From the NCBI GenBank assembly GCA_029717555.1, contig JAMDHS010000024.1:62001-126000 (forward strand): a stretch of 64,000 nt of DNA, read 5' to 3'. Origin of the DNA: Peribolospora baueri (Eukaryota; Basidiomycota; Peribolosporomycetes; Peribolosporales; Peribolosporaceae). Numbering within the stretch: position 1 is the stretch's first letter; each line of letters opens with the position of its first letter. The notes beneath the pieces are model-generated. The model made no database searches. It had not been told where the DNA came from and was given only the letters and a program-made list of their open reading frames with translations. A program made the position numbers and the translations under genes. Below are positions 1 through 64,000 of the stretch, one piece after another.

Positions 1-1369
1 AGTCGGCCAGACCCGTAGACAAACCCTTCTAGTCAATGCGCCCTCCCTCGCCTCGGGCGTTCAGGTTACTCACAAGTGAACTGCGCGAGGCCGTTCTTGT
101 CCGACGGCAGAGCGGCACGGAGCCAGGTCTCGTGGTCGTTCGTGCGGGGGTAGGCGCTCAGCAGACCCGAGCGCTTGCCGCCAACCTGGGGCTGCTCGTT
201 CTCCTTGCCCTTCGCGGGAACTGGGTGGCCAGCGTAGTGACCCGTGGCATTGGCGTGCTGCGCGAGGGAATAATTGCGAAAGGGGGAGACATGTCCAGCA
301 GGCGGATAGACAGCCAGAGCAGAGCAGTCAAATCAAAGCCTCAAGGATGTCCCACATCAGAACACCCCGATTCAGATGATCACAACTCACCCAGACGTCC
401 ACAAGAACATTCTCGATCGGCTTGCACGTGTTCACGTCAATGACGCCGACGTCCATGAGCTGTCGCAGTAACGCATGGGACGAGAAGGTGAGCAAGTTGT
501 GCGTACAACCAGCCACTATATATTGAATTCAATGATAGGGCCATGTTGCCGGCTCCGAGGAGGATTGTTTGGACTATAACGGTGGAGGAAGAAGCGCCTA
601 CTCACGAACAGCAAGCCGAGCTGGTACTCTGCCATGTTCGACCGGATGGGGTGACCCTCGGTGTGGTAGTAGGGCCCCTGCGTTGTCTCCGGCGCTGAAG
701 GTGGAGATGGGAAATGCTTGTGTTAGAATTTGGATTCAACAAGAGGCCAGGGAACGTCTCGGCCATGGTCCTCGAAACGAGTGCTCGCCGTCCAGGCCAG
801 CTTCGACCGATCGTACATCCATAATTCAGCCTCGCCGGCATGGTCTCCCAACCGACTCGGCCGACCCCTGCTGGCCCCATCCCCTCTCCAACCTTTCTCC
901 CGAAATCCGCAATGAAACTCGTAATAGACACTCACCAAGCACACAAGTGTGGTTCTTGATTTGCGTCTCGGCCACCTCGTCGCAGACGAGCTGCTTCTTG
1001 CTCCCCTCCGCAGCTTCGGTGCCAAGGTCATCGTAGGCGCCTTCAATGAAAAGGTCCTTGTGAGCGAGCGAGTCACCGCCGAGGACCTTTTGCGCCCACG
1101 AGCGCTTCCGTGCCGCCGTGTAGGCTGCCACGGCGGGGGCGCAGTGGTATGCGGAGGCTTGGAGGTCGCGGTAGGCCTTGACCTCCTCTGGAGTCGAGGG
1201 CTCCTTGTGAGCTGCAAAAGAAGGGCGGCAAGGCGCCGAATACGGGGCGTTCACCATCAGCAGCTGCCGTTGCCACCTTGCGACCGGATCGGGGGGTGTC
1301 GCTGGTCGACTCACCAGCGACGAGGGCGGCGCCGCCGATGGCGAGCAAGCCAGCGAGAGCAAACTTCAT
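1..1369 (-). CDS. Secreted intradiol ring-cleavage dioxygenase (3' end outside window)
   Basis: Predicted extracellular non-heme Fe(III) dioxygenase of the catechol/protocatechuate intradiol family, a type fungi secrete and that opens aromatic rings. The protein starts with a signal peptide (MKFALAGLLAIGGAALVAA) followed by the secreted-subfamily N-terminal region containing AYHCAPAVAAYTAARK. The family core APETTQGPYYH follows, with the GPYY tyrosine that binds iron, and then MDVGVIDVNTCKPIENVLVD. Exons by splice signals: 1369-1315, 1211-936, 694-606, 459-391, 257-74; the last intron runs off the left edge, so the remaining iron ligands are not visible. Donors are all GTGAGT. A TATA-like GATATAAGG lies about 130 bp upstream. 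Family assignment is firm; the natural substrate cannot be read from the sequence. Confidence 0.88.
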
Positions 1370-2732
1370 GTCGTTCTCTCGGTTATCAATGCGGTGGAGG
1401 AGGGGGAAGGAGGGAAGGAGGGAAGGAGGGAAGGAAGTGAAGGAGGAAGGAGGACGGAGGTCAATCTATACGGCCGGCGAACGGATGGGAGGCGGGTCCG
1501 GGTTGCCTTATATCGCGCCGGCCGACGTGAGCTTCCTTTCGCTCGCGGCTTGAAGACGCGGAGAGCGGAGCGGAAATCAGCCGATGCTGTGGGGCTCGAG
1601 GAGGACGAGCGAAGCGACGAGAGCGAGCTGGCAATGCCATCCGTCTTTCCATATGACCATATCCGAAAGGTATGATTCACCGTCGAGTTGAGTTGTACAC
1701 GTCTTCGCCGGCACAGCGCACGATTTCAGGCACAACCGACGGGCCGACGACCTACAGACCGAGCTTCCGTTACATTCCGAACATCCGCGTTGCCTCGCAC
1801 AAATGGTTTTCCCTCTCACGTGGGCCGACTTGCCATCCTTGCCTTGCAAGCATTCACACGATCATCCAAGTCTTCCGGTCGCGCAGGTCAAGGAGGAGGA
1901 CGTCGGACAAGATCGGCCCCCGTCCGGCAAGGGAACTACTTTTAGCCGCGGGGCAAACGGCGCAGCGAGCGACACATGGCGCAGCCGGCGGCAGGAACCA
2001 GGACGTGATTTTTCCGCCGCTCCGCGCATAGCCCCTTATAAAATTCTTCACAGCGCTCGAGACGTCTTCCTCGTCGCTCGGGCCCCTCTCTCCGGTCGGG
2101 TTCTCGGTCCTAACTAGTCGGTCAGCAAGCGGCGACGGTTCCCGCGTGCGCCCTTACGTCTTTCTGCCTCGACTTTGTCATCATCTTGACTTAGCCGTTC
2201 CAACGTGACGCTGGATTGGCTTCGCAACAGCCGTCCCTCTCGCGCGCTTCGTGCCCCCTTCGCTCCCTCCTTACACCGCAAGACGATTCGTTCGCCTGAC
2301 TCCCCGCCGTGCCGTTACTCCACACTGCCCTTCGCCAGCCATCGTCCGACCTCACCGAGGTCGTCCGCCTTTGCCAGGCCTTTTCCCACCGTATCGGGCT
2401 TACCAGACTGCTGATTCGGTCCACATACAAGCTGCTAGAGCCGCTGGCGTCGAATCTCCACCTCTCCTATCACCGCCTCCAGTTAGGCTCCCTTTCTCAA
2501 CACTTTTCATAGAGCGTGACCGCGGCGTCCTTGGCTTCCCATGTCTTCTACTGAAAGGAATGCCAACGCGCTGCGGTGATTGTCACGTGACATGACGTAA
2601 TGCCAAGTCCGATTCCGGAAAATCCTTCCTCGTCACGACCACCACCTCACGACGACTCCTGTTGTCTCGCACCTCACGCTTTGACGCCCCTGCTACCTTG
2701 CCTCGAAAAGTTCAGCTTTTCAAGTTGCAAAT
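1370..2732. other. Divergent intergenic region with purine-rich tract
   Basis: Shared upstream region of the dioxygenase (minus) and the zinc-ribbon gene (plus). It holds a GGAAGGAG-type purine repeat at about 1394-1455 in the dioxygenase leader, a TATA-like site near 1503, another TATAAAA-like site near 2036, and a CACGTGACAT element at 2584. The open frames here have no recognisable protein features. Confidence 0.6.
1394..1455. repeat. Purine-rich GGGAAGGA simple repeat
   Basis: Imperfect tandem GGAAGGAG/GGGAAGGA units directly upstream of the dioxygenase start codon; on the transcribed strand this is a CT-rich leader. Confidence 0.8.
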
Positions 2733-3513
2733 ATGGATCTTTTTTTCTGCTGTGAGCGCGTTTCTTCGATCCTATGTCGAGGAGCTGTCGCACACGTTAC
2801 TGATGGATGACGACCCTGCATGTTCCGTCCAGTTACATTCGGTTGTCCCGTGAGTAAAGAATGCTCCTTTCTTCCCTGGTATGAATATGAACTCAACGCA
2901 ATTGTCTTTTGTCGTTGGGCACCGACCCCAATAGACCAAGATCTCCCAGCTGGACGATGGCTCGCCTCCCCGAGTGTGTCCGCGCTGCCACAATGCAGCG
3001 GTGATCCAAGCAAAATCCAGGACGTGGTTCGAGTTGTGAGTGGTCCGTTCGGTCTTTTTCTGTTTCTTCCCCTTCCATTAAAGAGGGGGTTTTGACGCGG
3101 GGGGACCTGTTGGAGGCATTTTCACGTATTGCATGAAAATAAACATGCAGACGACGTGCTGAACGAGCTTCCACGATGGCTCACTTACCCTTTTTGCGCC
3201 TGCTTTTCGCTTCGTCCAACTACCCTTGAACCAAAAATAGCTGCTTCATCCCGCTCATTCCTTTCAAGTCCAGCAGGTACGTCGTGATCTTATCATCTTG
3301 TCACCTTGACACACGCTAAACCTGCTTACCCTTCACTATGCCCGTGCCCTTCTTTCCGTGTGCAGGATCTACCTATGTGGAATCTGCCAATGGCAAGCGC
3401 CGCTAAACGGCTCGTACCAACCCCCGCCGGTGGGACAAAATCCGTATGGCGGAGCGGGACAGTATCAGCAACCGGGTTATGGCTATCCGCCGCAAGGCTA
3501 TGGGCCTAAATGA
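2733..3513 (+). CDS. Small zinc-ribbon protein (zinc-ribbon_15 type)
   Basis: A 106-residue protein from five exons: 2733-2751, 2833-2849, 2935-3035, 3241-3276, 3366-3513 (321 nt, frame closes exactly). It begins MDLFFC-FTFGCPTKI, then a first knuckle CPRCHNA followed by KSRTWFEL, a hydrophobic FIPLIPFKSS stretch, and a second knuckle CGICQW. The two CxxC pairs should bind one zinc ion. The tail is rich in Pro, Tyr, Gly and Gln (about 40 residues ending PQGYGPK). This arrangement matches the fungal zinc-ribbon family with the RVCPRCHNA/KSRTWFELF signature, whose function is not established as far as I know. Exon 2 is only 17 nt. No targeting signal is obvious. Confidence 0.82.
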
Positions 3514-4011
3514 TAGGTAACTTCCGACGACCCACATCGATTACCCAGGCCTCTTTTCCGAGCGTTCTGGATATGAAACGAGAATCGGAGGAAGCGCAGC
3601 GTCTTTTGTCCTCTTCCGCCATGTACGCTTCCACTTCTTCCCTTCCCACGCTTTTCCTCCGCCGTAGCCTTGTACTTCTATTGCTCGAATTATGACCCCT
3701 GGCCGGTTCTCTCTCCACAAATGTCTGATTTTTGGCCTTTATCCGTTTTCCTTGTACGTTTGTTGCGGCCGTTCTTCGGTCTCTCGATTCTCATACGGCC
3801 TTTTCGCCCGTGGAATGCATGATCGTGGAACGCCGGTGCGGGGCCGGCGTGCTGCGGCATCAGCCCCGCGGAGATTCTACCCCGCAAAACCTTTATGAAG
3901 CGTCGCCAGCGAGGGTCGTCTTGGACTGGCCAGCAGTTCGACTCTTATTTCTCCTCCTCTTCTTTCGACAAGGACTTGGATACTTTTACTTCAGGCTTGG
4001 AAGTGGTCGAC
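3514..4011. other. Intergenic region
   Basis: Zinc-ribbon 3' region and promoter/leader of the acyl-CoA ligase. The ligase frame stays open upstream to an ATG at 3895, so the leader could be partly coding. No other feature seen. Confidence 0.5.
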
Positions 4012-7000
4012 ATGGCGTTCTCGCTGCGTCGTTCAGCAGATACCCTTCCGACGCACCGCACGGCGAAACGTCTCTGCCAGGCGCTCCTGGCGACGCCGTC
4101 AGTATTCCGAAATGGAACCCAACCTGTATCGCCGCCGCAAACTCGCTCGAAGCACTCCTTTGCCCCTATTGGAGGTCTGTCGCTTGTCAAAGGCCCAGCG
4201 ACCACGCCCCTCCACTCCACCTCCCTATACGATCACTTTTTCTCCGTCCTCCTGCCCCAACACGCCGAGAGACCCGCCCTGACGGTCAAGCACGAACCCG
4301 CCCATCAGCACGGCAAGGTATCCAGAAGCAGCCAGGACAGAGACGCTGGCTGCCTACGATGGTCGTTTGCAGAGATGTCGGAGCACATCGACGCGCTCGC
4401 GAGGGGATTGGTGGGGATGGGAGTGAGGAAGGGGGATAGGGTCGCTGTTTGCATGATGTGAGTCGACTCGCGGGGGTCATTATCGTGAGCAACGACGACA
4501 ACGATTCCAAAAGGCTTGGGCGCAAAGTTTACACTTTCTGTTTCCCCTATACTGCAGGAACAATTCGGTGAGGAGGGTTCGACAACCCGCCGACCTTTGC
4601 GCTTCGCCGTGTTCGGCCCCCCAAGGCTCGTGGCAGCCTCTCTCTCCCTATGCTGATGAGAGCTCTGTATTCCTCCCACCCGAAACGAAACAGGCGTATG
4701 CAGCACTCCAGTGGGCATCCGCCAAGATTGGAGCCATTCTAGTGACCATCAACCCCTCCTATCGCCCGCAAGAGCTGCTCGGTGCGCTTAACCACGTCAG
4801 TGAGTGCGCCCTTCCCCTGGCCGTCCTAGTCTTTGTATTCTCCTGACGACAGTTGGCCAACCGGATTCTTGCCACGTATGCTTGTTTTAATTACCTGGAC
4901 AGGCGTGTCCCACCTGATCGTCGTCCCCTCCCTCCGAACCACCTCTTACATCGCCTGCCTCAACTCCATCCTCCCCACGCTCGCCTCCAACCACACCTCT
5001 CGTGGCGACGTTACAGTTGTCAACGACCCAGCATGCCCGTCCCTTCGACGGATCATTCTAGTTGATAACATTTCCGACCGCCCAGACTCCATGAGCGGCC
5101 CCGGAACGGTGCAATTGAGTCCGGTGGAGAGGAGAGCTGGCGCGATGGGTAGTAGGGGTTGGAAGGAAGCGATGGAAGGATTAGGAGGTCGAGCGGTGGA
5201 CTATAGGGAGACACTTGAGTGGCAGAAGCCATTGAGCGAAGAGGAGGTGGACGTGGACGCTTTCGATACTATCAACATGTTGAGTGTCGTCAGCTCTCGG
5301 GCTTCTTCCATATGCTCGATTCTTCTGCTCAGCTTTCACTGACTGCTGAAATCATCACTCGTAGCCAATTCACCTCGGGCACGACCTCTTCGCCAAAGGC
5401 TGTCGAGCTGTCTAGCCACAATCTGCTGAACAACGCCGTGGCGATCGGCGACCGGCTCACCTTTGGCCCTGGCGAGTGAGTGAGCGACGGCCGGCTGTGT
5501 ATGAGGTACGGGGAAAAGCTGACGCCGGTGAATGCCATTCCGGCAATTCCAGCGTGCTCTGTAACGTTCGTGAGTGCCATATTGGTGTTTGATTTGGCAG
5601 GGCCGGAGATATGCTCATCCATCTTCCTGTTTTCCACTATGACTAGCCCCTCTCTTTCACTGCTTTGGGTAATCCTTCTCCAGACAAATGTTTTAAGGAA
5701 GGGCTGACCTAAAAAGTCCTTTTGATTGGCTACGGCATATTCTGGCAGCCTCACCCTCGGAAACCTAGCGGCTTGGACACAAGGGGCGGCGTGCGTCTAC
5801 CCTAGCGAGGGCTTCAACCCCGTCAAAGCTCTTAGAGCTTGCAGCGAGGAGCGATGCACTGGTGAGAGAGGAAGTGCCGTATGGGCCGACCGCTGCATTC
5901 GGCCAAGGATCCGAAGTTTGCTGAACACTACTGCCTCATCTTCACAGCACTTCATGGCGTGCCGACGCACTTCATCTCCGAACTCATCGTACTCGACGCA
6001 CTCCGTCAAGGACGTCCAGTCGAAGGAGTACGGGCGGGAGAGGAATGGGACTTTTCCAGTTTGAGGTGAGCTTGCGGGTGCGGGACGCGCTGACTATAGA
6101 GAAGGTGTTGACGCGGGTGCTTGCGGTGACATATAGGACCGGTCTCACCTCAGGTTCTCCAGGTAAGCTATCAGGACAGATGAAGAGTGAGCGCCGATCA
6201 TGGAGCAGCTGAGTTCTGAACGACCCCTCACTGCTTGCAGTGCCCGTCGAACTTATGCACCGCATCCGAGGTCAACTCAACTTGCATGAACAGACAGTCG
6301 CGTACGGTGAGCCGCAACGTCCTCATGCGATTCACAAAATCAATCATGTCGTGGCTAACGCTTGCTCGTTTTGTTCGAACCCGTAGGCATGACCGAGACG
6401 AGGTGAGCAGGAGAACGTGAGAGGTGAGAGGTGGAGGTGGCGCACTTGTCCGCTCACCTAAGAAGCCCTTGTTTGCGGTGCACAGCCCGGTCTCCTTCCA
6501 GGCATTCGTAGATGACTCTCTTGAAGCACGGTGCGAAACTGTTGGACGTGAGCATATGTTCCTTTTCTCCTAGTCATCCCCAGATTCAGCTGAACTCTTC
6601 GCGGTTCGCGCAGGTGTCCTGCCACATGTTCAAGCCAAGATCGTCGACCCGGCCGACGACTCTCCCGACGCTGCGCCCTTGCCCATTGGACAGCCCGGCG
6701 AACTTTGCACGGCTGGCTACCTTGTTATGAAGGGTGAGTCGATCGTTCGACCGTATCGCTTGTAGATACGGCAAGGAGATTTCTTACCGTATTGGGACCG
6801 TCCATGCAAAGGGTACTGGCAAGACAAAGAGCAGACGGAAAAGGCGCTTAAAGTGGACAAGGACGGAGTGAGATGGATGTACACAGGTGATATCGCCGTG
6901 CTTGACGAAGAAGGTTTCCTGCGCATTGTCGGCAGGTCGAAAGAGTGAGCTCGGCGATTACCTTCTATCCGACGTCGTTGAGAGGCGCGGTGACTGACAA

Positions 7001-7495
7001 GGTCCACCCGCCCTGCAGCGTCATCATTCGTGGCGGCGAGAACCTCTACCCCGTCTCGATCGAGAATGTATTGGACGCTATCCCCTACGTCGTCGCTAGC
7101 GCTGTCGTAGCTGTGCCTGATGCGAACTACGGCGAGGCGGTGGGAGCGTTTGTTGCCCGGGCCCAGGGCGCAGACGGGACCGGCAAGTCGGCGACCACCA
7201 GGGAGAGCCTGCGAGAGGGCGTCAAGGAGAAGATGAGCGGGCAAAGCGCGCCAGAGTGGATCTGGTTCTTAGGCGAAGAGGGCGTGCCGGCCGAGCTACC
7301 GAAGACGGCCAGCGGAAAGGTCAAGAAGAGTGAGTATCGTGTCGTGTGCGACGCCTATCACGCTCGTTCGTTGGTGCGGTCGTCTTACGGTTCATTCATC
7401 GCTTGATTGCCATGCGGTGTTGTCCAGACGAGCTACGCGAATGGGCGAAGGACCTTTCCGAAAGAGGCATCGGCCGAGTATCTCGTTCGAAGTGA
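4012..7495 (+). CDS. Mitochondrial ACSF2-like acyl-CoA synthetase
   Basis: AMP-forming acyl-CoA ligase closest in pattern to ACSF2 (medium-chain acyl-CoA synthetase, mitochondrial). Seventeen exons sum to 2121 nt, 706 residues: 4012-4457, 4558-4567, 4694-4799, 4903-5278, 5365-5475, 5553-5569, 5647-5668, 5749-5861, 5948-6065, 6137-6162, 6241-6306, 6387-6402, 6486-6547, 6614-6733, 6812-6944, 7019-7329, 7428-7495. Visible adenylation motifs: [15 protein letters not shown] (P-loop), [40 protein letters not shown], and [10 protein letters not shown] with the catalytic lysine. The start at 4012 gives a basic, Ser-rich presequence ([20 protein letters not shown]) suited to mitochondrial import; an in-frame ATG at 3895 is the alternative. 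Four exons are 10, 16, 17 and 22 nt. The P-loop departs from SGTTGxPKG at two glycines. Confidence 0.88.
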
Positions 7496-7820
7496 ACGAT
7501 TCGCACGGACGCTCTGATAGAAATGCGGCGCGAGCGAATTATACCGGTTTTATTGCAAAGCGAAGAGGAACATGCAAGGAATAGAATTGTGACTCCTTCC
7601 ATTCTGCAAGAACAATGTCTCCGTCCTGAAAACTAAATATGGACGTTATACTGCGAAAGAGCGCGAAAAAAAGCAAAGGTTATGACGGGCGTATCAAATG
7701 TATATGAAGAGATCGTACGACGAACTATGAGAACAGGGTCCGCTGCGAATGGCAGGAAGCAGAACGTATAAATAGTGGAAAGAAGGGGCCGAAACGATTC
7801 CGAAGCGAGGGCGGCCGATG
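7496..7820. other. Convergent 3' regions
   Basis: Downstream sequence of the acyl-CoA ligase (plus) and the SRF1-like gene (minus). Nothing beyond presumed 3' UTR and terminator sequence seen. Confidence 0.5.
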
Positions 7821-10543
7821 TCAACTTCGTCTTGAGACGCGGGCGAAGATGCGGAAGAGAGAGACCTAGCGGAAGGGCGAGATTGTGGCCACAGGAGAGG
7901 AAAGGAAGTGAAGGGCACCGATGAGATCGGTGAGCCATCTTGTCGTGTCACGTTAGTCGGCCCACCCTTCCTGTGTGGAAGAGATGGCCAAACGCGAACA
8001 GCGGCGACGTCTATAACTCACCGTCATGACGACAATGTACAGCACCAAGCCGACAAACACCAGACCGATGAGCACGGCCTGTTCAGTACAGACCCTGTCC
8101 GCGACGCTTCCTTCGATGTTGCCGTTCCACTTCGTACTATTGGCGCTCACCGGAGGGCCCCAGATGTGCAGGAGGGTGGAAGGGACGCAGTTGATGGGCG
8201 AGGTGAAATAGTTGTCGAAGGCAAGAGAGAGCTCGGCAGACCAGACGCAGATAAATACTAGCTCTGTCAGCGTCTGTGATGAGAGGACGAGAACGGGCAT
8301 TGAAGGGCGCATGTGAGCACTCGCGCTGATGGCCGTTCCTAATGAAGCTAACGGCGCAAGCTCACGTAGAATAGCTTGGCTCGGACACCCCACAGGCCAA
8401 TGGGTCTTCCGAAATATTCGAGCTGACGCAAACGGGGGAAAGATAAAATGGAACAATGAACAGACGTGTCGGTATGTCAATATGGGCAGCAAGTGAGCCG
8501 ATGCTCAGCGTCGAGCCCGAAAAGGGAGGCGGGCAAAATAGCCAGGAGGGCGTCCTCGCCTCGTCTCGCCCCGTCTCCATACTCACGTAAACCTGCGCAG
8601 CGACGTGGACCAACGTCAAGGGCGCGAAAACGATGGCGAGCACTGGACTGCTGCCGAGCAGACCGGCCGCACCGTGCCTGGTCAACAAAAGGTGGATGCG
8701 CACGGCGAGGACGAGAGTGATGACCGTGAAGGCGATGTTGAGAATGCGAAAGAGGAGGGGCGCGAAGGGGTTGTAAAGCAAGAAGGCGCGCCATCGCTCT
8801 GACCACGATGCTGTCGGGGCAGGTCGGCCGTGCGGGTCGAACAGGCCGTCCTCGTGATGAACGGGGTGAGGGTGTCCGAAGGCATCCACTTCGAACATGC
8901 CCCATCGGCCTTGGCCCAACACCCTCCTCCGTACTGCGCGAGAGGCGGATCCAGAGGAGGCACGATGTCGTCCCGACGAGCCCTTTTTGCCTTTCTTCGC
9001 CACACCTCGTCGTCGCTTCTCGCTCACACCCAAACCTCCGCTTTTTCCACCCGCCACCCTTTGTCCGTTAGAGTCCACGTCTCCCTCCGAGTCGCTGCCA
9101 TTCTCCTCTTGTAAGCTTCGCGACTCGGCTCTCCACGGGGAGTCCAAACCGGTAGTGTTGGGGAGGTGGCGAGTGAAGGCGGGCGTGCGGAGGTCTGGCG
9201 GTACGGAGAAGGGGCCGGCAGCCTTCACGGACATGGACATGCTCAGCGGTTGCCTCCCCGCATCGTGTTCATCGGCGAACATCTGAGACAGGGGGGGAGA
9301 GGGTCCCGTTTCAGGAACCGAATCGCCAATGAAACTGACCCTGCGTTTCTCCAAATCTACACCAGGATCCCCTTCGGTCGTCGTCGTCGTCGTCGTCGCT
9401 TGGTTCGAGTCCCCCGCCGGCGCTGAACCGTTCTGCATCCTGTGGTGATGTTCCAACAACCGAGCCCTGTATTTGTGAGGCAGCGTGAATGTCCACCACC
9501 GTGATCCCTCCTCCTCATCACCAGAGCCAGCAGGCGGAGACGCCTCCACCTGGTTCCCATTGCCTTCCCCAACGCCTGCGCCTCCGGGTCTGGGATCCCA
9601 TCGTATCCCGCGCGACCAGCCGCTTTTGTCCGGCTCAGCGATATTTTCGCTTCCTTCGTCCGAATGAATAACGGAGGCGACCGCGGAAGGAGCTATTTCG
9701 CTAGACGACCCCTTCCTCTCCTTCGTGGTGATCGTGGTCGACGACCGTGTAGGTCGGGAAGCAAATGTCGTGGTCGCGGAGGGTGGAAACCAGGGCTCAT
9801 CTGGAGAAGGAGGCTCGTGCTTTGCCCATGCTGTAAAAATGGATGACGAGGCCAGGGATATGGATAGCGCAACGTAGATGAGCCCTCGGCATTCTTATCA
9901 AGCCCCTAGATCGCAAAGAAAAACGACGCTAAAGTGACTCACTCGGAACGGTGGCGACAACGACTTTTTTGTTCCTTTCTCTCACTGTGGGTGCCCTAGA
10001 GCTGCTGCCGACGCTTCCCGTCCCGCTGAACCCGCTCAAGCTTGGCGAGGCGGTATGACCCCTGCTGGCGTGTCCCCATAGTCCTCCTGACGGGGCCGCC
10101 GTGGTCGGTCCGCTGCCGGAAAGGCTATAAACAGAGGCTCGAGAGCTCGTGCGCGTTTCTCGGCTCGTCACGGCTCGAAGGTCCGAGTTTCCTGGGAGGG
10201 GTGAACCTTGAGCGTTTCCGGAAGCGAGTCGAGCGTGGACGGGTGCGCCGTTGATGGAGGTGGGGCGCTGGTGATTGGAACGGAAAGTGGGAAAAGAAGC
10301 TGAGGGAGGGATTACATTAGGGGAACCCGCCGACGACGGCCGCGGAGGGGTTGATGGTTCGGGCGTCGTCGAACATGACCGGTAGTCGGGGAAGGGGAAG
10401 CCAGCGCCGTCGACCCGTGCTGTAGGCGTTTGTTCGGCTGCTCTGGCCGCTGCTCTAGCTTCTCCTCTCGTTTGTGGACCTTCGTCGCCAGAGTCGCTAG
10501 CCGCCTTAATAACGGTGTCGCGATGGACGACGTCCTCGGCCAT
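7821..10543 (-). CDS. SRF1: SRF1-like multi-pass membrane protein (phospholipase D regulator family)
   Basis: A 732-residue protein from five exons: 10543-9943, 9830-8587, 8422-8366, 8273-8022, 7865-7821 (2199 nt, frame closes). The N-terminal two thirds is low-complexity, Ser/Pro/Thr-rich and probably cytosolic. The C-terminal part has membrane segments around FRILNIAFTVITLVLAVRI, VLAIVFAPLTLVHVAAQVY and IGLVFVGLVLYIVVMT, and the block YFGRPIGLWG...LTELVFICVWSAELSLAFDN, which I recognise from fungal SRF1 (regulator of phospholipase D Spo14). It ends SLFRIFARVSRRS. The first ATG of the frame is at 10543; the frame continues upstream without an ATG. Divergent from prohibitin-2. The role in phospholipid signalling is inferred from the family only. 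Confidence 0.78.
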
Positions 10544-11183
10544 GTCCCTCGAGTCGGCCGGACAAGAGCGCGAGAAAGAGGTAATGTTGACTATCCGGCG
10601 GGCCGTCTCCAATCGTTGCTCTGCGCCAGGAGGTTGATCGCTTCACTGGGGTTGGGAAGGGAGGAAGACGGGGGCGGTAGAAGGTGGGGTGGAGGAATGG
10701 AGGAGGTGGAGATCTTGGAGACAGCGGACAGGCGATACGGATATGACGAGCGGTCGGTCAGTCGAGATGATCGGAGCGCTGGGACCAGGGAAGGGACAGC
10801 TCGCGCGGTGAGACAGACCGGAAAGGAGGGATCAGAGTGCTGAGAAGGTGTCGGGGAAAATAAATCAATATATACAGAGATGCCTTCCCTGCTGGTCTAC
10901 GACCATGTTGGGCTTTGGATCGACGTCGAAAGGAGAGGAGAACGGAAGCTTGGTACCGAGCGAGTGAGGTCATCCCGGACTATCAGGTCACGTGCAAGTG
11001 ACATGTAGGTGCTGCGGTTCAACCTGAGATCACGTGACATTTCTCTCTCGTCAGCCAGTCCGGCTGGTCTTCCTTCTTTCCCCGCTCCCTTCGCGCTCTG
11101 CATCCCGCTTGTCTTTGCGCACGCTTTCACTTCGCCTTTTCGTCACTCACCGCAGAGCTCGTCAAGGTACAGCACGGCACGGG
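10544..11183. other. Divergent promoter of SRF1-like gene and PHB2
   Basis: 640 bp between two start codons. It contains two CACGTG boxes at 10989 and 11031, the second within CACGTGACAT and about 150 bp from the PHB2 ATG. No gene seen. Confidence 0.6.
10989..11040. promoter_or_regulatory. Paired CACGTG (bHLH/Cbf1-type) elements
   Basis: Two CACGTG cores 42 bp apart (10989-10994 and 11031-11036), the second in TCACGTGACAT, just upstream of prohibitin-2. In yeasts TCACGTGA is the Cbf1-type bHLH site; binding here is inference. Confidence 0.5.
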
Positions 11184-12805
11184 ATGAACGGACCACAGTC
11201 TCGCGAGGCGTTCCAACGCTTTCTGCAGCGCGCTCGTCAGCAGGCCCAAGGCGGCTTCGGCGGAGGAGGCGGAGGCGGTGGACGAGGTGGTGGGAATGTG
11301 GGCAAGATCCTTGGTGGAAGCGCTGGCCTCGTCGCTCTCGTTGCTGGTGGCCTCGCACTGAATGCTAGCCTTTACAACGGTGCGTTGGGTGGCGGATGGC
11401 GATATCATCGGCGGCTTCGGGTTCGGAACGCGCTGACGATTCCTTCCACTGTCATCACTGCTCTTGCTGATATGCAGTCGATGGTGGACATCGCGCGATC
11501 AAGTATAGCCGGTGAGGCGCTTTTTTGGACAACTTCATGCTTCCCAGCAATTCTGTGATTTGGTCAACTTCGGGCCTTTGCTAGATATGCGGCTGAACAA
11601 CCCCTCTATTGATGACCGATGCTCTCCAGGATCCACGGTGTGAAGAACGAGATCTACCCCGAAGGCACGCACTTAATGGTGAGCCATTTTTCCTTGTTTC
11701 CTGAGTCGGCATCACATGCCAACCATCCTTTCTTGCAGATTCCATGGTTCGAGTACCCCATCATCTACGACGTCCGCGCCAAGCCGAGGAATATCGCTTC
11801 GCTCACCGGAACGAAGGGTGAGTTCGCGCATGTGGACTATTGTAGCTGCACGCGTCTTCATTCACGCTGACCATGCGTACTTCACCTCTTATGCTTCTGT
11901 AGATTTGCAGATGGGTTAGTGAACTTGCAAGCCCGCCTCTCAAAACGCTCCTGCTCACGCGATTCCTTCTGTCCGCAGTGAACATCACCTGTCGTGTCCT
12001 ATCCCGACCGTCTGTCCAAGCATTACCGACGATTTACCGGGAGCTTGGGCAGGACTATGACGAGAGGGTGTTGCCATCCATCGTCAACGGTGAGGCATCC
12101 TCCCGATTCTATCCTGTTTGGACTTCGGTGCGGGTGGCGTACTCATTGCGCTTGTATGTCGTCCATCCGCAGAGGTGCTCAAGTCTGTAGTTGCTCAGTT
12201 CAACGCGTCTCAGCTGATCACACAACGTGAAATGGTACGATTCGCTACCCTTTCGCTACATCGGATGCTGCAGCAACGGAACTGAAGCGTTCCCCACTTT
12301 TTATTTGGCAGGTGTCCCGTCTCGTTCGCGAGAACTTGACCCGTCGGGCGCTGCGCTTCAACCTCGTTCTGGACGATGTTTCGATCACTCACGTCGCTTT
12401 CTCGCCGGAGTTCACCCACGCTGTGGAGGCCAAGCAGATCGCTCAGCAGACGGCCCTCCGCGCTGCCTTCCTAGTCGACCAGGCGATTCAGGAGAAGCAG
12501 AGCATCATCGTCCGTGCTCAGGGTGAGGCGCGTGCGGCCGAGCTGATCGGCGAAGCGGTCAAGAAGAACAAGGGATTCTTGAAGTTGCGCAAGCTCGAAG
12601 CGGCGAGGGACATCGCTACGGTGCTGGCCAACAGCGAGAACAAGATCATGCTCGACGCCCAGAGCTTGCTCCTCAACGGTGAGTGCGATATCTAGCCTTT
12701 CGACTTTGCGCCAATTGACTGGTGCTAATAAACGCGACTCCGCGCTCGTCCTGGCGACACCCAGTGGCCAACGAAGACCCGGATGCTCAGAGGACCAAAA
12801 ACTGA
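11184..12805 (+). CDS. PHB2: Prohibitin-2
   Basis: Subunit of the ring-shaped prohibitin complex of the mitochondrial inner membrane, which with PHB1 scaffolds membrane proteins and restrains m-AAA protease. Nine exons give 951 nt, 316 residues: 11184-11379, 11478-11511, 11630-11678, 11739-11817, 11903-11914, 11979-12089, 12173-12234, 12312-12678, 12765-12805. After a Gly-rich N-terminus ([15 protein letters not shown]) there is a single membrane anchor ([18 protein letters not shown]). The PHB/SPFH domain follows, including [20 protein letters not shown] and [17 protein letters not shown], then a long Ala/Glu/Lys coiled coil ([15 protein letters not shown]). Exon 5 is only 12 nt and encodes DLQM. 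Length and order match fungal PHB2 well. Confidence 0.97.
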
Positions 12806-13666
12806 GCGCCCGTCCACCCCTCTCCATCAGGCGAGGACAGATAGTGTTCACTCGCTTCGGCATATTTTACATGTTATATGGTCATCGTTGTCCCTTGCTT
12901 CCCCCCTGGGGAGCCATGCGATTTCTCATTGTTCACTGCTCCGAACCACATATCAGCCCCCCCGCCCCCCGGTTCCTGTACCATAACGACGTGCAAAAGA
13001 AGACCTGCGCCATAACTTATGTGACTAGACGGACGCTCATGTCCTTCGTCCGTCATTCAGTCTTTTTCACTACAGAGGGAAGGTTGCAAGAGGTACGTTG
13101 AGGTCGAGGACTTCGGGGACGCGGGATCGCGCACAGCCTATGGACTGCGGAAGAAGTGTGATCGGATCGGCGCTGGCCAGTTTAATCGACGAGCAAGGCG
13201 TTTCTCACCGTCAATTCATCTCGACTTCCATCATCCGTTACTTGAAACCCACTCGTTTGCTCGCACTACCAACGTATCCACACTGCTGTGCAGGCGGGCG
13301 ACTTGAGCCGTGTTGTATCAACGAGGAGCAGCCCTTGGAACTTTGGACGCCGGCGCGAGACGAGGAGCATATGATCGGAAAACGAGAGGTGAGCGCTGTG
13401 GTCGTCCTTTGAAGCGGTTAGACGTAAGCGGAGGGGCACGTCGCAGGTGGAAGGGTCGGTGGTGATCTTGTCCCCGCCCTGTTGCGAGGGTTCTCTGCTC
13501 CGTTGTGCCGGCAAAGACTGCGAGCTCACGCCGTCGTCCCATCTTCAATACCCCGCTTCACCACCCTCCCTCGCTCCAGCTCCGGCCCAACCAGCCTCCC
13601 TCACCCTTTTCTTCCGCCTTTCTAACCGTCCGGTCCAAGCCCGTATCCACGTCCCCATCTTTTTTG
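12806..13666. other. Intergenic region between PHB2 and PTM1-like gene
   Basis: PHB2 3' region and the promoter and CT-rich leader of the PTM1-like gene (CT-rich from about 13545). No gene recognised. Confidence 0.5.
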
Positions 13667-16472
13667 ATGCTCCTGCCTCTCCTCGTAACGATCCTGCTAT
13701 GTCTGGCCCGCTCCGCAGTCGCCTACAAAGCACCTATCTCTGATACGGATGAGCTGAGGCAGATCTGTTCGGGTATGTGGGGGGATGGGGTGAAGTCCAA
13801 GATCAATGGTGTGTGACGTTGTTTTGTTTGTGGTGCACGGCTGTGGTACCTGAGAAGATGAATGAGAAGGTTTGATGGGCAGAGAGGCCTTTTGGCTTCT
13901 TTGCTCCCGAATAGCACGGCCGGCAATGCTGACAACAGCTTGTGGCTTCGTCTTCCTTTGCAGTCACCTTTGATCCAGGGGCAGCAGGCGCACTCTCTTT
14001 GGTGATCTACGAATGGAACGATTTGCCTCTACTCGGCGTGGACTCGCCGGGCACGGAGTCGATGGGCTATCCTGTGAGTACCGTTGGCTTTTACCTACCT
14101 TGACTCCTATCCCTCGCCAAGGCTCATACTGCTATCCATGCCCCCCCCCCCCCAAATGGCCAGGTAAAAACCTACGTCTGTACCTCCTCAGCCGTCCAGT
14201 CCGGTCTATGCTCCAGCGCAGATTTGGGCAAGTTCATCGTCAACGACCCGAATGGCTCGAGCAGCATTCGGACCGAGGAGATCACTTTCCCTTCCCAGCA
14301 AGGAGCGGCAATGCCAGAATATAGCTATGGTGTAAACATGACAGGATGTGAGTTACTTTAGTGAAGCTATGGCAGCTGTCACTGTCTGAGTGACTGATAA
14401 TGTGCCCCTGTACGGCGTCCTTCCTGCTGCAGACTATTGCGTAGGTGAGTAAAGACGTTTTCACTCCAGGAAGAAGCGGGACAGCGAGACAGGACACCTC
14501 CCCCAACCATTTGGTCGATCTCCTTTTCAGTCACAGTCCCGGTGACAGTGGATACGACCACGTCGACCGACCGCACAGTTAACGAGCATGGGCACGCAAA
14601 ATTCGACGGCTTTGTCACATTCGTCAATGTCTTCGACGGCACGCTTCCGGCGGCTGAGTATCCCAAAGTCGGGGTGCGTTATCTTTGGCTTTTGGTGCGG
14701 TCGCAAGGAAGTGTGACCTGTACCAATGGTATGCTCAAATTTTTGCTCTGTGGTCTCTCGCTTTCTTTTGTTCATCTTTCTAGTTTTACTTTGCGTAAGT
14801 GTGATAACCTGCACCCTTGTTTAAAACCGCTATTGCTGACTCCACGCTGATCATCGTATGATTACAGCCTTACGAGCATTTATATTATCATAGCCTTCGC
14901 GTGGATGTACCTCTGCATCAAGCACAAAGACGAATTGCTCCCGATTCAGCACTACGTCTCGGGGACCCTTTTAGTCATCATTACAGAGATGGCAGCGACC
15001 GTGAGTAGCCTTGTCCGACGCCCTCAGCTGTGAAGTCAGCGCTGAAAACTAATGTTTTCTTCAACGCTGTACGTACCTTTCAGTGGGGGTACTACAGTTA
15101 CCTCAACCAGCGAGACGTCTTCTTCGGAAGGACCGTCTACATCTCCGGACCCACTAGTGTGACGGCAATGGCTCGCTTCCTTCTCGTTCTCGTCGCTGTT
15201 CTTAACGCGGCTCGGAACAGCATGTCGCTCTTCCTGCTTTGCGTCGTGTCGATGGGATACGGTGTGGTCAGGCCTTCATTAGGAAAGGTATGCTGGAGCG
15301 CTATTAGGAAAGGGAAGAAGCGGGTATGCGACTGACGCACATTTGGACGCTCTCCTGATCTGAACAGCTCATGAACAGGGTCCGCATTCTCACTGTCGTG
15401 CACTTCCTCTTTAACAGTGAGTATGCGGCGCATTAACGACGGTAATCAAAGCGTGGTTTACTCATCACTGTCATTCTCCCATGCTGGATTTAGTGGCATA
15501 TTTTATTGGGACCGTCGCCATTGTGCTAGAGGAGGTTGGCCCATGGATCTTCCTCTTCGTCTTCCCTCTCGCCTTCACATTAACCACCTTCTTGATGTGG
15601 ACCATGTACTCGCTGAACGCGACCATCGAGCATCTGAACGCTAGGAAGCAGACATTCAAGAAGCAGGTAAGTATATGATCGACCTACATCGGACGTATTT
15701 TACCGAGAAAGACTTCACTTAACTGACTGGCAACGCACCTTTCAACCCAATCCAGATGTTCACAAAATTGTACCGAGTGCTCGTCTGCGCCACAGTCGTC
15801 ATCGCCGCTTTCTTTGTCATCTCCTCGGTCGTCTTCTCCAGGCGCACTGCAGAGGACTTTGCCTCCAACAGCTGGAAGTACAGGTTGGTGTTTTATCGTT
15901 GACAGCCTGACCGGTGACTAGACCATCGCAACTCACTTGTTTCGGGCCGGATTTGTTCCGTCGCTCGCTCTATCAGATGGTTCTTACTCGACGGCTGGCT
16001 TGGTTGCCTTTATCTCTTCGTCTTTCTCGCCATCGCGTGGCTCTGGCGACCAACGGGCTCAAACAGGAGGTTCGCAATGTCGGACGAGCTGGCGACCGAC
16101 GAGGATGGCGCTGGAGCGGCGGGCGAGTTCGAGATTGACACGCTGGCCCATCAAATGGGCGGTGGACTCGACTCGGAGGACGAGGATAATGAGGATGTGG
16201 AGCGCCGGGGCTCTCGCTCGCAGCAAGAGCAGCGAGCCGGCTCGCGACAGGCGCGTGGGAACTTGCAGGACGACGAAGTGGTCTTTGAGATTGGCGAGGA
16301 GGAGGACGACCCGGAGAGCGGCAGCCCACGCACCCCTAGACCTTCTGGCCCTGCTCGGGACCGGTCCGAGGCGAGAGAGGGCGAGGCGGAAGGGTTGATG
16401 TGCCATCAAGAGGGTAGTGAGGAGACGCTCGTGAAGCCCCAAGCCGGTCAGAAGAAGTCGAGGACGGATTGA
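13667..16472 (+). CDS. PTM1: PTM1/GPR107-type seven-transmembrane protein
   Basis: Lung-seven-transmembrane-receptor (GOST) family protein, known in fungi as PTM1 and thought to act in Golgi/endosome trafficking. The cleavable signal peptide MLLPLLVTILLCLARSAVA precedes a lumenal domain (VTFDPGAAGALSLVIYEW, KTYVCTS). Seven hydrophobic segments follow over several exons, including IYIIIAFAWMYLCIKHKDEL, GYYSYLN, FLLVLVAVLNAARNSMSLFL, AYFIGTVAIVL, PWIFLFVFPLAFTLTTFL, VLVCATVVIAAFFVISSVVF and GCLYLFVFLAIAWLWRP. The family hallmarks NAARNSMSLFLLCVVSMGYG and WKYRWFLLDGW are present. The last exon encodes a cytosolic acidic tail rich in Glu, Asp and Ser. One intron carries a run of 13 C at 14141-14153 close to its acceptor. 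Stop at 16470-16472. Confidence 0.9.
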
Positions 16473-16935
16473 CGGGTGCTTCGACTCGGTCGGGGTCCGT
16501 TGACGCCATATCCTGTTCAAACGGCAGAGAGGTTTTGAGAGCGCCAATCTCCTTCTCGCCAAAGCATGTTTTCAAGCCTGTTCTCCAGAACGACGCCTCT
16601 GACAGCTGCGGAGGATGAACTAGCACTACTTTCTAATCTTGTTACCTCTCCTTGTAAATCCGCCTTGGACGTCTCCACTATCTCGTGCCAGACAGTTTCA
16701 GCCGGCTATTTGGCAGTTCAGAGACGTTTCCAGATCTATGTCACTCGAACAGACGATCACAACGACGGAGACTTCCTGAGACAATGAGGACGAGAACGCG
16801 GAATCTACGTCCTTAATGAGGAAATCTAGAGCCAGTTGTGAAAGAGCGGCAGGAAAAGAAGGATCATGACATGCCGCGGTCGTCGACGAACGAAAGAGAA
16901 TGGATCATCGAAGCTTCCCCACCCTAATTCTAGGC
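16473..16935. other. Convergent 3' regions
   Basis: Between the PTM1-like gene and the aspartate aminotransferase stop codon. Only presumed 3' UTRs seen. Confidence 0.5.
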
Positions 16936-18843
16936 TTACTTGGTGACATCGTGGAGCGACTCGGCGAGGTGGCGAACGTTGTGGGGGGTCACGCCAGCGA
17001 CGGAAATGCGGCCGTCCTTTGTGAGGTAGACATGGTGTTCATTGACGAGCTTGGCGACTTGCTCGGGCGAGATTCCGAGGACTGCGATACGGCTTGGTCA
17101 GTCAGATAAGCTGTGCCGAAATAGGGGCAGGACGAGACACGGAGAAAAAAGAAAAGCGAGACAGAAAGTCAGACTCACAGGCGAACATGCCGATCTGGCT
17201 AGTGATATGGTCCCAGTTGCGCTGCGAGCCGAGGTCCTCAACGAGCAGGTCCTTGAGGGTAGTGCGCATGCCAATGATGCGGTCCGCCATGCCCTTCACT
17301 TCAGTAAGCCTGAAAGGTTGAGAAAATGAGAACGGATCGGGACAAGAGGTCAACCCAATTCCAGCGCCGCGGATATAAAACAGAGACTAGTTATCAAGCA
17401 GACCAACGCACCACTGGTTGTAAAGCTCCGGGCTCTTGAGGATCTCGCCAGCGATACGGGCACCGTGTACGGGGGGGTTGGAGTACAGGGGACGGACGAG
17501 AATCTTGACCTGGCTGTCCACACGCGCTTTCTCCTCCGGGTTGGCGCAGATGAGCGAGAAGGCTCCCACGCGCTCTCCGTAGAGACCCATGTTCTGAGCG
17601 ATACGTGAATGGACATGTCAGCGATCGTCTCTCATCCATCTCTAGACAAGGAAGGGACAAGCGACAGCAGGAACGTATGGCTCTTCGTAACACACCTTGG
17701 CAAAGCTCTGGCTAAGCACGATCTGGTGACCCTGCTCGACAAAGTGCCTAACGGCGAAGGCGTCGCGGTCGACGTCTCCAGAAGCGAAGCCCTGGTAGGC
17801 CATGTCGAAGAAGGGGAAGTGCTCCTTCTCACGCATCACGTCCGAGATCTGGCGCCATTGGTCCTGGGTCGGGTCCACACCCGTAGGGTTGTGGGCGCAG
17901 GCGTGGAGGAGGATGACGCTCTTGTTCGGAGCGGCCTGTATGTGAGGACGGGGAAAGCACAAGGAGAAGACTGAGCGACACTATGCGAACACTCTGTTCC
18001 CGCAGCCCCAAAACGGGCGCACGCACCTTGATGTCCTCAAGCATGCCAGCAAGGTCGAGCCCGACAGTCTTCTTGTCGTAGTATCTGTACTGCTTAACCT
18101 CCAGGCCCGAGTCGCGGAAGACGGCGGTGTGGTTGCCCCAGGAGGGCGTAGGAAGGTAGACAGTCTTGCTGTCCGGGTAGTGGCGGGCCAGGAAGGCACC
18201 GCCGATCCGGAGGGCACCGGTGCCGGAGATGGACTGCGTGATGGCAATCTGCGGAGAGTTTGCGTCCAATGCGAAATTGTCAAATACATCAGCACTATTG
18301 TTTCGTCGCCGCTGGTTATCAATGTGGTCATCTCCACTCACCCTCCCCTCCTTCAAAGGCTTCGAATCCTTGCCGTAAGCGAGCGTAGCAGCGTTCTTGG
18401 TAAAGTCGGCGAGACCGGTGATAGGCAAGTACTCCTTATCGAGGTTCTGCTTGACGACAATTTCGTCCGCCTTGCGCACCGAGGGGAGCACGTACGGCTT
18501 GCCATTCTCATCGCGGTAAGCGCCCACGCCAAGGTTGATCTTGCGGGAGTCCGTGTCCGCCTTGAATGCCTCAGTGACGCCTGAGGGAAGGCGGGTTCAA
18601 GACATTCCCGGCGATCAGAACTCAATTTGTGAGAATAGAAGAGTCACGCACGGTAGTAGTAGCCTAGTGAACTGGCCTCGATCGTCATTCTCGACAATAC
18701 TTACCGAGAATCGGGTCGGGAGGGCCAGCAGGGACGTTGGACCAGGTGGAGACGCCGCGGGCGACAGTGATCGGGAGGAACGAAGATCCCCTCGAAAGAA
18801 GGGGGGCGCGGAGAGGCGCGGCAGTGAGGGTGCGGGCGAGCAT
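16936..18843 (-). CDS. GOT2: Mitochondrial aspartate aminotransferase
   Basis: PLP enzyme exchanging the amino group between aspartate and 2-oxoglutarate; part of the malate-aspartate shuttle. Seven exons sum to 1299 nt, 432 residues: 18843-18705, 18580-18342, 18248-18027, 17935-17696, 17593-17412, 17309-17179, 17081-16936. The N-terminal 30 residues ([20 protein letters not shown]) are basic and Ala/Ser-rich, a mitochondrial presequence, followed by [14 protein letters not shown]. Signature elements: [40 protein letters not shown] (Asn/Pro/Thr contacts to PLP) and [16 protein letters not shown], where the Lys forms the Schiff base. The intron after that Lys codon splits the motif. Ends [12 protein letters not shown]. 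Length fits GOT2. Confidence 0.97.
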
Positions 18844-18962
18844 GATAGGGGGAGGCGAGCAGAAGGGGGGAGTAGATACAGACGATGACCTGCAACGTTC
18901 GAGGAGGATAGCGAGAAGAGAAGATTGCCGCCCGAGCCGGGTCGGGATAGTGGAGCGACTCG

Positions 18963-18972
18963 CACGTGACAT
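18963..18972. promoter_or_regulatory. CACGTGACAT element upstream of GOT2
   Basis: CACGTGACAT lies about 120 bp upstream of the GOT2 ATG. The same ten bases occur at 2584-2593 and 11031-11040. Confidence 0.45.
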
Positions 18973-19557
18973 CCAGCCGATGGCGGCTCGGTCATCTTAC
19001 TTCTCGGCCTCCATCTGGGACGAGCTGGAAGCCACACATCGAGATGCGAGGTATGAGATTGTGGAGAGCAGGCAGGGGCAACTACGTACAGTGATTTGAA
19101 CGCCGGCAACCAGGTAAGAGGAGTCAGGCGGCCCCATGCTCGAGCACGGTAGAACAAAGGACATGGACGCGGCGGAGACAGGTTCTCGGAAGACTGTCTT
19201 CCTGAGCCTTCTCACCTTAGCCACCTATTGGTATCCCACTCTTAGGCACCGCTGGCTCTCTCCCCTTCTACGATCGTCTCTCCATCATCCGGCTGAATTG
19301 AGACACTCGAAATTATTCAAACGGTCATTCAGTGTGTCGCGTGGCGAGCGTTGGTTGCTGGGCTCGCATCTCAAGCCTTACAGCGACTTGGTCGTGCACA
19401 TTGGGGCGAAGGAGCCAGCTTGCTCTGTGAACGCCCTCACTGTAAACCCGGATGTTCCTCTCCTTGGGAGAAGTCGTCCTCCTCGCCTCAGAAGTGTCTT
19501 CTCGGGTCGCCTGAAACAGGCCAAGAAGAGCATTAGCGAAAGTCAGAGATGAATAAT

Positions 19558-19570
19558 AGGGTTAGGGTTA
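19558..19570 (+). promoter_or_regulatory. Telobox upstream of RPP2
   Basis: AGGGTTAGGGTTA, two telomere-type TTAGGG units, about 175 bp upstream of the ribosomal P2 start codon. In other fungi such boxes bind Tbf1/Rap1-like factors at ribosomal protein promoters. Confidence 0.55.
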
Positions 19571-19741
19571 TGGGTACTGGCCAATTCCCACGGCACTCGC
19601 TGGCTCGCTCAGTGCGCGAAGAAAAAAGTTCGTGTGGATGGAGTTGGTCTTCTGTTCTCCTCCTTCAAGTACAAGTCGTCCTTCGGATTAAAGCCTCAGA
19701 GCAGATTTGTACCCCCCTTCTCTCGACAGCACACAGTCGCT

Positions 19742-20571
19742 ATGAAGTACGTGAGTATCAAGCTCGTCGCCTCCGTGCTTGCTTCTGAAGGTGGTGTTGG
19801 AAGCGAAGGGAACGGCGCAGGGCTATCTGGGAAGTGCCCCAAGACCGCTGAAGGATGAGAGTATTGGACCGCCTGATCTAACATTTCCCTAAATACCCCT
19901 TTCCTCTCTTTTTTCTCCAGCTCGCCTCTTACCTCTTGCTCCAGATCGGCGGCAAGGCCGAGCCTTCGGCCGCTGACATCAAGGGCCTCCTCGAGACCGT
20001 CGGCATCGAAGCTGAGGACGAGCGCCTCGAGAAGCTCCTCTCTTCCCTCGAGGGCAAGGACATTGCTGAGGTGAGTTAATAACCTTTTGTCATTCCGAGG
20101 TACCTCTGGAGGGCGTCCAATCTCGCTTGGATGTCTACGCACCCTGTCATTGTTCCAAGGCGCACAGAACGCTTCGAACTGAAGATTACTGTCCGTCTAC
20201 GTTCTGTAGCTCATCAACGAGGGCAAGGAGAAGCTTGCCTCCGTCCCCTCCGGCGGTGCTGCCGCTGCCGCTGCCGCCCCCGCCGGTGCTGCTGCTGCTG
20301 CTCCCGCCGAGGAGGAGAAGAAGGAGGAGGAGAAGAAGGAGGAGGAGGAGGTGCGTTTCTTATCGTGTGTTGGCAGTTGTAGCCGTCGCGCCCTTCAGGC
20401 AGATACTCATTCGTTTACTGGTTTATTTTTTACCTGTACTCCTTCCAAAGTCCGACGACGACATGGGCTTCGGTCTCTTTGGTGAGCGCTTTCTTTCCTT
20501 CATACCCCGGGCCCCATTGTTATGTTATTGCCCAAGCTCTAATCTCCTTCTGGTTCCCCTTTGCAGACTAA
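19742..20571 (+). CDS. RPP2: 60S acidic ribosomal protein P2
   Basis: Stalk protein of the large ribosomal subunit that recruits translation factors. Five coding exons: 19742-19750, 19921-20070, 20210-20350, 20451-20481, 20567-20571 (336 nt, 111 residues). It begins [20 protein letters not shown], has the dimerisation helix region ([20 protein letters not shown]), an Ala-rich hinge, an acidic Lys/Glu stretch and the universal C-terminal peptide [11 protein letters not shown] that binds elongation factors. The first coding exon holds three codons, and the last contains only AC plus the TAA stop, so the final Asp codon is split by an intron. A telobox lies upstream. Confidence 0.96.
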
Positions 20572-20829
20572 ATTCCTTCAGCTCCTGGCGAACGTCCCTG
20601 CATCCAGCGGCTTCGTTCGCCATTGTGCGTTCTACGCATGCTCGGGCATCCTTCCGAATGTATCCTTCTGTATGCAACACGCAGACCATGCATTCGGCCG
20701 GCCGTGCAAAAAAAATTATCAGAATGGGGCTGTGTGTCCGAGTGCAGGCGCTTCATAAATGACAGCGTGGGAGTTATCCGATTTGATAAGTCACGAGAGT
20801 ATTAAACAGGAACGACAAACAAAGTCAAT

Positions 20830-22717
20830 CTAGACGGAAATGGTTTTGAAAATGTTGAAGCCTGTAAGGGCGGTGGATATGACGGTGCCGGGAATCTGAG
20901 GATGAAAGTGAACCTCTTTGACGTCTCTCTGGCCCTGATGGACGAACAGCAGCTGTGGCGGCACCTCGCGTCCCGGCTGACCATTCTTGCCCCCGATGAG
21001 GCGCCCGCCAGACGGCCCTTTCTCCTCGTCATCGATTTCCACTGACAGGTCCCACAGCGTCACTTGGTCGTCTGCGCCCGAGGCGACGAACACCGAATCC
21101 TCGGTGCGGTGCCATTCGATCGAGGTCACCGGTGCGGTGTGCCATTGGAACGAGGCGACAGGTTTGGGGGCAGGGGCGGATCCGCTGTCGGGAAAAAAAG
21201 CATGAGGAAGAATGAGAGCAGGACAAAACCTCACTCAGCGACTGCTCCCTGCCTTTTTTCCACCACGGAAAGACTCGAGCAAAAGGACAACGGCATAACG
21301 GTGTCCCGACACTCACGCCTGGAACTTGCGCAAATCCCACACATGAATGCCTCCCTCGTCTCCGCCGCTGGCCAAAAGGTATTGGGTTCCCATGTTCCAG
21401 CTGATTACGTTAACGTCCTGCTCATGCGCATCTGCCACGGCGATGATGCTCTTGCGGGCCTTGATTCGTACGTCCCAAATGCGGATGCTACGATCCGCCG
21501 AGCAGCTGGCGAACACGGTCGGCTCCGAGGGGCTCCACTGCAAGTCCTCGACCGAGGAGGTGTGGCTTTCGAAAGGCTGAGGGGAGGTATTGAAGCTAGA
21601 TGGAGTGGAGGTGGTGAGGAAGATCTTGGAGTGGACGTCTCCCGTCACGAGTCGGAGGCTGCTTGCCCGACTAGCGCTGTCGTTGTTGCCCATCCAGTCC
21701 ATCGCATACCCCTCCGCTCGCCCGTGAGCGCCGACGGTGTATATCGGCGTGTTCACTCGAGCCCTATCAAGAGTCGCGCCCGGCGTATCTAGAGAGTTCA
21801 ACAAAGGTCGGATGTTCCAGATGTGCACTTTGCCTGTCTCGCTCCACGTCGCTACCGGGTAGGTGGCCGAGGACTGTTCGAGATCCGCACTCGGCGCCAT
21901 CGGCGCCGCTCGCACTCGGTTCACACCGCCGAGTGTGGGGATCGTGCGGTATTCCAACACCGCGTCATCATCCACGTCCTCGTCATCCTCGTCCTCGTCC
22001 TCATCGTCCGACAGATCTGCTCGCGAGGGGAAAGAAGGACAGCGAGACTGCAGTTAAGCTTCGTCCAAGTTGTATGGACAGAGCATCAACACCCACCTGC
22101 ATCGTGCTTAGTCTTATGAAGGCTCGAAGCCTTCATCACCATTATCTCGTTGTTCTTCGCCACATCTGCCTGCGTCCCCGCAACAAAGTAAGCCGTATGA
22201 GGGAACTTGGCTCGGAGATCCCCGAGGTGGTCGCGAAGGATGTCGAAAGAGAGGCAAGGCCAGGTGACGTTCATCCGATGGAGCATCTCGTACGTCGACT
22301 GGTCTGGCTCCAAGATCTGTCCCTTCTCAAGCTTGTCTCCCGGCAAGTACACCTGCGGCTCCTCCTCTGCTCCGTCCATGTCTTCGTCCTCAGGTGCCCT
22401 TTGGATCTTGCCGTCCACATCCATGCCTGAGCGGGACGGAAAGGGCGCCGGAAATTATATGAGACTTTATAGCATACAACGCGACCCTTCAGGCCGTAGA
22501 AGCCCGGGGAAGACATTTTTCTTCACTCACTATCTTCATCTTCGCCCTCCTCCTCATCACCATTAACCACCACCTCCTCATCGCTCTCCATCTCGTCCTC
22601 GAACGCGTCCTCGAACTCGCCCATCTCTGGAGGATAAGACGGTACTGCATCGTCTCCCGATACTTCTCCTCCTTGTTGGGCTCTGCCGACCTCTTCTTCC
22701 GCTCGTCTCTTGGACAT
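20830..22717 (-). CDS. RRB1: RRB1/GRWD1 ribosome-biogenesis WD40 protein
   Basis: Nuclear/nucleolar chaperone for ribosomal protein uL3 (Rpl3), GRWD1 in animals. The N-terminus is strongly acidic (MSKRRAEEEVGRAQQGGEVS, then FEDAFEDEMESDEEVVVNG). The conserved caf1-like block follows (PDQSTYEMLHRMNVTWPCLS, FDILRDHLGDLRAKFPHTAY, FVAGTQA). An Asp/Glu run precedes the WD40 propeller, whose recognisable repeats include KVHIWNI, SSVEDLQWSPSEPTVFASCS, SIRIWDVR, VNVISWN, GGIHVWDLR, SIEWHRTEDSVFVASGADDQ and VTLWDLS, ending VKEVHFHPQIPGTVISTA and FNIFKTISV. Several introns of typical length. Two CACGTG boxes lie upstream. Domain order and length agree with fungal RRB1. Confidence 0.93.
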
Positions 22718-23084
22718 ATTGACAGATGGTCGATGTGATGGGTGTCTGTGACAGTGTCTGCGATACGGGTCAGTAGCGGCCCTTGGAAAAGCTGCGGCTG
22801 CAGTTTCAGTCACGTGAATTCATTACAACTTTGTTCTTATCCACGTGTAATTCATGTCAAGGGATACAAAAGTCCGCATCAGACCTCAACCGCCCGTCTT
22901 CTCCTTGCGGATGTCGTCGAATCTGACGGACCGCTGTCTAGTCGTACACAATCCCCCATCACAAGCAAAGCAGCCTAACATTGGTGAGACAGGTCCTCAC
23001 CACGAAAGTGCCCGAGCTGTGTCATCAAGACGCTCATCCCATCATAGCCATGGTGTCCGATGACCATCCAAATACGAACGCGCA
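22718..23084. other. RRB1 promoter region
   Basis: Between the RRB1 start and the stop of the next minus-strand gene. It carries two CACGTG boxes at 22811 and 22842, each followed by an AATTCAT sequence. Confidence 0.55.
22811..22855. promoter_or_regulatory. Duplicated CACGTG-AATTCAT element
   Basis: CACGTGAATTCAT (22811) and CACGTGTAATTCAT (22842) form a direct repeat about 95 to 125 bp upstream of the RRB1 ATG. Likely bHLH factor sites; inference. Confidence 0.5.
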
Positions 23085-23734
23085 TTAGGATGACTTGACA
23101 GCGCCGCTGCTAGTCTTGGCCTGAGCGTCCACAGCCTTCCAGAGCTCGGAAACGAACGTGCCTGCGTTCATGACGCCTACGAACCATAACCGATCGCAGT
23201 GCAGAAGAAGAGCGCCCCACTAGGTGTCAGTAAAGCTGTGAAGCGATACGAACTTAAGAACACTGAACAAACTCACCCTTATGGGCCCCCCAAGCCGAAC
23301 CGCCACCACCGCTTCCCCCCCAGGGCTTTCCCCTATGCACTTCGGGACGGTCTATATTAATACCGCGCGGGATGAAAAAAGAAAAGCACGAAGGGAGCCA
23401 GGACGTGCTCAGCCAGCGTCGGTCGCGTGCCCCTCAAAGGCGAACGACATCACTCGCCATATTGCCTCTAATGGAGCAGCAAAATACCAAACGGCGACTC
23501 ACCGGAAAGGGGAACATTCGTATCATTGACGCCAGCCTCGACGGCCTTGAAGCGTGAGTTCAAAAAACGAGAGGCCTCAGTGCCGTTGAAGTCGGTCGCG
23601 CCAGCCCCCGCAGCCGCTGGCGCAGGGCCTTGAGGCTGGGGAGAAGGCGTCCGATTCTGAGCTGACGCTCCTGGTATGCGCGGTCGGTAGGGACCGGATG
23701 CCTGGCCTCCTCCGGCACGGGTCTTAGAAGTCAT
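23085..23734 (-). CDS. Small conserved-looking protein of unknown function
   Basis: I do not recognise this protein. Three exons (23734-23503, 23351-23277, 23176-23085) give 399 nt, 132 residues, with clean GTGAG donors and AG acceptors and an exactly closing frame. The first half is Pro/Ala/Gly-rich and basic (MTSKTRAGGGQASGPYRPRI), probably disordered. A more ordered-looking middle (ASRFLNSRFKAVEAGVNDTN, then DRPEVHRGKPWG) leads to a Gly-rich linker and a C-terminal amphipathic segment (NAGTFVSELWKAVDAQAKTS). There is no signal peptide, membrane segment or metal motif. It is divergent from SLS1 with only 161 bp between start codons, so co-expression with a mitochondrial gene is possible. 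Gene reality is supported mainly by the splice structure. Confidence 0.65.
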
Positions 23735-23895
23735 GTTCTCGCCTTGCTGCCAGCTTGCGCGAACGGGGTGAACGGACGACAGCAAGCCCCAGTCGCCGAC
23801 GGATCGGATATGAGCGGTTGTTGCTGCGGCAAAGAATTTTGAGCGTTCTCGCCATTCACTTCTTCGCTGCTTCTCTTCGCCCACCGACCTCGACC

Positions 23896-26800
23896 ATGGC
23901 TTTCAGTGCCTCTTTGCGCACCGCAGAGGGCGTGCTGATCGACGCCGTTCGCTGCAAATGCCGTGGAGTTTCACTGCCACGTTCGAACCCGGCGGTCGAC
24001 TCGCATCGTGCCCTCGCACGGCCCAACTTCTCTCGCTTGTTCTCCTCCCAACTGCATCTCAATCATGCGCCATCCATGCGAACGACGCTGCCAAGGGAGA
24101 CACAAGAAGGCGATCGGAACCAAGCGGAGCAGACAAATTCTCAGTCCCCAACGACTATCACTTCCCCCGAAAGCTCGTCATCTTCACACTCTCGCACCCC
24201 CGAGTTTCTCAAGCTTCTCCACCCCGTCGAACAAAGCGAGCCCGCCTTGCAAGACCTGGACGTACTTAAGCCTCGGACAACGAAGCGGAGGAAGCGAAAG
24301 GGGTCAAGGGGGGGCTCCACTACGGGCGAGGTGGAGGAAGCCTTAAAGCATGTGTGGGACGGTACGCACAAGAGGGTCAACCAGGCTTTCACGCGGCCCC
24401 AACTAATTAACTTATGTCTCGAGGCCCATCTTGGAGGAGGCGAGGGCAAGGTCCGCAAAGCCTCGAAAGCGAAGCTTGTTCACTTTGTTCTTACCGAGAG
24501 ATTCGGCTTGAAGGATCCCAAGGCGAAGCCAAAGGAGAAGGAGCGGCTTCCCTCATCTACCAAGGGTAAGTCAAGCGGTCAGTCTGAGCTTGCGGCCCTT
24601 TTGTTGGATCAGAACCGGCTGAAATCGCTCCCTTCCTGCCTGGGTTATATTTCGTATTCAGTCATTCAAATGAGTTCGGCCGAGCTCTTCCTTCTCCTCG
24701 GACGCGACGGCTCCGACCTCTCGGAACTCTCTAACCGTTATCGCGTCGGGGTCACGCTGAACCACGGACCTCTCGGCCTCAAGGTCAGGGGCCAGTTTCC
24801 TGAGACGATAGAGGGTTTGGAGAAGCACCTAGAGCGGTTCAAGGATGTGAGTAGAGTGTGGAATGCCTTTTGGTGGTCATCCTCATCCCGTTCCGAAGCG
24901 TAGCTCACGCAAATGTCCTTTTTTTTTCCGCACCAGAGTATCTCCTCTACGAGTTACGACCTCCCCCGCTTCTTCACCCTCCCTTCCCCGCTTGATGTAC
25001 CCCCAACCCTGCTGCAGAACGTCTCCAGACTGTCTCGCACATTCATCGAGCCTTCCCCGTTGTCTTCCAAGGATGCCGCGGGCACGTTCAAGATCTCTTA
25101 TGTGGATGAGCGCCATTTCGCCGAGGCAAGGAGGCTGCTCAATCATATCGCATTTGAGGTGGGTGGGCCTATCTGGCGCGGAATGGAAAAGGTCTTTACC
25201 GTTTGCTTGGTGATAACACAAATTCATCCCTTGTCCTCTGCTTCCACCAGTCCATCCGTGCTCCATCCGTTCCCCTCTTGGCCGGCCTGGTAGATATCTC
25301 CGATCGACCCCCCCAATACTCCATGTTCCCTTTCACGCCATCGGATGAAAGCGTAGGGCCTCTCGCGCCGCCAGGAGGAGACACTTTCCGGATCAAGCGA
25401 GTGACCGAGTACTCCGAGGCCGTCGGGCGGAGCGGAGCTTCTTGGGACAAGGAGAACCAAGGGACGGAGGGTATTGCGGCGGGGGAGAAGGGAGACCGGT
25501 GGAGCAATATCCGGATCTTGTCGTTGCGAGGGTGAGCACTTCATCTTACTAGCTAGCGTATGAGAGCTAAGCGCTGCCTTTGTGTTGTGGGTCTACACAC
25601 AGGGAACAAACTCTGAACCCCTTGGAGGTACTCGCTTACGAGCTCAACACGCAGCAGGAGACGTCCAGTCGTGTCTATTCCGCCTCGTGAGTTCAACTTT
25701 CTATAGCTTTTGTCATCGCCAAGATCCGCGGAAGTTGTCTGACGGGACTCTCACCGGGAACTTTGCACGGGAACTTTACAGGCTGGGCCATCTCATCTTC
25801 CGCGGATCCTCGGACTCTTCGGCACTCGGCGAGGGCATCTTTACGCCCTCGCTGCCAGGGTCCTGGCCATTTGAGTACAGCCTTCCCTGGATGAGGGATA
25901 ACGGTGTGCGACCGCACTTCGTGCCTAGGTGAGAATCAAATCTGGGTGGTGGTTCATGACGTTTACTGGCGGTGCGACCTAAACGATGCTATCTGTCTTC
26001 TTCTTCTTGACGGCAGCGTTCCACCCAATCCTTCCTCCTTGGATTCGGGCGTTCAAGTGGAGCAATCTGAGTGCCTGCAACTGGTGTACAGGAAGGTCCT
26101 TCCGTCCGATCAGCCCCTGTCTGCCAACACACCCTCGCCGTCTCCTGCTTCCGCCCTTGTAGAGTCTCTTCACATTGAGCTCGACATTGAACGGGTGCCG
26201 AGCGCGGAGGAGGATGGGCAGTCCGAAACTCAGGAGGTCGGATCCGAGACATCTGCGACTATCCAGGACACTCCATCTGCCACCGAAGCCGGGGAAGCCG
26301 GGGAAGCTGCCGAGGCACCGTCTGGGAGCGCTGAGGAACCTATTGGCGCCGAAGACCCAATTCGATCCGTCGAAGGGTCCGACGAGTCCGACGGCATGCC
26401 ATCAGCATCTCCGGACGCACAAGTCGCGGTCGTTCGATGCGCGGAAGTGAGGAAGGAGGCCAGGGCGCATGTCATGATCCCGGACGCTGCGGTCGAGCTG
26501 CGCTTGGATGCGTGCGATTCTACGGCGGTCGAGGCGGGTCAGTTGCCGTCGTCTTTCATGCGCTGGCTCGATGGACTTCATGCGGGGTGCGTATTCGATT
26601 TTTATTATTATTTTTGTTTTCAACGTGCTTCTCCCGGAGATGATGAGCTGACCACTGGGGCGAACGCCTTCCTTTCCACTTCTTCTTTACAACAGCGGTG
26701 ACCTGCTTCTCGGCCCAAAGTCGACTCCTCTTCCCCCACCGGAACTCGAGCTCGAGGTCAAGGGCGACTCGGCCTCGCCCGCTCACTTCGTCCTCGAAAC

Positions 26801-27017
26801 CGCCCGTCGCGTCCGTCGATTCTTCCAGGCCGACGGCCAAGCGTCCGTCGTGATGGAACGGGCGACCGACGGAGGCGTTGACGGCCAGGATGTGCACGCT
26901 TTCAGGATCGAGTGGCGGGGCGAGCCGTCGGGGTGGCCGGAGATGAGGAAAGTGGTGGACAAGTATGCGGACGAGAGGTATCCCAGCTCTGGACTGAGGC
27001 CCAAGATTCCGTACTGA
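23896..27017 (+). CDS. SLS1: SLS1-like mitochondrial inner-membrane translation regulator
   Basis: Homologue of yeast Sls1, which couples mitochondrial transcription to membrane-associated translation. The start MAFSASLRTAEGVLIDAVRC is followed by a basic, Ser-rich presequence. The N-terminal SLS block is clear: FTRPQLINLCLEAHLGGGEG, KASKAKLVHFVLTERFGLKD, then SSAELFLLLGRDGSDLSELS and NRYRVGVTLN. Later exons contain KISYVDERHFAEARRLLNHI, a segment from FARELYRLGHLIFRG to PWMRDNGVRPHFVP, a low-complexity Glu/Ser/Ala insert, and a C-terminal part ending RYPSSGLRPKIPY. The 96-nt intron 24566-24661 has no in-frame stop. The frame is open upstream to 23755, but no ATG there looks better. Whether there is a membrane segment near the C-terminus is not clear. 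Confidence 0.83.
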
Positions 27018-27294
27018 TCAGTAATAAGCTCGGCGGGCGGATGCGGATGCGGATGGGACGTCATGTCGATGGGCCCAAGTACAAGTACGCTAGTTCTACG
27101 CTCCATGCTCGTTGCATTCCAGTACTTTGGTGGACAGGGTCGGAGCGGGCTCTTGCGTGTTTGCGATGCTACGCCGCTATCCGTTCGAGGCCGGGCCCAC
27201 ACCGGGCGACATCGCATCGTATCGTATCGTGTCGGATCAGATCGCATGCATCACGTAGCATTGCGGCGGAGAACACGCGGCGCGGCGCATGCGT

Positions 27295-28540
27295 TCAAGA
27301 AGAGAGAGCCCTCGCTCTCCGCTTCTCGGCGCGCAACGCCAGCTCCTCCTCCCTCTCTCGATCAAGCGTCTCCTTAAGGAGCGCCCACCACTCGTCGCCC
27401 TCCGCCTCGTTTAGCGTCTTGCCCTTCTTCGGCCGCGCGGATTCGTCCGCGTCCGCTAGCGGTTCGATGGCCGCCGCCGCCGCCGGCCGATCCGAATCCG
27501 AATCGGATGACGGCTGCCCTTCCGGCAGGTCCGAGGAGGGTCCGAGAGAGGAAAAGCGTGTGAGAAAGTGGGAGTGCAAGTCGTCGAGGCGGAGGGGCAC
27601 GTCGGCGGACAGACGGGAGGTCAGCTCGTCGAACTGAAGGGGCCGGTTGGGCAGATTGGGTTCGAAGATGAGACGGTTGTAGAAAGGCGACGAAATAGGG
27701 AGGAAGGCAGAGCAAAGGTTAGCGGCTGAATTTCCTTCTCGCTCGAGTAAGGTACGGGTGACCGGGGACTAGAAGCAAGGGAGAGAATAATAACAAAAAA
27801 AAAAAGGCAAGCGTCCCACGCACCGACCTAACCCCGAAGCTCTTAAACACCGCAAACGTAGCCACTCCCGCCAAGCCGGTGACGATGGCCGTAGCGGCGG
27901 CAAAGGCCTTGATGGCCATGAAGACGGGGTTTGGGGGTGTGTCCGGCGATGGCGGTGTAGAGGACGATGGAGACGGGGATGGGGCGCCGTGACTCTTGCC
28001 TGATCGCACGGACCTCGCCGACGACGACGACGAAGCGGCCTGGCGCATGATCGCGGCGATGGGGCTGTCCGACCGCGTCGTCGTCGTCGTCGTCGTCGGC
28101 GCTCGAGCGGCGAGCCTTGGCTTGGCGAGCGGCGTCGGAGCATCAGAAACAGACGCGAGGTGTCCAGGGCCCCTCAACCTCGCCCCGGCACCCACACCAG
28201 CACCGGCAGCAGGACTCGTACTCGCACCGGCGCTCGTCGTACCCGCACCCGCACCAGCACCAGCACCAGCACCAGCGAAACCCCCCTCCATCCTCCCCAC
28301 CCCGACTACAACACCATCAACAGCCTGCTTCGCATCAAGCACCGCCTCCCTCCTCCTCCTCCTAGCAGCAACGACAACAGATATGGCGAGTCCGGAGAAA
28401 AAGGCTAGGCCTGAGGCGGTTAGGAGGAATGTTTTTGGCGACGGAAGGTCGGGTTGGCCATTGTTGACGTCGACGGGTTTGTCGTTGTCCGTTCGTCGAG
28501 ATTTGACTTTGACTTGGACGTCTGCTGAAGGAGAGGACAT
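27295..28540 (-). CDS. TMEM242-like mitochondrial membrane protein
   Basis: Two exons (28540-27824 and 27633-27295) give 1056 nt, 351 residues. Two membrane segments are visible: TFLLTASGLAFFSGLAISVV near residue 40 and IKAFAAATAIVTGLAGVATF, leading into FAVFKSFGVRS, near residue 210. This pair, with the KTFLLTASGLAF and SFGV-F-DEL context, resembles TMEM242 (DUF1358), which in animals helps assemble complex I and ATP synthase. Between the segments lies a long low-complexity insert of Gly/Ala repeats, a seven-Thr run and Ser/Pro tracts, so this protein is much longer than the roughly 140-residue animal form. The C-terminal third is charged (WWALLKETLDREREEELALR). The family call is moderate. 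Confidence 0.6.
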
Positions 28541-30051
28541 GGTCGGACAAGGTCAAAGATCAATAATACGTCGGTCGTCCTCGCGGCGCACAATCGAAAC
28601 CTGTCCTTGTTTGCTCCCGACGGCTTGCTGCGGTCGCCACGCCCTCTCTGTGGCCACGACAGCTTGCAACGGAGCGCAATACTGGATGAAAGATAGCTCG
28701 ACATAGAAGACGGGAAGGAAAAAATTTGTGATTGAAATGATGAGGATGGAGGCCAGGAAAGATAGAAGGAAGGAAGGAAGGAAGGAAGGAAGGAGGGGAG
28801 GTAATTCTTCGATCGGCGAGGCCACAAGTAGGTTGAGATGAAGCGCTATGAGAGGAGGTTGAGTTTGAGAGAAGACCATCGAGACAAAGGAAAGAGAAAA
28901 GAAAGAAAAAAATGCGACTAGGGCCCCCGCTGGAACATGCGAGTAGGCTAAAGCTAACGCCGACAACGACAGAAGGAAGGGGCCCATGTCAAGGAAGGAA
29001 AGAAGAGAAAGTATGGATGACGAAAGAAAGACCGCCACGACAATGACACCGACGCAGACGCCGAACCCAACTTCGCGGCATCGTCGGCCAACCAAAGATA
29101 GGCGAGCCTGGGCTGGGCTCGTACGTCCGCCTGGAGTGTCGGACGAACAAGAACGCCTGGAGCAAGTGAATCGGGTTGAGGTGGAGGTTGTACAGCGCGG
29201 TGGGTCGTCGTCGTTGCCAGAGCGGTCGCCCGTAGTCGCCAATCGCCGCGACGAGGGGAGCCCGCGGTTGAAGGAACGTCGCCGTCTCCACACGCGCACC
29301 ATATATAGAGAGAGAGAGACACACACACATCGTCGTGCCAACGTCGCCGCCGTCCCGTAGCCACCCACCGTTGCCCACCGTTGCCAAATCCGACGCCAAG
29401 CAACCACACCCATGCCCGCCCCGCCCCGCCCCGCCCCACCCGTCCTCCGATTTTGTCGCCTCGACCACCTCGACCAGTCCGCTCCGCCATGCGCTCGCGC
29501 GTCACCAAACCGCACCCGGCGTGCAACGCCCTCCTGCGCAGCGACAGCGAACAAAAGAAGAAAAGCCGAAGAGGAAGAAAAAGGTCGAAACGACCGGCGA
29601 CCGCGAGGAACGGACGGACGAAGGAAAAGAAAACGCCAAAAGAAGAAGAACGCCCACTGGTCCTAATCCAACGCCGCACCTTGACCCCATCCCACCCTAC
29701 CCAACGGACGACGACGACGACGGCCAAAAAGCGTGTATCCCCATCTCAGCCCACCCACCCACTACATCTCCAAGGCAAAACAGGACAGCGACCGAAAGAA
29801 ACGACCCTCGCGGAACCCCTCTGAAAGAGGAGGGAAGAGACGATCTTTCGGCCCTGGCGCGAAACTGAGTTCCTGAGGACGACGACACCGTGCATCCCGC
29901 CCTTGCGTCTTCTCTATACCGAAGCCCACCAGGTCCATTCCCTCGAGTCGATCTTGAAGGGAAAACAGAGGGAGGAGGGCTTGCAAGGAAGAGAGACAAG
30001 GAACGAGGGATGAGGGACGACGAAAGACGTCCTCCTCACCGCGCGCCGCAC
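28541..30051. other. Long GC-rich intergenic region
   Basis: Promoter of the TMEM242-like gene and 3' region of casein kinase 1. It holds a (GGAA)n tract at 28764-28793, GA and CA dinucleotide runs at about 29307-29330, and a CCGCC repeat near 29420-29440. Long open frames on both strands are low-complexity and carry no family signature or convincing splice structure. Confidence 0.5.
28764..28793. repeat. (GGAA)n microsatellite
   Basis: About seven uninterrupted GGAA/AAGG tetranucleotide units in the leader or promoter of the TMEM242-like gene. Confidence 0.85.
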
Positions 30052-31730
30052 TCAGTACCACCCCTGCGGCTGAGCCGCACCGGAAACGTCGTCGCGCCTG
30101 GGACGCGCGGCAGCTTGCTGCTGGTATTTCGTCTGACTGCGCAGCCTGAGGCCGGATCATCAGGACGAGGATGGAGAGAAAAAAGAGAGATAGAAGACGT
30201 GGTCAGAGCGCCTGCTCGCCCGTAGACGAAACGAATGCATTTACCCGAAAACACGAAGCTGGCCGGCCGAAACTGGCACGCTGACTACTCACATCCTGTC
30301 CGATCCATGGACGGCCCTGTTGGTATCCCCGCCGGGCGTCCCTGCGCCGTCGTCGTCTGCCTGAGCGATGACCTTGCGGCGGGGCATGGCGTGAGGCTGG
30401 CTGGGCTGCTTGGCGATCTGGGGCGCGGGGGCGACGACGGCGGCGGCGGCAGCGGCGACGGCCGAGTCCTTGTGCTCGTCCGTGGCCGTGCGCTGGGGCG
30501 AGCGCTGCTGCTGGATGGACCAGTCGAAGACGTAGTCGTACTGGAAGCCCTCGCGAACGAAGAGATCGCGAAAGAGCTTGCGAAGGTAGGAGTAGTCGGG
30601 CTTATCGTCGAAGCGAAGGGAGCGGCAGCAGTTGAGGTAGATGGCCATCTCCGAGGGGAAGCCACGGCAGAGGACCTCGGTGGGCGTCGTCATCTTCTTC
30701 TCCATGATGCGGTCGTACTTCTGCTTCTTTGTGGCGGCTTTGAGACCTTGCCAGGGAAGAGATCCGCGGAGGAAGTACATAAGGACGTAGCCAAGCGACT
30801 CGAGGTCGTCACGGCGGGATTGCTCTACAGAGAGGGGGGGATGGGGTGAGCGAGGCGGAGAGGGAGCGTGGGCACGTAGGAACGGGAAGACTCACCGACA
30901 CCCAGGTGGGTATTGATGGACGTGTACCTGGCCGTACCGGTGAGGTTCTTGTTCTCCCTGTAGGGGATGTGCAGGTGCGTCTTAGGGTCGCGGTACTTCT
31001 TTGCGAGACCAAAGTCGATGATGTTGACCTGGTTGCCGCGCTTGCCAATACCCATGAGGAAGTTGTCGGGCTTGATGTCGCGGTGGATGAAGTTGCGGCT
31101 GTGGATGTACTCGATGCGGGAGATCTATGGAGGGGAAAGGGAAAGAGAGGGTAAGCCGAGGGAGGGGTGAGAAAGTGGTGAGGCGGCTACCGCGGCGGTA
31201 CGCACCATCTGGTCGGCGAGGAGGAGGACGGTCTTGAGGCTGAACTTGCGGTTGCAAAAGTTGAAGAGGTCCTCGAGGGAGGGGCCGAGGAGATCGAGGA
31301 CCATGGCGTTGTAGTCGCACTCCTGGCCGTACCATCTGACAAAGGGGACGCCGACGCCTCCGGCGAGGGTCTTGTAGACCTTGGCCTCATACTCGAGCTG
31401 GGGATGCTTTGCCTTTACGCTCTCGAGCTTGATGGCGACCTCTTCGCCGGAGATGATGTTGATGCCGAGGTAGATGTCGCCGAAGGAACCCGAGCCGATC
31501 TTTTTTCCGATGCGGTACTGATGAAAGGAGGAGCGGAGGGTTTATCAGTCGGACTGCGACGTCCTCTTCGTCTGTCTCGGACAGAGAGAGCCAACTTACC
31601 CTGAGAACGGGGATGCCGAGGAGGCGAAGGAGAGACGGAGAGGGTGAGCATTTTCATTTCATTTCTTTTCGGATGGCGACGACGACTATGGGCAGGCCGC
31701 TACTCACTTCCCGCCCACGCGAAGATCCAT
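30052..31730 (-). CDS. Casein kinase 1 (delta/epsilon, Hhp1-like) with a predicted one-base exon
   Basis: Ser/Thr kinase of the CK1 delta/epsilon group. Exons: 31730-31708, 31600 (one base), 31517-31206, 31124-30896, 30824-30293, 30145-30052; total 1191 nt, 396 residues. It starts [20 protein letters not shown], aligning residue for residue with human CK1 delta, with P-loop GSGSFG, Lys38, catalytic [10 protein letters not shown] (Asp128), [20 protein letters not shown] and [20 protein letters not shown]. The kinase core ends at [10 protein letters not shown] and is followed by an Ala/Gln/Arg-rich tail ending QPQGWY. Exon 1 ends GGGAA before GTGAGT and the next kinase exon begins TACCGC after TCATCAG, so one extra base is needed; TTCTCAG-G-GTAAGT supplies it. 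Likely roles (cell cycle, morphogenesis, clock-like control) come from the family. Confidence 0.95.
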
Positions 31731-32241
31731 GGCCGGACGGGGTGGTGAGGGCGGACGGGAGGGGAAGGCTTGATGGGGGGGCAGAGGGGGACTGCGAATG
31801 GAGGAGGGGTGTGCGAAGGGCGAGACGGGCGGCTCGAAGATAGGCGGGGGAGAGAACTGTTCGATGGGCGGCCAAGGAGGTAGCAGCGGTGGGGGAGGGA
31901 AAGCTTGGAAGAGGGGAGCAGGGACGGGCGAGATGGGCGAGGGTGGGGCTGCGGGAGGGCGAGCGAGGGGACGCAAGGGGCGAGGCGTGGATGGATAGAG
32001 GATAGGAGTAGCGTGACGGGGATGGGGACGGGTGTAAGCGGAGGGAGCGCAACGCCGAGTAGGGCAGACGTTGGGAGGGAGCGGGACGAGGGATGCGTGA
32101 GCTGGGGCCAAGGACGTCGACGACGACAACGACGATGCGAGGAGCGAGGAGCGCGCGGGTAGAGGCTTGTGGCGATGATGGAGGATGAGTTGGGAGGGAG
32201 TACAAAGGTCGTTTGTGTCGAGTTCGTGTCCGTGATCGTGA

Positions 32242-32242
<1 letters not shown>

Positions 32243-32299
<57 letters not shown>
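32243..32299. repeat. (GTGTTC)n hexanucleotide array
   Basis: About nine nearly perfect copies of GTGTTC on the plus strand, roughly 510 to 570 bp upstream of the casein kinase 1 start, flanked by variant GTGATC units. Confidence 0.9.
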
Positions 32300-33014
32300 C
32301 GTGTTCGAGTTACGAGTTCGTTGTTCACTCGCCCTTTTCGTCCGTCGTCGGTGCGTTGTCGCACGCCACGCTCGCTCGCTCACACGCACGCCCGCCCGCG
32401 CACGCACTCCCTTCACTCACTCACTCACTCACCTGTCGTCAGAGCAGCGCGAACCGCGATCCCAGAGTCGAGAGCCCGAGGGCGGTGGGGAGAGTAAGGG
32501 CGGTGAATGGTGGAAGAGGGGAGGGGAGGGAGGGAGGGAGGGAGTGGAAGCGGAAGGAGGGAGTGAGTGGGAGTGGAAGAGGGAGTGGCTGGCTGACTGG
32601 GTTTGGCTCGCTGGGCTGGCTGGTGGTTGGCTGGCGGCTGACTGGGCGGCGACGATGTGGGAGGCGACGACGAGCGACGGAGACGGACGACGGGACAGAC
32701 AGACGGACGGAGATGGGGGAGAGAGAGACGGGAAGAGAGAGAGAAAGGGAGGGGCGAGGAGAAAGACTGTCTAGACAGCCAGACGAAAAGAAAAGGAAAA
32801 AAGGGCCGATAACAAAAAGGAGCCAGCCTTTTCAAACTACACAGGGGAGAAAAGAAAAAGGCCCGCCCAAGCCCAAGCCCGCCTGGCCCGGCCCAGCCAA
32901 CCGCAACAACGCACGCCGACGCCCGGACCGCGCCTGCCAATCGCCCATCGCCCATCGCGCGCTCCGCCACTCGCCGCAGCCGCCGGCCCGCGGACTCAAG
33001 CGGCGATACCGCCC

Positions 33015-33053
33015 GAGCCTCAGCCTCAGCCTCAGCCTCAGCCTCAACCTCAT
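33015..33053. repeat. (CCTCAG)n hexanucleotide array
   Basis: About six tandem CCTCAG units, the last ones diverged, in the CK1/AT-hook intergenic region. Confidence 0.85.
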
Positions 33054-33436
33054 CCTCTTTCGGCCGCGCCCCGGACTCGCTCGCCGTTGGCCCGAGCCGA
33101 GTTCCACGAGCGATGGATCGTGTCATACGTCCGTACATCTGCGTCTGTCGTCCGAGGTCCGATGCCGCGACCGACGGCTGGCTCGTTCGTCGGTTCGGGG
33201 GCGGGACCCTGGACAGGACAGCACATGCGTAACCGCACCTCCTCACACTTGCACCGACGCCGCACACTAGAAAATCAAATCCAGCCGGGTCGTCTTCCGC
33301 TGCGGCAATCCCACCGCGTCGTGCATGTGCGTCCGGCGCGACAGACGGTCGCAACACCGGACATCCCTTTCCCCGATCCGATCAGCTGCTTTGAAAGAAA
33401 GATAGACGAACACACGGAGAACGACACGAGCAAAGC

Positions 33437-33440
<4 letters not shown>

Positions 33441-33467
<27 letters not shown>
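33441..33467. repeat. (CCAGA)n pentanucleotide array
   Basis: Five tandem CCAGA units ending about 45 bp before the AT-hook gene start codon, probably in its leader. Confidence 0.85.
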
Positions 33468-33511
33468 TGGATCGCCGCTCAGCTCGCTCGCTCGGCGACC
33501 ATGCTCCCGAC

Positions 33512-34711
33512 ATGGATCCCTCCTTCCCCATCGGCTCCAGCGCCGGCCCGCGGCCTGACCTCGAAGCCGCCTTTGATGATTTGTGAGTCCCTCTTGGTCG
33601 TCGTGCCCCCGCCAGTTCAGCTCACTCACTCTCCTTCCTTCTCCCCTCGCTCGCCATAAGCTACCGCCGCTGTCTCAGCCGCGCTCCTCGCACGGCAACC
33701 CTCCTAACTTCTCGTCCATCTCCTTTCCAACATGCCGACGCTCGGACGACGCCGTCTGCGGCTGCGACAACGGCAACGACAACGCAGCATAGAGCCGCCG
33801 GACGACGCGAGAGGGTCGCACAGGCGGAGCAGCCCAGTGCAGATCCCGGGCCGTCCAAGGCCAGCCTACCCACGACGGCACCGCCTACAACGACCAAGGC
33901 CTCCGCCGCCGTCGCACCCTCACCAACAGACCTGGCCGCAAAGGCCTCCACCACCGCTCCTCCGCAAGACCCGCCGCCGAAGCGCAAGCGCGGGCGACCA
34001 CGTAAACGTCCTCTGACGCCCCCACCACCGCCGGACGGTGACGTCGCGCCCCCGAAATCCAAATCGCCCAAGGCCCCCGCCCCCACCGCCGCCGCCATCG
34101 CTCCCGGTAAGCGGCCGAAGAAGCGCGGACATGGTTGGACGGCGCTGAGGGTGCGCAAACCTCCCGCTTACCGGTCCCCACGATCTGCCGTCGGCTCAGA
34201 CACCAGTTCCCAACCGCCTCAGTATCCCTCGCCCGGCTCTTCGTCCTCGCCGCCGCATTCGACACAACGCAAGCGCCTCCTCCCGCTCATCCGACCGCGC
34301 CTCATCCCCTCCCTCCCGTCCTACCCGCAGACCCACCTCCTCGCCTTCCGTCCGCACGCCTTGGACGACCTCTACCGGCGCGCGTGGGCGGCCCGTGGTG
34401 GTGGTGGTGGCGTCGATGGCGGCGAACCGACGGGAGCAAGGGGGTGGGCCGGCGATGTGAGTCCAGTCGGGAGCGGCAGACGATTGGACATGCACAAGCT
34501 TTGGTTGCATTATGCGAGGAGGCAGAGGAGGGCTCAAGAGACCGGCGACGACGACGGCGATGGCGATGGAGATGCGGGGGGCGGTAGCAAGCCTTTTACA
34601 GCTGGCTTCGATATCGGCGGCGGCGGGGGCGGAGAGGCGGCATCCGATACCGCGAGCTCTATCGACACGTGGAGGCGACCCAAGCTCTTCCTCAGGCGCA
34701 CAATGAGATGA
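33512..34711 (+). CDS. AT-hook protein of unknown function
   Basis: Two exons (33512-33582 and 33661-34711) give 1122 nt, 373 residues. The protein has a short acidic N-terminus (DLEAAFDDF), a long Ala/Thr/Pro-rich stretch and an AT-hook at residues 131-140 (KRKRGRPRKR, core RGRP), which binds the minor groove of AT-rich DNA. A second basic patch (GKRPKKRGHG) follows. The C-terminal half has a possibly folded block around RLLPLIRPRLIPSLPSYPQT, HLLAFRPHALDDLYRRAWAA and MHKLWLHYARRQRRAQE, then a Gly/Asp-rich tail. No catalytic or other chromatin domain is recognisable. A role in chromatin or transcription is inferred from the hook alone. Very GC-rich; the single intron has GTGAGT and AAG boundaries. 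Confidence 0.7.
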
Positions 34712-36500
34712 GGCGAGCAAAAAAAAAATCAAAAACTCTATCTCCTCGACACGGACGGTGTCGTCGTATCTTATCCATCATATCGTGTCGCATCGCATCA
34801 TAACACCACGGCGAACAAACAAGACTCAGCTTCATTACCACTTTCTCATCCAAGCGCCGCCTTTGTACCCTCCTTCCCTCCCTCCCTCCTTCGTGGGGCC
34901 ATGATCCTTCCCCTTTTCTTCTGTCTCTGTTCATCGTGTACGACCGCGTCTTTTTCGTCGTTCGCTGCCGCAAAACAGTCGGTTGTTTATCTTACATCGC
35001 GGACGACACCGGCGGCGGCATGTGCGTGTCATACGATGGGGGATCGTTGGTTGGAAGGAAAGGGCTTGTGAGATGGCTGACACCTTTAGACGGCAGACGG
35101 TCCGGTCTGGAGGCCGGAGAGAGAGAGAGAGAGAGAGAGATCCGTCTTCGTCCTGCCATCATCCCTGCCTCTGCCGCCCACGTCAAAAAGGAGACGGAGA
35201 CAGAAAGAGGCCGGCGCCAGTGCCAGGGAGGCCAGGGAACGGCGTGGAGAGAAGGCGATGAAATGGAGACAGAGACATACCGTGAGCTGAAGAAATAGGC
35301 AGGGTGGTCCGTGCATGCTCGGCCATCACGTGTGTCGTTCGTTCGGACCTGAAACGAAAGGCCCGGCCCGGCGTTCGCAACGTCGGCCCTCTCGTCCTCC
35401 ATCACGCCCACACCTTCCGTCTGGGTCCATATCCCTTAAAAGGCTACGACACAGTTTGGCACGGATCACCGTCCACTTCGCTGATGGCAGTGCATGCTGT
35501 CGGCCTGCTATCCGTTTTCAAGCGCCCTCGTTCACCGGTGACCAAGGTTGAAATCAAGTGTGCTCGTCCCTCAACTTAACTTGCGGCTGACGATGGGGCC
35601 TTACAGCTGTCAGAACACGGTGATGGGCCTTGTGGAAGGTTTTATCCGTTCTAGCGTCTCGCTCGGTGAAGCGCCCCGTCTCTGCTCCTAAAGCTTCCCA
35701 CCTCGTCGACGTAACTACCAACAGTGACAGCGACTGATCGTCCAGGGTCTGTATGCGCGTCGGCCCGAACGTCCACTTCCTATTCAATCCCACCTGCACT
35801 CACACCTCGACGCGAGAGCTCGTCCAGATTATGTTTCATCGCATTAGAGCGCTCCTTCCGTCTGGTCATCACCCACGTCGTCATTATGCAAATCTTAGCC
35901 ATTTCTTGCAAGGCTCGTCGTGAGCGTTTGTAGGCAGCGAACCAAAGTCTTGACGACAGGACGGCACTGGCCCTTGCGACGCCATGCTCCTATCCTTCCC
36001 TGGTGTATAAAAATGACGACCGCCAGGGCTTGGATAAAGGCCTCGGAAAGGGCGACTCCTCTTCGCTTGTCAAAGGCGCCGCTGCGTGATATGAAGCCTT
36101 ATCTTCAACTTCCATCGTCCTCGGTCCCATTTTCCGAGAATGCATGCCTATGGAGGACCCGATGGAAGCCAAGAAATTGCCAAAGGCTGCCATCGCAGAC
36201 GAAAGATGAAAAAGAGGTCGACAGCTCGCTGCAGAGAATGGAAAAAGAGCACATCAGAAGTGCTTGAACGAAATGGAAAGCAAACGGCGGTGACGAGGTC
36301 GAGCGCTCCTCTACCGCGACGCGTATGGTTGAAGCGTCAAAGCACGGATGGATGGATGCGCGCCTGACGCACATCTAAACCACCCACCTCCCAAATTCTT
36401 CCCCGAACGGCCATCACTGCCCCCGTCCCTCCCCCAATCGCCAAGCCCTCGTTTCCGGTTCCGTCTCCCCGTTACCTTCGTCAAGTCCATTTCAACAGAC
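34712..36500. other. Intergenic region between AT-hook gene and MND1
   Basis: 1.79 kb with a (GA)n run at 35117-35141. Open frames on either strand lack recognisable domains or consistent splice sites. Confidence 0.5.
35117..35141. repeat. (GA)n microsatellite
   Basis: About twelve uninterrupted GA dinucleotides. Confidence 0.9.
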
Positions 36501-37960
36501 ATGGTACGCGCGATTGAACGACGACATCAGCAGGCGTGCCGAAAAGCTCCGAAACCTCATCACCTTGCTCCCCCGCCCTTCCTTCTTTCCCCTCGGTGGT
36601 AGTCCAAACGTGGCCTTTCCCACGACGAGAAAAGAGAGCGTATGGTCGAGTTGCTTCAAGAAACGGCGAGTACATCGACCCACGCAGGCGACTCCATCAG
36701 CGGCTGAAAGAAACGCCGCCTGTCTCTCTCTCTCACACACCTCGCGGTCAGGCTGAGTTCTATCAGTACAAAGAGCTTGAGAAGTTGGCGCCGAAGCGGA
36801 AAGGTATCAGTGAGTCGTCGGCGCATTCAGCCTTTCTTCGATCTAGGAGGATCGTCGCAGAGAAACATCTGGAGTCGAATCGGTCGCCGCCAGTCCCCCA
36901 AAGCGTTAAAGACGTCCTCGAAGAGCTCGCGAACGACGGCATCATATGCCGCGAGAGGATAGGGTCTGCCAACTGTGAGTTTGTCGCGCATGGTCGAACG
37001 AGTCGTCGAGGCCACGTACAAATGTCTGGCTCGTTCTACGTCCACCGATCGTTGCGGCTGTCTCTGCAGACTACTGGTGTTACCCCAGTCAAGCCACCGT
37101 TGTGGTGAGTTGCGCAGTGAGGACGCAAGCCGTCAGCATTTCACCTCGGGTATATGATCCATCCCTTCGTCTCGTCTGAATTCATCAGGCTAACCTGGAC
37201 GCGGCAACGAGCGGGAACGAGATACAAGCGCTGAATCAACGCCTTGAAGAGGTCGAACAGTCGCTCGCGAGCGCCAAGAGGGCCAGAGAGGACACCGTGT
37301 GTCGACTAGCGCGACCCATCGGGGACGTAGTGGTGGGGCGAAGTTGCTCACGGAAAACCTCCCTTGCCCCCCCTATCTTCCCTTCCGAAGCCCGAGCGCA
37401 TCAGCCTACTGACTCGCTACAATGATGCGATGGCAAAGGCGAAGGAGCTCGAGAGGGAGTTGGCCAAGTACCGCGACTGCGATCCGACGGTGATCGAGCA
37501 GAAGAGGAAAACGATCAAATTGGAGCGCGAGGCGGCGTGCAGGTGGACTGGTGAGTGCGGTCGTCCAGGGATGGACATCGCAAGTGGCCTAACCCGCGAC
37601 CGGCTGATCCAAGGCTGCGTTGCGGACGAACAGAGAACATCAGCATTGCGATCTCGGTAAGCGTACGACTCGGTCCAGCAGAACAGGGTCGGACCGGCGA
37701 CTTGCGCAAACGACTTGAACGCTCACCTCGAACGGCCGCCCTCAGTATGTCCGTGATCAGTACGGCATGGATCCTGGCGAGCTGGTGAGAGAAGACGGAT
37801 GGCCACTGCCTACCAAGCGGTGTCTCAGGAGCTCCACGAAGCGCAAAGTGGCCTCACCATCCCTCCCGCACCACGCGGTCGTTTGCGACAGAGAACGCAG
37901 TTTGAGATCGAGGACGATTTTGAGGAGCTCGAGGACAAGCCGGAAATTCTCTCGACATGA
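36501..37960 (+). CDS. MND1: MND1 meiotic recombination protein
   Basis: Meiosis-specific partner of HOP2; the heterodimer stimulates Dmc1/Rad51 strand invasion between homologues. Ten exons sum to 702 nt, 233 residues: 36501-36503, 36603-36665, 36752-36809, 36894-36974, 37070-37104, 37189-37296, 37391-37550, 37634-37656, 37746-37784, 37829-37960. It reads MSKRGLSHDEKRERMVELLQ, then FYQYKELEKLAPKRKGI, SVKDVLEELANDGIICRERI, the winged-helix end YYWCYPSQ, a coiled coil (LNQRLEEVEQSLASAKRARE; AKAKELERELAKYRDCDP) and FEIEDDFEELEDKPEILST. The first coding exon is just the ATG, and the intron 36666-36751 has a GC donor (GCGAGT). Its presence implies the organism retains meiosis. Confidence 0.92.
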
Positions 37961-39574
37961 GCGCAGATTCATCTATGGCCGGCTCCAACAATCCGTATCT
38001 GCCTATGCGGCACAGCGTAAGGGAGACTCGGCGTATCTACGCCGTGCCCAGGAGATAGGAGATAGATGGACAGGCGGTCGTCGGTGGCGTTCCGCCATCA
38101 CAGCCGTCTCCGCGTCTCTTCTCTCTCCTGTAGATTGCACGGGGGGTGGCTGCCATATGACGGACAGAGGACACCGCGCCATCCACGCCTGGATAAGCAA
38201 CACTGCCGTGTTGCTTGCCTGGCGCTGTGGTGCCACGGCCCGACGGCGCCAAGAGATCTCGCTAGTGTAAGCCGTAACGATATGCAATGGTGTCCCTGAC
38301 GATTGCGAGGAGGATGGGACGGGCTGAGGCGGAGGAACGTGAAGGAGACGAGCGAGCGCTCTTGACTCTCGCTTGGGGGCTCCACGAGAACGAGACGTTG
38401 GTTCGACAGACGTGGCTGGAAAGGCCGGGGGCGGCGAGCCTCGGAGTGAACGGCGGGCTCTACTCTATCTGCTTGCTCTCACCCTACCCACGCAACGCAG
38501 CACCACTAAACAGAAGTCAGCCATACAACACGACACCGCCCGTATAGATCCACGTGCATTCGGGCACACACTGCACACTGACTGACTGCGGCAGCGGCGA
38601 TGTCCGTGGATTGATGTTTGATCAAGGGAACGAGAAAAGATTGGAAAGAAAACGCGTCTGATACCGCCGCGGCTCTTCTTTCCTCGGCCGTTTGTCGGTG
38701 GCTAGGCCAGTCTCACTCTCGAGAATCAATCTGGCGAATCCGTCGTCGGTCGTCGTCGTTCTGGCTGTGCTTGCTTTGTCCTCTGCCGTGCGTGCTGTTG
38801 ATGCGCATGCATCCATCGCATCGACATACTTCCTTCCCGACCCCCTCCGTCGTCCGTCGTCCATCGCCCGGCGTCCGGCGTCAGGCGTCACTTATCGCCT
38901 CGCTCGCTCGTCCCTGACCGAGCAAGCCGGTGGGACCAGATCGGCCGGCGATAATAAATGACTGCCTGTGCGGACGCGAGCGAGCGAGCGGGCGAGCGAT
39001 AACTCTTGACTCGGCGCGGCCGTCCGACTGATGAGCGACTCGCCGATCCGCCACCAACGTTCTTTTTTTCTTTATCAAATCTATCAGTCCCGTTTTCTCT
39101 CTCTTCTCCGCCCGACCGCTTTCTTTTCCTCCTCTCCATCCCATTTTCTTTCCTTCGTCCGCCGCTTTTTCTTTTCATCCTTCCCCTCCCCCTCTCCACC
39201 ACCCTCTTCGCCCTCGCCTCGTCGCCGCAACCCATCCTTCGCCCACCTTCCCCCCTATCTGCCATCCTCTCTTCCTATCAACCTCGCTTTTCTCTCTTCG
39301 CCCGCGCCCCCGTCGCCTCGCTTCCGCTGACGTGTCCTCCTTCTCGCCCCTCCCAGCCGCACGCCCACACATAGATACTGCCCCTCCCCCCCGTTCCAAT
39401 TGTATCCGCGTCTTCCGATGCTCCACCTCCTCGCTTTCGACCATTATCGCTAGTCAGGATCGACTCTTACTCCGCTCCATCCTCTTCACGACCCCGCTTC
39501 TCGTCGCCTGGGCCGCCGACACCATCTACCCGCCTCTCTCTTTCACATCCTCAGACTCTACCGCGCCCTCCCCG
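37961..39574. other. Intergenic region and long pyrimidine-rich leader of the GATA gene
   Basis: 1.6 kb. From about 39060 to 39330 the plus strand is strongly CT-rich, typical of a fungal promoter or leader. The GATA reading frame is open upstream to 39332 without an ATG. No other gene seen. Confidence 0.5.
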
Positions 39575-41839
39575 ATGAGTCCTCAGGCCTCTTCTTACGG
39601 CACTCCTTCGCCCTCTCGCATGGACGGCATCCAGCCAATCTACCCCGACGACGCCTCCCACCACCCATCTCCAAGCCACGACGCCTCGCGCGACGCCTCC
39701 CCTGACCGACGCGCGTCCCGATCGGACGGCAAGGTGGAGGATGGACAGCCCAAGACCAGTCCGGGCGCCCTCGCCGGCGGGGGTCAGCCCATCTGCTCCA
39801 ACTGCCAGACGCAAACCACGCCGCTTTGGCGAAGGGACGGCCGCGGCGGACTGCTCTGCAACGCTTGTGGCCTCTTCGTCAAGCTTAAAGGCACGCCGAG
39901 GCCGTTGAGTCTCAAGACGGACGTGATCAAGCAGAGGAACAGGAGCAGCAAAAATGCCAACGCCGTCAACGTCGGTCAGACCGACGGCTCCCCTTCGGCC
40001 GCGGTGGGCAAGGCAGGCAAGGCGTCCAAGTCAAGGGGTGGCGGCGCGTCGAGAAAGCGCACGTCGCCCCAGGCAAACAAGATGGCTACGTCGTCCGCCG
40101 TCGCCGACAGCAACGATCCCTACAACTCCTCCTCCAGGCCGCCGAGCCCGGCGAGCAGGAAGAGGGAGCGAGACGTGGCGCCCGAAGCCCGCTGGTCTTA
40201 TCCCGGCCCTGCGTCTCCGGAACCCCGTTCCGACTACGCTGGCGACCGCGCGGCCCCTTACGCGTCGCCCTTTTACCCGGCACCGCTCATACCAGGTCAG
40301 CAGCGCCCTACTTGGTACCCACATCCGCCCCCGCGCGGCGGCTTTGCCTACGACGAACTCGGTTCCTCCTACGCCCCTTCCTACGCCAGTCGATCCAGCA
40401 CGCCTCACGCCAGCCGGCCGGGAAGCGCCGAGGGCAGGTATCCGCCATCAGCTTACCCGTCCTCTTACCATGCCCACCTTGGTTATCCCCCCGCCGGTCC
40501 TTTGAGCGCGCCCTCCGCTTCGTTTCCCCATCACTCCCCGCCCCATTCAGATTGTTTGCCGCTGCCGTCGTCAGCGAGCGCCCAACCGCTCACACATCAT
40601 GCAGGGGAGATGAGCAAGGCGCAAGGCGAATCGCCTATCCATCTGCCGCCGCTCAATTCGCTCAGCGGCGGTGGCGGCGGCGTCCCGTCGCCGAAAGGCC
40701 CGCCTTCTCACGTCGAAGGGGAGAGCGTTGTGCTTCCGCCTCTGCGCCACGCCGTCATGGCCGCTTCCACCGACGCTGGCCATCCTTTACCCTATTTGCA
40801 CTCCGCTCCCGCTGATGGCCGGCAGGAATATTATTCTGCTCAGTACCCCGCTAGGCCGCCCTCTCCTCAGGCGTCGTTTGTAGCGACGACGCGAGCGGGC
40901 GTGGTGCCGAGGTCGTCGAGCCTGTCCGGTATACGGGACCGCCACCGGATGCCGTACTCGTCATCGTCCGATTTCGCGCACCACGCCCTCCACCACGGCA
41001 TCTCCAACGAACGTGGTCGGAGCGTTGGACGCTCGGCGAGCGCCAATCATTCGCCTACTGACCGGACCGCGCGTCTAGAGTCCCCGTTGCGCTATCATCC
41101 CTACGACGGCCACCCCGCGAGCTGGGCTGCGAGGAGGCGGCGCAAGGAAGGGCCGCCGTCGCTGGTCGCAGAGGATGAGCGGGACGTGCCAGCGCTGCGA
41201 TCCGCCGTGGACGGCATTCGGTTGGAGAGCGAGGCACAGGCCAGCGCGCTCGGCCTCGGTCCCACGTTGCAGAGAGAGGAAGACGCGATGCAGGGCGTCC
41301 GGCCGGAGGGCGGGAGCGGCGCCAGCGCCAGCCGGACGCGATCGAGCTCCGTGCTCTCCGTCCATTCCCTATCTCACCACTCTGCCGCTTCGTACTTGCT
41401 CCAAGGCACGCCGAGCGAGCTGGCCGGTCGGAGCTTGCCGCGGTCGCGCAACTCGTTCAGTCGAGCCGGCTCGCCCGCCGATACGTCTTGGGACGCATCT
41501 GTGTCCCGAGCTCCCTCCGTCGGCCCTTCCGAACTCACTGCGTCCTCCATGTTGCACCCGACGCACCGTGACCAGCTCAAGCACCACCATCCCCATCATC
41601 ACTTCCCGACGGACGCGGGCGTCGAAGGAGGCACACTCTCGTCTGGCGGACCCAAGGAGTGCGAGATGGAGAGGCTGAGGGCGAGGGTGAGGGAGCTGGA
41701 GCTGGTCAACGAGCTGTTGAGGATAAGGATCGACGAGCTGGAGAGGGGCCGCCGCACCGGAGCTGGAGCTGGAGCTGGAGCCGGGGTGGCCGGAACGGGA
41801 GTCGGGGGGTGGAAGAGGCGCGGGAGATCTGTAGACTAG
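39575..41839 (+). CDS. GATA-type zinc-finger transcription factor with C-terminal coiled coil
   Basis: Intronless gene, 2265 nt, 754 residues. One GATA finger, Cys74-x2-Cys77-x17-Cys95-x2-Cys98 ([19 protein letters not shown], then LLCNACGL), is followed by the basic [18 protein letters not shown] tail that contacts DNA. This is the fungal nitrogen/metabolism subtype. The long middle is Ser/Pro/His/Tyr-rich and disordered. Near residue 695 a heptad-like segment ([20 protein letters not shown], then IRIDELERG) predicts a coiled coil, then a Gly/Ala repeat. One finger plus a C-terminal leucine zipper is the layout of the Dal80/Gzf3/AreB repressor group, so a negative nitrogen regulator is plausible but not proven. 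The start at 39575 is the first ATG in frame. Confidence 0.88.
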
Positions 41840-42568
41840 TTCGTTTCCCCGGTCGGTGGTCCGAACCGTCAGATGTTTATCACCGCTCCATCGTGCTTTG
41901 TTTTCGACGCTGGGGCGGACGGACGGACGGACGGAGGCGAGGGAGGACACGACGACGGGACCCCGGTCCGGTAGGTGGGGGTGGAAGGGGTGGTTGGACA
42001 CACAGATCGGCGGAAACGGTGGGTGGGTGCGCTCGTCGTCGGCTCTTTTGTATGGACTTTCGCCCGCTTCGCGGCATCGACGACGCAAATCTCGGGACCG
42101 CCTATGTAGCTATAGCTAGAGTGACGAAACTGCTTCGGATGGGGGCACGCTCCTGTCTCGTCCAGCTTTGGTTGCAGCATGTTCGTTGGAGCGGGCCGAT
42201 GGCAAGTAACGGCGACGGCGACGAGTGATCACCTCCATCTGATTCGGAATGGCGTCAGGCTACGCTCGAGGGCGCTTGGGAAGGGCCCGCCCGTATGCCG
42301 CTTCGCTTGCCTAGTCGCATCCCACCATCCACGTCGCGGGCACCCTCGGGGGCATCCGCTCAAGCATGTACGTACATACGTTACGCACTGTGGTGATCAC
42401 ACCATGCTTCTGGACACACGCGCGGCGACACTTTCCATGTCCATCGATCCATCGATCCATCATCAATCGCGGCACTAATGGGATACGACATGCGTCTGTC
42501 TGGTCCTGGGCGATGCCTATTATACAACGTAAAATGTGCCCAGCCGACGGTCAAGCACATTGAATAGG

Positions 42569-42674
42569 AGGTGATTGATTGATTGATTGATTGACTCTGC
42601 TTGGCCTTATTCAGGCCAACATTGGCCTACACTTATGGACTCTAAGCAGAATCAAACAATCAATCAATCACCTT
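42569..42674. repeat. Foldback inverted repeat with GATT units
   Basis: Two arms of about 30 nt (left AGGTGATTGATTGATTG running to CTCTGCTT; right AAGCAGAATCAAAC running to CAATCACCTT) are reverse complements apart from one extra GATT unit and a few mismatches, around a loop that includes GGCCTTATTCAGGCC. No clear target-site duplication. Confidence 0.75.
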
Positions 42675-42818
42675 CTGTTCACGGTGCGCGACCGTCGACT
42701 GGGCACAGTTTACGGTGTATAATAGCATCGAGAGCAGGAGATGATAATGGGCGATGATGTGATATTACCGCAGTCAGAAGATAAGTGCACATGACTAAGC
42801 AAGGCAAGCAAGGCACAT

Positions 42819-42827
42819 AACCCTAAT
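42819..42827. promoter_or_regulatory. Telobox upstream of RPS5
   Basis: AACCCTAAT (TTAGGGTT on the minus strand) about 465 bp upstream of the RPS5 ATG. Confidence 0.45.
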
Positions 42828-43289
42828 CTATCCAACTGTACAGCCTGGCCGCCCTGTGCAGGCTTACCCACCGCAGCGACGGTTTGCTGCGGCAATGGTA
42901 TCTGGAGCTCGCATTCGGAGGGCTTGGGCCAAGTCGAGCTTGGATCCATCAAGACTGTAGCAGCTTGACCGCCAACCCATTCCCCCCCCTTCCTCCCCCC
43001 CTTCTCCTCAAGAAACGTGAGTAGAGCAGCACGCGCTGATGGGAGCTGGTCGTATGACGGGGGTGGGGTGTGGCGACGCTTGAGGCTGCCGAAGGGGCAA
43101 CGTCTGGAGTCAGGGCGCTGCGCGCGGGCAGGCAGGCATGGAAGAATGAACGCTGGGGCGCGGGGAGGGTTGAGCGCGCTGTGAGGGACGGACAGGTTGG
43201 CTGATGACCTGTGTCTTGCGATCGTGTCCTGCGCTCTCCTCTCTTCCTCCGAACAGCCGCCTCAAGGCACCCCACCCGACTCGCCCAGC

Positions 43290-44321
43290 ATGGTTGCCAC
43301 GATCCCCAAGGACGTCGCTGCGATCTCGCTCGAGAACGGCGGCGTGAAGCTGTTCGGCAAGTGGGACGCCGCGGACGTCGAGGTCAAGGACATCTCCCTG
43401 ACCGACTACATCCAGCTCCGGAACGCCGTCTATCTTCCCCACACCGCTGGCCGCTACGCCAACAAGGCCTTCAAGAAGGCTCAGATGCCCATCGTTGAGC
43501 GCCTCGTCAACAGGTTGGTATTCTGGCATGCGTTTCTCCGCGTTGGTTTCCGTTTCCGTTTTGCCAGGAGTCGAGTCGCGCGGGAAGATCTGGTGGGGGA
43601 GGGAAGGCCAAGGTGACGGACCTTGGTTTAGACTGTCGCATCTTGTTGGCTGGCGTCTTTCGACGTGGATAGGGGAGACGAAGTGGGGGAAGCATTTTCA
43701 TCGTGATAGGCAGGTGCTGACCGGGCCACCTTTCATCTCCCTTTAGCATGATGATGCACGGCCGCAACAACGGCAAGAAGCAGATGGCCGTCAGGATCGT
43801 CGCCCACGCCTTTGAGATCATCAACCTGCTCACGGACCAGAACCCCATCCAAATCCTTGTCGACGCCATCATCAACACGGGCCCGCGCGAGGACTCCACC
43901 CGTATCGGTGCCACGGGTACCGTCCGGCGTCAGGCCGTAGACGTCTCCCCGCTGCGCAGGGTGAACCAGGCCATCACGCTCCTGACCACCGGCTGCCGCG
44001 AGAGCGCTTTCCGCAACGTCAAGAGCATCTCCGAGTGCCTCGCTGACGAGGTAAGTCATACCGTCCGACGATGCGCGACGCTCGCGCGCTCTCGGGCTCA
44101 CCTCCCTCCCCATGCTTTTCACTCTTATCAGCTCATCAACGCGGCGAAGGGCTCCAGCAACAGCTACGGTATCAAGAAGAAGGACGAGCTTGAGCGTGAG
44201 TATCGGTTGCGCCAACGAAAACGCTCTAGTTATAACCACGAAACGGCTTGGTTGCGGTTCGCTGACTCGTCGACGGCGATGCTGGCATTGGTACACAGGT
44301 GTTGCCAAGAGCAACCGTTAA
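43290..44321 (+). CDS. RPS5: 40S ribosomal protein S5 (uS7)
   Basis: Small-subunit protein at the mRNA exit/E site. Four exons (43290-43513, 43747-44050, 44132-44195, 44299-44321) sum to 615 nt, 204 residues. After [20 protein letters not shown] comes the family core: [92 protein letters not shown] and SFRNVK-like [20 protein letters not shown], ending [16 protein letters not shown]. Length and ending match eukaryotic RPS5. The 5' region up to 43260 ends in a CT-rich tract and AACAG, suggesting an intron in the leader. A telobox lies upstream. Confidence 0.97.
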
Positions 44322-45068
44322 GCGGTACTGCGTTTCCAGAAACGAACTGGGAGGGGTGGCGGATGTGGTTGGGGCGAGGGAGAGAAGGGGAAGGCCGGAG
44401 CTGGGGCGGATGTTCGCAGACGCTCAATCCTCTACGGGGCTGAGCTGCCCTCTACATGCCATAAAACGTATTCTCTTAGGCAGGCCGCCGCGGCGCCGAC
44501 GACGGTTTGTCGCTGGGCGCGCCATCCATGCAATGGAGATCTGTATGATATTCGAGCCCTTTTGCATGTTCTCCGTCCCTTTCTTCCTGGCTCGCGAAGT
44601 TCAGGCACTCCAATGGCACAGCTGAAGGCCTGCCTTTGAGAGTCTGTCGTTTTCTCGACAGGCATGGGCGGCAGTGAGACGGAGAACGGGGGCGCGTTTA
44701 GAGGACCGGTTAAAACACTCGGCGGTCGAGAGCGAGGCTGAGGGCCGAAGTACAGTAGTAATGATGCCGATGAAACTGATAAGAAGCGATCGGTAGGGAT
44801 CATGTGCTTACATACTGTCAAGTTGTCCCACCATGCGACCTTATTGTCGGTCGCTCGCCCTCGACCGTCGCGAATGGAAATGGATGCCAACGTTGACTGC
44901 TACGTCTTTGCCGCCCGTCGAGAGCAACGATACGGCGCCCTTTTTCCCGCGCCCGCCTCGAGCGCCGACGCAGGCCTCCACCTTTCTTCCTCAGATTCAA
45001 AAGCGCTGACACGTTCTCAACCTGACCCGCCTCGTACATTCGTCCACTCTGCCCGGCGTTTTGCCAAA
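44322..45068. other. Intergenic region
   Basis: RPS5 3' region and promoter of the 2-oxoglutarate oxygenase. The oxygenase frame is open upstream to at least 44870 (ATG), but the ATG at 45069 has the better context. No other gene seen. Confidence 0.5.
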
Positions 45069-46858
45069 ATGACCGCCCGGCTCGACGCCCGCGCTGAAAC
45101 CATCATTCCCATTGTCGACCTGGCCGCCTTCGATGAGAGATGCGAGGACGAGGTGGGTACGGGCCCTGTTGGCGGCTGCGCATCGTCGCGTTCATTGGTG
45201 ACTACTCCCCGCGCCCCCACACAGGCCCTTCGCAAGCAGGTAGCCCAGGAGCTTCTTCAAGCTATGCGCAACGTAGGCTTCGTCTACCTCCGAAACGGTG
45301 CGCCGTCTCGACGGTGGGCGTTCCACATACTCGAGCGTCGATGACACTCTCTTTCCGCTCTCTCATGGGGATCTACGTAGTCGGCATCTCGCAAGAGATA
45401 ATCGACGAAATGTTCGCATGGGTGAGTCGACGGGAGATAGGCTTAGAGAAAGTAGCCCGTTTGACCGTCTTTTTTGCCCGTCCACCGCCGTCTCCCATCT
45501 ACTGCCTTTTTTTTTTTTTCTATTTTCCTACGCGTGCAGTCAAAGAGGTTCTTCGCCTTGCCCGACGAGATCAAGATGAAAGCGCCTCACCGTAGGTTCG
45601 AGTTGGATTGTCCACCATGCCGCCCGTCGCGCGGTTCCGATGCTCATTCGCGCTTGTCCTGTTCGTCAGCGCCGGAGGGATGGTACCATCGCGGGTACTC
45701 GGGCGTCGGTAAGGAACAAGTGACGCAGATGGTCTTTGACAGGGACGAGCTCGACAAGATCCGTCAGATGCCAGGAACCGACCGTACGTACCCCGTTCGT
45801 GCGCGCTCGCACAGTGCTGGAGGCTGAGACCTGGCAGGCCACTTAAAGCCATCCGGTTCCCTGACGTCGGACCCATCTTTGCTGCACCACAGTCAAGGAG
45901 AGTTTTGACATGGGACGCATGGACGCTGAGAAGGCCATCAACATTTGGCTGCCCGAGTCGGACTTACCCGGCTTCCGCACCGCCTGTGAGACCTTCTTCA
46001 TCATTTGTCGCGAGAAAGCGCAGGCGCGCTTCATGGCGGCGCTCGAGCTCGGCATGGGCCTCGAGCCAGGCCATCTCAAGGCATACCACCGCACCGGAGA
46101 GAACCAGCTCCGGCTCCTTCACTACCCCTCCGCGCCTGCCGAGGTGTTCGCGGACGGACGAAAAGTGAGGAGCGCCGCACACACCGATTTCGGCTCGTAC
46201 AGCTTCCTCTTCCAAGACGCGGTCGGAGGGCTCGAGGTCGAGGACGTCCTCCAGCCTGGCGTCTTCAAGCCGGCACCTTACATCCCCGGTACTGTGGTGT
46301 GCAACATTGGCGATCTCCTTCAACGCTGGAGCAACGATCAGCTCAAATCCACGCTCCACCGCGTCAGAGCGCCCTCGGGTCCTTCGCCCGTCGATGGGTG
46401 GACTCCGGAACGCTTCAGCATTCCCTACGTGAGTGCTTTTTTAAATATAATCGGCTTTGCACGATAGGAGAGAATGCAGTCTTCTCTCGCTCCCCTTGAC
46501 CGAATTATGTCTCCTCAATAATCCTTCTGGCCCCTCCCTCTCTCTCTCGTCGCGTCACTGTCGCGTCGCTACACGACCTCCACCTTCGTAGTTCTGCACG
46601 GCCGATTTCGAGAAGACCATCAATACGCTACCCACATGTGTCAGTGAAGCCAATCCCTCCAAGTACGAGCCCATCAACGCGGGAGAGTACAGTGAGTCGG
46701 GTCAATCCATTTTCAATCTTTTTCCTTGAGCGAGTGCTTGAGTCCGGCGCTACTTCGGGAAGAGTCAGGAGCAGGCGATGCGGTGCGACTCCGCTCCGAC
46801 CGAGGCTGACTTTTCTGGCTCGTCCACAGTCAACATGCGCCTCAACGCCAACTACTGA
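45069..46858 (+). CDS. 2-oxoglutarate/Fe(II)-dependent oxygenase (isopenicillin-N-synthase-like)
   Basis: Non-heme iron oxygenase of the IPNS/flavonol-synthase superfamily. Eight exons (45069-45152, 45225-45297, 45381-45421, 45540-45591, 45670-45783, 45893-46428, 46592-46691, 46830-46858) give 1029 nt, 342 residues. The N-terminal DIOX_N part shows IIPIVDLAAFDE, NVGFVYLRN, FFALPDEIKMKAP and PEGWYHRGYSGVGKEQ. The jelly-roll core has the iron-binding AAHTDFGSYSFLFQD (His-x-Asp) and the distal His in LKSTLHRVRAP. The 2-oxoglutarate-binding Arg lies in RFSIPYF. It ends YEPINAGEYINMRLNANY. Substrate unknown; fungal members act on small molecules, including thymine-7-hydroxylase-like activities. 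No biosynthetic cluster surrounds it. Confidence 0.88.
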
Positions 46859-47225
46859 GGCTCACTCGCAACGCAACCATAGTTGGTTTCGAACGACCAA
46901 ATCGCTAAAAGGGTTGTGAAATGACGACCCGACCGTTTCTGTCCGGGTCGCCGATCGTCTCTCTCTGCTTTGTTATACCGCCAACGTCCTTCGCCCCATT
47001 CGGACCGTCACCCCTTCGATCACCTGTTTCCTTCGACGAGTTTCTGTATTCGGGCCTTGTTAAGTGATCCGGGGCGAGCGTATAATTCCTGTTCCCAATG
47101 TGAAATTCTACAGTGCTCCTAAGGACACTGTGGCGAGCAAAGGTCATACGCTGACGAGCACCTTCCAAGCGTCTAATCGCATCTTGGTCCACACCACTCT
47201 CGGAGGCTGCAAACAAATGTTCCGT
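46859..47225. other. Convergent 3' regions
   Basis: Between the oxygenase and lipoyl synthase stop codons. Only presumed 3' UTRs seen. Confidence 0.5.
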
Positions 47226-49136
47226 TCATTTTTTCACAGCGGCCTCCGCGCTTGACGAAAGGGAGGAATGAGAGAGAGTGGCGGTGTCGACGATGCCCTC
47301 GCGGCGCTTCTTGAGCACGTTCGCGATGAAAAACTCGCCGGCCTGTTCGGCGCAAGCACGAAAGAGCGCGCACATCCATCGTCAGCCCCTCGTTGCATTG
47401 TACTCGATCTAACCCACACGACCATGTCACTCGTGCGCTCACCTTATAGCTACTCCTCACCAACGGTCCACTGGCGACGTAGAGGAAGCCCATCTCCTCG
47501 GCGACTACGCGCCAGTGCTCAAACTTTTCGGGAGAGACATACTCGTGCACCTTCATGTGTCGCTTCGTCGGGCGCATGTATTGACCGAAAGTTACTACGT
47601 CAACGTTGTTGGCTCGTAGATCTAGATTGGATCGGAGAAAGAAAAGCACAAAAGGAAAGCGAGGAGAAGTTATAAGGACATCATTCACTGACAAAAGTGC
47701 GCGTTTTGGTCAACTCACCCTTGAGCGTCTGCACAACTTCTTCATCCTCCTCCCCACAGCCGAGCATGATGCTCGTCTTGGTGATCAAATCCTGCCCGTC
47801 CTTTCCACCCACCCGCTTGGCCTCCGCAAGCACCCCCAAACTCTGCCTGTATCCGGCCCTCCGATCTCGCACGAATGGCGTCGTGCTCTCCACTGTCTCT
47901 ACGTTGTGGGCGAACACGTCAAGACCAGAGTGAGCGATCGTCTTGACTTCTGGCAGGGAACCGCCGAAGTCTGGCACGAGCGCTTCGACCAAGATGTGCG
48001 GCGCCCTTTGCAGAGGAGCGAGTCAGGAGAGCGCAGAAGGGGTCGCATCGAAATTAGGGCTAGTCGAGAAACTTCGTTGAACGGATAGCAAAAAGACTCA
48101 CTTATGCTTGATCTTGGAGATGGTTGCAGCGATGTGAGAAGCTCCACCATCCACAAGATCTGCCGCCAAGTTAAAAGGAGAGACAGAGACAAGTTTGAGC
48201 TGGACGCCAGCCACGGAGCAGCGATGTCGCGAGAACATCGATAGGACGAGAAGGCTCACCGTCTCTATCAACACTGGTCAAAACGATGTACCCGAGGCCC
48301 CAACGGGAGATGGCCTCGGCCGTGTTCTCCGGCTCGTGGGGGTCGAGCGGCGGCGGTGTTCGAGAGGTCTTGACGGCACAAAAACGACATCCTCGGGTGC
48401 AGGTGTCGCCCATGAGCTGAAGAAACAGCCACAAGTCACCGATCATTTGTCAGCTTAAAGAAAGAGCAAGCAGAAAGCTGAGCAAGTCATATAAAAGTCA
48501 GCATGGCTTACCATAATCGTAGCGGTCGCCTCGGACTTGTCGCCACCCCAGCACTCCCCAATGTTCGGACATCGCGCTTCTTCGCAAACAGTGTGGAGGC
48601 CGAGGCCGCGAAGGTCGCGCTTGATGCGGTTGAAAGAGGTACCGGTTGGGACCTTGGTCTTCAAATGGGCGGGCAAACGCGGGCTGGAAAAGGCGGGCGG
48701 GTGCCAAAAACCGGTAAGGCATCGCCCGCCTGTGGAGAAGCGCGGGCAAACCTTTCAGCAGGCAGACGGACATTCGGTACTCACGTGTTCTTATTACCCA
48801 TTGCAAGCTTCGCGCCTTTCGGCAGCTCGCCATCGGCGAGATCTACGTCGCCAGAGATAAAGTCATCCAGTGTCGGTCCCTGCTCTAGTCGCTTCGAGAA
48901 TTCGCCCGCAGGAGAGGACGGCCCAGGTGCTTGGACGGAAGTGGTAGCGTGAAAGCGAGAGGTGCCGGCGGCGGAAGAGCGGTGAAGAGACTGTAAAAGG
49001 AATGTGTCCAGACAGTCTGAGCTCCGCATTGCTCGTCCGCTTGGATCGTCGCACGACTTTCCCCTCGCTCGGCGTGCCTGCTCACCTGGGCACGAGCGAT
49101 AAGCCCGCCCACGCGATAAGCTGAGCGTTCGAGCAT
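47226..49136 (-). CDS. LIP5: Lipoyl synthase, mitochondrial
   Basis: Radical-SAM enzyme that inserts two sulfurs into octanoyl groups on lipoyl-dependent mitochondrial proteins. The first exon encodes [17 protein letters not shown], a mitochondrial presequence. Then [20 protein letters not shown] leads to the auxiliary-cluster motif [12 protein letters not shown] (C-x4-C-x5-C) and the radical-SAM motif [14 protein letters not shown] (C-x3-C-x2-C). Later blocks are [76 protein letters not shown] and [20 protein letters not shown]. All catalytic Cys and the C-terminal RSSYKAGE signature are present. Several short introns. Divergent from CMC1 with 228 bp between start codons. Confidence 0.96.
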
Positions 49137-49364
49137 GTTTCCAAGCCTCCGTTGAGAAGAGAGGAGGAGAACGGCGGTCGAGGACGTAGTATATGAGGGT
49201 CCAAGCTGGCCTTCGTTGCTCCTCGATTGACCTCGACTCGCTTCGGCCGAAGTCACATAGTCTCTCGCGTTCTTCTCACGCCTCGGATCCGCTGACATAA
49301 GCCGATTTTGCCCGTGAGCACGACGGACGCTGGTTCGATATCGAGGTGCGCCGCCTCGTCGTCG
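49137..49364. promoter_or_regulatory. Short divergent promoter of LIP5 and CMC1
   Basis: 228 bp separate the start codons of two nuclear genes for mitochondrial proteins, so their control elements must be shared or interleaved. No specific motif stands out. Confidence 0.5.
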
Positions 49365-49951
49365 ATGACAAGCACGATGCAAGCGCTGAGCAGGAGAGAG
49401 GAAGAGAAGCTGCTCAAGGAGACAAAGGCAAAGGCGCTCAAGGCTTGTGACGATGTGGTCAAGGGTGGGTGAAGCACCGGCGTACAAGTCGTCGCTCGCT
49501 CGTCCAGCTGAGTCCTTTTCTCTCTTCCTTTCCATCTTGTGTGTCCCTCCCGCCCTCTCCGCATGCGCACTCTTTCTCCCCATCAGCGTTCGCGGCCTGT
49601 TCACAGAACCGGACGGTGTCGATAGCATGGGCGTGCAGGTCAGAGCACAAGGCGATGCAAGAGTGTCTTCTTCACTAGTGAGTTTGACGCGGGAGGGAGG
49701 GGAAGACGCGCCACGCCCTTTCTCAGCGAGCCCCTTCCTTTTATATTTTTATTTTATTTATATTATTTTTTGTTTCCCTTGACCCGTCTCACTCGTCTTT
49801 TCGCATGTCTCCTTCGCCAAATGTGCTGAGCAGTACGGGTCCAGACGCATGGGAACGGACCAAGCTGGAGTACTTGCGAACAAGTCGCCCGTCTCCCACC
49901 TCCGCCTCGGCTGCCCCTTCCGGTGCCTCATCCAAGCCTCTGGCCTCATGA
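49365..49951 (+). CDS. CMC1: CMC1-like twin CX9C protein
   Basis: Small intermembrane-space protein for cytochrome c oxidase assembly and copper handling. Exons 49365-49464, 49587-49677 and 49834-49951 sum to 309 nt, 102 residues. It reads MTSTMQALSRREEEKLLKET, then KALKACDDVVKAFAACSQNR and WACRSEHKAMQECLLHY. Both Cys pairs have exactly nine residues between them (CDDVVKAFAAC, CRSEHKAMQEC), the Mia40-substrate pattern. The LEYL segment downstream also fits the CMC family. The C-terminus is Ser/Ala/Pro-rich. No presequence, as expected for Mia40 import. CMC1 rather than CMC2 is the best guess from the KACDDVVKAFAAC context. Confidence 0.85.
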
Positions 49952-50250
49952 CCCACGAATCCCCATCTCCAGGTCTCCTTCTGGATACGCGATGCACCAC
50001 GAGAGAAGGATGTGTTTACAATGCCAACGTATACTTTGCCAATCGATAGATTGACCTGACTCAATTCAATGCGCACGTCACCCGATCGCGACAGCGACGA
50101 CAGACCGAACGAAACTAAATGCTTCGAAGGAGAGCTCTCGTGCTTATGCATATGCATTCCTATGAAACTCGCCATCGACCTAAAACGATGGAAGGGAGGA
50201 AGGCGAGAAGAAGGGAACGCAAAGCCGCTCGGTAAGGCGGTGGGCCAAAC

Positions 50251-53110
50251 TTAACCGACGACTTCCTCGGTTTCCTAGTAAAGACGCGAAGACAAGTCCG
50301 ACGGAGCGGGACATCAGTGAGATCTGGAGACGATGAACGGCGTCCCGCTCTTCAGAAGCCAATGGACGCTCGACTCACCTCGAGCACCTCCTCGACCCAC
50401 TCCTCGATCTCTGCGTCGAGCTGGGCCTCTGCCTCCGCGATCCGCTGCGCCGTGTCGAGCTTCGGCTTGCCAAGCCTCTCTCTCTCCGCCTCAACGGCCT
50501 CCTTGGACCTCCTGCGCCAGGCCTGCCACTCCTCGACGAGCCTGCGCCTGTGCGCCTTGAGCTCGGCCGAGACGTTGCTCGCCTCGGCCTGGTCCTCCTC
50601 CTCGAACAAGCGGCTGAACTCCTTCAAGTTGCGTCGCACCGCCTTCTGCTGCTCCTTGCTCAGCAACGTGCGAGGTCGGGGTCGCCAGAGGATCTGCTTG
50701 AATCGGTCCAACACTTGCTTCTGCAACTCTTGGCCTCGGAAATCCCAAACAGCGTAACCGTTCTCCATCTGAACGCGTCAAACGGGGTGACAACCAATCA
50801 GCTCTCCATGTCTACGGCAACGAAAAAAAAAATCCCGCCCCGAGCAACAAGAAACCCACCTGATGCCTCCAGACGCTAGCGCTCGAGCATACGAACCGAC
50901 CAGACGGGTCCCACTCGATGTCCGTCACGCCGTAGTGCTCTCCCGATCCGATCGCCTGCACCCACGCAGCCGCCTCGTCGACGCCGGCCTTGGAAGCCGC
51001 ATCCTTGCCCTCCGCGCCGTAGTCAAGGTCAAACCACTCTAGGTCGCACTTCTGTCCAGAGCCCAACGTGGCCAGGACGACGTGACGACCGCGCGGGGAC
51101 CAATAGATGGTGTTGGAGGTACGGTTGTCAAACTGCTTCAGCAAGCGGAAGTCGCTCTTTTTGTGGTCGAGCGCAAAGAACGAGGCGCTCGTTTTGATCG
51201 TGATGCCTGGAGCAGGGTTGCCGAGATTGGGGTCGTTGCTCGAGATGATCGCGAACCGGTCCCCGCGTGGTTCCCAGCCGAATGCGGTGACGGGGTCCTT
51301 GAGCTCAATGACCTCGACGGGGCAGTCCTTGTCGCGCACACGGAAAATCTCCAGGTTGCAAAAGGTCGTCTTTTTGGTCTTGGTGTGTCGGTCCACTTTT
51401 ACGCACAGGAAGTCGCCCTGGTTCTGCCAGTGAATCTTGCACTGTGTTCCGAAGAAAGTGGCCAGAAAATGAGCATGATCATGTCGGCAGGGAAGGGCCC
51501 AGATAGGCACGGTCACACGCCGCAGGAGTCATCAGGTACTCACGTCGCTGACGCTAAACAAGTTCTTGGAGCGCAAGACGGTTCTGGTCGGGATGCTCAT
51601 CAGCGATACGCGAGCGGGCTGGTTAGCGACCTCTGGCGTCCAGTAGGCAATCATGTTGTCCCTCGGTTTCTTCGCGCCCTTCTTCGGAGCCACACCCGTC
51701 TTCTCCGCCTCCTCCTGCGCCTCCATGACCTCGCGGTCCTTTTCTCCGAACGGGCACCATTCGAAATCGACGACGCCCTCGATCTTTATGCTCTTCTTGT
51801 CCAGGAGACCCATTCCTGGTGTCTCATAGATGCTGATCTGCTGACCCGGCGTTACGCGGCCCACATACTTGTCGTCTCCGCTCCACTTGAGGAAAGGCCA
51901 AGTAAGGTGCATCTTGCGACCATCATCGTGAGCGGGCACAGGGAATGTACGCAACAAGTGGCCGGTACGGACGTCCCAAACCGCTACGCTGTTGCCCTCA
52001 TCCTCGGGGGAGAAAAAGGCTGGGCCCTGGGGCGCGTTATCCGGCACGACGATGGGCTCCTGCGACCAGGTGACAAGGTACTTTTCCGATGGGCTAAAGT
52101 CGATGAGGCGGACGCCTGGGTGGGCGAACCGCATGACCTTCTCCCACGATGTACCGCCCCAGAGAGCGACACCCTGTCGGTGGAACGTGGCGAGGTAGGT
52201 GCCAAGGGGAGACCACTGAACGTACGACTCGGTCCATCTCTGTCGTAGCGCGAGAAAGAATGTTATGGAAGCGAATGAGCTAGGCGCTACGCTGTGGTCT
52301 CCGGATGGATCGCATCAGAGGCTCGAACTGATCCTCACCGTGCGCGAGTAGGCAGTGTCGAGGTTGCCTGTTCGGTTGTGCCAGGCGATCTGGACGTCGT
52401 CGCCGCGGCAAACAACGAGCTGGTCGCGACCGGCTTGATCTGCCAACCAAGAGCGTAGGTGCTCCTACAGCGGATAGACGCGAAGAAATAGAGGAAAAGA
52501 GAAGTTGGTCGGAAAGCCCCGACTTGGCCAGCCCGTCTTCCTTTGGTCGTCCCAGCCCGCACTCACCCTCGGCTTGAACTCTTCCTCGGGAGGCTCGACG
52601 TACTCCTCGTTCACGTTGGCAAGGCGTTCAATGTCAGTGAAGCGGTTCACGCTGAAACGGTGCTTCCTGTCGAAGGCATGGCCGTCCATGACGCGAATGG
52701 CCGCTGCAGCATCCTCGGCCGTGTTCATCTCGATGAAGATGTAGCTGAAACGCGAGGAGAGAGGGGATGGAGGTGAGGAGAGAAAAGGGGCGGAACGAAT
52801 GGGCACAAATGCCAGGCGGTAAGGACGTCGGCTTTTTCGCTCACCCTTTGGACTTTCCGTCCTCGCCATAAGGAATGTTCATGCCCTCGATGTCGACGGG
52901 AATGCCTGCCTGCTTGAACCTCTTCTGGATGCTTTCGAACAGCTTCCTCTGGCGAGAATCGTCGATGACGGGGACGCCATCTATTACGATTACGTTGTCA
53001 AAGCCCTCGTCGAACTGGACGGCGTAGCGGGCCTCGATGTCGGAATAATCAATGTCATCGTCCTCGAGGTGCCCGTTGGCCTCGGCTGGCCGGTCGGAGA
53101 CGGACGGCAT
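50251..53110 (-). CDS. PRT1: Translation initiation factor eIF3 subunit b
   Basis: Core scaffold of eIF3, bridging the 40S subunit, eIF3a, eIF3i and eIF3g. It starts MPSVSDRPAEANGHLEDDDI. An N-terminal RRM (NVIVIDGVPVIDDSRQRKLF, KGYIFIEMNTAEDAAAAIRV, FSVNRFTD) is followed by the linker HLRSWLADQAGRDQLVV and a nine-bladed WD40-like propeller (YVQWSPLGTYLATFHRQGVA, LWGG, FSPSEKYLVTWS, SVAVWDVRTG, LKWSGDDKYVGR, VTAFGWEPRGDRFAIIS, VTDIEWDPSGRFV). The C-terminal helix follows (YAVWDFRGQELQ, FKQILWRPRP, LEEWQ-like RLVEEWQAWRRR). It ends with a small exon coding ETEEVVG. Multiple introns. Divergent from SPB1 across a 329-bp region carrying a telobox. Confidence 0.96.
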
Positions 53111-53439
53111 GGCGATGCGATGAACGAGAGCGAGCTGGGTTGTCTGGTCTATTGTCTCGTGCGCACAGGTGGCGAGGTAGGATGGTGGAAGCTGAAAGGA
53201 TGCGACCGTTCGCCGCAATGGGTTCTCGTCTTTGTCTGCCCTCGTCCAACTGACCGACTGTCAGCTCGCGACTTCTCAAAAGTGGGAGGAGAGGCGAAAG
53301 TCTGGCCTAACCCTAACCAGATTTTATTTTCCCACGAGCCGGAAAAAGTCGCCCGCGCTCGAGGTGGGAAAAGTTGGTGGCCGGACTTGACAAGGGGTTG
53401 TTGAGTGGGAGCCACCTTGAAGGGATTCGGAAAGGCAAG
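53111..53439. promoter_or_regulatory. Divergent promoter of eIF3b and SPB1 with telobox
   Basis: 329 bp between start codons. CCTAACCCTAACC at 53306-53318 is two telomere-type repeats, about 125 bp from the SPB1 ATG and 195 bp from the eIF3b ATG. Confidence 0.6.
53306..53318. promoter_or_regulatory. Double telobox between eIF3b and SPB1
   Basis: CCTAACCCTAACC, two CCCTAA-phase repeats, in the middle of the shared promoter. Confidence 0.6.
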
Positions 53440-56400
53440 ATGGGTTATACCAAGAAAACAGGTGAGCAGGAATGCGAGATGGATTGGCCATACGCATACA
53501 CACGCTTCTCCGCCTCCACGGCCAGTCAACCTCGCTGGCCTCTCATTGAGGGGCCTGGCCGAGGTGGAAGACAGAGCAGAGGCGAGCGAGTGAAGGATGA
53601 CGGTCGTTGTACTTTCGGCGGGAGCGTGCCCAGTCCTTCGAATGGATCGGTAGCGCTCACTGCCTTACCCCTTCAACGTGCTTTCTCACTCTTTAGGAAA
53701 GGGTCGTCTCGACAAGTACTATTACCTTGCCAAAGAGCAAGGGTTTCGCGCCCGTTCCGCGTGAGTGTTGCGTTTCCCTCCTTCCCCCGACTGGCGGCAT
53801 GGGCCGTCGCATATCGGTTTCTCTTTGCGTACCGACACGAAGTTGAATGATTGAATGAACGATTTTGTTGTGTTGGAACGGTATAGGTTCAAGATCCTCC
53901 AGCTGAACAAAAAGTACAACTTTTTTGACAAGGCGAGATGCGCTATCGACCTCTGTGCCGCCCCCGGCGGTTGGTTGCAGGTGGCGTCCAAGTACATGCC
54001 AGTGAATAGCGTCATCGTCGGTGAGTAGGTGGATGTGGGTCTCTCGGTCGTGAAGGATCCGACGTTGGCTTACGTGCCTCGGATCGTACTTGCGTATTCC
54101 CTCCCGCCTTTCAGGCGTTGACCTGGTGCCGATCAAGCCCATTCCCAGGGTCGTCACTTTTGCCGAGGACATCACCTCGGGCAAGTGCAGAGAGCGGCTG
54201 AGGGGCGAGTTGAAGAACTGGAAGGCGGACATGTGAGTCGTTCCTCCCTCGATGCGTGGGCGTATGGACGAAGGGCTGATGGAGGGTGTGTGCGCACAGC
54301 GTCATGCACGACGGTGCGCCCAACGTCGGTACTGCGTGGGTTCAAGACGCTTTTGCTCAGGCGGAGCTTGTGCTCATGTCTTTGAAGCTCGCCGTGGAGT
54401 TCCTGGCGCCGGGAGGTAGGTCGGGTGTGGTCGGTCCGGGCGAGGCCTTGCTTGTGTGGTTAACTCAAGCGCGTTCCTCTCGCACTGGCGGCAGGTGTCT
54501 TCATCACCAAGGTCTTCCGCTCCAAAGACTACAACAACCTCATGTGGGTTTTCAACCAGCTCTTCCGCACCGTCGAAGCCACAAAACCGCCTTCGTCTCG
54601 AAACGTTTCCGCGGAGATCTTTGTCGTTTGCCAAGATTTTCTCGCTCCTCAGCGCATCGATCCCAAGTTCCTCGACCCGCGACACGTGTTTAAGGACGTC
54701 GAGCCTCTCGTCGACGCCACGAGCTCGACGGCGGTGAAAGGAACGAGCGCGAACAACGTCCAGGCGAACGTTTTCCAGCCGGAGAAGAAGAGAAGGAAGA
54801 GGGAGGGGTACGAGGAGGGTGACTACATTCTGTTCAAGAGCGTCGGTGCGGCCGAGTTTGTCAACCTCGCTGACCCGGTGAAGGTGCTTGGAAGCGTGAA
54901 TGAGATCACGTTTAAGACGGCCGAGGACAAAGCGTGAGTAGACTTTTTTTCTTCTTCCCGTTCGCTCGTCCTGGGTTGGGAAATTCTTTAAAAGATGCTG
55001 ATCCCCTATCTGGCTCGGCGTGCGCAACCAGGCTGCTCCGATCCGAGTATACGATTGAGGACATTAAGGTCGATTGCGGCGACCTTAAAGTGCTTGGCAA
55101 GGCTGAATTCAAGCGGCTGCTCAAGTGGCGCGTTCACTTGAGAGAAGAAATGGGCTTGGAGGCGAAAAAAGTGGAAAAGGCGGAGGAGGACGTGGTGGAA
55201 AAGGCGGAGGTGGAGGAGATGGACGAGGATGAGATGATGCGACAGGAGGTGCGTTCTCATTTCTTGTTTCCTTTTTGCAGTCGACGGTGCTGACGCTTAA
55301 TGCTCGTTCAACTCGTCTATGCGCAGCTGGAGCGACTGCATGCGGAAGCGGGTGCGAAAGCGCGAAAGGAGCGAAGGCGAAAGAACGAAAAACGGAATCG
55401 GACGGTCCAGCGTATGCAGCTGAAGATGACGACGCCGATGGACATTGGCATGGAGCAGCAGGAGGCCGAGCTGCGCGGAGAGGACTTTTTCGACCTCGGC
55501 GAGGCGGAGAGGCGAGTGCGGGGCGGGACTGGCAAGTTGGGCGAAGAGATGGAGAGCGAGGATGGGGATGAGGAGGAAGAGGAGCAGGCGACGGCGGCGG
55601 CGGCGGACGAAGAGGATAGCGAGGACGAGGGTGGCCGTCTGGCTCGATTGGAGAGCGAGATGGACGGTCTGTACGAGCGGTACCGCGAGCAGCTGGCGGA
55701 GCGGGACGCGAAGCACCGGGCGAAGGAAGCGCGTCGGAAAGACGCGGCTCGAGAAGAGTGGCACGGGATCGGACACGGTGAGGAGGACGAGGAGTCGGAG
55801 AGCGATGGGGAGAGCGAAGGTGGTTGGGAGGTGCAGCAGGCGAGGAAGGCGCGAGAGGACGAGGTGGACACGGACTCGGAATGGGGCTCGGATTCGGAGG
55901 CCGAGGCGGAGGAAGACGAGGGCGAGGCGACGGGGAAACAGCGGGGGTCCATCCTGCGCTCGGCGGGCGTCAAGCGGAAACGGTCGGACGGGGCGACGGA
56001 CGCGGAGGACGAGGAGGGTGACGCCGGCAGGCTGATCACGTCGCTCGAGTCCAAGGCGAGCGCGGCGGCGCGACAGAGCAAAGCGGCGGCTATGTGGTTC
56101 GACAATCCGCTCTTCAAGGACGTTCAGGGCATGGAGGGATTATCTGATGATGATGAGGACGACGACGACGACGACGAGGATGACGACGAGGACGAAGAGG
56201 GAGGAGCGGACATGGAGACGACTGCAAGTGAGGAGGAGGAGGCGGCAGAGGTGAGCGAGGAGGAGGATGATTTCGAGGAGGTTCCTGCGGTGGCGGACGA
56301 GGATGAAGAGGATTGGGATGCGGGGGAGGAGGATCAAGACGCGAAGAAGCGAAGAAGGATCGAAGGTGAGTTGGATGGGAGGAAGGGTTTGGTTGTGTCG

Positions 56401-57131
56401 CCCACGGTGGACGTGACGGACTGACGGGGGGGGCTTCTACGGGAATAACAGACATGGGGCTCGTGACGGCGGAGGCGATGACGCTGGCGCAACAGCTGGT
56501 GAACCGGAAGAAGACCAAGACGGAGCTGGTGAACGAAGGGTTCAACCGGCAGGCGTTCATGGACAAGGACGGGCTGCCGTCGTGGTTCCTGGACGACGAG
56601 GCGAAGCACTACAAGTCGAACATGCCTGTGACTAAGGAGGCGATCGAGGCGTTGCGGGCAAAGCAACGTGCGCTGGACGCGCGACCGATCAAGAAGATTG
56701 CAGAGGCCAAGGCGCGGAAGAAGATGCGGGCGGCGCGACGACTGGCGAGCGCGCAGAAGAAGGCGGAGAATATTAACGAGAACGAGGACCTGACGGAGAA
56801 GGAGAAGGCGGCGAACATCTCCAAGGTGTTGGCCAAGTCGGCGAAGCCGAACAAGAAGAAGGAGACCAAGGTCGTTGTGGCGCGGGGGCCGAGCCGGGGC
56901 ATCAAGGGCCGGCCGAAGGGGGTGAAGGGGAAGTACAAGATGGTGAGTGGCGGCGCACTCGTTGATTCACACTCGCTCTTTCGTTCTCTCACTCTCTCTC
57001 TCGCTCGCTCGCTCGCTCGCTCGCATCGCGTCGCATCGCAGGTGGACCGACGAATGAAAAAGGAGATGCGGGCGCTGAAGCGGATCGCCAAGCGGGACAA
57101 GAAGAAGGGTGGTGGGAAGAAGAAGAATTAG
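53440..57131 (+). CDS. SPB1: SPB1 rRNA 2'-O-methyltransferase
   Basis: Nucleolar FtsJ-family enzyme that methylates the 25S rRNA A-loop in pre-60S particles. It starts [20 protein letters not shown]. The methyltransferase domain shows [20 protein letters not shown], the SAM motif [59 protein letters not shown] and [14 protein letters not shown] (K-D-K-E type catalytic residues). A DUF3381 region ([20 protein letters not shown]) and a very long Asp/Glu/Ser-rich linker precede the C-terminal Spb1 domain ([60 protein letters not shown]). The tail is Lys-rich and ends KKGGGKKKN. One late intron contains a (CTCG)n run at about 56994-57025. Confidence 0.96.
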
Positions 57132-58343
57132 TTGTCGAGAAAGAGAAGGAGAGGAGGAGGATGGGCCGAAGCGAATGGGAGCGATGGACGACGGCGTGTC
57201 GGTCTCCATCTCCTCTCCCGTGTACTCTATCTTCTTTCCAATCTTTCCTCCTTCCTTCCTCCTTCCTTCCTTCCTGGCTTAGACCCTCCTCAGCCGAACA
57301 AAAAAGCGTCCGCCGTGGACCACGCCGTGTTTGTGTTTTAGCCGAGCCGGTTGGGAACGACTGCGGCGGTGTGGGGAACGGACGCGGTGTTTGGGCGGGT
57401 TTGTCCCGCGACAGACGATCCGATCCGTCTGCATCTCACTCTCTCACTCATGCAACTCAATCGCTCACTCAGGTCAGTTCCCAAGTTCAACCTTGTCGGC
57501 CGACGAGGCGCTTCGTGCCTGGATGCGCCCCTTTCCAACGGATGATTACGTAAACGGCAGGCACCCGGCACCGCGTGATCGGGCGTACCTGGATCTGGAT
57601 GGCGATCGCTTCGCTTCGGTGGTACTGTTGCTACGCTCGATTCCGCTATACCGTGTACATAACATACTATACCGTGTACATAACATACTACGTGCATGTT
57701 ATGTTGTATGCAATGCGATCGTCGGCTGCCTAGTAGCAGCGGCTCGCAGCTTGCAGTCGGTCGTCGATTCGAGTCGAACCGAGTCGAGTTCCAGAACGAC
57801 ACGGCGATTCGCTCTCGACACATTCGTCCTTCGTTCGTTCATTCGTTCGCTTACTTTGCGTTGCCTGGCCTCCTCGCCTTGCTTTTGTCTTTTCCGCGCT
57901 ACACGCACGCCACCGCCCCTTCGTCCGTCGCTCCGGGACAACGGTGGGTGGGACGTGGTACGCTCTGCTCGGATGCGCAACCGAGGTCAGAGTGAAGCGT
58001 CGGCGGCGAAGGGGGAGGGAGTGAATGGCCCGGCTGGGGCAGGAGTGGAGGCCACCAAGGCGACGCGGTGATGGGCGAGCTAGAGATGCTATCCTACCAC
58101 GTCCTCCTTTCTCTTCTCTTTCTCCATCTCCACCTCTTTCTCCTCGTCGCCCCCGTCCCCCTCAGCGGTCAGCGGCCAGGCACGGCCGACGGTGACCCGA
58201 CGCAGCGGTCCATGGCCTAGACGATTAACGACCACGACGCCGACGCCGTCCTATATACCGCCTCGCTCGTCCCCCATCCCTCTTCGTCTCCTTATTTCGC
58301 CGCACCACCATCGAACCCCCGTTCTACGCTCACCTCGCACCGG
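57132..58343. other. Intergenic region between SPB1 and the Zn2Cys6 gene
   Basis: 1.2 kb. It holds a 21-bp tandem duplication and hairpin at about 57646-57712. A 246-codon plus-strand frame (57331-58071) has no domain, poor composition and no splice support; I do not call it a gene. Confidence 0.5.
57646..57712. repeat. 21-bp tandem duplication plus small hairpin
   Basis: CTATACCGTGTACATAACATA occurs twice in direct tandem. The second copy's ACATAACAT then pairs with a following ATGTTATGT across a loop of about 9 nt. Confidence 0.8.
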
Positions 58344-59947
58344 ATGCCCTTCTCCCAATTCCAACACCGCCGCCCGTTCGACGACCAAGCCCTCCTTCCC
58401 TCCCGCCCAAAGCTCGCCCAGGCCGACGACGTGCTCGTCCTCGAGCGCAGGCAGAGGATCGCCATGGCCTGCACCTACTGTCGCCGTCGGTGAGTTCCCC
58501 TCCAAGCCCTCCAAGCCCCTCCGACCTCCTCTTCATCCCCGCCCCATCCCTTTCGTTTTCCAGCAAGATCAAATGCAACGGCGCGCTCGTCTGCGCAAAC
58601 TGCTACAGGTACGGCCGCGAGTGCGAATACAGCAAGGTGTCCGACGCCGACAATCGCCTGTCCAGGGAGAAGAAGGCCACCGCGCGCGCCCTCAAAGCCT
58701 CCCGTCTCCTCGCTGGCGCCGGTGCTGGTGCCGGTGCCGGCTCTTCCGTCTCCGTCTCCGGTCGATTCGTCCCTTTTGGCCCTCTCCCCATCTACCGTCC
58801 CAGCGCCATCTCCCAACCGCGCGCGAAGGACGAGGACGAGGACAGGGACAACGACAGCGACAAGGATCGACTCCACCGCCACCACCACCGCCGTCCCGTA
58901 CCTCGAGTCGGACGCGCCACCACCGTCGCCGACGCCCGCATTCGCGATCACCTCCGCACCCGCATCAGCCAATCCAGGCGAGGATCGAAGGATGACATCG
59001 CTCTCCTGCCCGCCTACGCACCCGGACCCGGATCCCACTCGCCCCACGACCCACCCTTCGCCTTCTCTGCCCCCGTCGTACCTTCGCAAGCCCTTCGCCC
59101 AGTCCTCGAACCCACTCCATCATCGTCCGACCTCGACCTCCTCCACGTCGCCCTCGGTCTCCCCCGCCACAACGACGATGACGGCTATCTCATCCCCATC
59201 GACCCCTCCGCCGCCAACGCGCCCGGACCGCCCACCCCGGCCACCGCGAGCGGCTTTGTATGGGGCGACCCCATCCCGGACGTTCCCTCCGCGTTCGTAC
59301 ATCCAGCCACCTTGGATTCCGTTTGCATTTTCCTTACCCCTCCCTTCTCCGCTTCCCCTCGTCCTAGGACCATCTCGGCTCCCGTCATCGGCGCACACCA
59401 CGGAGAAGGAGAAGGAGCGGGCCCCGTGTCCTTCTTCGGCTCCGGCTCCGGCTCCGGCACCCTCGGACTCGTCGGCCCGTTAGCCACCGACTCCGCCGAG
59501 GCGAGTCCGGCCACGGCGACCATCGATGACCGCTTCGACAACCACGTCCGGTCCCTCTTCCCTGCTTTCTCCCATGTACATGTCCCCGACTTGGAGCCCT
59601 TTGCTTCTGCCCTTGCCTCGTACCCTGACCGCCAAACGCAGTGTCCGCTCGGCGAGCAGCACGATCGGCTGCAACAATATTATAGTGGCCTGGCGGGGAT
59701 GGGGATGGGAATGGGATTGGGAACGGGAACGGGGATGGCGATGGCGATGACGATGGCGACGGGCATGGGACTGAGCGGAGAAGGCGGATGGACGTACATG
59801 TACGGCCGCGCCTCTACCCCTCCCTCCGCCCCGGCCCTTTCCCCCTACTTCTCCCACCCAGCCCTCGCCGCCCACTTCGCGGCCATCGCGGCGGCTACCG
59901 CGGGCGCAACGTCGGGCGCCTTACCAGCGGCGCAGAGTCAAACGTGA
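58344..59947 (+). CDS. Zn(II)2Cys6 transcription factor
   Basis: Fungal binuclear-cluster DNA-binding protein. Two exons (58344-58489, 58564-59947) give 1530 nt, 509 residues. The cluster lies near the N-terminus: Cys43-x2-Cys46-x6-Cys53-x5-Cys59-x2-Cys62-x6-Cys69 (CTYCRRRKIKC, then NGALVCANCYRYGRECEY). The single intron falls inside the Arg49 codon, between the first two cysteine pairs. Downstream is a basic and His-rich linker, then long Pro/Ser/Gly and Gly-Met repeat regions without the usual fungal-specific transcription factor domain. Target genes cannot be inferred. The start is the first ATG of the frame after a CT-rich leader. Confidence 0.9.
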
Positions 59948-61579
59948 CGTGACCGTTCGTCGTTGCGTTGCGTAGCTTTTCTTTTTCTTCCCTTTCTTTC
60001 GTTCGTTCGTTCATTCTCTTCGTATACCCGCTCGTCAAATCTCCATTCGAGCTGCGCGGTGTAGCGTACCGTAGCGGAGCACGTAATGTGTACACTGCGA
60101 TCCCTTGTTATTATGTTATTTTGTTATTTTTTTTGTTTTGTTTTGTTTTGTTTTTACGGTGAGCAGGCATGTAGCGATGAAGGGCGAGGGCCCTCGGAGG
60201 GCGAGGGCGAGAATCGACGAACAGACGCCTATCGGGTTGGACGTTTGCACGTGTATTGATTGAATGAATGAACCGCGAGATGGGGGAGTGAGTGAGTGAA
60301 CGGACGGATGGACGGATGGTTGCGACGCTCCCGCGCCTACAATCGTACCGTATGTATCGTGTCGTAACCTCCTCGGGGCGGGCGGACGTCGCGTCGCGTC
60401 GCGTCATGTCGCATCGTGTCGTGAGCCGAGGACGACCTCGTGCTTTCTCCGCACCGAACCATGAGTGGTAACAGCTAGCAAAAGGGAGCGTGAGGCAGTG
60501 ATAGAGACGAACAAAGTGAGGGCAAGAAAGGAGGTGGTGAATGTGCCGGACGGAAAAGAGAAGATACAGGTGGACTTTTTGTCTGGCGTTTGCGGGCTAC
60601 TACGACGGTCGCGAAAAGACGGCAAGTTTGGGCCAGGACAGGACGGGTTTGAACGGACCGCGTTATTCCCAAAAGAATGAGCCGTGCCTGACGCCGTATC
60701 GTTCGCCGAGCGGCATGCCCGCGAACTGGCGGCGTGGCAGTTGTAGCGTACGAAGGGTGGATGCCCAAGTGGGTGCATGAAGGGCAGACGCGCTGGCGAT
60801 GGTCGAGAACAGGAACAGTGCCGGCTGGAAAAAAAAGTGTGGAATCGGCAGCAGCTTGGGCCGGAGACTGGAAGGGAAGACGGCCTAAGCCGTGCGAGTC
60901 ATTCAGCGTGGCGGTCCTGATCTACTGCGAACGGAGCAGATTGGTAGTATCGAGTAGCACAGAGGACGAAAAGTCCCCAGGATCGAAACAAAAGACATTG
61001 GCAACGCGCCGTATATAAGCGGTTCTCAATCTCATTGCCTGCATGCGACCAGCCTGACGATTCATTCTTCCCCCATTCGTGAGCACGCGGCCTAGGTACG
61101 AAAGAGGCGAGGAGGAGGTATATCGCCGACTACTTGGAACGACGACCGAATCGGGATAGGAGGAACGAAAAGAATTAAAAAAAAAGGCAAGGCGAAGCGA
61201 GGCGAGGGGAAAGAAGAGATGGCATGGAGCGTATATGTACACGCAAGGGGGATGGCTGATGAACAGCATCAACTAAAAAGACGCACGAAGGCGAAGGAAC
61301 TGACGACCACACGCGCGCGGTGCCAAGGCGGGGACGACGACCATCGCTACGACCACGCAACAAACATACGCGACCGAGCGAGGGGACCAAAGTTACGCAG
61401 GTACGGATTCGGCGGTCCCAACGGTACATAAAAGAGTTAGCTAGTGGCGCTTCCGACGCGCCAGGACGGCGGAAGGACGGAGAAAAAATACTTGGCACGT
61501 GCGCTCGCTGAGCGCAAGTGCAAGGAGCAAAAGACTGATCCCGAGGCCGCGCACGCACGGCCGGACTACGGCCCCCTCC
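59948..61579. other. Long convergent intergenic region
   Basis: 1.63 kb between two stop codons, unusually long for convergent genes here. It contains a (TTTTG)n run near 60120-60153 and several open frames of about 60 to 130 codons without recognisable features or splice support. An unannotated non-coding or small gene cannot be excluded. Confidence 0.45.
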
Positions 61580-64000
61580 TCATCGCTTCACCGGCGCGGT
61601 CGGAGCAGGAGCTGAAGACCCCTCCGATTCGAGGCCTTCGAGTGGGAGAGGATCGATGACGGCGACGAGCTTGTTGTGCATGCATACCGCAATCCGGTGC
61701 TGTCGCCATCTCGGCGGCGCTGAAGGTGGCGGGCGGACGAGCGCCTTTCCTTTGGTTTCCTCGTTAATTTCTACGTCTCCATCTGCCGACGTGCCGTTCG
61801 GCGGCGCTGACGCGGACGACGTTGGCTGGGCGTGCCAAAGCACTTCGTACACGCCATCGCCGCCATGGAACTCCTTGACGACCGCTCCATCCTGAGAACA
61901 AACAGAAGCGCAGAGAACGTACCCGACATGTCAGTGAAAGGCCTTCTCGCCTTGCTCAGCCGGCTGATACGGCCGACCACTTACCTCCAACCTCGTGATG
62001 TACGCGCTCTTGTCCCAGCCTCCGGAGCAGATGAACCGCGCGTCCGGAGAGAAGGAGAGTGAGAAGACGGTATCGGTATGAGCGGTGATGACATGCAGAC
62101 AAGTGCCTTCGTCCACGTTCCATATTCGAGCGGTCGAATCGTGCGATGTCCTGGAAGAAGATCAAGAGAGGCGAGGGTGAGCACACGAGACAGTCCTCAC
62201 CAAACGCGTTTGACGAAGACGGCCTCCGCACTGGAAAGATGAGACCGGCCGGTTACTCACGTCGCCAAGATGCGCGGGCCGCTCGGGTTGGCACTACCCG
62301 GCCCGCTAGGCGCCCAGTAACATCGCTGGATGGGGCCCTGATGTCCGGTGAGGGTGCGCTTGCAGAACCTGCCCCTGCCCTCGAGCTCTGCCATGCCGTC
62401 CTCTTCTTCATCCTCGCTCCCCACACCTGCACCTTCCGGACCAGCGCTCGCGCGAAGCTTGCCCAGTTCTCGTCTTCGTACGCCCTTCTCACCGCTCCCG
62501 CCCGCCAAGCCGAGCGAGTCGATGTTCCAAATCTTGATCGTGGCGTCGTCGCTCACGCTCGCGAGCAGCGTGCGCGTCAGATCAAAGCGGATAGCGTTCA
62601 CCTCATCCGTATGGCCCTTGAAAGTCCGCACTGGCATCTTGGAACCGACCCGGCAGAGGTGAACCACGTGATCCTCCGAGCATGTCGCGAAGATTTGGTC
62701 CTCGTCCGAGATAGACGATTGAGGGGGGTTGCCGTCCACGCTGACTAGCCAGTCGACGTCGAGCACGGGACCTTTGTGAATGTTGAACTGGTTCTTCAAC
62801 CTACCGTCGCTCGCGTCCCATACAATGGCCGCAGAGTCCCCAGAGCAGGAAAGGAGCATATTGCCTTGGCGGTTCCACCGCAAACCGTTTATCGTTCCCT
62901 GGTGCATCGACAGGACGTAGACAAGATCGCCCTCGGGTGTCCATATTCGGACGATACCGTCGTAGGACCCTGTGGCAAGAAGGCTGCCGGCAGGCTGTCA
63001 AATGAGCACAACAATGGAACGGTTAATCAGGAAAACTTTAGGTCGGTACTGAAACACGAGCTGCCTCCATGTGAGAACGCCACTCACGTTCCAATCCAAC
63101 GCGGTGACCTCCTTGCTCGACGCGGCAGGCATATGTCTTAGGACAGCTGGCTCATCCATGTCTTTTCGCTTATGTGCCGGTACGTTCCACACGCGCACCG
63201 TCGTATCGGCCGAACTGCAGAAGGGCGCGCATTATCAAGGAGGGAGGCGTAAACGTGAGCCGACGTCGTCGCGCCTCGCCTGGTCAGGGAAGAAGAAGAC
63301 TTACCCCGTCGCCAACATCCCTGGCACAGTCGAATTCCAAGCGCCGATTAATACACTGCCCGTATGTCCTGTCAGCCAGACGGCATCGTCCTTGGAGATC
63401 TGCGGCGCTCCACACCCTCGAATTCCCTCGGCTTCATCTGCCGCCACCGCGTCGGGACCCGCCTTCTTAGGACGTTCTCCTCGAGTGAAGGTTGAGCTGC
63501 TCAATGACGAGTTCGCCGCGCCGGACTGGGAAGAAGGTGCAGAGCCAGATGGCTGTTTCTTGTGGTGGGAAGCGGGTTTCTTGCTTCTCGACGAAGGCAA
63601 AGACGTAAGGGGGGACGCGCGCTGTTTGCCAGACTTGGTCTTTCCTGTCACACCCGCCAAGCCTGCCTCCTCCTCGTCCTCGCCTACAGAACCTTGGTCA
63701 TCGTCGCCAGCGGTGGACTCTTCCTTTGCTTGGTCCGCGTTGACCTTTTTGCCCTTGTCGTCCCGACTCTTTCTGCTTGCGGCTTCTCGATCACGATCTC
63801 GTTCCTTCTCCCGCGCTTTCGCACTTTTGCCCATGTGAGCCTCAGTCGAAAATGGCTGTCCCGAGTGGTCTGCCTTGCCAACCTTAGCGACAGCTCTGGA
63901 GGCAGATGCGTCGTCATCCAAGCCGTCCTCGGTCGGTGCGGTCGATGGCACCGAATCCCGATCCCGTTCTCGGGGTGTTTGTCGACGACGCCGTTTGTCT
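61580..64000 (-). CDS. TBL1/SIF2-type WD40 corepressor subunit (5' end outside window)
   Basis: WD40 protein of the TBL1/TBL1XR1 (yeast Sif2) family, which links histone deacetylase complexes such as SMRT/NCoR or Set3C to chromatin. The right window edge cuts the N-terminus, so the expected LisH domain is not seen. The visible part starts with a Lys/Ser/Arg-rich linker, then the propeller: LTGHTGSVLIGAWNSTVPGM, ADTTVRVWNVP, EVTALDWN, SYDGIVRIWTPEG, INGLRWNRQGNMLLSCSGDS, VLDVDWL, TFKGHTDEVNAIRFDLTRTL, DATIKIWNID, RTLTGHQGPIQRCYWAPSGP, DSTARIWNVD and DTVFSLSFSPDARFICSGGW. It ends with EVLWHAQ and a final strand (HNKLVAVIDP). One blade carries a charged insert between IWNID and the next repeat. 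Strong match in repeat order to TBL1. Confidence 0.92.

Follow-up and report, generated by a model that had tools for sequence, protein, structure and literature searches.

A very probable one-nucleotide exon at codon 8 of casein kinase 1 in a fungus grouping with Ustilaginomycotina

How does a fungal casein kinase 1 (CK1) gene keep its reading frame when the first exon and the next long one do not fit together? On the minus strand of the window (the whole stretch of 64,000 nucleotides analysed here), positions 30052–31730 encode a CK1 delta/epsilon-type kinase (HRR25/hhp1) in six exons (see table). A direct GT-AG join of the end of exon 1 (GGG-AA) to the start of exon 3 (TAC) is one base out of frame, and the 190 nt that separate them contain CTCAG/G/GTAAGT at 31605–31594. 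The single base G31600, with AG upstream and GT downstream, lies between two complete introns whose size is ordinary when set beside 38 homology-based introns of this genome; it is required for the frame and completes the conserved codon 8. We conclude with high confidence that the base at 31600 forms a constitutive exon of one nucleotide in the CK1 (HRR25/hhp1) gene of a fungus grouping with Ustilaginomycotina, and splicing very probably runs through G31600, judging from the DNA sequence. The original prediction had exon 1 encode MDLRVGG plus AA before a GTGAGT donor (31702–31707), placed the TACCGC exon after TCATCAG (31518–31524), one base off frame in a direct join, and let G31600, between introns of 107 and 82 nt, restore AAG-TAC (Lys-Tyr). 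Rereading of the minus strand and recomputation confirmed these positions, the lengths and the frame gap; the six exons again sum to 1191 nt, or 397 codons with the stop counted, giving 396 aa.

Features of the CK1 gene, with positions in the window
Feature	Position	Strand	Length	Sequence	Basis
Coding exon 1	31708..31730	-	23 nt	MDLRVGG + AA of codon 8; ends in phase 2	
Intron 1	31601..31707	-	107 nt	GTGAGT...CTCAG; donor GTGAGT 31707-31702	
One-nucleotide exon (very probable)	31600	-	1 nt	G, third base of Lys8 (AA+G)	read and recomputed
Intron 2	31518..31599	-	82 nt	GTAAGT...TCATCAG	splice-site scoring
Exon 3	31206..31517	-		YRIGKK...LLADQM; begins TAC CGC (Tyr-Arg)	homology
Intron 3	31125..31205	-	81 nt	GTGCGT...CATAG	
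Exon 4	30896..31124	-			
Intron 4	30825..30895	-	71 nt	GTGAGT...TGTAG	
Exon 5	30293..30824	-			
Intron 5	30146..30292	-	147 nt	GTGAGT...CTCAG	
Exon 6	30052..30145	-		with stop codon	

The identity of the kinase rests on its match to solved CK1 delta/epsilon structures (E about 6e-166). Residues 1–292 align gap-free to the two best solved chains listed, CK1 epsilon and CK1 delta, and the claimed N-terminal match holds as well. The counterparts at codon 8 read VGNKYRLG in CK1 epsilon and VGNRYRLG in CK1 delta, with Lys or Arg at position 8. A search of NCBIfam returned only bacterial and archaeal kinase models, far under their cut-offs. The same genome holds a second, more distant CK1-like kinase (G000:C134:82049-82216; 57% identity over 56 residues). 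Upstream of the CK1 start codon, at about 32240–32300 of the window, lies a CGAACA-type short tandem repeat, presumed to be in the 5′ untranslated region or in an intron within that region. Further along the window, an open frame of 934 aa on the plus strand (39035–41839) carries a GATA zinc finger and matches an Asd-4-like model weakly, below the cut-off.

Splice sites were scored with an intron model trained on this genome from adjacent exons that match CCT chaperonin and actin family members; 5 of the 73 exon matches did not go into it. Among 45 neighbouring exon pairs, one was without an acceptable GT-AG solution and six failed the score or residue-count test, leaving 38 introns of 61–264 nt (median 96.5; 37 of them at most 165 nt); because GT-AG was required of each, this set says nothing on non-canonical borders. 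Lengths of 107 and 82 nt fit it. Donor 1 (GAA/GTGAGT) scores at least as high as 28 of the 38 training donors, and acceptor 1 at least as high as 30 of the 38 acceptors, rising to 36 once intron 2 is removed (TCTCAG/GT). The score of donor 2 equals or exceeds that of 18 training donors, and of 32 with intron 1 removed (AAG/GTAAGT); acceptor 2, weaker than the average, equals or surpasses only 9 of the 38. Both introns have their own donor, branch-point-like site, pyrimidine-rich tail and acceptor: the branch-point-like site is CTCAC in intron 1, 44 nt from the 3′ end and an imperfect CTRAY, and CTGAT in intron 2, 27 nt from the 3′ end.

Within the interval, seven GT-AG microexons could bring the two exons back into frame with no stop codon. 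The top score, 15.5 bits, belongs to the one-base exon, and the runner-up, of 46 nt, reaches 4.4; the one-base exon is also the sole candidate with good sites and the sole one adding no residues, which supports the reading first proposed. Sequences simulated from intron composition (200,000) yielded a one-base site equalling or outscoring the observed one at a rate of 6.5e-5, and YAG[AG]GTRAGT arose at a rate of 1.7e-4 in another 200,000 simulated intron-like stretches. Over both strands of the window YAGNGTRAGT occurs once (shuffle mean 1.01), a count that is not unusual, and this lone site sits exactly where one base is needed. Across the 22.1 Mb genome we counted 65 occurrences of CAGNGTAAGT on both strands (151 of the reversed control pattern) and 330 sites of CAGNGTGAGT (reversed control 240).

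The original prediction had also named an alternative, in which the 190 nt form a single intron with a non-canonical border (an AAG/TG donor or a CA/G acceptor), removed in one step, the CAG-G-GTAAGT being coincidental. The protein would be the same, and mature mRNA alone cannot separate this from a one-base exon. Such an intron, however, requires both a non-canonical border and a coincidence of roughly 1e-4 that would stay unexplained; it would be longer than 37 of the 38 homology-based introns, and canonical GT and AG lie one base away at its two borders. We regard it as very improbable.

A screen for further one-base exons covered 30 of the 65 CAGNGTAAGT sites (loci L043–L072), scored by a combined codon-usage and splice-site parse that succeeded for 23 of the 30. 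The CK1 site ranked second, and its second acceptor was set at 160 nt, not 82; the method thus misplaces even the CK1 case, and the screen of 30 CAGNGTAAGT sites neither finds nor excludes further one-base exons. Two loci, the best scorer L067 (which we take to be Rab GDI) and L045 (presumably UDP-glucose dehydrogenase), were rejected as one-base exons, each being an ordinary exon end with CAG coding. Viral contigs searched for fungal CK1 DNA gave nine pattern matches, with no relative among them.

The gene models of related fungi bear on the same codon. In a quick tree, built without bootstrap from the window protein and 33 of 170 CK1 proteins, the window CK1 falls in a 16-row set otherwise containing only Ustilaginomycotina, including three rows without a taxon name (SH-aLRT 97); none of its named relatives is close, identity reaching 85% at most. 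A census of the K-Y border divided the 170 rows into 12 named Ustilaginomycotina, 22 further rows assigned to that group by judgement, 8 long top rows that were set aside, and 128 others. VGGKY is not intact in 11 of the 12 named Ustilaginomycotina models, Ustilago loliicola (P0014) being the only clean one. All 12 are intact at DQM/ISR and LGV/EQSRR, the sites of window introns 3 and 4, and K-Y is intact in 125 of the 128 other rows. A comparison with related species had been proposed as a check of the one-base exon; made here on gene models, it shows damage at codon 8 in those 11, a clean model in U. loliicola and some kin with no intron there. Five of the damaged models are without the MDLR start, which may merely reflect a 23-nt first exon that is hard for gene callers. 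The other six have MDLR and still fail; a phase-matched ordinary intron should have been joined cleanly by these callers.

These six fail in different ways. The Exobasidium model reads GGK-VSPSIVTLC-YRIG, its K-V-S being as expected if an exon were begun at the acceptor of intron 1 and run through the G into a GTNAGY donor; the window's own read-through at this point is K-V-S-W-L-S. That of Pseudozyma flocculosa (GGK-AKAVALTR...APIQ-YRIG) has no V after K, so no GT donor after the G is shown there. Malassezia caprae has GGK-YVLENV-YRIG, in which K-Y-V would fit a phase-2 donor AA/GTAYGT provided that Lys is AAG, and the Asn of M. vespertilionis (GGN-GTFTDSCR-YRIG) would fit AA joined to a foreign base. 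The models of Jaminaea and Malassezia sp. CBS 17886 both read MDLR-YRIG. Among the 22 assigned rows, two read K-Y straight through, two have a 7-residue insert, 12 start MQ-YRIG and six start downstream; Q-Y is found in these 12 MQ-YRIG rows, among them P0111, which the tree places with Malassezia, and also in the models of M. yamatoensis and M. cuniculi. P0009, beside Exobasidium in the tree, reads K-Y straight through, its contig being genomic or transcript.

Two further patterns were seen in these rows. P0049, which groups with Malassezia, and P0056 have one open frame, GGK-VRSELTQ-YRIG, with a 21-nt in-frame insert at the same codon border that starts with GT and ends with CAR; this is perhaps a shrunken or exonised intron 2 left after loss of intron 1. 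Microbotryomycetes CK1 models (Rhodotorula, Sporobolomyces, Leucosporidium, Microbotryum and others; P0020, P0028, P0036, P0065, P0076, P0087, P0092, P0136 and P0168) are damaged at another spot, as in GSGSVRDIYLG and KKIGSDIYLG, a pattern suggesting that a second tiny exon, roughly 6 nt long, has been missed there.

An assembly or sequencing error, with one G missing at the border of a gene that has one ordinary intron, would produce exactly such a frame gap. It too would need the coincidence of roughly 1e-4, exons 1 and 3 align gap-free right up to both borders, and no fault in a single assembly could make the gene models of further species and genera break down at this point too; we give this explanation very little credence. 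A donor within exon 1 (CGC/GTGGGC) would dispense with any extra exon and give an in-frame MDLR-YRIG lacking VGGK, the annotators' choice in two of the 12 named relatives (Jaminaea and Malassezia sp. CBS 17886), but it scores no better than one of the 38 training donors and drops a segment that aligns in the solved CK1 chains and, as the loose pattern VG-G/N-K before Y, is present in 125 of the 128 other CK1 rows, so that we find it scarcely credible.

Damage at this same spot in related fungi is a hint that the tiny exon dates back a long way and has gone unnoticed. With exon 3 as the sole query, short frames were returned, and 11 of the 120 matches listed share at least 102 of 104 residues; these short frames run on into intron 3 and therefore appear to be unspliced DNA. 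Four of the 11 near-identical frames have Q before Y, the phase-0 CAG/TAC acceptor found in the window, and the other seven are uninterrupted over 12 residues at codon 8, with no intron there. None of the 11 has the R before Y that a phase-2 acceptor would leave. Within the group, an exon 1 ending in phase 2 and an exon 3 starting in phase 0 thus appear separately; in combination they need one extra base. The seven intron-free frames, P0009 and U. loliicola run contrary to a simple picture, and such a mixed pattern would fit loss in some lineages as well as gain in several. On balance, this protein-level comparison tips us slightly towards a one-base exon, or at least an intron pair one base apart, that was ancestral to Ustilaginomycotina, was kept in an essential kinase by Exobasidiomycetes and Malassezia, disappeared together with its introns from other lineages of the group, and is misread in most public annotations retaining it.

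Translation gives 41 residues and then a stop if G31600 is skipped, MDLRVGGK and then a stop (AAG TGA; 8 residues) if intron 1 is retained, and 78 residues, off frame past the intron, and then a stop if intron 2 is retained. A working kinase thus needs both introns correctly removed, and inclusion of G31600 would be compulsory. We propose two ordinary GT-AG introns one base apart, the first of which would split codon 8 in phase 2 (AA/G) and the second of which would lie in phase 0 immediately past it (AAG/TAC). Factors that bind an overlapping acceptor and donor should exclude one another. Since the intron 1 acceptor overlaps the intron 2 donor and the two should not both be bound at once, we infer stepwise removal, with the two introns leaving consecutively. 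As both are short, intron definition would suffice, as has been proposed for the one-base exon of APC11 (PMC4674806). Whichever intron leaves first would improve its partner's site, by rebuilding AAG/GTAAGT (intron 1 out first) or TCTCAG/GT (intron 2 out first); either order would work, and the data choose neither. Stepwise removal predicts an intermediate without intron 1 only (GGGAAGGTAAGT) and one without intron 2 only (TTCTCAGGTACCGC). The mature mRNA should carry GGGAA-G-TACCGC, and GTGGGCGGGAAG before TACCGC would be incompatible with the upstream donor in exon 1.

Consecutive removal of two adjacent fungal introns, in which the intron 2 donor regains its exonic −1 position once intron 1 has gone, is also what a stwintron would imply, that is, one intron nested within a splice signal of the other and excised in two steps; since donor, branch-point-like site and acceptor are uninterrupted in both introns and the base between them is translated as part of codon 8, that definition does not apply and we think it extremely unlikely here, the difference from a one-base exon being one of name more than of mechanism. 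As to the origin of the one-base exon, codon 8 was likely uninterrupted at first and then acquired two introns at sites one base apart, because other matches listed, apparently from other basidiomycetes, read K-Y without an intron. By analogy with the origin proposed for another fungal gene, it may instead have arisen when a base was lost and a cryptic AGGGT came to the rescue (PMC12940212).

One-nucleotide exons mark the lower limit of spliceosome placement. They have already been published, and the CK1 case would add another gene, in the best-conserved part of a core kinase. If it is shared by a fungal subphylum, such exons can stay stable for a very long time, and the damaged CK1 gene models in Ustilaginomycotina would be explained; the 190-nt two-intron substrate would also be a compact means of testing what the spliceosome does when an acceptor and a donor overlap. 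By title or abstract, the literature searched contained nothing bearing on a one-base exon in CK1, Ustilaginomycotina or Malassezia, nothing relevant on CK1 introns in Ustilaginomycotina or micro-exons in Malassezia, and no fungal 1-nt microexon beyond that of CYP621A.

The plant precedent invoked by the original prediction is in print: APC11 has a published nuclear single-nucleotide exon (PMC4674806; PMC8831610), and further cases are described in plant VPS55 and Fusarium CYP621A. As in Arabidopsis APC11, the CK1 exon would be a constitutive single base between two introns that annotation missed, absorbed into a single exon where the introns are lost, APC11 being described as intronless in most monocots (PMC8831610). 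APC11 differs in being a plant gene with base A, tested by mutagenesis; gene and codon are unrelated to those of CK1. VPS55 has a one-nucleotide microexon, and the APC11 and VPS55 exons are reported from many plants and as absent from reference annotations (PMC8831610); these annotation gaps, together with the intron loss in monocots, are much like the CK1 pattern in Ustilaginomycotina. The VPS55 exon has a conserved GTRAGT donor, the type seen in CK1, and is described as conserved over a wide clade in which N-terminal annotations are wrong. It is alternatively included in some plants, whereas skipping or retention in CK1 destroys the kinase.

Beyond plants, a mitochondrial one-base exon is described in placozoan cox1 (PMC5436844). 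A parallel in core sequence is CYP621A of Fusarium, whose authors count it as the second such case and as the first from fungi (PMC12940212): the core AG-G-GT is identical, and it was likewise detected through two exons one base out of phase in a conserved motif. That exon, in an ascomycete cytochrome P450 of unknown function from one genus, is backed by RNA reads; the CK1 exon, in a basidiomycete kinase, is predicted here from DNA sequence. Fungal stwintrons of type [D1,2] resemble the CK1 arrangement in having two introns with obligatory consecutive removal (PMC5639578). In a stwintron, as described there, the internal intron splits a splice signal with no exonic base between, whereas in CK1 a translated base lies between two intact introns.
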